From: Betaproteobacteria bacterium
GTDB lineage: Bacteria; Pseudomonadota; Gammaproteobacteria; Burkholderiales; Usitatibacteraceae
NCBI GenBank assembly: GCA_011391275.1
Contig: JAABQW010000033.1
Coordinates: forward strand, 1-35,134
Length of the DNA stretch: 35,134 nt
Direction of reading: 5' to 3'
The notes below the pieces were generated by a model. It did no database searches. It saw only the letters and a list, made by a program, of their open reading frames with translations, and was not told the origin of the DNA. Position numbers and translations under genes: made by a program. Position 1 is the stretch's first letter, and every line of letters begins with the position of its first letter. Below, one piece after another: positions 1-35,134 of the stretch.

Positions 1-541
1 CGCCCATCTGCGCGCCGCGGCGCGCGCCGGCCGATTCCACCGTCTCGCAGGACTGGTCGAAGACGCGCATGTAGGAGACCGGGCCGCTCGCGCGCGAGTT
101 GGTGCCCTTGACCCACGCGCCCTCGGGGCGGATGGAGGAGAAGTCGTAGCCCACGCCGCCGCCGCGGCGCATCGTCTCCGCGGCCTCGGCCAGCGCCGTG
201 TAGATGCCGGGTCGGCCGTCGACGATCTCCGTGATGGAGTCGCCCACGGGCTGCACGAAGCAGTTGATGAGGGTGGCGGTGAGGCTGGTGCCGGCGGCGG
301 AGTTGATGCGGCCGGCGGGGATGAAGCCGTTTTCCTGGGCTTCCAGGAACTTCGCTTCCCAGAAGGCGCGGCGGTCCTCGTTCTCGTTGCCGGCGAGGGC
401 CTTGGCCACTCGCGCGCGCACTTCGCGGATCGAGGTCTCGCCGTCCTTCGCGTACTTCTCGATGAGGACTTCGGTGCTGATTTCCTGGGCGGGCAGCCTG
501 GTGATGTCGGCTGCGGGACGGCGGGACTTGGCCACGCTCAT
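1..541 (-). CDS. nrdJ: Adenosylcobalamin-dependent (class II) ribonucleotide reductase, N-terminal part
   Basis: Reduces ribonucleoside diphosphates to deoxyribonucleotides with a B12-derived radical, so it works with or without oxygen. The 180 codons present read from ATG at 541 and run off the left edge. Visible family signatures are [11 protein letters not shown] near the N-terminus, [12 protein letters not shown], the active-site region [14 protein letters not shown] with its Cys, [22 protein letters not shown] and [11 protein letters not shown] at the cut end. The start has a GAGGGGG ribosome-binding site about 8 bases upstream on the minus strand. The family assignment rests on these motifs; I cannot see the C-terminal redox cysteines. 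It is divergent from msrA across a 229-bp gap. Confidence 0.9.
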
Positions 542-709
542 GAGGTAGACCCCCTCTACTTCGTTATAAAGTGAACTCGCCCGCTTCTTGGGCGGGCAGA
601 GCGCTGATTGTCCCCTCGGACCCCCGGCAATGCTTGCTCCAGATCAAGGGGTACCGACATCCTCGGACCCCCACATTTTGTGGTTTACCGGGGAATTCTG
701 TCCAGATAT

Positions 710-725
710 TTCAATCTATAGTGGG
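710..725. promoter_or_regulatory. Weak candidate NrdR box in the nrdJ-msrA divergent gap
   Basis: On the minus strand the site reads CCCACTATAGATTGAA, matching the core of the NrdR consensus (acaCwAtATaTwGtgt) except at one central base and the outer right arm. A second interrupted palindrome, CCACATTTTGTGG (671-683), lies about 39 bp closer to nrdJ, roughly the paired arrangement NrdR uses. The gap 542-770 also holds a GCCCGC/GCGGGC hairpin (579-597) and a TATAAC hexamer (minus strand, 562-567) that could be an nrdJ -10. I saw no cobalamin-riboswitch B12 box. The NrdR reading is inference. Confidence 0.25.
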
Positions 726-770
726 TAGGATTCCGGCGCATTTCTTGCGTCTTACCGGCTTGGAGGGGCG

Positions 771-1313
771 ATGGCGACCGAAGTTGCGACATTGGCGGGG
801 GGCTGCTTTTGGTGCCTGGAGGCGGTTTTCGACCAGCTTCAGGGAGTCGAAAGCGTGGAATCGGGCTACATGGGCGGCGATTCCGCCAATCCCGGTTATG
901 AAGACATATGCACCGGGGCCACCGGCCACGCCGAGGTCGTGCGCGTGACCTTCGACCCGGCCGTGGTCGGGTATCGCGACCTCCTGGCGGTCTTCTTCAC
1001 CATCCACGACCCCACGACGCCCGACAGGCAGGGCAACGACGTGGGCACCCAGTACCGGTCGGCCATCTTCTTCCATTCGCCGGAGCAGGAACAGGCCGCG
1101 CGCGAGGTGATCGCGAGGCTCGAAGCCGAGAAGCTCTGGGCGGCCCCCATCGTCACCGAGGTCGTGCTGGCCGCGACCTTCTGGCAGGCCGAGGACTACC
1201 ACCAGGAATATTTCGCGCGCGTGGGCTCGCAGAACCCCTACTGCACCTTCGTGGTGGAGCCCAAGGTGGCCAAGTTCCGCAAGCACTTCACCGACCGGCT
1301 GAAGAAGAAGTGA
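771..1313 (+). CDS. msrA: Peptide-methionine (S)-S-oxide reductase MsrA
   Basis: Repairs oxidised methionine by reducing methionine-S-sulfoxide in proteins. The 180-aa protein has the family length and the hallmark GGCFWCLEAVF at residues 10-20, with Cys12 as catalytic nucleophile and FWC following. Further matches are GYMGGDSANPGYEDICTGATGHAE (quoted here only to position about 32-55), FFTIHDPTTPDRQGND and GTQYRSAIFF. Residues YH before QEYF (about 143-145) are the expected C-terminal family motif. GGAGGG lies 4 bases before the ATG. It stands alone, divergent from nrdJ; its stop codon lies inside the first arm of a palindromic repeat that may end the transcript. Confidence 0.95.
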   Translation: MATEVATLAGGCFWCLEAVFDQLQGVESVESGYMGGDSANPGYEDICTGATGHAEVVRVTFDPAVVGYRDLLAVFFTIHDPTTPDRQGNDVGTQYRSAIFFHSPEQEQAAREVIARLEAEKLWAAPIVTEVVLAATFWQAEDYHQEYFARVGSQNPYCTFVVEPKVAKFRKHFTDRLKKK

Positions 1314-1433
1314 AGGGGACGCTACCCTTTACTCGCGAGTTCATCGCTGAGTGCGCCGGTCCGTGGAAGCGAGTAAAGGGTAGCGTCCCCTTCACTTCGG
1401 GAATGACAGTGTGAAGGGTAGCGTCCCCTTTAC
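1310..1433. repeat. Three copies of a 'GGGACGCTACCC' palindromic repeat
   Basis: A 27-bp arm (1310-1336) is repeated as a perfect inverted copy (1369-1395), giving a long stem with a 32-base loop. A third, shorter copy (1411-1433) follows in the orientation of the second. The core is AAGGGGACGCTACCCTTTAC. The first arm contains the msrA stop codon and the third copy ends 4 bp before the putative ubiB -10 element. This looks like a dispersed REP/MITE-type element. It could also act as a terminator for msrA, although no T-run follows. Confidence 0.85.
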
Positions 1434-1437
1434 TAGG

Positions 1438-1443
1438 TAGAAT
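1438..1443 (+). promoter_or_regulatory. Putative -10 element (TAGAAT) for ubiB
   Basis: TAGAATCGCGG lies 9 bp before the ubiB ATG, and the same string occurs before other genes here (5959, 30481). No convincing -35 is visible because the upstream DNA is the palindromic repeat. If used, transcription would start nearly at the start codon and leave almost no leader. Confidence 0.4.
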
Positions 1444-1452
1444 CGCGGTTCC

Positions 1453-2970
1453 ATGCGGGTCTTCCGTTTCCTTCGCATCCTCTCCACCATCGGTCGCCAC
1501 GGCCTCGACGAATTCATCGTCGGGCGGGGCAGCTCGGTGCTGCGCCTGGGCTTCCGCGCGGCGTACTTCCGGGCCGACCGCTCGGCCCCGCGCGGGGTGC
1601 GCCTGAGGCTGGCGCTCCAGGAGCTGGGCCCCGTCTTCGTGAAGTTCGGGCAGCTCATGTCGATCCGCCCGGACCTCATCCCCACCGACATCACCGACGA
1701 GCTCTCGAAGCTGCAGGACAGCGTGCCGCCCTTCCCGGCGGAGCAGGTGGTGGCCACGCTCGACCGCTCCTACGGCAAGCCCTACCTGGAGGTCTTCCAC
1801 GCCTTCGACCTCACGCCGGTCGCGAGCGCCTCGGTGGCGCAGGTGCACTTCGCGGAGCTGCCCGACGGGCGCGAGGTGGCGGTGAAGATCCTGCGCCCGG
1901 GCATCGGCGAGACGATCGCGCAGGACACGGCACTCCTCTACGGCGTCGCCGGGCTCATCGAGCGCCTGCACCCGCTGAGCGACCTGCTGCGCGCGCGCGA
2001 GGTGGTCTACGAGTTCGACAAGATCATCCACGACGAGCTGGACCTGCTGCGCGAGGCCTCCAGCATGAGCACGGTGCGGCGCAACTTCGCGGGCAGCCCC
2101 ATCCTCTACGTGCCAGACGTGTACTTCGACTGGTGCACGCGCGACGTGATGGTGATGGAGCGCATCGACGGCATCCCCGTGAACGACATCGAGCAGATCC
2201 GCGCGCACGGCATCGACACGGCCACGCTCGGCAGGAACGGCGTCGAGATCTTCTTCACGCAGGTGTTCCGCGACGGCTTCTTCCACGCGGACATGCACCC
2301 CGGCAACATCTTCGTGGCGCGCGACGGCCGCTACTGCGGCATCGACTACGGGATCATGGGGTCGCTGCCGGAGGTGGACAAGGACTGCCTCGCGATGATC
2401 TTCATCGCCTTCTTCAAGCGCGACTACAAGGCGGTGGCGCTGGCGCACATCGACGCCGGGTGGGTGCCGCGCGACACGCGCCTCGAGGAGTTCGAGGGGG
2501 CGATCCGCTCGGTGTGCGAGCCGATCTTCGACAAGCCGCTGAAGGACATCTACTTCGGCAAGCTCCTGCTGCGCCTCTTCGAGGTGGGGCGGCGCTTCCG
2601 CATGGACATCCAGCCGCAGCTCGTCCTGCTGCAGAAGACGCTGCTGCAGGTGGAGGGGCTGGGGCGCCACCTCGATCCCGAGCTCGACCTGCGCTCGGCC
2701 GCCCAGCCCATCCTCGAGCGCTGGATGGCGAACCATGTGGGCCCGCGCGGACTCTGGAGGCGGCTGAAGCTCGAGGCGCCGATGTGGTCGCAGACGCTGC
2801 CGCAGCTCCCGCGCCTGGTGCACAAGATCCTCTCCGACGACGCGCCCGGCCGCATCGAGCGCGCGCTGCAGGGCCTCGAGGCTGCGCAGCGGCGGCAGAC
2901 CAACATCCTCCTCGCCATCGCCGTCATCCTGGGCGCGATGGTCATCGGCCTCTTCGTCACCAGCCTCTAG
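1453..2970 (+). CDS. ubiB: ABC1/UbiB-family atypical kinase, ubiquinone biosynthesis
   Basis: UbiB proteins are membrane-anchored atypical kinases/ATPases needed for ubiquinone (coenzyme Q) biosynthesis. In the 505-aa product the diagnostic KxGQ motif is KFGQ at 64-67. The Ala/Ser-rich nucleotide loop is SASVAQVHF at 125-133, the conserved lysine is in AVKILRPG (K145), the catalytic segment HADMHPGN is at 278-285 and the metal-binding DFG equivalent is IDYG at 297-300. One strong C-terminal membrane segment spans about 484-502, after a basic amphipathic stretch, where E. coli UbiB has two. The gene is monocistronic, flanked by repeats. A paralogous ABC1 role cannot be excluded because ubiE/ubiJ are not adjacent. 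Confidence 0.85.
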   Translation: MRVFRFLRILSTIGRHGLDEFIVGRGSSVLRLGFRAAYFRADRSAPRGVRLRLALQELGPVFVKFGQLMSIRPDLIPTDITDELSKLQDSVPPFPAEQVVATLDRSYGKPYLEVFHAFDLTPVASASVAQVHFAELPDGREVAVKILRPGIGETIAQDTALLYGVAGLIERLHPLSDLLRAREVVYEFDKIIHDELDLLREASSMSTVRRNFAGSPILYVPDVYFDWCTRDVMVMERIDGIPVNDIEQIRAHGIDTATLGRNGVEIFFTQVFRDGFFHADMHPGNIFVARDGRYCGIDYGIMGSLPEVDKDCLAMIFIAFFKRDYKAVALAHIDAGWVPRDTRLEEFEGAIRSVCEPIFDKPLKDIYFGKLLLRLFEVGRRFRMDIQPQLVLLQKTLLQVEGLGRHLDPELDLRSAAQPILERWMANHVGPRGLWRRLKLEAPMWSQTLPQLPRLVHKILSDDAPGRIERALQGLEAAQRRQTNILLAIAVILGAMVIGLFVTSL

Positions 2971-2997
2971 AAAAAGGGATCTGACCCCTTCTTCTAG
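2967..2997. repeat. Palindromic repeat AAAAAGGGATCTGACCCCTT between convergent genes
   Basis: This interrupted palindrome fills the space between the ubiB stop (2968-2970) and the stop of the minus-strand metallopeptidase gene (2994-2996) and includes both stop codons (CTAGAA...TTCTAG ends). The same unit occurs twice, inverted, at 27941-28015. It could serve as a bidirectional terminator, with A/T runs on both sides of a short GGG/CCC stem. Confidence 0.75.
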
Positions 2998-4043
2998 CGC
3001 AGGAGGCCTTCGAGGAGTCGTCGCTTGGTGGCGCAGCGCGGCTCCTCCCAGCAGGTGCGGTAGGTCATCGCGACCTTGCCGTCCTTGCGCAGGACGATCT
3101 CCCACGGCCGGCGCATTAGCACCGTGTGCACGTAGCTAACGAACGATTCCGCGAAGTCGTCGCCGGGGCTGGTGGCGGCGTAGAGCGTCGGGAAGTTGGT
3201 CTTCCCGAGGTCCGCGTAGGCGCGGGCCATGTCCGCCGCGTCGAGCCGGGCGCCGAGGTAATAGACGATGGCGTCTCGCCTGCGCAATTCCTTTTCGAAC
3301 CGCGATTCGTGGATGTTCTTCAACCGGAGGGCTCGCCACGACAGGTCGTAGAAGGGATAGGGGCCCGAGTCCGCCGCGTCGTAGGGCAGCATGTCCCACG
3401 GTGGATGGAGGTTGCGGCCGATCGACAGCACATGCCCCAGCTCGTGGAGCAGGATGTAGCGGATGGCGGCGCGCCGGTCGTTGCGGGCCGGCTCCTCGAT
3501 CCTCGCCTCGAGGCGCCAGGCCGGGTCGGGCCTGAAAGGCGTGTTCTCCTTCCAGGTAGCCCACTCGTTCGCGGAGAGATTCCGCAGCACCCCGGCGTCG
3601 AGGACGATGTAGCCGCCGACGGACCGGCCCCAGAAGCTTCTGATCGCCTCCGTGTAGCCCGATCCTCCCAAGTCGTCGAGGAACCACACGCCGGCGAAGT
3701 TCTCGCCGAGCAGGCGGCGCACCGCCGGGGGCAGGTCCTCCATGGCCCCGCGCGCGTCCGCGAGGAACGCCTCGTCCAGCACGCTGGCGCGCGGCTTGTT
3801 CGGAAAGCCGTTGAGGAGGTTGTCGACGAGCACGTAGTCGACGAGCTCGGGCGGGGCGGCCCCGATCCTCTCCGCCACCGGCCGGGCGAACGCCTCCTTC
3901 CAGAACGCCGCCGTCCGCACTCGGTGCCCCTTGAGGACCTTCGCGAGGCAGGGCTTGTCGGTGGTCGCGCAAGGCAGCGTCGAAGGCTGGGCGACGGCCG
4001 GCAGGGCCCACGCGATCAGCGCGGCCGCGAGCGCCCGGATCAT
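2994..4043 (-). CDS. Secreted HExxH zinc metallopeptidase-like protein of unknown substrate
   Basis: The 349-aa product starts with a clear signal peptide (MIRALAAALIAWALPAVAQ, cleavage near 19). The zinc-binding helix ILLHELGHVLSIG places HELGH at 200-204. A late DDFAESFVSYV (295-305) offers Glu299 as a possible third ligand, as in gluzincin-type putative zinc-binding peptidases. Conserved-looking SGYTEAIRSFWGRSVGGYIVLD lies at about 128-149. I do not recognise the exact family. The ATG at 4041-4043 overlaps the stop of the upstream nuclease-fold gene (ATGA), so the two are translationally coupled. A longer in-frame extension upstream is only a shadow of that gene. Likely periplasmic; the substrate cannot be inferred. 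Confidence 0.75.
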   Translation of the reverse strand: MIRALAAALIAWALPAVAQPSTLPCATTDKPCLAKVLKGHRVRTAAFWKEAFARPVAERIGAAPPELVDYVLVDNLLNGFPNKPRASVLDEAFLADARGAMEDLPPAVRRLLGENFAGVWFLDDLGGSGYTEAIRSFWGRSVGGYIVLDAGVLRNLSANEWATWKENTPFRPDPAWRLEARIEEPARNDRRAAIRYILLHELGHVLSIGRNLHPPWDMLPYDAADSGPYPFYDLSWRALRLKNIHESRFEKELRRRDAIVYYLGARLDAADMARAYADLGKTNFPTLYAATSPGDDFAESFVSYVHTVLMRRPWEIVLRKDGKVAMTYRTCWEEPRCATKRRLLEGLLR

Positions 4044-4894
4044 CGCGCGTCGAAGTCGAGCAGCACCGGCTGGTGGTCGGAGACCTTCGTGTCGAGGTCG
4101 ACCGAGATCGCGCGCACGCGCGGCACCAGGTCCTCGCTCACGAAGACGAAATCGCAGCAGTAAGGGCGCTTGGACCAGCGCGTGTCGTGGACGCAGAAGG
4201 TGGGCTCGTGGGGCTTGCGGCCGTGCACGTGCGCCCACCCGTCCCGCCAGGCGGGGCCGCCGCTCGCGAGCGGTTTCTGGATCTCGTCCCAGGCCGGGTT
4301 CTCGGGCGGGAAGTTGAAGTCCGCCGTGAGGATCGCCGAAGCCGTCTGGGCGGTGAGGTCGAGCGGCCCGTTCTCCGCCGTCGGGAAGCCCGGGCGCAGG
4401 GCGCGGCCGCAAGCCTCGTCGTGCAGCTCGCGAAGGCGGGCGGCCTGCGCGGCGCGCTGCACCGGCGAGTAGTACTCGAGGTGCGTGGTGGTCACGCGCA
4501 CCGGTCCCATCGGCAGCTTGAGCGTCGCCTCGATGGCCACGCGCGGCATCGATTCCTTGCCGGGGTCCGCGGGCCAGGGCAGCGCATGGCGGCGCACCGA
4601 GAGGACGGGAAGCCGCGTGAGGATCATGTTGCCGAAGCGCCGGCGCCGCCCGTCCGTTCCCTGCAGGTCCACGCCGTAGCCCGGGATCGCCGTGTAGCCC
4701 GGCAGCAGGGCGGCGAGCTGCGCGAACTGGTCGGCGTCGTCGTTGCCCTCGAGACCGGGGAAGTTGTCGGCGATCTCCTGGACATTCAGGACGTCGAAGT
4801 CCGCCATCGAGCGCGCGTGCGCGACGATGCGCGCGAAGTCCACGCGGCCGTCGATGCCGCGGCCCCACTGGAGGTTCCAGGTGATGAGCTTCAT
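4040..4894 (-). CDS. Endonuclease/exonuclease/phosphatase family protein
   Basis: This 284-aa protein has the full metal-dependent phosphodiesterase core: MKLITWNLQWGRG at the start, LNVQEIADN with Glu40, TTTHLEYYSP with His138, ILTADFNFPPENP with Asp192/Asn194, CCDFVF with Asp249 and VSDHQPVLLDF with Asp273/His274. Substrates in this fold range from DNA to phospholipids and sugar phosphates, so the exact reaction is open. No signal peptide is seen. I chose the ATG at 4894; the ORF extends 14 codons further, but those lie in the repeat cluster and lack similarity to family starts. It is the first gene of a two-gene operon with the metallopeptidase. Confidence 0.85.
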   Translation of the reverse strand: MKLITWNLQWGRGIDGRVDFARIVAHARSMADFDVLNVQEIADNFPGLEGNDDADQFAQLAALLPGYTAIPGYGVDLQGTDGRRRRFGNMILTRLPVLSVRRHALPWPADPGKESMPRVAIEATLKLPMGPVRVTTTHLEYYSPVQRAAQAARLRELHDEACGRALRPGFPTAENGPLDLTAQTASAILTADFNFPPENPAWDEIQKPLASGGPAWRDGWAHVHGRKPHEPTFCVHDTRWSKRPYCCDFVFVSEDLVPRVRAISVDLDTKVSDHQPVLLDFDAR

Positions 4895-4905
4895 GCCGGC
4901 GATTA

Positions 4906-5097
4906 TCCCCTCATCCCCGGCCCTTCTCTCCCTCATCCCCGGCCCTTCTCCTGCGCGCGGGAAGCGGGGAGTGATCCGCCCTCACCCCCGACCCCTCTCC
5001 CGGAGGGAGAGGGGAGAAAAGCGCTCTCCCGGAGGGAGAGGGGAGAAAAGCGCTCCCTTCTCCCTTGGGAGAAGGGCCGGGGATGAGGGTCGGGCGT
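4906..5097. repeat. Cluster of CCCTCATCCCCGGCCCTTCTCCC-type palindromic units
   Basis: Units of the widespread CTCATCCCCGGCCCTTCTC type occur twice directly (about 4908-4950), then in variant form with CTCACCCCCGACCCCTCTCC. They end with an inverted copy at 5059-5090 (TTCTCCCTTGGGAGAAGGG and GGGGATGAGGG). In between, a 29-bp unit beginning CTCTCCCGGAGGGAGAGGGG is tandemly duplicated (4995-5023 and 5024-5052). The stems could form hairpins that separate the flanking minus-strand genes. A similar cluster lies at 10134-10256. Confidence 0.85.
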
Positions 5098-5103
5098 GCG
5101 GGC

Positions 5104-5850
5104 CTAGTACAACAACCGCGTGATGCGCTTCGACCCCTGCTGCCCGTTCACCGTGTAGCCGAAGGTGGCGATGCCTTCCTCGCCCGGCTTCTGGACGAAC
5201 TCGAAGGTCGCCTCTCCCGCGGCGCTGCGCGTGACCGCCGCCGCGTCGAAGCCGGGGCCCGGGAAGTAGGCCGGCCCCACGGTACGCACGACCTTGCCGG
5301 CCCATCGCGTCGAGCTCGTCCACTGCCCGTCCTGGATCACGTACCAGGCCGGCGTGCCGTCCGCGTCGTAGACGTACCAGGCGGCGAAGACGACGCCCGT
5401 CGGGCTCTGGTGGAACGACAGCCCCCAGCCGGACTCGGCCGGGCGGTACCAGTGGCCGGAGTAATCCGTGAGCGGGCGCGGCGGCGCCGGGAAGATCGCG
5501 ATCGTCGGCCGGCCGCGCACGGAGAAGTCGATGCGCTCGCTGGGCGTGCCGGCGGGGCTGCCGTCGGCGTGGATCTCCACGCGCCAGTCGCCGATGGCGA
5601 GCGACCCCAGCCGGATGTCGACGACGCGCGGCTCGCCGGCCACCAGGCACTGGTTCGGGCGGTGGGTCACGCGGAAGACGCCGCTGGACGCGCTGACGGA
5701 AACGCTCTCCGGCGCGAAGGTGCAGGAATCCACCGACATGCGCACGTTCACGAGGTCGAACTCGTAGGGTTCGGCGGGCGAGACCTGCGAGGCGGCGAAC
5801 GCGGGGAGCGCGGCGAGGGCCAGCACGGAAGCAAGGATGAGAGAGTTCAT
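5104..5850 (-). CDS. Secreted protein with C-terminal ESGWG-type beta-rich domain
   Basis: The 248-aa product has an N-terminal signal peptide (about 1-19, ending PAFAA). The N-terminal half contains two Cys (in DSCTFAP and PNQCLVA) that could form a disulfide. The C-terminal half begins GHWYRPAESGWGLSFHQ and continues with FAAWYVYDADGTPAWYV and a series of aromatic strands. I recall this W/Y/G-rich pattern in many uncharacterised secreted proteobacterial proteins, often beside catalytic or adhesion domains; no biochemical function can be given. It is preceded downstream in the DNA by the repeat cluster and divergent from the ABC importer operon. Confidence 0.75.
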   Translation of the reverse strand: MNSLILASVLALAALPAFAASQVSPAEPYEFDLVNVRMSVDSCTFAPESVSVSASSGVFRVTHRPNQCLVAGEPRVVDIRLGSLAIGDWRVEIHADGSPAGTPSERIDFSVRGRPTIAIFPAPPRPLTDYSGHWYRPAESGWGLSFHQSPTGVVFAAWYVYDADGTPAWYVIQDGQWTSSTRWAGKVVRTVGPAYFPGPGFDAAAVTRSAAGEATFEFVQKPGEEGIATFGYTVNGQQGSKRITRLLY

Positions 5851-5958
5851 GGGTGGGCATCCAACGCGTAATCGGTGACACGCGAATTATCCGATGGGGC
5901 CACCTGCAGCGGGTTACCGTTCGTGCCGGGGAATGCGCGCTTCGTCGCATCGGCACGC

Positions 5959-5964
5959 TAGAAT
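5959..5964 (+). promoter_or_regulatory. Putative -10 element (TAGAAT) for the sugar ABC operon
   Basis: GCTAGAATCGGGG lies 36 bp before the GTG start of the ATPase gene, in the 150-bp divergent gap 5851-6000. It repeats the TAGAATCG string seen before other genes in the window. No clear -35 hexamer at 17 bp. The same gap has a short CGCGT/ACGCG inverted repeat (about 5865-5884) closer to the minus-strand gene. Otherwise nothing recognisable. Confidence 0.4.
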
Positions 5965-6000
5965 CGGGGTTGGGTCGGCTGCACAAGACGAGGGAGTTGC

Positions 6001-7083
6001 GTGTCGGAGATCGTTCTCGAGAAGGTGACCAGGCGCTTCGGCCAGGTGAAGGCCGTCGACGGGGTGAGCTTTCGCGCGGAGTCCGGCAAGTTCGTGGTGC
6101 TGCTGGGGCCCTCGGGCTGCGGCAAGTCGACGCTGCTGCGGCTCATCGCCGGGCTCGAGGACGTGAGCGAGGGGAAGATCCTCGTCGACGGGCACGACGT
6201 GACGCGCCTCTCGCCGGACAAGCGCCGCGTCTCCATGGTGTTCCAGTCTTACGCGCTCTTCCCGCACCTGTCGACCGAGGAGAACATCGTGTTCGGCCTC
6301 AAGGTGCGCGGGATGCCCGAGGAGGAGCGCAGGAAGCGCCTGGCGAAGGTGGCGCAGGTCGTCGGCCTCGCGGAGCTGCTCGACCGGAAGCCCCAGCAGC
6401 TCTCCGGCGGGCAGCGCCAGCGCGTGGCGCTCGCGCGGGCGATCATCGCCGAGAACAACATCTGCCTGATGGACGAGCCGCTCTCCAACCTGGACGCGCA
6501 GCTGCGCCACGGGATGCGGGTGGAGATCCGCGAGCTGCAGCAGCGGCTCGGCATGACCGTCGTCTACGTCACGCACGACCAGGTGGAGGCCATGAGCATG
6601 GCCGACCGCGTGGTGCTCATCCGCGAGGGCCGCATCGAGCAGGAGGGCTCGCCCGAGGAGCTCTACGCCCGGCCGGCGACGATGTTCGCCGCGCGCTTCA
6701 TCGGCACGCCGGGCATGAACCTCCTGAAACTCGCCGACGGGCCGCGGGGTGCGGTCGTGCGCGGTTCGCAGGACGCGCTCTTCGCCGGCGGCGGCGAAGG
6801 CTTCACGCTGGGCGTGCGCCCGGAGCACGTCTGGCTCGCGGATTCCGGCGGCGTGGCCGGGATGGTCGCGAGCTCCGAGTACCATGGCGCCGACACGATC
6901 CTCACGGTGCGGGTCGGCGACGAGACGCTCTTCATGCGGGCGCCGGGCCAGCTCGTGCACGCGCCGGGAACGCCGGTGCGGCTGGGCTGGAAGCCGGAGT
7001 CGCTGCACGTGTTCGACACGGCGAGCGGCGCGCGCGCCGCGGAAGAGCTGCAACCGGTGCGTCGCGGCGCCGCTGCCGGTTGA
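6001..7083 (+). CDS. ugpC: ABC importer ATPase, UgpC/MalK type
   Basis: Cytoplasmic ATPase that powers a CUT1-type carbohydrate or glycerol-3-phosphate importer. The 360-aa protein has Walker A GPSGCGKST (36-44), Q-loop VFQSYALFPHL (Gln82), signature LSGGQRQR (134-141), Walker B ICLMDEP (154-160) and the switch His192 in VTHDQVEAM. A C-terminal TOBE/OB regulatory region follows (about 240-345), with LGVRPEHV. The start is GTG. The gene precedes the binding protein and permeases, whereas in E. coli the ATPase gene follows them. Substrate assignment is by similarity of the whole operon to ugp; MalK-type sugar import is the alternative. Confidence 0.85.
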   Translation: MSEIVLEKVTRRFGQVKAVDGVSFRAESGKFVVLLGPSGCGKSTLLRLIAGLEDVSEGKILVDGHDVTRLSPDKRRVSMVFQSYALFPHLSTEENIVFGLKVRGMPEEERRKRLAKVAQVVGLAELLDRKPQQLSGGQRQRVALARAIIAENNICLMDEPLSNLDAQLRHGMRVEIRELQQRLGMTVVYVTHDQVEAMSMADRVVLIREGRIEQEGSPEELYARPATMFAARFIGTPGMNLLKLADGPRGAVVRGSQDALFAGGGEGFTLGVRPEHVWLADSGGVAGMVASSEYHGADTILTVRVGDETLFMRAPGQLVHAPGTPVRLGWKPESLHVFDTASGARAAEELQPVRRGAAAG

Positions 7084-7093
7084 CATGAGTCAA
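7080..7093. promoter_or_regulatory. Inverted repeat TTGAC-ATGA-GTCAA before the binding-protein gene
   Basis: A perfect 5-bp inverted repeat with 4-bp spacer overlaps the ugpC stop codon and begins the 87-bp ugpC-ugpB gap. It contains a consensus-like TTGACA hexamer, but there is no -10 at the right distance. It could be an operator or part of an internal promoter giving extra binding protein. Function is inferred only from position and symmetry. Confidence 0.3.
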
Positions 7094-7170
7094 GCGGGTG
7101 GCCCAGGGGGTCACTACGCTGAAACAGGGCAAGTCCATGCTTCGCGGCTTCACGACAAGGGAGAAACACC

Positions 7171-8445
7171 ATGCGTAAGGTACTTGCGGCATTTGCGGCA
7201 GCGCTCATCGGCTTCGCGCAGGCGGCGTGGGCCGACACCGAGATCACGTTCTACTACCCCATCGCCGTCGGCGGCCCGCTCACCAAGGTGATCGACGGCT
7301 ACGCGGCGGATTTCGAGAAGCAGAACCCCGGCGTCAAGGTGAAGCCCATCTACGCCGGCAACTACGACGACGCGCGCATCAAGGCGCTCGCGGCGCTGAA
7401 GGCCGGCCAGCCGGCGCAGATCTCGGTGCTCTTCTCGATCGACATCTACGAGCTGCTGGAGCAGGACGTCATCGTCCCCTGGGACGACGTCGCCACTTCG
7501 GCGCAGGACAAGGCCTGGCTCAAGTCCTTCTACCCGGCGCTGATGGCGAACGGCACCTACAAGGGCAAGGCCTACGGCATCCCGTTCCAGCGCTCCACCA
7601 TCGTGATGTACTGGAACAAGGAAGCCTTCAAGGAGGCCGGCCTCGACCCGGAGAAGGCGCCGGCCAACTGGAACGAGATGACGCAGATGGCGGGCAAGCT
7701 CGTGAAGAAGGACGCTTCCGGCAACGTGTCCCGCTGGGGCGTGATGGTGCCCTCCACCGGCTACGCGTACTGGATGTTCCAGGCCTTCGCGCGCCAGAAC
7801 GGCCAGGACCTCATGAACCGCGACGGCAACAAGACCAACTACGACCACCCGGACGTGATCGCGGCTCTCCAGTACTGGCGCGACCTGGGTGCGAAGCACA
7901 AGGTGATGCCGGAAGGCACCGTCGAATGGGGGACGCTGCGCCAGGCCTTCACCGAGGGGAAGACCGCGATCATGTGGCACACCACCGGCAACCTCACCGC
8001 GGTGAAGGGCAGCGCCAAGTTCCCCTTCGGCGTGGCGATGCTACCGGCCTCCAAGCAGCGCGGCTCGCCCACCGGCGGCGGCAACTTCTACCTCTTCAAG
8101 AAGACCACGCCGGAGGAGCGCAAGGCCGCACTCGCCTTCGTGAAGTTCATGACGGCGCCCGAGCGCGCCGCCGACTGGAGCATGGCCACCGGCTACGTCG
8201 GCATCTCGCCCGCGTCGTACGACACGCCGAAGCTCAAGGCCTACGCCGCGGAGTTCCCGCCGGCGGTGGTCGCGCGCGACCAGTTCAAGTACGCGACTCC
8301 CGAGCTCTCCACGTTCCAGACCGGCCGCGTGAGGAAGCTCCTCGACGACGCGATCCAGGCCTCGCTCACCGGCCAGAAGCAGCCGGCCGACGCACTCAAG
8401 GGCGCGCAGGTCGAAGCCGAAAAGCTCCTCAAGTCCTACCGCTGA
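7171..8445 (+). CDS. ugpB: ABC importer periplasmic substrate-binding protein, UgpB-like
   Basis: Extracellular solute-binding family 1 protein that delivers substrate to the permeases encoded downstream. The 424-aa product has a signal peptide (MRKVLAAFAAALIGFAQAA, cleaved near AWA-D at 21). The mature start is EITFYYPIAVGGPLTKVID. The segment KPIYAGNYDDARIKALAALK resembles the VVPVYKGSYPE region of UgpB, and TGGGNFYLFKK and ALAFVKFMTAPERAADWS are typical of this family's C-lobe. AGGGAGA lies before the ATG. UgpB-like import of glycerol-3-phosphate or glycerophosphodiesters is the best guess, but a sugar substrate is possible because binding residues differ. Confidence 0.8.
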   Translation: MRKVLAAFAAALIGFAQAAWADTEITFYYPIAVGGPLTKVIDGYAADFEKQNPGVKVKPIYAGNYDDARIKALAALKAGQPAQISVLFSIDIYELLEQDVIVPWDDVATSAQDKAWLKSFYPALMANGTYKGKAYGIPFQRSTIVMYWNKEAFKEAGLDPEKAPANWNEMTQMAGKLVKKDASGNVSRWGVMVPSTGYAYWMFQAFARQNGQDLMNRDGNKTNYDHPDVIAALQYWRDLGAKHKVMPEGTVEWGTLRQAFTEGKTAIMWHTTGNLTAVKGSAKFPFGVAMLPASKQRGSPTGGGNFYLFKKTTPEERKAALAFVKFMTAPERAADWSMATGYVGISPASYDTPKLKAYAAEFPPAVVARDQFKYATPELSTFQTGRVRKLLDDAIQASLTGQKQPADALKGAQVEAEKLLKSYR

Positions 8446-8452
8446 CCGCTCG

Positions 8453-9316
8453 ATGAAGAATGTGTATGGATGGCTGCTGCTCACCCCGGCAGCCATCCTG
8501 CTCATCGGCTTCACGCACTACCCCGCCGTAGCGACGCTGTACGACAGCTTCTTCTCCACCGGCACGGTGGTGCGGCCGTCGCGGTTCGTGGGCCTCGCCA
8601 ACTACGCGGCACTCGCCGACGACCCGATCTTCTGGCAGGTCCTCAGGAACAACCTCTACTTCGCGGCTGCCACGATCCCCACCTCGATCGCGATCGCCAT
8701 GCTCATGGCGATCTGGGTGAACGACCGGCTGCCGGCGCGCGCGCTGGTGCGCATGAGCTACTTCACGCCGACCATCCTGCCGATGGTGGCCGTCGCGAAC
8801 CTGTGGCTCTTTTTCTATACGCCGCAGATCGGCCTCATCGACAAGTTCGGCGCGATGTTCGGCGCGGCCAGCCACAACTGGCTGGGCGACCCCTCGACGG
8901 TGCTGGCCTGCCTCGCGGTGATGACGGTGTGGAAGGAGGCGGGCTTCTTCATGATCTTCTACCTCGCGGCGCTGCAGTCGCTGCCGCCGGAGATCGAGGA
9001 GGCGGCCAAGATCGAGGGCGCGTCGCGCTGGTACTTCTTCCGGCGCGTCACCTTCCCGCTCCTGATGCCGACGACCCTCTTCGTGCTGGTGAACGCCACC
9101 ATCAACTCGTTCAAGCTGGTGGACCACCTCTTCATCCTCACCAAGGGCGGCCCGGACAACGCGTCGAACCTGCTCCTGTACTACATCTACCAGGTGGCGT
9201 TCAGCTTCTTCGAGACCTCCTACGCCTCGACGCTCACCGTGGTGCTGCTCGCGATGCTGGCGGCGATGGCGATCGTCCAGTTCCTGCTCATCGAGAAGCG
9301 GGTGCACTACCGATGA
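8453..9316 (+). CDS. ugpA: ABC importer permease, UgpA-like
   Basis: Inner-membrane half of the transport channel, 287 aa with about six membrane segments beginning at WLLLTPAAILLIGFTHYPAV. The cytoplasmic coupling (EAA) loop is visible as EEAAKIEGASRWYFFRRVTF, ending near 200, and contacts the ATPase. Late sequence ILTKGGPDNASNLLLYYIY is strongly typical of UgpA/MalF-type permeases. The gene starts 7 bp after the ugpB stop and its own stop overlaps the next start (ATGA), so both permeases should be made in equal amounts. Confidence 0.88.
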   Translation: MKNVYGWLLLTPAAILLIGFTHYPAVATLYDSFFSTGTVVRPSRFVGLANYAALADDPIFWQVLRNNLYFAAATIPTSIAIAMLMAIWVNDRLPARALVRMSYFTPTILPMVAVANLWLFFYTPQIGLIDKFGAMFGAASHNWLGDPSTVLACLAVMTVWKEAGFFMIFYLAALQSLPPEIEEAAKIEGASRWYFFRRVTFPLLMPTTLFVLVNATINSFKLVDHLFILTKGGPDNASNLLLYYIYQVAFSFFETSYASTLTVVLLAMLAAMAIVQFLLIEKRVHYR

Positions 9317-10131
9317 GGGTGCTCGACAGGGAACTTCCGCTGCTGGAGACGGGCGCCGCCTGGCTGCTGGCCATCCTGTGGGTCGCGCCGCTCGCCTACG
9401 CGTTCTGGGCGGCGTTCCACCCGGCGGCGATGGCCACGCACTTCGACCTCTTCGGGCCGCTCACCCTCGACAACTTCCGCAAGGCCTGGACCTACGCGCC
9501 GTTCCCGCGCCATTTCCTCAACACCATCATCCTCGTGACGATGGTCCTTGCGGCCCAGCTCGTCCTGTGCACCCTGGCCGGGTTCGCCTTCGCGCGCTTC
9601 GACTTCGCCGGGCGCAACATCGCCTTCGGGCTGGTGCTGGTGCAGCTCATGGTGATGCCCGAGGTGCTGATCGTGGAGAACTACATCACGATGTCGAAGC
9701 TGGGCCTCGTCGACACGATCCTGGGCATCGGGCTGCCGTACATGGCGAGCGCCTTCGGCATCTTCCTCATGCGCCAGACCTTCAAGACGATCCCGCGCGA
9801 GCTGGAGGACGCCGCGCGCGTCGAGGGCTGCTCGATGATGGGGGTGCTCTGGCGCGTGTACGTGCCGCTCGCGCGGCCCACCTACCTCGCCTACGCGCTG
9901 GTCTCCGTGAGCTACCACTGGAACAACTTCCTCTGGCCGCTCATCATCACCAACTCGGTGAACACGCGTCCGCTCACCGTGGGGCTCGCGATCTTCGGCG
10001 CGCCCGAGTCCGGCGTCGACTGGGCCGTGATCAGCGCCGGGACGCTCATGGCCGTCTCGCCGCTCCTCGTCGCCTTCCTCCTCTTCCAGCGCCAGTTCAT
10101 GCAGTCGTTCATGCAGGCGGGGATCAAGTAG
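9313..10131 (+). CDS. ugpE: ABC importer permease, UgpE-like
   Basis: Second membrane subunit of the importer, 272 aa. It starts at the ATG overlapping the ugpA stop by four bases. Hydrophobic segments begin at AAWLLAILWVAPLAYAFWA. The EAA loop reads LEDAARVEGCSMMGVLWRVY, and the last segments contain NNFLWPLIITNS and TVGLAIF, as in UgpE/MalG. Only the coordinates starting at 9313 give a sensible protein; a longer reading through the ugpA region is an out-of-frame shadow. It is the last gene of the operon and is followed by the palindromic cluster at 10134-10256. Confidence 0.88.
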   Translation: MRVLDRELPLLETGAAWLLAILWVAPLAYAFWAAFHPAAMATHFDLFGPLTLDNFRKAWTYAPFPRHFLNTIILVTMVLAAQLVLCTLAGFAFARFDFAGRNIAFGLVLVQLMVMPEVLIVENYITMSKLGLVDTILGIGLPYMASAFGIFLMRQTFKTIPRELEDAARVEGCSMMGVLWRVYVPLARPTYLAYALVSVSYHWNNFLWPLIITNSVNTRPLTVGLAIFGAPESGVDWAVISAGTLMAVSPLLVAFLLFQRQFMQSFMQAGIK

Positions 10132-10133
10132 GG

Positions 10134-10256
10134 ACCCTCACCCCCGGCCCCCTCACTCCGCGAGAGCGCCCTCATCCCCGACCCTTCTCCCCAAGGGAGA
10201 AGGGAGAACTCGCTCCCCTCTCCCTCCGGGAGAGGGGCCGGGGGTGAGGGTGCCTG
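10134..10256. repeat. Palindromic repeat cluster after the importer operon
   Basis: Begins CCCTCACCCCCGGCCCCCTC, continues with CTCATCCCCGACCCTTCTCC facing AAGGGAGAAGGGAGAA, and closes with CTCCCTCCGGGAGAGGGGCC and GGGGGTGAGGGTGCC, the inverted copy of the opening arm. The same family forms the cluster at 4906-5097. The nested stems probably stop transcription or protect the 3' end of the importer mRNA. A TAGACT hexamer at 10294-10299 is a possible -10 for the following symporter gene. Confidence 0.8.
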
Positions 10257-10330
10257 CTTGAGGGGGGTTACTGCACCGCAGCAACCTTTTTGCTAGACTC
10301 GCCCGCAATCCGCCCCGCCCCGCCCGAGCC

Positions 10331-11785
10331 ATGACCCCCCTCGTCTTCTTCACGGTCGCGTACCTCGTCGTCACCGTCGCGATCGGCCTGTACGCCGCGA
10401 AGTTCGTCACGAACTCCAAGGACTACCTGGTGGCGGGCCGCAACCTCCCGCTCTACATGAACGTGGCCACCGTGTTCGCCACCTGGTTCGGGGCGGAGAC
10501 GGTGCTCTCCGTCTCGGCCACCTTCGTGAAGGACGGGCTGGGCGGCATCCCCGCCGACCCGTTCGGGGCCACCTTCTGCCTGATCTTCGTCGCCCTCTTC
10601 TTCGCGCGCGCCTTCTACCGGCTGGACCTCCTCACCATCGGCGACTTCTACAAGAAGCGCTACGGCAAGGGGGTGGAGGTGCTCACCAGCCTCGCGGTGA
10701 CTATCTCCTACCTCGGCTGGACCTCGGCGCAGCTCACCGCGCTGGGCATCGTCTTCAACGCGCTCTCCCAGGGCGCCATCACGCTCGACCAGGGCATCAT
10801 CATCGGCGCCGTCATCGTCCTCATCTACACCACCTTCGGCGGCATGTGGGCGGTGGCGCTCACCGACCTCTTCCAGTCCTTCGTGATCGTGGCCGGGCTC
10901 TTCTACGTGGCCTACCTCGCCACGGGCATGGCGGGGGGCGTGGAGACGGTCGTGAGCCACGCCTCGGCGGCCGGCAAGTTCGAGTTCTGGCCGACCGGGG
11001 GCAGCAAGGAATGGTGGGCGTTCGTCGCGGCCTGGGCCACGCTCGCCATCGGTTCCATCCCGCAGCAGGACGTCTTCCAGCGCGTCACGAGCGCCAGGAA
11101 CGAGAACACGGCCGTGCGCGGTTCGCTCCTGGGGGCCGGCGCGTACTTCCTGCTCGCCTTCGTGCCCATGTACCTGGCCTACTCCGCGCTGGTGGTGAAC
11201 CCGGAGATGGTCAACGGCCTGCTCAAGACCGAGGGCCGGGAGGTGCAGCTCATCCTGCCCAACTTCGTGCTCATGCACATGCCGCTCTTCGCCCAGGTGA
11301 TGTTCTTCGGCGCGCTTCTGTCGGCCATACTGTCTACCTCCTCCGGGGCGCTGCTCGCGCCCACGGCGCTCTTCACCGAGAACGTGGTGAAGCCCCTCTT
11401 CGGGCAGATGAGCGACAAGCGCTTCCTGCTGGCCCTGCGCCTGATCCTCGTCGGCTTCACGGCCGGCGTGCTGGTCTTCGCCCTCAACAACACCAGTACC
11501 ATGTACGAGATGGTCCAGAACGCCTACAAGGTCACCCTCGTGGGCGCCTTCGTGCCGCTCGTCTGCGGCATCTACTGGCACCGGGCCAGCACCCAGGGGG
11601 CGCTCCTGTCGTCGCTCGTGGGGCTGGCGGTCTGGGTGATCTGCGAGCGGTTCTACGTCGAGGCCGACATCCCGCCGCAGATGTGGGGGCTCTTCGCGTC
11701 GGTCATCGGGATGCTGGTGGGTTCCTTCGCGCCGCAGCTCATCCGCGACGCCCGCCAGGACGCGTTCCACCGGGCCCAGGCGTAA
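10331..11785 (+). CDS. Sodium:solute symporter (SSS) family transporter
   Basis: A 484-aa, highly hydrophobic protein with about 13 membrane segments, starting PLVFFTVAYLVVTVAIGLY. Family hallmarks are KDYLVAGRNLPLYMNVATVF (about 30-49), TWFGAETVLS, GFTAGVLV and the late SAILSTSSGALLAPTALF (about 337-354), corresponding to the Na+-site helix of this fold. It drives sodium-coupled uptake of a small solute; the substrate is not readable, and the PutP/PanF branches are both conceivable. The gene stands alone, with GC-rich DNA directly before the ATG and no strong ribosome-binding site. The three codons after its stop enter a decayed peptidase reading frame. Confidence 0.87.
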   Translation: MTPLVFFTVAYLVVTVAIGLYAAKFVTNSKDYLVAGRNLPLYMNVATVFATWFGAETVLSVSATFVKDGLGGIPADPFGATFCLIFVALFFARAFYRLDLLTIGDFYKKRYGKGVEVLTSLAVTISYLGWTSAQLTALGIVFNALSQGAITLDQGIIIGAVIVLIYTTFGGMWAVALTDLFQSFVIVAGLFYVAYLATGMAGGVETVVSHASAAGKFEFWPTGGSKEWWAFVAAWATLAIGSIPQQDVFQRVTSARNENTAVRGSLLGAGAYFLLAFVPMYLAYSALVVNPEMVNGLLKTEGREVQLILPNFVLMHMPLFAQVMFFGALLSAILSTSSGALLAPTALFTENVVKPLFGQMSDKRFLLALRLILVGFTAGVLVFALNNTSTMYEMVQNAYKVTLVGAFVPLVCGIYWHRASTQGALLSSLVGLAVWVICERFYVEADIPPQMWGLFASVIGMLVGSFAPQLIRDARQDAFHRAQA

Positions 11786-11956
11786 GCGCGGGAGAAGCGC
11801 CCTCCCGACCCTTTGTGCGGCGATGAGCGCATCGTGGAGGTGGACGCCCCCGGCCTTACCACGCAGGGCCTCGCGCACCTCCCGTACCGGCACATCCCCC
11901 GGCCGATCTTCCCCCTGGATCCCGACACCTCATGGAACGCACCGGAGTCACGATGA
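11786..11956 (+). pseudogene. C-terminal remnant of an M81 (MlrC-type) metallopeptidase gene
   Basis: Directly after the symporter stop, and in the same frame, 56 codons remain open. From about 11822 the translation reads DERIVEVDAPGLTTQGLAHL, then LPYRHIPRPIFPLDP, ending ...APESR. From memory this is the typical tail of M81/MlrC-type peptidases (EVDAPGLTT..LPYRR.RRPI.PLD). The rest of the roughly 490-aa gene, including all catalytic parts, is absent. The stop codon overlaps the next ATG (ATGA), as expected from an intact former operon neighbour. I infer a deletion that fused the symporter end to this tail. An expressed short peptide is unlikely because no start codon with a ribosome-binding site is evident. 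Confidence 0.65.
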
Positions 11957-13749
11957 ACGAGAGCCTGCCCGTCGGCGCGAGCGCCTACCCCTTCGCGGAC
12001 CCGCGGCCCGGCCGCGCCAGGCAGATCACGGTGTACGCCTACCGTCCCGCCGCGTTCACGCCGGAGAGCCCCGTGCTGCTCGTGGTCCACGGCCGCAACC
12101 GCAATGGCCGCAACTACCGCGACCAGTGGATCGGGCCCGCGGAGCGTCACGGCTTCCTCGTCGTCGTGCCCGAGTTCTCCGAGGCGCAGTACGCGCACCC
12201 CGAGGAGTACAACTACGGCGACATGCGGCGCCCGGACGGCAGCCTCAAGCCGCGCGAGGAGTGGCTCTTCCCCGTGTTCGACGCGGTGTTCGAGGACGCG
12301 CGCGCCCGCGCCGGATCCCGCCGCGAGACCTACGCCCTCTTCGGGCATTCGGCGGGCGCGCAGATCGTCCATCGCATGGCGACCTTCGCCTGGTCGCCGC
12401 GCGTCGAGCGGATCGTCTCGGCCAACGCCGGCAGCTACACGATGCCCCTGCGCGACGAGGCCTTCCCGTTCGGCCTCGGCGGCGTGCCGGTGAGCGACGA
12501 CGAGCTTCGCGCGCTCTTCTCGCGCCCGATCCTGGTGCTGCTCGGCGACCAGGACGACGACCCGGAGCACTACCAGCTTCCCCGCGACCCCGGCGCGATG
12601 CGCCAGGGCCCGCACCGCCTGGCCCGCGGCCTCCACTATGTCGAGACCGCGCGCCGCGAGGCCGCTCGCCTGGGCGTGCCGCTCGCCTGGAAGGTCGCGA
12701 CGGCCCCCGGCGTCGGCCACTCCGTGGGCGGCATCGCGCCGTTCGCGGCCCGCCACCTCTTCGAGGCCTGGCCGGGAAGCCGTTGGGGCACGATGGCCGC
12801 GCCGTCGCGGCGCGGCTGGGTCCCGTCGCGGCTCGAGGAGGCGAGGCGCTACTCGGAGGAGATCGGCTCGGCCGCCGTGATGGTCGTCGAGGGCGGCGAG
12901 GTCGTGGCGCAGTGGGGCGACGTCGAGCGCCGCTACAAGACCCACTCGATCCGCAAGAGTCTCCTCAGCGCGCTAATCGGCCTGCACGTGGAGACGGGCG
13001 CGATCGACCTCGGCAAGACGCTGGGCGAGCTGGGCATCGACGACCGCGAGGGGCTCACGCCGCGGGAGAAGGCGGCGCACGTCCTCGACCTCGTCATGGC
13101 CCGCTCGGGGGTCTACCACCCCGCCGGCCACGAGACCGACTACATGCGCAACCTCAAGCCGGCGCGGCACTCGCACGGCCCCGGCACCTGGTGGTGCTAC
13201 AACAACTGGGACTTCAACGCGCTCGGGAGCATCTTCGAGCGCCTCACGGGCCGCGGCATCTTCGACGAGTTCCGGGACCGCATCGCGGTCCCGCTGGGGA
13301 TGGAGGACTTCCGCTACGACGAGACGCGGCGCGACGGCGAGTACGTGCGCTTCGACATCTCCGAGCACGCGGCCTACCCGTTCCGCCTGTCCTCGCGCGA
13401 CCTGGCGCGCTTCGGGCTGCTGTACCTGCGCGGCGGCCGCTGGGGCGACGCCCAGGTCGTTCCCGCGAAGTGGGTGCGCATGAGCGTGCGCCCGTATTCG
13501 CGCGCCGGCGAGCGCGGCGGCTACGGCTACATGTGGTGGGTCGCCGAGGGGGACATGCACTTCCCGCAGATGGCGGTTCCGCCCGGCACCTACTCGGCGC
13601 GCGGCGCCGGCGGGCACTACGTCGTGGTCATCCCGGAACGCGACCTCGTGGTCGTGCACCGCGCGGACACCGACGTGCCCGGCCGCGCGGTATCGGGGAT
13701 CGCGTTCGGGGCGCTGCTGGAACGGATACTCGCCGCGCGGCGGCGCTAG
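11953..13749 (+). CDS. Two-domain hydrolase: alpha/beta hydrolase fused to beta-lactamase-like serine hydrolase
   Basis: 598 aa. Residues about 1-275 form a depolymerase-like alpha/beta hydrolase: LLVVHGRNRNGRNYRDQW oxyanion region, nucleophile in FGHSAGAQ (Ser133), acid in LLGDQDDD (Asp199), histidine in GVGHSVGG (His256). Residues about 285-598 are a class-C beta-lactamase/PBP-like domain with SxxK as SIRK (Ser332, Lys335), YxN as YNN (Tyr416, Asn418) and a GAGGHY segment in the KTG position. ATG 11953 is preferred over the in-frame ATG 11932 because GGAG lies 5 bases before it and it overlaps the stop of the peptidase remnant. No signal peptide, so cytoplasmic. Probable esterase/peptidase activities; substrate unknown. 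Confidence 0.85.
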   Translation: MNESLPVGASAYPFADPRPGRARQITVYAYRPAAFTPESPVLLVVHGRNRNGRNYRDQWIGPAERHGFLVVVPEFSEAQYAHPEEYNYGDMRRPDGSLKPREEWLFPVFDAVFEDARARAGSRRETYALFGHSAGAQIVHRMATFAWSPRVERIVSANAGSYTMPLRDEAFPFGLGGVPVSDDELRALFSRPILVLLGDQDDDPEHYQLPRDPGAMRQGPHRLARGLHYVETARREAARLGVPLAWKVATAPGVGHSVGGIAPFAARHLFEAWPGSRWGTMAAPSRRGWVPSRLEEARRYSEEIGSAAVMVVEGGEVVAQWGDVERRYKTHSIRKSLLSALIGLHVETGAIDLGKTLGELGIDDREGLTPREKAAHVLDLVMARSGVYHPAGHETDYMRNLKPARHSHGPGTWWCYNNWDFNALGSIFERLTGRGIFDEFRDRIAVPLGMEDFRYDETRRDGEYVRFDISEHAAYPFRLSSRDLARFGLLYLRGGRWGDAQVVPAKWVRMSVRPYSRAGERGGYGYMWWVAEGDMHFPQMAVPPGTYSARGAGGHYVVVIPERDLVVVHRADTDVPGRAVSGIAFGALLERILAARRR

Positions 13750-13761
13750 CCCCGCCGGCGC

Positions 13762-14877
13762 CTACCCGCCCTTGCCGCAGGGCGCCGCGGCGCAGCGCGC
13801 GTGGACCAGCACGTCGAGGAGCTGCCAGAACTCGGCGTGGGTCATCGCCTTCGTGGCATCGCGCGGCGTCTCGTGGGCCACCACGAGGTCGAGCGCCGGC
13901 AGCACGGTGAGGTGCTGGCCGCGCAGCCCGTGGGCCGTGAAAGCCCCGCGGTACGGGCCGGTGGCCCAGGGCGTGTCCCAGACCCACCAGAGGTAGCCGT
14001 AGCCGAGCGGTCCCTTGCGGCGGCGCTCCGGGTTCATGTCGGCCGCGGGCGTCACGACGCGCGTGCTCTCCTTCACCCAGTCGCGCGGCACCAACTGCTT
14101 GCCGGCCCAGCTTCCCTCGCGAAGCATGAAGTAGCCGAGGCGGGCGAGGTCGCGCGTGGAAAGCTCGAGGTGGTAGGCGGGATGCCGCGAGCGCGCGAGG
14201 TTCCCGGTCTTCGCCTGCGCGCCGCGCTCGAAGTCCTGCATGCCGAGGGGGCGCGCGAGCTCGCTCTCGAACGCGTCGTAGAGGTTCCTGCCGGTGGCCT
14301 TCTCGTAGATCGTCCCGAGCGCGTTGAAGTCCCAGTTGTTGTAGAGGAAGTACGTGCCGTGCGGGCGGGTGCCGCGCGCGGGGGCCGACTTCGCGTCGTC
14401 GCCCGTGTTCGCGGCCGGGTGGTAGACGCCGGAGCGCGCCGACAGGAGGTCGCGGACGGTGGCCTCCTTTTCCGTGTCGGAGAGGCCCTCGTTGTCGTCG
14501 ATGCCGAGGTCGCGCAGCGTGGCGTCCAGCCGGATCGCGCCGCCCGCCACGGCGTTGCCGTACAGCATGGAGAGCAGGCTCTTGCGCACCGAGGCGACGC
14601 GGTTCGCCTTGCGGACGTCGCCGTGCTCCAGCAGCACGCGCCCGGCGTGCACCGCCAGGAGTCCCCCGGTCTGCGTGAGCGCGAGCCGTTCCCGGAATGC
14701 CTCGATGCCCTTGAGCGACCAGCCTGCCGCCTCGGGGTCGTCGAGCTTCTCCCACGAGGGCGCGGGATAGGTCATCGCCGGGGCCGCCGGGCCGGCGAGC
14801 GCCGGCGCCGCGAAGGCGAACGGCGTGACGAAGGCGAGCGCGGCCACGAGCCGCTTCCTTGTCCGAATCGATCGCAT
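13762..14877 (-). CDS. Secreted beta-lactamase-family serine hydrolase
   Basis: 371 aa with a signal peptide ending near PALA-G (residue 29). Catalytic motifs are SVRK (Ser96, Lys99) and YNN (Tyr179, Asn181), with a HGLRGQHLTV segment near the third-motif position. It shares long near-identical stretches with the C-terminal domain of the convergent gene at 11953-13749: RKSLLS, LGIDD.EGL, ARSGVYHPA, YNNWDFNALG and STRDLARLGYFMLREGSW against SSRDLARFGLLYLRGGRW. The two are therefore paralogous. Such proteins are often esterases or D-amino-acid-peptide hydrolases rather than true beta-lactamases. The stops of the pair are 12 bp apart. Confidence 0.85.
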   Translation of the reverse strand: MRSIRTRKRLVAALAFVTPFAFAAPALAGPAAPAMTYPAPSWEKLDDPEAAGWSLKGIEAFRERLALTQTGGLLAVHAGRVLLEHGDVRKANRVASVRKSLLSMLYGNAVAGGAIRLDATLRDLGIDDNEGLSDTEKEATVRDLLSARSGVYHPAANTGDDAKSAPARGTRPHGTYFLYNNWDFNALGTIYEKATGRNLYDAFESELARPLGMQDFERGAQAKTGNLARSRHPAYHLELSTRDLARLGYFMLREGSWAGKQLVPRDWVKESTRVVTPAADMNPERRRKGPLGYGYLWWVWDTPWATGPYRGAFTAHGLRGQHLTVLPALDLVVAHETPRDATKAMTHAEFWQLLDVLVHARCAAAPCGKGG

Positions 14878-14936
14878 GCCTGGCTCCTGTTTGGCTTCAC
14901 GCCCGTCGCTCTTTTGCCCGGCTCGCGCAGATGATC

Positions 14937-14972
14937 GAAAATTTCGTTATTATTGCATCGTTTGTAAATTTC
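14937..14972. promoter_or_regulatory. AT-rich divergent control region, candidate RpiR operator
   Basis: In the 130-bp gap between the minus-strand hydrolase and the RpiR regulator, an AT-rich island stands out from GC-rich surroundings. It holds GAAAATTTC (14937-14945, an odd palindrome) and GTAAATTTC (14964-14972), copies 27 bp apart. TAAATT at 14965-14970 with TTTCGT 17 bp upstream could be the promoter of the regulator operon. Self-regulation through these repeats is inference. Confidence 0.35.
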
Positions 14973-15007
14973 TTACCATCGCAGCGACGGCCCCCGAGGG
15001 AAGGCGC

Positions 15008-15943
15008 ATGGCGGCAATGCCCCGGAACACCGAGATCGCCCGGCGCGTCGCGCGCGCGCTGCCGTCGCTGTCGCGAGCGCACCGGCAGGTGGCCGACTAC
15101 GTGCTGTCGCACCCCCTGCAGGCGGCCACCATGCCCATCGACGAGCTGGCGGCCACCGTCGGCGTGTCGGTCGCCACTGCCAACCGTTTCGCCCGCGCCC
15201 TGGAGTTCGACGGCTACGCGCAGTTCCGCGCCGCCCTGGTGCTGGGCTTCGAGTCGGCGCTCGCCCCGGTGGAGCGGCTGCGCAGCAAGCTGGAGCACCG
15301 GGCCACCGCAGCGGGAGTTTTCGCCGCCGCCCTCGAGGGCATCCGCGACAACGTCGACCTGACGGCCCGCTCCCTGGACGCCCGCGCCTGCGAGCAGGCG
15401 GTCGACGCGATCCTTCGCGCGCGCCGCGTCTTCGTCATGGGCTACGGCAGCAGCAGCTGGCTGGGCGGCCTGCTGCAGCGAAGCCTCGTGCCGGTGCGCG
15501 ACAACGTGTACACACTCGCGAGCATCGAGAGCCCTTCGGCCGCCGCGCGCATGCTGCCGCGCCTCACGCCGGACGACCTCCTGGTCGCCATCGCCTTTCC
15601 GCGCTACTTCTCCGACACGGTGCTCCTTGCGCGCAGCGCCCGCGAGGCCGGCGTCCCGGTCCTGGCCCTCACCGACCGGGTCACCTCTCCGCTGGCGCCG
15701 CTCGCCTCCGTGGTCCTGTACGCCCACACGGAAAGCCCGTACTTCGCGAATTCCGAGGCGAGCGTGCTCGCGCTCATCGAGGCCCTGTGCAGCGCCGTCT
15801 CGCACCGCGCCAAGGGCTCCCTCAAGGGCGCGGCCCAGCTGGCCGAGGCCGTCCTGCCGTGGCTCCACGGCAGCCACCCCGACCGGCTCCGGCCGCAACC
15901 CGGCGCCGCGCCGCGCCGGTCCCGCCGCACCGCCAGGACCTGA
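15008..15943 (+). CDS. MurR/RpiR-family transcriptional regulator
   Basis: 311 aa. An N-terminal RpiR-type winged helix (about 8-85: LPSLSRAHRQVADYVLSHP, then ELAATVGVSVATANRFARAL) is followed by a SIS sugar-isomerase-fold ligand domain (about 125-260, with VFVMGYGSSSWLGG and LVAIAFPRYFSDTVLLA). SIS domains usually sense phosphorylated sugars or amino-sugar derivatives. Here it heads a peptide uptake/degradation operon, so the effector may be a peptidoglycan- or peptide-derived compound. The ATG at 15008 is chosen because GAGGGAAGG lies just upstream; the frame stays open to 14825 but without family similarity. The C-terminus is a basic tail. iaaA begins 10 bp after its stop. Confidence 0.88.
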   Translation: MAAMPRNTEIARRVARALPSLSRAHRQVADYVLSHPLQAATMPIDELAATVGVSVATANRFARALEFDGYAQFRAALVLGFESALAPVERLRSKLEHRATAAGVFAAALEGIRDNVDLTARSLDARACEQAVDAILRARRVFVMGYGSSSWLGGLLQRSLVPVRDNVYTLASIESPSAAARMLPRLTPDDLLVAIAFPRYFSDTVLLARSAREAGVPVLALTDRVTSPLAPLASVVLYAHTESPYFANSEASVLALIEALCSAVSHRAKGSLKGAAQLAEAVLPWLHGSHPDRLRPQPGAAPRRSRRTART

Positions 15944-15953
15944 GACCTCCCGA

Positions 15954-16927
15954 ATGACGACATCCGCTTCCCCCACGCCCGTCATCGCCATCCACGGCGG
16001 CGCCGGCACCATGGACCGGGCCAACCTCGACGGTGGCCGGGCCGAGGCCTACCACGCGGCAATGCGCGAGATCCTCCTCGCCGGGCAGGCCGTGCTCTCC
16101 GGCGGCGGAAAGGCGCTGGACGCGGTCACGGTGGCGGTGGAGATGCTCGAGGACTGCCCGCTCTTCAACGCCGGGCACGGGGCCGTGTTCACCAGCGCAG
16201 AAACCCACGAGCTGGACGCCGCCGTCATGGACGGCGCCACGTTGTCGGCGGGTGCCGTGGCTTGCGTCACCCGCGTGCGCCGCCCCGTCCGCGCCGCCCG
16301 CGCGGTGATGGAGCAGGGCGAGCACGTGCTGCTGGTCGGCCCGGGCGCGGAGGCGTTCGCGAAGGACCGCGGCCTGGAAATGGTTTCGCCGGACTACTTC
16401 TCCACGGAATCGCGCCGCGAGCAGCTGCACAAGGCCAGGGCATCGGGCCGCGCCTTCCTGGACCACGACGGCGCGCTGCTCACGGCGAAGCGCGCCGCGC
16501 CCATTCTCGAGGAGGGCAAGCTCGGCACCGTCGGCGCCGTGGCACTCGACGCCCGCGGCAACCTGGCCGCCGCGACCTCCACCGGCGGCATGACCAACAA
16601 GCGTCCGGGGCGCGTCGGGGACTGCCCCCTCATCGGCGCGGGCACCTACGCCGACAACCGCGCGGCGGCGATCTCCTGTACCGGTGCCGGCGAGATGTTC
16701 ATCCGCGTCGCCGCGGCCCACGAGGTCTGCGCCCTCATAAGGCTGGGTGGCCGCTCCCTCGAGGAGGCGGTGAGCGAGGTGGTGCTGGAGATCCTGCCGC
16801 CGATGCGCGGGCGCGGCGGGCTGGTCGCGGTGGACGCGAAGGGCAACGTGAGCCTCACCTTCAACACCGAGGGCATGTACCGCGGCCACGCGCGGGTCGG
16901 CGAGACGCCGGTGACGGCCATCTTCCG

Positions 16928-16931
<4 letters not shown>
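15954..16931 (+). CDS. iaaA: Isoaspartyl peptidase / L-asparaginase (Ntn-hydrolase)
   Basis: Cleaves beta-aspartyl dipeptides and, more weakly, asparagine. The 325-aa precursor fits the plant-type asparaginase family: [13 protein letters not shown] near the start, [10 protein letters not shown] (71-80), then the autoprocessing site [12 protein letters not shown]. Thr192 becomes the N-terminal nucleophile after self-cleavage into alpha and beta chains. The beta chain carries [16 protein letters not shown] and [20 protein letters not shown] for substrate binding. Its stop overlaps the GTG of gsiA by four bases (GTGA), tying peptidase and importer together. In E. coli iaaA is likewise directly upstream of gsiABCD. 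Confidence 0.93.
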
Positions 16932-18799
<1,868 letters not shown>

Positions 18800-18840
18800 C
18801 GACCGCTTTTCCCCCGATACCAACCGCAAGGAGCCACAAG

Positions 18841-20400
18841 ATGAAACACGCGATTTCCCTGCCCCGCCGCCGCGCCCTCGCCGCCGGTGTCCTCACGGCC
18901 TTCGCCCTCATGGCGCAGCCGTCGTTCGCCGCCGTCGACGTCGTGCTCGCGATCGGCGGCCAGCCCGACGCGCTGGACCCGTACAACACCAACACGACGC
19001 TCACGCAGGCGCTCCTCAAGAACTTCTACCAGGGCCTCTACGGCTTCGACAAGGACCTGAACATCGTCCCGGTCCTCGCGGAGAGCCACACCGTGTCGAA
19101 GGACGGCCTCACCTACGACTTCAAGCTGCGCCAGGGCGTGAAGTTCCACGACGGCACGCCGTTCAACGCGGAAGCGGTGAAGGCGACCCTCGAGCGCGCC
19201 GTGAACCCGGAGAACAAGCTCGCGCGCCACAACCAGTTCAACCGCATCGCCAAGGTGGACGCGACCGGCCCGTTCGCGGTGCGCATCACGCTGAAGGAGC
19301 CCTTCGCGCCCTTCATCAACTCGCTGGCGCACCCCTCGGCCGGGATGATCTCCGCTGCCGCGCTGAAGAAGTACGGCAACAAGGACATCGGCTTCAACCC
19401 GGTGGGCACCGGCCCGTTCGTCTTCGTCGAGTGGAAGCAGACCGACTTCGTGAAGATGAAGAAGTTCGACGGCTACTGGAGGAAGGGCTATCCCAAGGTC
19501 GACACCGTCACCTGGAAGCCGGTGCTGGAGAACAACACGCGCGCGGCCATGCTGCAGACGGGAGAAGCCGACTTCGCGACACCGCTGCCCTACGAGCAGG
19601 CGGGAGAGCTGCAGAAGAACCCCAAGCTCACCGTCGTGACGGCCCCGTCCATCATCACGCGTTACGTGAGCTTCAACATGCTGCAGAAGCCCTTCGACGA
19701 CCTGCGCGTGCGCCAGGCCATCAACTACGCCATCAACAAGGAGGCGCTCGCCAAGGTCGCCTTCAGCGGCTTCGCGTTCCCGGCGCAGGGCGTGGTGCCG
19801 CAGGGCGTGCGTTACGCGCACAAGATGGACCCGCACCCGTACGACCCGAAGAAGGCGCGCGAGCTCCTGAAGGAAGCGGGCTACCCGAACGGCTTCGAGT
19901 CCGTGCTGTGGAGCGCGTACACGACCACCACCGCGCAGAAGACCATCCAGTTCCTGCAGCAGCAGTTCTCGCAGGTGGGCATCAAGGTCACGGTGCAGGC
20001 CCTCGAGCCCGGCCAGCGCACGGAGTGGGTGCAGACGGCGCCGGATCCCAAGACCGCGAAGGTGCGCATGTACTACGCCGGCTGGTCCGCCTCCACGGGC
20101 GAGGCCGACTGGGCGCTGCGCCCGCTGCTCTCGACGGAAGCCTGGCCGCCCAAGCTCAACAACACGGCGTACTACAGCAGCAAGGTCGTGGACGACGCCA
20201 TCGCCGGCGCGCTGCGGAGCGTGGACGAGAAGGAGAAGACCGAGCTCTACCGCAAGGCGCAGGAGCAGATCATGAAGGACCTGCCGTGGGCGCCGCTGGT
20301 GACGGAGCAGAGCATCTACGCGACCAGCAAGCGGCTCTCCGGGGTCTACGTGATGCCTGACGGCAACGTCAACATGGACGAGATCGCGGTCTCCAAGTAG
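18841..20400 (+). CDS. gsiB: Dipeptide/glutathione-type ABC importer, periplasmic binding protein
   Basis: 519-aa family 5 solute-binding protein. The signal peptide is [20 protein letters not shown] and onward, with twin arginine-like RRR, cleaved near SFAA-V (about 31). Family signatures include [52 protein letters not shown] and [25 protein letters not shown] lies 7 bases before the ATG. GsiB-like proteins bind glutathione; here the gene set suggests short peptides with isoaspartyl, gamma-glutamyl or D-residues. The gap to gsiA is 41 bp and to gsiC 58 bp, the latter holding a strong hairpin. Confidence 0.9.
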
Positions 20401-20410
20401 GCCGACAACT

Positions 20411-20440
20411 CCCGCGCGCCGGCCCCGGCCGGCGCGCGGG
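20411..20440. repeat. Perfect 14-bp hairpin between gsiB and gsiC
   Basis: CCCGCGCGCCGGCC pairs exactly with GGCCGGCGCGCGGG across two bases. No T-run follows. In transporter operons such stems often shield the 3' end of the binding-protein mRNA and lower permease expression; that role is inference here. Confidence 0.8.
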
Positions 20441-20458
20441 GCCACCGCGACCCACGCC

Positions 20459-21379
20459 ATGTTCAACTACTTCATCAAGCGCGTACTCGGGCTCACGCCG
20501 ACGCTCCTCATCGTCGCGGTGCTGGTTTTTCTCTTCGTCCACATGCTGCCGGGCGACCCGGCGGTGCTCGCGGCCGGCCAGGACGCCGACCAGGCGACGA
20601 TCGCGCTGGTGCGCCAGGACCTGGGCCTGGACAAGCCCCTGCCGGAGCAGTTCGTCGGCTTCTTCTCCAACATGGTCACCGGGGACTTCGGGAACTCGCT
20701 GCGCACGCGCCGGCCGGTGTCGACCGAGATCTCCGAGCGCTTCTTCGCCACCTTCACGCTCACGCTCGCGAGCATGGGCTGGGCGGTGTTCTTCGGCATG
20801 TCCATCGGCGTGGTTTCCGCCGTGTTCCGCAACCGCTGGCCGGACCGCGCCGGCATGACGCTGGCTGTCTCCGGCATTTCGTTCCCGTCGTTTGCGCTGG
20901 GCATGCTGCTCATGCAGGTCTTCTCCGTGAAGCTGGGGTGGCTGCCCACCGTGGGCGCCGACACCTGGAAGCACTACATCCTGCCCTCCCTCACGCTGGG
21001 GGCGGCGGTGGCGGCCGTGATGGCGCGCTTCACGCGGGCCTCCCTCGTCGAGGTGATCCAGGAGGACTTCGTGCGCACCGCGCGCGCCAAGGGGCTGCAG
21101 GAGCGGGTGGTGATCCTGCACCACGCCCTGCGCAACGCCCTGATTCCCGTGGTCACCATGATGGGCCTGCAGTTCGGCTTCCTCCTCGGCGGCTCCATCG
21201 TCGTCGAGTCCGTCTTCAACTGGCCGGGGCTCGGGCGCCTGCTGATCGACTCCGTGAACAGCCGCGACTACCCCGTGATCCAGGCGCTGGTGCTGCTCTT
21301 CTCGCTGGAATTCATTCTCATCAACCTGGCCGTCGACCTGGTGTACGGCCTGATCAACCCGACAATCCGCTACAAGTGA
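20459..21379 (+). CDS. gsiC: Dipeptide/glutathione-type ABC importer permease 1
   Basis: 306 aa, the same length as E. coli GsiC. The start [20 protein letters not shown] is the standard first helix of DppB-type permeases, followed by [17 protein letters not shown] and [15 protein letters not shown]. The ATPase-contact loop is [20 protein letters not shown], followed by [16 protein letters not shown], and [19 protein letters not shown] is near the C-terminus. About six membrane segments. It is separated from gsiB by the hairpin and from gsiD by 7 bp. Confidence 0.93.
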
Positions 21380-21386
21380 GACGGCC

Positions 21387-22298
21387 ATGACATCGACCCC
21401 GGGCGACCCCACCGTCACCGTCTCGGCCGCCGCCGCGGCGGCCACCGGCGTGCGCACGCCGTGGAGCGAGTTCTGGCGCAAGTTCAGGAAGCAGCCCGTG
21501 GCGATGGGGGCGCTCGCCTTCGTGGCGCTGCTCGTGCTGCTGGCCGTGTTCGCGCCGTGGATCGCGCCCTACGACGCCGAGAACTTCTTCGACTACGACC
21601 GCCTCAACACGCCGCCCTCCGCGGCGCACTGGTTCGGCGTCGACCCGCTGGGGCGCGACATCCTGAGCCGCATCCTGATGGGGTCGCGCATCTCGCTCGC
21701 GGCGGGCTTCTTCTCGGTGGCCCTGGGCGGCCTCGTGGGCACCACGCTCGGCCTCCTGGCCGGCTACTACGAGGGCTGGTGGGACCGCATCGTGATGCGC
21801 ATCTCCGACGTGCTCTTCGCCTTCCCGGGCATCCTGCTGGCCCTGGGCGTCGTGGCGATCCTCGGCAGCAGCATGGTGAACGTGGTGGTGGCGGTGTCGG
21901 TGTTCAGCGTGCCGGCCTTCGCGCGGCTGGTGCGCGGCCAGACGCTCGCGCTCAAGCACATGACCTACGTGGAGGCGGTGCGCTCGATCGGCGCCTCGAA
22001 CTGGACCATCGTCGTGCGCCACATCCTGCCCGGCACCATCTCATCGATCGTCGTCTACTTCACGATGCGGCTGGGCACCTCCATCATCACCGCGGCGAGC
22101 CTTTCCTTCCTCGGCATGGGCGCGCAGCCGCCGATGCCGGAGTGGGGCGCGATGCTGAACGAGGCGCGCGCCGACATGGTCAACGCGCCGCACGTCGCAC
22201 TCTTCCCGAGCCTCGCCATCTTCTTCACGGTGCTCGCCTTCAACCTGCTGGGCGACGGGCTGCGCGACGCGCTGGACCCGAAGATCGACCGGCAATAG
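21387..22298 (+). CDS. gsiD: Dipeptide/glutathione-type ABC importer permease 2
   Basis: 303 aa, matching GsiD in length. It has the OppC_N-type entry ([20 protein letters not shown]), the diagnostic [19 protein letters not shown] segment, the coupling loop [20 protein letters not shown] and the C-terminal [20 protein letters not shown]. Pairs with gsiC to form the channel. The next gene starts 14 bp downstream, so the hydrolases that follow are probably co-transcribed with the importer. Confidence 0.93.
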
Positions 22299-22312
22299 GA
22301 ACGCAAACCCGC

Positions 22313-23380
22313 ATGACCCCGCTACCGCCCCCGCCGCGCATCGGCAGCCTGGCCCCCGGGCCGCGCGACGCCATCACCGACGTCGCCGGCGTCGCGGTCG
22401 GCCACTGCACGCTCGAGGAGGGCGACCTGCAGACCGGCGTCACCGTGGTCCGGCCGCACGCGGGCGACCCCTTCCGCGACCGCGTGCCCGCCGCCGCCGT
22501 CGTGCTCAACGGCTTCGGCAAGAGCATCGGGCTCGTGCAGGTGGCGGAGCTGGGCGTGCTGGAGACGCCCATCGCGCTCACCAACACGTTCTCCGTCCCC
22601 GCGGTGGCACAGGCGCAGATCCGCCAGTGCGTGGCGGCCAACCCCGGGACGGGTCGCGGCCTGCAGACCGTCAACCCGCTCGTCTTCGAGTGCAACGACG
22701 GCTACCTGAACGACATGCAACGCATGGCCGTCACGGAACAGCATTACCTCGAGGCGTTCGCGGGTGCGGGCGCCGACGTCGCGCAGGGCGCCGTGGGCGC
22801 GGGCCGCGGCATGACCTGCTTCGGGCTCAAGGGCGGCATCGGCACGGCTTCGCGGCGCGCGGGCGATCACATGCTCGGCGCGCTGGTGCTGGCCAATTTC
22901 GGCAAGCCCGGGCAGTTCGTGCTCGGCGGCCGCGCCGTCGGCCACGAGATCGCGGCCCGGCTGGCTGCGCGGCAGCGGCGCGAGGCCGGCGAGGCCGAGA
23001 AGGGCTCGATCATCCTGCTGCTCGCCACGGATGCGCCGCTGGATGCGCGGCAGCTGCGCCGCTTGGCGCTTCGCGCCGGCGCCGGCCTCGCGCGCACCGG
23101 CTCGGTGTTCGGCCACAGCAGCGGCGACATCGCGCTGGCCTTTTCCACTGCTTATACGGTGCCGCTCGACGCGGACCGGCCCATGCCCGCCGTGGCCATG
23201 CTGCACGAGGCGCGGATCGACCCGCTCTTCCAGGCGGCGGCCGACACCACCGAGCAGGCCATCGTGCACGCGCTGTGGCACGCCCGCACCGTGACCGGGC
23301 GCAACGGCCACGGGCGCATCTCCCTCACCGACCTGGCGTCCGACTGGCCGGCGTTCCCCGAACCGGAGGCATCCCCATGA
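22313..23380 (+). CDS. dmpA: DmpA/P1-family aminopeptidase (S58, Ntn-type)
   Basis: 355 aa. DmpA releases N-terminal L-residues from peptides, hydrolyses D-amino acid esters or amides, and relatives cut beta-peptides. The self-cleavage site is visible as EKGSIILLLATDAPL: cleavage between Gly231 and Ser232 would make Ser232 the nucleophile of the beta chain. Supporting segments are ITDVAGVAVGHCT, QTGVTVVRP, TVNPLVFECNDGYLND, GAVGAGRGMTCFGLKGGIGT and HSSGDIALAFSTAY. ATG 22313 is the first sensible start; the frame upstream is a shadow of gsiD. Its stop overlaps dppA (ATGA). It acts after import, inside the cell (no signal peptide). Confidence 0.9.
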   Translation: MTPLPPPPRIGSLAPGPRDAITDVAGVAVGHCTLEEGDLQTGVTVVRPHAGDPFRDRVPAAAVVLNGFGKSIGLVQVAELGVLETPIALTNTFSVPAVAQAQIRQCVAANPGTGRGLQTVNPLVFECNDGYLNDMQRMAVTEQHYLEAFAGAGADVAQGAVGAGRGMTCFGLKGGIGTASRRAGDHMLGALVLANFGKPGQFVLGGRAVGHEIAARLAARQRREAGEAEKGSIILLLATDAPLDARQLRRLALRAGAGLARTGSVFGHSSGDIALAFSTAYTVPLDADRPMPAVAMLHEARIDPLFQAAADTTEQAIVHALWHARTVTGRNGHGRISLTDLASDWPAFPEPEASP

Positions 23381-24195
23381 AGGTACTCGTCTCCACCGAC
23401 ATCGAGGGCGTGGCCGGCGTCTACCACCCCGAGCAGACGCGCCCCGGCAACGGCGAGTACGAGCGCGCCCGCCTGCTCATGACCCACGAGGCCAACGCCG
23501 CCATCGCAGGAGCCTTCGAGGGCGGCGCCTCCGAAGTGCTCGTGAACGACTCGCACGGGAGCTTCCGCAACATGCCGCCGGATCTCCTCGACCCCCGCGC
23601 GCGCGTCGTGCAGGGAAAGCCGCGTTACCTGGGCATGGTGTCCGGCATCGAGGAGGGCGTGGACGCGGTGTGCATGGTGGGCTACCACTCGCGCGCGCAG
23701 GGCCGCGGCATCCTCGCCCACACCATCAACGGGTTCGCGTTCGCGCGCGTGCACTTCAACGAGCGCGAGCTGGGCGAGGCGGGCCTCTACGGCGCGCTCG
23801 CCGGCGAGCACGGCGTGCCGGTGGTGATGGCGAGCGGCGACGACGCCTTCATCGAGGAGCACCGCCCGCTCTTCCCGCACGCGACTTTCGTGCAGACCAA
23901 GCGCGCGACGGGCCAGAACAGCGGCGTGAGCCTTTCGCCGGCGCAGTCGCGCGAGGCCATCCGCGCGGGCGTGGTCGCGGCGCTGGCGAAGCGTGGGGAG
24001 GCGCGGCCATTCGTGCTGCCGGGGCCGATCGCCGTGCGCATCCAGACGCAGACGCCGGCGATCGCCGATCTCTTCTGCCAGTGGCCCACCCTGCGCCGGA
24101 CCGCGGGCGACGAGGTGGCCTTCGATGCGCCGACGGTCGAGGCGGCGGTGCGCATGGTGAACTGCTTCTCCGCCATGTCCGCTTTCCTGCGTTAG
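23377..24195 (+). CDS. dppA: M55 D-aminopeptidase, DppA type
   Basis: Zinc aminopeptidase that removes N-terminal D-residues such as D-Ala from short peptides. The 272-aa length and ligand pattern match the B. subtilis enzyme well: Asp8 and Glu10 in VSTDIEGVAG, His60 in NDSHGSFRNM, His104 in MVGYHSRAQG and Glu134 in GEAGLYGA as ligands. His115 in ILAHTINGF is the expected catalytic base. No signal peptide. It overlaps the preceding peptidase gene by four bases and precedes the racemase by 24 bp, so imported D-residue-containing peptides would be opened here and free D-amino acids passed on. Confidence 0.93.
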   Translation: MKVLVSTDIEGVAGVYHPEQTRPGNGEYERARLLMTHEANAAIAGAFEGGASEVLVNDSHGSFRNMPPDLLDPRARVVQGKPRYLGMVSGIEEGVDAVCMVGYHSRAQGRGILAHTINGFAFARVHFNERELGEAGLYGALAGEHGVPVVMASGDDAFIEEHRPLFPHATFVQTKRATGQNSGVSLSPAQSREAIRAGVVAALAKRGEARPFVLPGPIAVRIQTQTPAIADLFCQWPTLRRTAGDEVAFDAPTVEAAVRMVNCFSAMSAFLR

Positions 24196-24219
24196 ATCTC
24201 CCCAATAAAGGAAGCAGCC

Positions 24220-25050
24220 ATGCCCCCGCCGATCGATGCTGCCGAATCCGCCGATGCTGGCGGGGCGCGCCTGCCGGCCACCCGCATCGTCGGAATCCTG
24301 GGGGGCATGGGCCCGGCGGCGGGGGCGGACTTCACGCGGCTCTTCGTGGAGGCCTGCACGGACATCCTGCGTGCGCGCGGCGTCGCGGTGACGGACCAGG
24401 CCTTTCCCGAGCATTGGCTGGCGCAGGTGCCCGTCCCCGACCGCACCCGGGCGCTTGGCTGCGAAGGTCCCGAACGCGATGCGCCCTTCGAGCCCATGGC
24501 CCGCGCCATCGGGCAACTGGCCTCGCTGGGGGCCAGCGCGGTGGCCATGGCCTGCAACACGGCTCACTCGTGGCACGGGGCGCTGCAGGCGCGCTTTCCG
24601 GGCATCGAGCTGCTGCACGCGCCCCGGGAGGTCGCCGCCCACCTCGCCTCACGGTCGCACCGCGAGGCGGCCCTCCTTGCCACGCAGGGCACTTACCGGA
24701 CGGGGCTGTACGAGTCGGCGCTTGCCGAGGCGGGAATCGCCTGCCATCTCCCCGGCGAGGCGCAGCGCGAGACGCTGATGCGCGGCATCTACGACGGCGT
24801 GAAGGCCGGTGACCTGGAATTCGCCCGCACCTGCATCGTGGGCGTGGCGCGCGAACTCCTCGAACGCCACGGCGACGTGCCGCTCGTCATGGGGTGCACG
24901 GAGATCCCGTTGCCGCTCGTCGACGCGCCGCAGACGCGCGGCTGGACGCTGGTCAACTCGACGGAGGTTCTGGCACGCGCGCTGGCGGCACGGGCCTATG
25001 CGCCGCAAGGTCGCGGGGACCCCGGCGGAGGCGCGTTCCGCCCGGCCTGA
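24220..25050 (+). CDS. racD: Aspartate/glutamate racemase family protein
   Basis: 276 aa. Cofactor-independent two-cysteine racemase: RIVGILGGMGPAAGADF at the N-terminus, first catalytic Cys in AMACNTAHSW (Cys112), second in VMGCTEIPLPL (Cys226). Both catalytic thiols are present, so racemisation of aspartate (or glutamate, broad-specificity YgeA type) is expected. A 20-residue low-complexity leader precedes the domain; a later start is possible but AAAGGAAG sits 8 bases before this ATG. As the last gene of the operon it would convert D-Asp/D-Glu released by the peptidases to the L-form for catabolism. Confidence 0.88.
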   Translation: MPPPIDAAESADAGGARLPATRIVGILGGMGPAAGADFTRLFVEACTDILRARGVAVTDQAFPEHWLAQVPVPDRTRALGCEGPERDAPFEPMARAIGQLASLGASAVAMACNTAHSWHGALQARFPGIELLHAPREVAAHLASRSHREAALLATQGTYRTGLYESALAEAGIACHLPGEAQRETLMRGIYDGVKAGDLEFARTCIVGVARELLERHGDVPLVMGCTEIPLPLVDAPQTRGWTLVNSTEVLARALAARAYAPQGRGDPGGGAFRPA

Positions 25051-25054
25051 CCCC

Positions 25055-25110
25055 CGCCAACAGGGGGGTGGACCGCGCCCGCGGCTCCGGCATACCCCCC
25101 CTTGTTGGCG
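25055..25110. terminator. Long inverted repeat after the peptide-utilisation operon
   Basis: CGCCAACAGGGGGGT (25055-25069) pairs with ACCCCCCCTTGTTGGCG (25094-25110) with a one-base bulge, enclosing a 24-base GC-rich loop. It begins 5 bp after the racD stop. No T-tract follows, so it is not a textbook intrinsic terminator. Its right arm merges into the first LytTR-like repeat (25108), so it may also insulate that promoter. Confidence 0.5.
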
Positions 25111-25176
25111 TTTCGCCCCGCCTTTTCCGCATTTCGTCGCTTTCCGCTTCAGCCCCCCTTGCAGCCTCCTTAATCT
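25108..25176 (+). promoter_or_regulatory. Site A: LytTR-type direct repeats plus -10 element
   Basis: GCGTTTCGCC (25108) and GCATTTCGTC (25129) are direct repeats 21 bp apart. TAATCT (25171) lies exactly 42 bp after the second repeat. The same elements at the same spacings recur at 25784/25805/25847 and 28049/28070/28112. A pair of 10-mers separated by 11 bp is the layout bound by LytTR regulators; E. coli YpdB uses, as I recall, GGCATTTCAT twice with an 11-bp spacer. The site would control the small membrane-protein genes at 25233 and 25538. Binding is inference. Confidence 0.65.
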
Positions 25177-25232
25177 GGCGACAAGTCAGAAGCGCCCGCC
25201 GGGCGCGAGGGCCGTGAAGAAGGAGAGAGACC

Positions 25233-25526
25233 ATGAGCAAACTCGAGAAGCTGGACCTGATGGGCGTTGCCTCCCTGGGTATCGTGACCGCCGCGCTGCT
25301 CGTGGGCTGGATCGCGACCACCCACGACATGGCCGCCCGCCATGCTCGCCAGGTCGCTCCCGCCCGGACGCAGGCCGTCGCCCTCACCGAGGGTGGCAGC
25401 ATGAAGCTCACGGTGACCGCCGAGCGCGACAGTGCCCCGAAGGCCACCACCACCCGCACCGCCTCCGTCCGGACCTCGGGCGGCCCGTCGCTGGAAGTCG
25501 CGCTGCCCTTCGTCTTCCGCCCGTAA
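25233..25526 (+). CDS. Small single-pass membrane protein, unknown function
   Basis: 97 aa, unrecognised. A short polar N-terminus (MSKLEKLDLM) leads into one membrane segment (about 9-28, ending LLVGWIATT). A 65-residue tail rich in Ala, Thr, Arg and Pro follows and ends PSLEVALPFVFRP, a beta-like or export-signal-like end. GAAGGAGAGAGACC directly before the ATG is a strong ribosome-binding site, and codon use is normal, so I take it as real. It is the first gene after LytTR site A and is followed 11 bp later by another tiny membrane-protein gene. Likely a target of the adjacent two-component systems. Confidence 0.65.
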   Translation: MSKLEKLDLMGVASLGIVTAALLVGWIATTHDMAARHARQVAPARTQAVALTEGGSMKLTVTAERDSAPKATTTRTASVRTSGGPSLEVALPFVFRP

Positions 25527-25537
25527 GGGAGGCGGCC

Positions 25538-25666
25538 ATGAGCTCGATCGACCGCGTCATCTCGCCGCAGGCTTTCCGGGTTTCCACGGCCGTCATCGTG
25601 GTGGTCGCAGGTTGGTTTGCGCTCACCTTCGCAATCACCGTGGGCAGGCTGCTGGCCGGCGCCTGA
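25538..25666 (+). CDS. 42-aa membrane peptide, unknown function
   Basis: Starts MSSIDRVISPQAFRVSTAVI and is almost wholly one membrane helix (about 14-38, VVVAGWFALTFAITVG), ending RLLAGA. GGGAGGCGG lies before the ATG. It is 11 bp downstream of the 97-aa membrane-protein gene and followed by a strong terminator at 25696, so the two form a short transcript. Short helical proteins like this can bind and modulate transporters or sensor kinases; that is speculation. Confidence 0.6.
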   Translation: MSSIDRVISPQAFRVSTAVIVVVAGWFALTFAITVGRLLAGA

Positions 25667-25695
25667 CCCACCTTCCAGCGTACGTCCCATCCCCC

Positions 25696-25720
25696 ACCCG
25701 GCCTCGGCCGGGTTTTTTTT
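25696..25720 (+). terminator. Intrinsic terminator
   Basis: ACCCGGCC/GGCCGGGT stem with a two-base tip (TC), followed by eight T residues (25713-25720). It ends the two-gene transcript of small membrane proteins. Confidence 0.9.
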
Positions 25721-25757
25721 GGGACGGTTCTGTAGACCGGTTCTGTAGAACCGTCCC
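25721..25757. repeat. Palindromic repeat GGGACGGTTCTGTAG...AGAACCGTCCC
   Basis: Outer arms GGGACGGTTCT and AGAACCGTCCC are perfect inverted repeats; the inner part repeats TTCTGTAGA around CCGG. It abuts the terminator T-run. In style it resembles the other short palindromic elements of the window, but the core differs, so it is a separate family with one copy here. Confidence 0.65.
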
Positions 25758-25783
25758 AGAAATCTGTCCGGTCACGGATGGGC

Positions 25784-25852
25784 GCGTCTCGAGGCTTTGC
25801 CGGCGCGTTTCGTCGCAGACGGGTGGCCCGGGGGAGGGGCGCCGCGTAGCCT
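25784..25852 (+). promoter_or_regulatory. Site B: LytTR-type direct repeats plus -10 element
   Basis: GCGTCTCGAG (25784, 7 of 10 bases as in the next copy) and GCGTTTCGTC (25805) are 21 bp apart; TAGCCT (25847) follows 42 bp after the second, the same geometry as sites A and C. It lies upstream of the 55-codon ORF at 25875 and of the first LytS/LytTR pair, so it would make that operon self-regulated. The weaker first copy and -10 lower certainty. Confidence 0.5.
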
Positions 25853-25874
25853 TCGATACAAGGAACCGAGAACC

Positions 25875-26042
25875 ATGAACCGACTCACCCGACCCCTGCC
25901 GACGCCGTGGAGCGAACGCTTCCGCGACATCTCTTTCCCCCGCCAGACGTCGCCCCGGGCGGACGCGCCGCCGTTCGCCACCCGCCCGGGCATCGCCGCC
26001 CGCTGGAAGCCGCGCGATCGCGTCAGGGTCGCCGGCAACTGA
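25875..26042 (+). CDS. Small basic protein, 55 aa, unknown
   Basis: Begins MNRLTRPLPTPWSERFRDIS and is rich in Pro and Arg, with no membrane segment and no recognisable domain. AAGGA (25860-25864) precedes the ATG at a suitable distance. The ORF starts 23 bp after the -10 of site B, which argues that it is translated. It ends 38 bp before the kinase start. It may be a short leader ORF or a genuine small protein. The open frame extends upstream to 25797, but that would run through the promoter. Confidence 0.4.
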   Translation: MNRLTRPLPTPWSERFRDISFPRQTSPRADAPPFATRPGIAARWKPRDRVRVAGN

Positions 26043-26080
26043 TACCCTTTCCGGCGACTACCCTCCCCACATTGGCCGCC

Positions 26081-27148
26081 GTGAACCGCATCGCGCATCT
26101 TTTCGAGGGACTGACGCTCAAGCGGGTGTTGCTGGTCACCTTCCTGTGCATCTGGGCGGCGGGGGCCACGGTGTGGTTCTTCGCCAACACCTACCTCGAC
26201 CTGCTGGTGAGCGCCCTGTGCGTGGGCTACACAAGCATGGTGCTGTTCACCGTCGCCACCAACGTGCGCGCCCACCGGCTGCCGCGCTGGGTGATCCAGG
26301 TCGCCTCCATCGTCGTGGGCTCCTTCCTCGGGACCACGCTCGCCGGCGTGGTGAAGGGCCGGGATATCGCGACGATGTTCACCGAGCGCTATTACGGCGT
26401 GCTCATTACGATGGGGCTGGGCATCGGCTTCGGGTGCATGGCGCTGTGGGTCTACGTGTTCCGCGAGCGCGAATCGCGCCACGCGGCGGAGCTCGCCCGG
26501 GCCCAGGCCGAGCGCGCGCAGCTCGAGAAGAACGTGCTGCAGGCGCAACTGGCCCTCATGCAGGCGCAGGTCGAGCCGCACTTCCTCTTCAATACGCTTG
26601 CCAACGTCCAGCACCTGGTGGAGACCGACCCGGCCTCGGCCTCGCGGATGCTCGAGAGCCTCATTCAGTACCTGCGCGGCGCCCTCCCGCGCATGCGCGA
26701 GGACACGACCACGGTCGGGCGCGAGCTGGACATGGCGAAGTCCTTCCTCGACATCCACCGCATGCGCATGGGCTCGCGCCTGGATTACGTCGTCGAGGTG
26801 CCCGAGGCGCTGCGCTGCCGCCTCTTCCCGCCGATGATGCTCATCACGCTCGTCGAGAACGCGGTGATCCACGGCGTCGACCCCTGCTGCGAGGCGGGCA
26901 CGATCACGATCCGCGCCTCCGAGCAGGACGGAAAGCTGCGCTTCTCGGTGGCCGACACCGGCCAGGGCATCTCGCCGAAGAAGGGCACGGGGGTCGGGCT
27001 CGTCAACATCCGCGAGCGGTTGAAGGCGCTCTACGGGGGTAGCGCGCGCCTGGTGATCGAGGAGAATGTGCCGCGCGGCGTGGTGGCGACCATCGAGGTG
27101 GACGTGCCAGCGGACCCCGTTGCCGCGCCGGCCGCGAAAGCGGCATGA
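26081..27148 (+). CDS. LytS/YpdA-type sensor histidine kinase (pair 1)
   Basis: 355 aa. Four membrane helices (about 15-35, 38-60, 70-90, 106-127) with very short loops and no periplasmic sensor domain are followed by a cytoplasmic coiled coil (130-162). The His_kinase box is QVEPHFLFNTLANVQ with phospho-acceptor His167; the ATPase domain shows LVENAVIHG (N box), DTGQGIS and GVGLVNIRERL (G boxes). The start is GTG at 26081; no good ribosome-binding site is seen, and no in-frame ATG exists before the first helix. Its partner regulator starts 9 bp downstream. With so little outside the membrane it probably senses a membrane event or a small membrane partner. Confidence 0.87.
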   Translation: MNRIAHLFEGLTLKRVLLVTFLCIWAAGATVWFFANTYLDLLVSALCVGYTSMVLFTVATNVRAHRLPRWVIQVASIVVGSFLGTTLAGVVKGRDIATMFTERYYGVLITMGLGIGFGCMALWVYVFRERESRHAAELARAQAERAQLEKNVLQAQLALMQAQVEPHFLFNTLANVQHLVETDPASASRMLESLIQYLRGALPRMREDTTTVGRELDMAKSFLDIHRMRMGSRLDYVVEVPEALRCRLFPPMMLITLVENAVIHGVDPCCEAGTITIRASEQDGKLRFSVADTGQGISPKKGTGVGLVNIRERLKALYGGSARLVIEENVPRGVVATIEVDVPADPVAAPAAKAA

Positions 27149-27157
27149 TGCCCGCCC

Positions 27158-27937
27158 ATGGGAGCCCCGACCGCCGTACTCGCCGATGACGAGCCCTTGC
27201 TGCGGGCGCAACTGCGCACGCGGCTTGCCCGGCTCTGGCCCGAGCTCGTGGTCGTCCACGAGATGGAGAACGGCCGCGACATCGAGCAGGTGATCGCGGC
27301 GCACGCCCCGCGCCTTTTCTTCCTGGACATCCACATGCCCGGGGTCAACGGGCTGGAGGCGGCGCGCACGATCGGCAAGCGTGCCCACGTGGTCTTTGTC
27401 ACCGCCTTCGACCAGTACGCGGTGGAGGCCTTCGAGCAGGGCGCCATCGACTACGTCCTGAAGCCCTTCAACGAGGAGCGGCTCGCCAGCACCGTGGAAC
27501 GCCTTCGGGAGCGGCTTTCGGCGGGCGCGCCGCAGGCCGCGGAAGAGGACGACGAGCGGGTGATGGCACTGGTCGAGCGGCTGGCCGGCCGCCTCGCCCC
27601 CCACGCCGCCGACCACCTGCGGTGGATCAAGGCGAGCGTGGGGCAGAACGTGCGCCTGATCCCGGTGGAGGAGGTGCTCTTCTTCCAGTCCGACGAGAAG
27701 TACACCCGGGTGGTGACGGCGGATGCGGAGACGCTCATCCGCAAGCCCATCAAGGAGCTCCTGGACGAGCTGGACCCCGACAAGTTCTGGCAGGTGCACC
27801 GCGCCACCATCGTGAACGTGGATGCCATCGCGTCCGTCCGCCGCGGCCTCAAGGACCAGGCGGAGATCGCCCTCAAGGGCCACCGCGAGACGCTCATCGT
27901 CTCGCGCAATTTCACCCACCTTTTCAAGCAGATGTAA
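27158..27937 (+). CDS. LytTR-family response regulator (pair 1)
   Basis: 259 aa. The receiver domain (about 1-120) has acidic pocket ADDEP (10-11), phospho-acceptor Asp57 in LFFLDIHMPG, Thr82 and Lys102 in DYVLKPF. The LytTR DNA-binding domain (about 150-255) has RWIKASVGQNVRLIPVEEV, FFQSDEKYTRVV and QVHRATIVNVDAI, ending SRNFTHLFKQM. LytTR proteins bind pairs of roughly 10-bp direct repeats, which fits sites A-C around it. It is closely similar to the regulator at 30494. Confidence 0.93.
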   Translation: MGAPTAVLADDEPLLRAQLRTRLARLWPELVVVHEMENGRDIEQVIAAHAPRLFFLDIHMPGVNGLEAARTIGKRAHVVFVTAFDQYAVEAFEQGAIDYVLKPFNEERLASTVERLRERLSAGAPQAAEEDDERVMALVERLAGRLAPHAADHLRWIKASVGQNVRLIPVEEVLFFQSDEKYTRVVTADAETLIRKPIKELLDELDPDKFWQVHRATIVNVDAIASVRRGLKDQAEIALKGHRETLIVSRNFTHLFKQM

Positions 27938-27940
27938 CCC

Positions 27941-28015
27941 GCAAAAAAAGGGGTCAGATCCCTTTTCGCCGCGCTCGCCCGGGCGACCCGAAAAAGGGAT
28001 CTGACCCCTTTTTGC
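27941..28015. repeat. Inverted pair of GGGATCTGACCCC palindromic repeats
   Basis: GCAAAAAAAGGGGTCAGATC... (27941-27966) faces its near-exact inverse (27991-28015, AAAAAGGGATCTGACCCCTT...TTTGC), with a 24-base GC-rich spacer containing GCCCGGGC. It begins 4 bp after the regulator stop, and the final T5 could make it a terminator for pair 1. The same unit occurs singly at 2967-2997. Confidence 0.85.
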
Positions 28016-28048
28016 GCAGGAACCGCCTCCATTCCAGCGGCCGCCCCT

Positions 28049-28117
28049 GCATTTCGCCCCCCGATTCCTGCAATCCGGCGCCTGGCCGTCGCCCCGGGCG
28101 AGCGGCTCCCCTAGTCT
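28049..28117 (+). promoter_or_regulatory. Site C: LytTR-type direct repeats plus -10 element
   Basis: GCATTTCGCC (28049) and GCAATCCGGC (28070) are spaced 21 bp; TAGTCT (28112) lies 42 bp after the second copy, as in sites A and B. After the -10 both A and C continue GGC (TAATCTGGC, TAGTCTGGC). The site is 53 bp upstream of the 36-aa membrane-protein gene and should also supply the second LytS/LytTR pair. Confidence 0.65.
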
Positions 28118-28169
28118 GGCCCCATCGAGGCCCCTTCCCGGGGCCCAAATGCCAACAGGGGGCCGCACC

Positions 28170-28280
28170 ATGATGTTCCTCGAAGCGCTCGGGCCGTCGC
28201 TGTCCACGATGTTCCTCTTCTTCGGCGTGCTGATGCTCTCGCTCGCCATCGCCGCGGTGTCGGTCCTCGAGGACTACTGA
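28170..28280 (+). CDS. 36-aa membrane peptide, unknown function
   Basis: Translation begins MMFLEALGPSLSTMFLFFGV and ends AVSVLEDY, nearly all one membrane helix (about 9-31) with an acidic C-terminus. AGGGGG lies 8 bases before the ATG; a second ATG is the next codon. It sits between LytTR site C and the second kinase gene (53-bp gap), mirroring the small membrane genes next to site A. Too short for a domain call; reality is supported by the promoter geometry, the ribosome-binding site and the coherent helix. Confidence 0.6.
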   Translation: MMFLEALGPSLSTMFLFFGVLMLSLAIAAVSVLEDY

Positions 28281-28332
28281 CCGGCGCGGCCCTTCCGGGT
28301 ATCTTCCGGGGGCGCCGCCGCCGCCAACCCCC

Positions 28333-30483
28333 ATGAAACCCTTCTCCGACCTCATCCACCGCACGCCCTGGTGGGCCCTCATCCTGGGCGGCGCCGCCAC
28401 GCTCGCGGCGCTCGCGCTGTTCGTCACCCCCTTCCACCTCATCGAGTACCGCAAGGAGGGCGCCACCCCCGAGGAAAACCGCGCCATCAAGCGCGAGATC
28501 GACAACACCTTCGCGGAAGGCGCGCTCGGCGTGGCGAGGAGCGCCATCCTCACCCTGCGCGGGGCCACCACGGATCCCGCCCGCCTCGCGGAGCTCGACG
28601 GCGCCCTGGCGGAACTCGACAGCGCGCGCTCCGAGCTGCGCGAAGCCGACCGCGAAATCCGGCGTGCCAAGCGCGAGGCGATCGACAACGCCCGCGACGT
28701 CACGCGCGAGGCGGTCACCGCCATCGAGGAGGCGCGCCGCAGCGCCGAGCAGGCACTCAAGGACGCCGGGCTCGAGGACGAGAAGGTGAGCCGGGCGCTC
28801 GACCAGTCCCTCAAGTTGGCGCGCGAGGCCGAGGAAGAGGCCAGGAAGGCGACCGCCAAGGACGGCAAGCCCGCCGACGAGCGCAAGCGCATCGTCATCG
28901 GCCTGGGCAGCGACAAGGACAAGCCGCTTCTCGACATCGACGTCTCGAAGGCCGCACCCGGCGAGAAGCGGCGCATGGAGATCCGCACGCCCGGTTCCGG
29001 CAGCGGCGTCGTGATCGACCTCGACGGGGCGACCAAGGGCAAGGCGGCGGTGCCGCCCGTCCCCCCCGTCCCGCCGGTGCCCGGCGGCATCCAGCCTCCC
29101 GAGCCGCCCGCACCCCCCGCGATCACCATCGCGGAACTGCCGCCGGAAGTGCGCGCGCAGATCCGCCACAACGTGAGCGGCGACCTGAAGAAGATCGGCG
29201 TGGGAGCAGCCCTCGTGCTGCTCTTCATCCCGCTCTTCATCCTGGCCGTCGTCGCCAAGTTCTTCATCGACCGCTCGCGCGCCGCACAGCGCATGGCCGA
29301 CCTCAAGCGCAAGGAGGCCGAGTACCACCTCATGAGCCGGCAGGTGACGGAGGCGAAGCTGCAGGCGCTGCAGGCGCAAGTGGAGCCGCACTTCCTCTAC
29401 AACACGCTCGCCAACGTGCAGGCCCTCACCGAGGTGGATCCGGCGCGGGCCAACGTCATGGTGGGCCACCTCATCCAGTACCTGAGGAGCGCGCTGCCGA
29501 AGATGCGCGAGTCGATCTCCACCGTGGGGCAGGAGGTCGAGCTGGTGCGCGCCTACCTCAACATCCTGCAGATGCGCATGGGCAAGCGCCTCGCCTTCGA
29601 CATCGCGGTGCCCGAGAGCCTGCTCGCCACACCCTTCCCGCCGCTGATGCTGCCCTCGCTCGTCGAGAACGCCATCAAGCACGGCCTGGAGCCGCAGCGT
29701 GAGGGCGGCACCGTGATCATCACGGCGCAGGCGCAGGACGGGCGCCTGCGGCTCGTCGTCTCGGACACCGGCCGCGGCTTCGGCGAGACGGTGGGCGCGG
29801 GCGTGGGCCTGGAGAACATCCGCGAGCGCCTGCGCGCCCTCTACGGCGAGTCGGCGAAGCTCACGCTGGAGTCGAACTCGCCCAACGGCGTCATCGCGAC
29901 CATCGAGGTGCCGATGGACGGGCTGCGTGCCCCCGCGGCCGCGCCCGGCGCCGAGGGGCCCGCGCAGCCCGCACAGCCGCAGACCAAGGCGGGCAAGGTC
30001 CTCTCCGCCGTGGGCACGGCCGAACGCACGTGGAGGAAGACCCTTTCCTTCGCCTTCGTCGCGATGGTCGTCGTGGCGGCCGTCATCTCGGGCCTGCTCG
30101 TCTTCGGCGTGTTCATGGGCGAGGTGCCGATCCAGGTGGGCTCGGAGGCGATCACCGGCCCCGGCGGCGCGCTGCTGGGCGCGGTGGGGATCGCGATCGC
30201 GTTCGTGGCGGTGGTGGTCGTGCTGGCCGTGGTGACCGCGATCATCTACGGGCTGGGCTGGCTCTTCCTGGGGCTCGCGATCTTCATCCCGATCGTGGTC
30301 GTGATCGCCGTCTCGCCCGCGTTGGCGCCCGTGATCCTGCTGATCCTCGTCATCTGGTGGATCTTCCGCAAGAAGAAGCCGCCGGAGAAGGCGCCGGAGG
30401 AACGGGTGGAGCCGGTGCTGCAGGTACCACCGTCGCCGCCCGCCCCGCCGCCGATACCCGGGGAAGACCGCCCGGCCGGTTAG
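28333..30483 (+). CDS. LytS-type sensor histidine kinase with coiled coil and C-terminal membrane domain (pair 2)
   Basis: 716 aa, twice the size of the first kinase. Order: membrane helix (13-33); outside region with a long charged coiled coil (about 83-178) and a Pro-rich stretch (240-262, repeated PPVPPVPPVP); second helix (288-310); short cytoplasmic coiled coil; His_kinase box QVEPHFLYNTLANVQ with His353; ATPase domain with LVENAIKHG, DTGRGFG and GVGLENIRERL. After a linker, two or three further membrane segments (about 571-594, 613-640, 642-678) and a basic, Pro-rich tail. Membrane segments after the catalytic domain are unusual in this family. The kinase core is closely similar to that of pair 1. 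RR2 follows 10 bp later. Confidence 0.87.
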   Translation: MKPFSDLIHRTPWWALILGGAATLAALALFVTPFHLIEYRKEGATPEENRAIKREIDNTFAEGALGVARSAILTLRGATTDPARLAELDGALAELDSARSELREADREIRRAKREAIDNARDVTREAVTAIEEARRSAEQALKDAGLEDEKVSRALDQSLKLAREAEEEARKATAKDGKPADERKRIVIGLGSDKDKPLLDIDVSKAAPGEKRRMEIRTPGSGSGVVIDLDGATKGKAAVPPVPPVPPVPGGIQPPEPPAPPAITIAELPPEVRAQIRHNVSGDLKKIGVGAALVLLFIPLFILAVVAKFFIDRSRAAQRMADLKRKEAEYHLMSRQVTEAKLQALQAQVEPHFLYNTLANVQALTEVDPARANVMVGHLIQYLRSALPKMRESISTVGQEVELVRAYLNILQMRMGKRLAFDIAVPESLLATPFPPLMLPSLVENAIKHGLEPQREGGTVIITAQAQDGRLRLVVSDTGRGFGETVGAGVGLENIRERLRALYGESAKLTLESNSPNGVIATIEVPMDGLRAPAAAPGAEGPAQPAQPQTKAGKVLSAVGTAERTWRKTLSFAFVAMVVVAAVISGLLVFGVFMGEVPIQVGSEAITGPGGALLGAVGIAIAFVAVVVVLAVVTAIIYGLGWLFLGLAIFIPIVVVIAVSPALAPVILLILVIWWIFRKKKPPEKAPEERVEPVLQVPPSPPAPPPIPGEDRPAG

Positions 30484-30486
30484 AAT
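30481..30486 (+). promoter_or_regulatory. Possible internal -10 (TAGAAT) overlapping the kinase stop codon
   Basis: GGTTAGAATCGCGGGC places TAGAAT across the stop codon of the kinase and 7 bp before the regulator ATG. If used, the message would begin at or next to the ATG (leaderless). It is the same TAGAATCGCGG string as before ubiB. There is no visible -35, so this remains weak. Confidence 0.3.
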
Positions 30487-30493
30487 CGCGGGC

Positions 30494-31252
30494 ATGGCGA
30501 ACCCCACCGCGATACTGGCAGAAGACGAACCGATCCTGCGCGCCCAGCTCCAGGCCAAGCTCGCGAAGCTGTGGCCCGAGCTGGAGGTGATTGCCTCCGT
30601 GGAGGACGGCGCCGCCGCGCTGGAGGCGCTGGAGGACCGCGCGCCCGACTTCATGTTCCTCGACATCCAGATGCCGGAGATGACGGGCGTGGAGGTGGCG
30701 CGGCACGTTGGAGCGCGCGCGCATGTGGTGTTCGTGACGGCCTACGACCAGTACGCCATCCAGGCCTTCGAGACGGGCGCGGTGGACTACATCCTCAAGC
30801 CCTACACCGACGAGCGGCTCGCCGTCACCGTGGAGCGCCTGAAGGCCAAGCTCGCGACCCCGCCGCCGGATCTCAACGCCATCGTCTCGCGGCTCGCCTC
30901 GCAGCTTCGCGGCGGCGCGGCCAAGGAGAAGCTGCAGTGGATCAAGGCGAGCTTCGGGCAGAACCTGCGCCTGATTCCCGTGGCGGACGTCCTCTTCTTC
31001 CACTCCGATGAAAAGTACACGCGCGTGGTGACGGCGGAGGCCGAGGCGCTCATCAAGACACCCATCAGGGAGCTCCTCGACGGCCTCGACCCAGAGGTGT
31101 TCTGGCAGATCCACCGCTCGGTGATCGTCAACGTGAACGCCATCGCGGGCGTGACGCGCGACTTCCGCGGCCAGGCGCACATCAAGATCAAGGGCAAGGA
31201 CGAGACACTCACCGTCTCGCGCATCTACTCCCACCTCTTCAAGCAGATGTAA
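30494..31252 (+). CDS. LytTR-family response regulator (pair 2)
   Basis: 252 aa. Receiver domain with AEDEP (10-11), phospho-acceptor Asp57 in FMFLDIQMPE, VTAYDQYAIQAFETGAVDY and Lys102 in YILKPYTDE. The LytTR domain (about 145-250) has QWIKASFGQNLRLIPVADV, FFHSDEKYTRVV and QIHRSVIVNVNAI, ending SHLFKQM. Identity with the first regulator is high over the whole length, including the DNA-contacting part, so the two may recognise the same repeats. This points to tandem duplication of a kinase-regulator cassette followed by divergence of the sensor part. Confidence 0.93.
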   Translation: MANPTAILAEDEPILRAQLQAKLAKLWPELEVIASVEDGAAALEALEDRAPDFMFLDIQMPEMTGVEVARHVGARAHVVFVTAYDQYAIQAFETGAVDYILKPYTDERLAVTVERLKAKLATPPPDLNAIVSRLASQLRGGAAKEKLQWIKASFGQNLRLIPVADVLFFHSDEKYTRVVTAEAEALIKTPIRELLDGLDPEVFWQIHRSVIVNVNAIAGVTRDFRGQAHIKIKGKDETLTVSRIYSHLFKQM

Positions 31253-31384
31253 CGCCAAGGGTTCCGGAGCGGCGTACGACAGGGGCAAGTCGGCGACCGA
31301 TCTTCCGAAAGACGCCTCTAGCAGTGCTCCCCTGACGGCCCGGCGGGCGAGTCGAAACGTGGTTCCTCGTTCATGAGCATGGCT

Positions 31385-31412
31385 TTGCAACTATACGCAA
31401 CTTGCGTATACT
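31385..31412 (+). promoter_or_regulatory. Toxin-antitoxin promoter with palindromic operator
   Basis: TTGCAA (31385) and TATACT (31407) form a good sigma-70 promoter with a 16-bp spacer. TATACGCAA (31392-31400) and TTGCGTATA (31402-31410) are perfect inverted repeats around one C and overlap both spacer and -10, ideal for repression by the HTH antitoxin. The start point would fall at or next to the toxin ATG. The rest of the gap 31253-31384 shows nothing recognisable. Confidence 0.75.
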
Positions 31413-31418
31413 GCACCC

Positions 31419-31760
31419 ATGAAGGCCGTATTCGTCGAGCTTCCAGCGTTTGCGCGCCACCGCGCCGATTACCTCGACGACCCTGCCTTCGCCCGGTTGC
31501 AGGTCGAACTGATGAAGAACCCCGAAGCCGGTGATCTCATCAGGGATTCCGGCGGACTGCGCAAGCTTCGGTTTGCCGATGCAAGACGCGGAAAGGGAAA
31601 GAGAGGCGGTCTGCGGGTGATCTACTACTGGTGGGATTCGGGTAGCCAGTTCTGGCTATTCACGGTCTACGACAAGGATCAGGCCGATGACCTGTCTTCT
31701 GGGCAGCGCAGAACGCTCAAGGCACTGATGAAGGCTGAACTGGAAGCGAGGAGCAGATGA
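31419..31760 (+). CDS. RelE/HigB-family toxin
   Basis: 113 aa. Typical of RelE/ParE-fold mRNA interferase toxins of the HigB/NadS-partner branch: ELPAFARHRADYLDDPAFAR at the start, a NPEAGDLIRDSGGLRKLRFA segment, basic RRGKGKRGGLRVIYYWWDSG and FWLFTVYDKDQADDLSSGQR. The basic and aromatic residues of the RGKGKRGGLRVIYY strand are the expected RNA-contact face. No ribosome-binding site precedes the ATG and the promoter -10 ends 6 bp upstream, so the message may be leaderless. Base composition is visibly lower in GC than neighbours, suggesting acquisition. Confidence 0.88.
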   Translation: MKAVFVELPAFARHRADYLDDPAFARLQVELMKNPEAGDLIRDSGGLRKLRFADARRGKGKRGGLRVIYYWWDSGSQFWLFTVYDKDQADDLSSGQRRTLKALMKAELEARSR

Positions 31761-32107
31761 TGAATCCGAAGGCAAAGTCGGTCAGAGGGCGCGGGCCGAA
31801 GCGCGATGTATTCGCGGAGCTCAAGGAGGGCATGGACGCCCTGGCGGCCGCCCGCGAGGGAAAGGTGACGCTCAGAACCCATACCGTCGAAGTCAAACCG
31901 GCACCAACCCTTTCTCCCGGAGAACTAGTTCGCGTTCGAGAGGACTTGCACATTTCTCGCGCCGTGTTTGCCGCTTACCTGCGGACGAATGTCCGGACGC
32001 TGGAGAACTGGGAACAGGGGCGAGCGAAGCCTAACGCGCAGGCGGCGTTGCTTATCAGTCTCGTCAAGCAGTTTCCCGACACGGTCCAGAGGCTCGCTGC
32101 CATCTGA
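31757..32107 (+). CDS. Xre/HigA-like (NadS-type) antitoxin and autorepressor
   Basis: 116 aa. The N-terminal half (FAELKEGMDALAAAREGKVT) should wrap the toxin; the C-terminal half (about 52-112) is a Cro/C1-type HTH with LVRVREDLHISRAVFAAYL, the diagnostic RTLENWEQGRAKPNAQA and a closing LISLVKQFPDTVQRL. Starts at ATG 31757, overlapping the toxin stop (ATGA), with toxin first as in HigBA-type operons. It probably binds the 31392-31410 palindrome. Its closest alternative name is a plain helix-turn-helix regulator, but the operon layout makes antitoxin clear. Confidence 0.88.
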   Translation: MMNPKAKSVRGRGPKRDVFAELKEGMDALAAAREGKVTLRTHTVEVKPAPTLSPGELVRVREDLHISRAVFAAYLRTNVRTLENWEQGRAKPNAQAALLISLVKQFPDTVQRLAAI

Positions 32108-32116
32108 CGGCAGCGG

Positions 32117-32200
32117 AATGCGTCGACGACGCGGATCTACACCAGGGTGTCCATCGCCCGGCTCAAGGCCGTTCACGAGGCGACGCATCCGGCGCGGTGA
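32117..32200 (+). pseudogene. C-terminal scrap of a tyrosine recombinase (phage-type integrase)
   Basis: Ten bases after the antitoxin stop, 27 codons read NASTTRIYTRVSIARLKA and then VHEATHPAR before a TGA. This is the standard end of XerC/D-like integrases (GHxSxxTTxIYTxVS...LKxxHxxTHP), including the catalytic Tyr (codon 32138-32140). Everything upstream of it is gone. It marks a decayed mobile element at this site and is not a functional gene. The remaining bases to 32231 hold nothing else recognisable. Confidence 0.7.
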
Positions 32201-32231
32201 ACCTTTCGCCGCAGGCGGCCGTGCCGCGAAT

Positions 32232-32237
32232 TACAAT
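32232..32237 (+). promoter_or_regulatory. Putative -10 (TACAAT) for the gamma-carbonic anhydrase gene
   Basis: AATTACAATGGCGGC stands out in GC-rich DNA 29 bp before the ATG. The -35 region is not recognisable. Confidence 0.45.
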
Positions 32238-32266
32238 GGCGGCAACTTTCCCGAACGGCCCGCCCG

Positions 32267-32788
32267 ATGATCTACGAACTCGCCGACCGCAAGCCCGTCC
32301 TCGAAGGCGACAACTTCGTCGCCCCCAACGCCGCCGTCATCGGCTCGGTGCTCATGAAGAAGGGCGCCAACGTGTGGTTCGGCTGCACCCTGCGCGGCGA
32401 CAACGAGCTCATCACGCTCGGCGAGAACGTGAACGTGCAGGACGGCTCGGTGATCCACACCGACCTGGGCATCCCGGTCGTGCTGGAGAGGAACGTGAGC
32501 GTGGGCCACATGGTGATGCTGCACGGCTGCACCATCGGCGAGAACTCCCTCATCGGCATCGGCGCCATCATCCTCAACCGCGCCGTCATCGGGAAGAACT
32601 GCCTCATCGGCGCCGGCGCCCTGGTGCCCGAGGGCAAGCACATCCCCGACGGCTCGCTCGTGCTGGGCGTGCCCGGCAAGGTCGTGCGCCACATGACCGA
32701 GGCGGATATCGCCAACAACGCCTGGATCGCGGAGCACTACGTCGAGCGCTCCGGGGCGTACCGCGCGGGGCTGAAGCCTGTCGGCTAG
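32267..32788 (+). CDS. Gamma-carbonic anhydrase-like hexapeptide-repeat protein
   Basis: 173 aa forming a left-handed beta-helix trimer subunit. Zinc ligands of the gamma class are visible: His64 in SVIHTDLGIP, His81 and His86 in VGHMVMLHGC. Typical strings include NVWFGCTLRGDNE, GENVNVQDGSVIH, GENSLIGIGAIILN and LVLGVPGKVVRHM. The closest named relatives are YrdA and PaaY; true carbonic anhydrase activity varies because the catalytic Glu loop is missing in many. Function is therefore carbonic anhydrase or a related thioesterase-like role, cytoplasmic. The VanZ-family gene overlaps or follows immediately. Confidence 0.9.
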   Translation: MIYELADRKPVLEGDNFVAPNAAVIGSVLMKKGANVWFGCTLRGDNELITLGENVNVQDGSVIHTDLGIPVVLERNVSVGHMVMLHGCTIGENSLIGIGAIILNRAVIGKNCLIGAGALVPEGKHIPDGSLVLGVPGKVVRHMTEADIANNAWIAEHYVERSGAYRAGLKPVG

Positions 32789-33824
32789 CGCCGCCCGTCA
32801 TCGCGGGGCGCTCGCGGTCTGGGCGCTGCTCGTCGCCTACGCGAGCCTCTACCCGTTCTGGCCCCTGCGCATGCCGGCGGTGGACGCGCTGGCGGTCTTC
32901 CTGCGCCCCAAGGTGTGGCTGGAGTTCGACGTGGCGCTCAACGCGCTGGCCTACATGCCGCTGGGGGCGCTCGCCTGCCTCGTCCTGCGCGACGTGAATC
33001 CCGCCTGGCACGTGCGCGCCAAGGCGGTGCTGGCCTGTGCCGCGTTCAGCCTGGCGATGGAGTCGCTGCAGCTCGTAGTGACGCATCGCGTGGCCACGCT
33101 CTACGACCTCGTCGCCAATACCGCGGGCGCCTTCGCGGGCACGCTCGTCTTCTGGGGCCCCGTGCACGAGCTCGTCACGCATCCGCTGGCGCGGGCGAGG
33201 GAGCGCCTCGTTGCCGCCGGCGGCTGGGGGGACGCGGGCCTCCTGCTCGTGGTGCTCTGGCTCATCGCGCAGTTGAACCCCGCGCTGCCTTTCTTCGAGG
33301 CCGGCAACATCGGCGGCGAGGGCGACCCCGACCCCGGCGAGTTCCTCGTCACCTCGGGCTCCGTGGCGCTCTCGGTGGCGGGGTTCGGTTTCTTCGTCTC
33401 CGTGGTCCTCAAGGGGCCGGGCGGGGCGCTGCGCTGGACGCTCCTGCTGTTGAGCGCGGCGCTCTGGTGCAAGTTCGCGATGGCCTCGATGATGCTGAAG
33501 CCACACCTTTCCGCGGACTGGGTGACGGATGGGCGGGTCGCGGGCCTCGCGGCGGGCCTGCTGGCTTTCGTGCCGCTGCGCGGGACGCAACGCGCGGGGC
33601 GCATCTACCTCGCCATAGTCCTCACGCTCGCCGGCGCCTTGCTCGCCAAGATCTTCGGCGCCTACAGCGCGCTGGGGGACTTCCTGCGGCTTTTCCAGTG
33701 GCCGCACGGCCAGCTCGCCTCCTTCGCCACGCTCACGCGCTGGATCCACGAGGCGTGGCCGCTGCTGGCCATCACCTGGCTCGTCGCCCTCTTCGTCTGG
33801 CGCCGCGACGAGCCGATACAATAG
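32778..33824 (+). CDS. VanZ-family membrane protein, non-ATG start likely
   Basis: About 348 aa with many membrane helices. The VanZ-like domain starts in ALAVWALLVAYASLYPFWPL and covers NALAYMPLGALACLVLRD, AFSLAMESLQLVV and LYDLVANTAGAFAGTLVFW. The C-terminal half has additional helices not found in short VanZ proteins. The first ATG (32871) would remove most of the first helix. The frame opens after a stop at 32772, and the only start-like codon there is CTG 32778, overlapping the gamma-carbonic anhydrase stop by 11 bp. I therefore give 32778 as the probable start. Function unknown; the family includes teicoplanin-resistance VanZ but most members are unrelated to resistance. Confidence 0.7.
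   Translation: MSASAARHRGALAVWALLVAYASLYPFWPLRMPAVDALAVFLRPKVWLEFDVALNALAYMPLGALACLVLRDVNPAWHVRAKAVLACAAFSLAMESLQLVVTHRVATLYDLVANTAGAFAGTLVFWGPVHELVTHPLARARERLVAAGGWGDAGLLLVVLWLIAQLNPALPFFEAGNIGGEGDPDPGEFLVTSGSVALSVAGFGFFVSVVLKGPGGALRWTLLLLSAALWCKFAMASMMLKPHLSADWVTDGRVAGLAAGLLAFVPLRGTQRAGRIYLAIVLTLAGALLAKIFGAYSALGDFLRLFQWPHGQLASFATLTRWIHEAWPLLAITWLVALFVWRRDEPIQ
33817..33822 (+). promoter_or_regulatory. Putative -10 (TACAAT) for the ferredoxin gene
   Basis: GATACAATAGCGGCC overlaps the VanZ stop codon and lies 27 bp before the ferredoxin ATG. Same type as the element at 32232. No clear -35. Confidence 0.4.
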
Positions 33825-33849
33825 CGGCCCTGTTCGACCGGAAGCACCC

Positions 33850-34158
33850 ATGAGCCACTTCAAGCACCACGTCTTCTTCTGCCAGAACCGGCGCGATGCG
33901 CCCGAGGCCTGCTGCGCCAACCACGACGCCTCCGCCATGCGCGACTACTGCAAGGGCCGCGTCAAGGCGCTGGGGCTCGCGGGGGATGGCAAGGTGCGCG
34001 TGAACCAGGCCGGGTGCCTGGACCGCTGCGAGGAGGGCCCGGTGATCGTGGTCTACCCGGAAGCGGTCTGGTACACCTACGTGGACAAGGCGGACATCGA
34101 CGAGATCATCGACGAGCACCTGGTGAACGGGCGCGTCGTGGAGAGGCTCAAGATTTGA
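33850..34158 (+). CDS. Thioredoxin-like [2Fe-2S] ferredoxin
   Basis: 102 aa. Cluster ligands fit the thioredoxin-fold ferredoxin pattern: Cys11 in VFFCQNRR, Cys21 or Cys22 in EACCANH, Cys56 and Cys60 in [10 protein letters not shown]. The following [20 protein letters not shown] and [13 protein letters not shown] are strongly conserved in the proteobacterial (2Fe-2S) ferredoxin branch. It carries electrons to an unknown partner. GAAGC precedes the ATG. The stop codon overlaps the TTG start of the next gene, so ferredoxin and hydrolase are translationally coupled, a pairing I recall from other betaproteobacteria. Confidence 0.92.
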
Positions 34159-34823
34159 GCACGGCGGCCACGCACCGCGCCACCGTCGACGGTGCGGCGG
34201 GCGCCATCGAGATCGCCTATGCGATTCCCGCGCACCCGGTGGCCATCGCGGTCGTGGCGCATCCGCACCCGCTGCACGGCGGCACGATGGAAAACAAGGT
34301 GGTCACCACGGTCGCCAAGACCTTCGCGGAAGCGGGCGCGGCCACGTTCCGGTTCAACTTCCGCGGCGTGGGTGCGAGCGACGGCGTGCACGACGAGGGT
34401 CGCGGCGAGACCGACGACCTCCTCGAGGTGGCGGCGCACGCGGCGCGCGCGGTGGGCGAGCTGCCGCTGTGGTTGTCGGGCTTTTCCTTCGGGGGCGGCG
34501 TGGCACTGCGTGCCAGCACGCGCATGGCGTTCGCGCACCTCGTGCTCGTGGCCCCGGCCTTCCGTCGCCTCACCGGCCACGGCCTTGGCGCAGCCCCGGA
34601 TCCCAACGACCCCAGCCTGGGCGAACCGGGTCGCCACGACGCCACCAACACGATCGTGGTGCACGGCGACAAGGACGAGACGACGCTCCTGGCCGATTCG
34701 CTGGCGTGGGGCGCGGTGCGCGACGTGCCGGTGCTCGTCGTCCCCGGCGCCGACCACTTCTTCCACCGCAAGCTGCACGTGATCCGCGACGTGGTCGGGC
34801 GCCTCGTGCGGCCCGGCGCCTGA
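34155..34823 (+). CDS. Small alpha/beta hydrolase
   Basis: 222 aa from TTG 34155, which overlaps the ferredoxin stop (TTGA). The compact serine-hydrolase fold shows [20 protein letters not shown] (oxyanion region), [13 protein letters not shown], nucleophile Ser111 in [11 protein letters not shown], acid in VHGDKDETT and His in [11 protein letters not shown]. It matches the COG2945-type predicted alpha/beta hydrolases. No signal peptide or lid domain. Substrate unknown. The open frame reaches back to 34014, but there it is only a shadow of the ferredoxin gene. Confidence 0.87.
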
Positions 34824-34831
34824 GGCCGCGA

Positions 34832-35134
34832 ATGGCCGGCGTCCTCGAAGCGAAGGGCGTGCGCAAGTCCTACGGGGGGCGCGAGGTCGTCGCGGGGATC
34901 GACCTGTCGCTCGCGAAGGGCGAGTGCTTCGGCCTCCTCGGCCCCAATGGCGCCGGCAAGACCACGACGCTTCGCATGCTGCTTGGACTTACGGCCCCCG
35001 ACGCCGGGACCATCTCGCTGCTGGGCCACCCTGTGCCGCAGGCCGCGCGCGAGGGGCGCATCCGCGTGGGCGTGGTGCCGCAGGTGGACAACCTCGATCC
35101 CGACTTCACGGTGAGCGAGAACCTGCTCGTCTAC
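34832..35134 (+). CDS. ABC transporter ATP-binding protein, N-terminal part
   Basis: 101 codons present, cut by the window end. [20 protein letters not shown] leads to Walker A in [19 protein letters not shown] (about 36-54) and the Q-loop in [20 protein letters not shown]. The PQVDNLD and ENLLVY pattern is that of NodI/DrrA-type export ATPases, usually followed by an ABC-2 permease gene. It starts 8 bp after the hydrolase stop. Signature and Walker B lie beyond the window. Confidence 0.88.

Follow-up and report, generated by a model that had tools for sequence, protein, structure and literature searches.

Do the intergenic regions around two neighbouring LytTR regulator genes carry the promoters of one common regulon? 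This question is raised by pairs of direct repeats (consensus GCRTTTCGYC) noted at three places of the window, that is, the whole stretch of 35,134 nucleotides analysed here. Each pair is followed at a fixed distance by a -10-like hexamer, and the original prediction read the three sites as a putative LytTR regulon motif.

Three predicted promoters of one layout

Direct reading and a pattern search of the window located all three box pairs and their hexamers at the positions claimed (Table 1). The two copies of each pair start 21 bp apart, the distance from the start of the second copy to the hexamer is exactly 42 bp in every case, and pairs A, B and C are all intergenic with respect to the genes read from the window. 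Both copies of pair A are perfect, whereas pairs B and C each combine one perfect copy with one that has three mismatches, i.e., one good half-site and one poor half-site.

Table 1. Coordinates of the predicted promoter elements and the genes at the locus.
Feature	Sequence	Positions	Strand	Remarks
Site A, box 1	GCGTTTCGCC	25108..25117	+	Perfect copy; direct reading, pattern search, held-out matrix
Site A, box 2	GCATTTCGTC	25129..25138	+	Perfect copy; direct reading, pattern search, held-out matrix
Site A, weak -35-like	TTCAGC	25148..25153	+	9 bp past box 2, 17 bp before -10
Site A, -10	TAATCT	25171..25176	+	Predicted transcription start A at 25183
Site B, box 1	GCGTCTCGAG	25784..25793	+	3 mismatches; direct reading, pattern search
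Site B, box 2	GCGTTTCGTC	25805..25814	+	Perfect copy; direct reading, pattern search, held-out matrix
Site B, weak -35-like	TGGCCC	25824..25829	+	Position from promoter-set alignment
Site B, -10	TAGCCT	25847..25852	+	Predicted start about 25858-25859
Site C, box 1	GCATTTCGCC	28049..28058	+	Perfect copy; direct reading, pattern search, held-out matrix
Site C, box 2	GCAATCCGGC	28070..28079	+	3 mismatches; direct reading, pattern search
Site C, weak -35-like	TCGCCC	28089..28094	+	Position from promoter-set alignment
Site C, -10	TAGTCT	28112..28117	+	Predicted start A at 28124
97-aa protein		25233..25526	+	One membrane segment (by eye); TonB-box-like SMKLTVTAERD
42-aa membrane protein (by eye)		25538..25666	+	Probably co-transcribed with 97-aa gene
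55-aa basic protein	C-terminal end GIAARWKPRDRVRVAGN	25875..26042	+	
HK1 histidine kinase		26081..27148	+	His_kinase and HATPase_c; membrane segments by eye
RR1 response regulator		27158..27937	+	Receiver and LytTR
36-aa protein	Ends VLEDY	28170..28280	+	One membrane segment (by eye)
HK2 histidine kinase, 716 aa		28333..30483	+	Extra membrane segments after ATPase domain (by eye)
RR2 response regulator		30494..31252	+	Receiver and LytTR; 61% identity to RR1

In the promoter set, the weak -35-like element has T at +40 in 27 of 33 sequences and G at +42 in 23 of 33, the latter being absent from site A, and the predicted starts derive from a conserved CA at +74/75. For comparison with known LytTR promoters, the cited papers are used in excerpt throughout. 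There, LytTR sites are described as repeats 11-13 bp apart (PMC4847170); against repeats of 9-11 nt with 11-13 bp between them, those at A-C have 10 nt and 11 bp. A rule stated for LRS operons places the repeats about 10 bp before the -35, and the distance here is 9 bp, fixed across the promoter set. The geometry equals the LytTR layouts given in the published excerpts (PMC4847170; PMC6193735).

Three pairs with at most three mismatches were found in the window against 0.09 expected, but the repeats alone are only moderately significant, because one of 100 window shuffles also reached three. The single-box search is weak on its own (22 against 13.9 expected, at most one mismatch). A held-out matrix, built from 20 deduplicated promoters of other genera only, picks exactly A, C and B as the top three sites of the window, with scores of 50.5, 34.3 and 29.7, compared with 10.3 for the next-best position and at most 3.1 in the reversed-sequence control. 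With a matrix of the boxes only, the three sites still lead (38.3, 22.0 and 21.1), position 5916 being a close fourth at 19.4 (control, 9.9). The window contains no RNA family at the gathering threshold.

Recurrence in the genome, the family and the order

Pattern and model searches covered the own genome, which stands at 3.27 Mb and 81% completeness. Sites A-C make up three of the six promoter-model matches with E<=2.2e-5 (150 of 4577 candidate places scored), for a model whose training included site A itself and orthologues of B and C. The matches C1, C257 and C254 precede genes resembling targets of other species, and C1 carries CAAGGT in place of TANNNT.

Among 28 genomes of the bacterial family, 25 contain the box pair. 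With at most two mismatches it occurs 74 times in the 28, against 19 in the reversed control, and TANNNT lies exactly 32 nt past box 2 in 35 of the 76 unique pair sites, no other offset exceeding two. By this count and this fixed offset, the pairs are not placed at random. A further seven of the 76 sites have CANNNT at offset 32, and 34 have neither, some of which show a third box or offset 33. Outside the genus, 19 of the 52 pair matches left after deduplication have TANNNT at offset 32, and no other offset has more than two. Within the genus, the pairs are kept upstream of similar genes. Of the outcomes named as refuting the original prediction, random placement and a lack of conservation were not seen. 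Model R1 comprises 31 sequences, the doubtful L153 and L157 having been removed from 33; at E<=0.05, the promoter model gives 202 matches, the 31 training sites included, in all 28 family genomes, where about 1.4 are expected.

These counts should be read with the training in mind: the sites that trained the matrices and models had been picked by the motif and have a -10, and in one matrix scan 25 of the 41 matches lay in family loci overlapping the training set. Independent of the training are the held-out matrix, the first-round scan of distant loci described below, and the location of matches relative to LytTR genes. In three complete genomes, at least 7 of 12, 3 of 9 and 4 of 9 listed matches lie within 4 kb of relatives of RR1. 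Could the pairs nevertheless be due to chance or to a dispersed repeat element? One shuffle in 100 did match the repeat count, and other inverted repeats occur nearby; the held-out ranking, the offset test and the conservation all speak against such an origin, as do the flanks and spacers, which vary among unlinked sites, and we assign it a negligible probability.

In other families of the order, the family-box pair is rare (2 of 72 genomes, loci L020 and L021) and in both cases without a -10; consequently, the claim for these families rests on a drifted box. The distant loci were gathered by homology to RR1, with no use of the motif. In the first round, the family matrix scored above 15 at 16 of 68 more distant loci, and after retraining on its own matches at 30 of 68, the control giving none above 15 in either round; the other 38 had no match even by the retrained matrix. 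For model R2, L104:3901 and L108:4346 were dropped from 28 sequences for want of a -10, and the 26 kept were joined with 10 family or window sequences. All 15 Massilia-type loci checked have the predicted promoter followed by a small gene, a kinase-like frame and a response regulator. As judged from these scans, the predicted promoter design extends beyond the family within the order, in a form whose box has drifted.

Regulators and proposed mechanism

Both RR1 and RR2 contain receiver and LytTR domains above the Pfam cut-offs, and HK1 and HK2 both contain His_kinase (PF06580) and HATPase_c. Taken together, the non-random placement, the conservation, the published geometry and the linkage to LytTR genes make the reading as a LytTR regulon motif well supported at the level of sequence. 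Sites A-C are very probably LytTR-activated promoters. We propose that they are activator-dependent promoters of the sigma-70 type, with RR1, RR2 or both as the most likely regulators. The phosphorylated regulator would bind the direct repeats GCRTTTCGYC-N11-GCATTTCGTC, two helical turns apart and just upstream of the weak -35 (9 bp past box 2, with 17 bp to the TANNNT -10), and would recruit RNA polymerase. Site A would then drive two small proteins. Sites B and C precede the kinase-regulator operons, so each system would switch itself on and perhaps also the other; the layout predicts positive autoregulation, with possible cross-regulation between tandem paralogues.

Two other readings concern the mode of action. 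An alternative-sigma (ECF) promoter would agree with the constant distance between box 2 and the -10, but is highly improbable in view of the two repeats 21 bp apart, to which some sites (L152 and L171) add a third at the same 21-bp step, and of a -10 of sigma-70-like sequence that has its own -35-like element at a distance of 17 bp. It is also very unlikely that the same regulators repress at these sites, since the boxes lie upstream of the -35 without overlapping the core promoter, the weak -35 fits activator dependence, and the analogue HdrR, at that position, activates according to the published excerpt (PMC6193735).

Which LytTR protein would bind? RR1 and/or RR2 are probably the main binders of sites A-C. 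It is possible, if less likely, that the main binder of the promoters is a different LytTR paralogue, or a pool of paralogues with shared specificity, RR1 and RR2 being part of the set or mere neighbours. RR1 relatives occur in all 28 family genomes, many in each, and the own genome has at least two further LytTR regulators; in genome G010, a third kinase-LytTR operon (L158) is also preceded by a pair with a -10, and weaker model matches adjoin other LytTR genes. On the other hand, the LytTR-linked matches of G010 and G014 are mostly at the RR1/RR2 locus, and loci of other families found by RR1 homology carry the predicted promoter, both in favour of RR1 and RR2.

Regulation of this kind is already known. 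YpdA/YpdB of E. coli, acting at the yhjX promoter, is likewise a LytTR system with a 21-bp period and a GCATTTC core (PMC4847170, in excerpt). Its box is GGCATTTCAT-N11-GGCATTTCAT, in agreement with the original prediction, while the box here continues GTCGC, and the predicted targets differ from yhjX, a putative antiporter gene (PMC5552118, in excerpt). For AlgZ/AlgR of Pseudomonas, also LytTR, the comparison concerns the box only: in the excerpt of PMC4064291, the AlgR core CCGTTCGTC shares TTCGTC with the box here and lies within box 2 at several Massilia loci (ACCGTTCGTC), and to the drifted box of other families it is as close or closer. AlgR sites, as described there, are not necessarily tandem repeats at fixed distance, whereas the tandem layout here is rigid. 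In the LRS of Streptococcus mutans (HdrRM, BrsRM), direct repeats usually stand 12 bp apart (11 or 13 bp in some cases) and tend to lie 10 bp before the -35, with positive autoregulation (PMC6193735, in excerpt). Membership in the LytTR Regulatory System was rejected, because an LRS needs a membrane inhibitor and each regulator here follows a histidine kinase. AgrA of Staphylococcus has the same DNA-binding domain (structures such as 3bs1; profile match E 0.0029) but is distant in sequence, and a different protein, 3d6w, is the better match in the PDB (E 2.2e-12). Assignment of RR1 and RR2 to the BtsR equivalog (NCBIfam NF008677) was also rejected, with 129.8 and 133 bits against a cut-off of 246, and no YpdB model was among the best 25 NCBIfam matches of RR1.

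Predicted targets

The original prediction listed tiny membrane proteins and the kinase operon as targets. These are present, but the list is wider, and the 55-aa product is basic and not obviously a membrane protein. Three unlinked sites of this build in the own genome would extend the list by a secreted protein of 256 aa, a membrane protein of 77 aa and an efflux membrane-fusion operon, and downstream genes were read at 25 loci of other families. Predicted as targets are the two kinase-regulator operons together with tiny proteins, efflux adaptors and secreted proteins, and the regulon across the family looks like an envelope-protection regulon. The loci surveyed for targets were chosen by the motif, so their counts describe the targets and are no test of the motif; several of these targets come after a weak or imperfect -10 (e.g., L026, L028, L297 and L299). 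The four small genes of the locus matched no family in Pfam (E up to 0.001) or NCBIfam (E up to 0.01), and viral contigs yielded no relative of the 97-aa protein. A limited literature search found no publication on the motif, the regulon or the small proteins, nor any on small proteins with a TonB box or on LytTR regulons of beta-proteobacteria.

Unexpectedly, TonB-box-like peptides, one to three per protein, are carried by many small targets (16 of 59 within the family and 11 of 26 outside). They are assigned by sequence likeness, with TonB binding putative; their recurrence suggests a function that can be tested. One speculation, which we consider rather doubtful, is that the main effectors of the regulon are tiny membrane-anchored or exported proteins that each present between one and three mimics of the TonB box to the periplasm. 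Once the LytTR sensors detect damage to the envelope, TonB, or a protein like it, would become occupied by these peptides, a stress-induced TonB brake across an order of bacteria. If true, this occupation would throttle outer-membrane transport or divert its energy.

The promoter signature of this large set of beta-proteobacterial LytTR two-component systems is exact and searchable, so LytTR regulons can be read from genomes. Through it, dozens of proteins about 30-130 aa long, most of which belong to no family, become linked to a single family of regulators. For example, a cluster of six proteins like the 55-aa product, under the same predicted promoter elsewhere, and a cluster of eight including the 36-aa protein were both found through the promoter.

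The box pairs in the window

The original prediction placed a putative LytTR regulon motif in three promoters, as a direct repeat of GCRTTTCGYC with an 11-bp spacer and a TANNCT hexamer 42 bp from the second copy. Both direct reading and pattern search locate the three box pairs (sites A, B and C) and their hexamers exactly where it had put them. The consensus holds for both copies at site A, while sites B and C each combine one perfect copy with one that carries three mismatches. Three pairs occur in the window against 0.09 expected, and 1 of 100 shuffles equalled this number, which makes a moderate case against chance for the repeats taken alone. The comparison across relatives settles the question: the pairs are more than chance.

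A held-out matrix drew on 20 deduplicated promoters, all from other genera, each chosen for a pair with [TC]ANNNT at offset 32, that is, 32 nt past box 2. Over both strands of the window, its top three positions are A (50.5), C (34.3) and B (29.7), with 10.3 for the fourth and a maximum of 3.1 for the reversed control. A boxes-only matrix has the same three on top (38.3, 22.0 and 21.1), position 5916 being close (19.4, fourth in the window). There, a fourth box pair (ACCGTTCGTG / GCGCTTCGTC) is followed by TAGAAT 12 nt after box 2, which is a different geometry; it is perhaps a repressor site.

Features of the window and further predicted sites in its genome
Feature	Position	Context	Basis
Fourth box pair	5916-5946		
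Site A, box pair	25108/25129		direct reading, pattern search
97-aa gene	25233-25526	after site A	read from sequence
42-aa gene		after site A	read from sequence
21-nt inverted repeat around GGGACGGTTCTGTAGA	25716-25762	between 42-aa gene and site B	
Site B, box pair	25784/25805		direct reading, pattern search
55-aa gene	25875-26042	between site B and HK1	read from sequence
HK1-RR1, LytTR-type system	26081-27937		domain search
29-nt inverted repeat, 90% complementary (AAAAAAAGGGGTCAGATCCC...)	27938-28020	between RR1 and site C	
Site C, box pair	28049/28070		direct reading, pattern search
36-aa gene		between site C and HK2	read from sequence
HK2-RR2, LytTR-type system (HK2 28333-30483)	28333-31252	in tandem with HK1-RR1	domain search
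Site on contig C1		upstream of secreted 256-aa protein; -10 is CAAGGT	promoter model
Site on contig C257		upstream of efflux membrane-fusion protein	promoter model
Site on contig C254		upstream of 77-aa membrane protein	promoter model

Both histidine kinases (HK1 and HK2) contain His_kinase and HATPase_c domains, and both response regulators (RR1 and RR2) contain receiver and LytTR domains. By eye, HK2 combines a long coiled stretch at the N-terminus with additional membrane segments past the ATPase domain, a layout unusual for a kinase of its type. Four small genes lie around the two systems, and none of them matched Pfam or NCBIfam at the thresholds applied. The 55-aa gene belongs to one gene family with those at loci L143, L172 and L177, the C-terminal peptide being conserved and similar to GIAARWKPRDRV; the copies were located by way of this promoter design. 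Each of the two inverted repeats may be either a terminator or a repeat element, the latter of the dispersed kind in the case of the 29-nt repeat.

Conservation among relatives

The pair recurs in related genomes, as the search proposed with the original prediction confirmed: with up to two mismatches, it occurs in 25 of the 28 genomes of the family Usitatibacteraceae (74 matches vs. 19 in the control). With at most one mismatch, it is present in 15 genomes when 100 relatives are searched, namely the window's own, 5 of 7 from the same genus, 7 of 20 from other genera of the family and 2 of 72 from other families of the order Burkholderiales; among the matches listed there are 22, against 3 for the reversed pattern.

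The flanks were read for 76 unique pair sites, of which two come from other families. At 35 of the 76, TANNNT lies exactly 32 nt past box 2, against at most two at each other offset from 0 to 79. CANNNT takes this place at 7 more, and 34 have neither; in a few of the 34 there is a third box 21 bp further along or the hexamer sits at offset 33. Outside the genus, 19 of the 52 deduplicated pair matches have TANNNT at offset 32, with other offsets again at two or fewer. Triple boxes, 21 bp apart each, were seen upstream of one promoter at loci L171 and L152.

A family promoter model gave 202 matches (including its 31 training sites) at E ≤ 0.05 in all 28 family genomes, compared with about 1.4 expected. 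Searched over 250 genomes of the order, a broader model finds matches at E ≤ 0.001 in 46, and 38 of these belong to other families. Across the phylum it matches only 9 of 199 genomes; 4 of the 9 are not members of the order, and their matches are weak (E 1.4e-5 to 9.6e-4).

Linkage to LytTR genes

The promoter is linked to LytTR genes. Homology to RR1, with the motif not used, served to fetch 80 loci from named genomes. In these the family matrix gave 41 matches above 12, and in the reversed sequence none. Of the 41, 25 fall in the first 12 loci, where there is overlap with the family genomes behind the training set, and the other 16 in the 68 loci that are more distant. With a slightly wider position set, matches above 15 were found in 16 of the 68 distant loci and none in the control; with the matrix retrained on its own matches, 30 of the 68 were reached, two or three matches being doubtful, with none above 15 in the control. 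All 15 Massilia-type loci checked have the order promoter, gene of 82-93 aa, kinase-like frame and regulator. Of the promoter matches listed for three complete genomes (12, 9 and 9 out of 15, 9 and 11 found), 7, 3 and 4 are no more than 4 kb from a listed RR1 relative, a distance that covers about 1% of each genome.

At locus L255 (G000:C35), a site with a good box 1, TAATCT and a poor box 2 (model E 1.8) precedes another kinase gene, with a further RR1 relative close by (C35:31964).

Promoter anatomy and proposed mechanism

The anatomy was drawn from 33 deduplicated promoters, two of which were doubtful and later dropped. Box 1 is GCRTTTCGYCCCC, and box 2, GCATTTCGTCGC, is conserved better; the 11-bp spacer between them is T-rich in the middle. 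A -35-like element begins 9 bp past box 2 (T in 27 of 33, G two bases later in 23 of 33), followed by a 17-bp spacer, the -10 TANNNT and CA at the expected start.

In published work, LytTR sites are 9-11-nt repeats with 11-13 bp between them (PMC4847170), and LytTR Regulatory Systems have repeats mostly 12 bp apart that tend to lie 10 bp upstream of the -35, and positive autoregulation (PMC6193735). The YpdB box is GGCATTTCAT-N11-GGCATTTCAT (PMC4847170) and the AlgR core is CCGTTCGTC (PMC4064291); the present box is intermediate between the two. The AlgR core is contained in the Massilia-type box 2, ACCGTTCGTC, in several loci. This kind of regulation is already known; among the matches listed from the open-licence literature, no report was found of the box, its rigid geometry across the family, the regulon or the small proteins.

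Most likely, a LytTR regulator binds the paired boxes and recruits sigma-70 polymerase. The phosphorylated regulator would occupy two half-sites, two helical turns apart, beside a weak -35, and, once bound, would recruit the polymerase. What the data show is the sequence, its spacing and conservation and the linkage to LytTR genes; binding, phosphorylation, the sign of regulation and an inducing signal are presumed here. Through sites B and C, both kinase-regulator systems would be self-activating, and RR1 and RR2 possibly cross-activate, because their DNA-binding domains are alike (68% identity).

Predicted regulon and its small proteins

In the window's genome, the promoter model finds six sites at E ≤ 2.2e-5, namely A, B, C and one each on contigs C1, C257 and C254, and for each gene downstream of the latter three, other species have a similar gene behind the same promoter. 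The C1 site (L001) comes directly after an ORF whose final part resembles, by eye, a TonB C-terminal domain. Across the family, 114 promoters at loci selected by motif lead to 106 downstream frames. These comprise small proteins that form several clusters; one 13-member cluster with membrane-fusion proteins among its members; and prolyl oligopeptidases, DUF2807, DUF5916, ABC ATPases and kinases. Pfam domains were read for ten representative targets, four having no Pfam match. Outside the family, the genes behind three promoters (L318, L322 and L329) encode ABC ATPases that look MacB-like by eye. We infer the role of the regulon from this gene list, which reads as envelope protection.

Many small targets have, by eye, an N-terminal membrane segment or signal-like stretch and then a TonB-box-like peptide, for example FDTIVVTASRAPDVRLDTIVVTASR (L295). 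The enrichment is indicative, because the motif was defined after viewing family proteins and loosened after viewing some others, many small targets are mutually related and many control ORFs are probably spurious: the strict motif occurs in 16 of 59 deduplicated small targets of the family (two copies in 4) against a shuffle mean of 0.06, and outside the family, where promoters were found without any use of small proteins, a slightly looser motif occurs in 11 of 26 small targets (three copies in one protein) compared with 0.15 in shuffles and with 5 of the 794 other ORFs at these loci that have a start codon. Among the outside-family small targets scanned, the Massilia-type ones are without the motif. 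Of five TonB-dependent receptors found in the same genome, three have such a segment (ETIVVTAARAPQR, VEKLTVTGSR and SVLVTAPR), and the window's 97-aa protein has a diverged version, SMKLTVTAERD. This protein and those at L295, L220, L319 and L311 are among the tiny targets with one to three TonB-box-like peptides.
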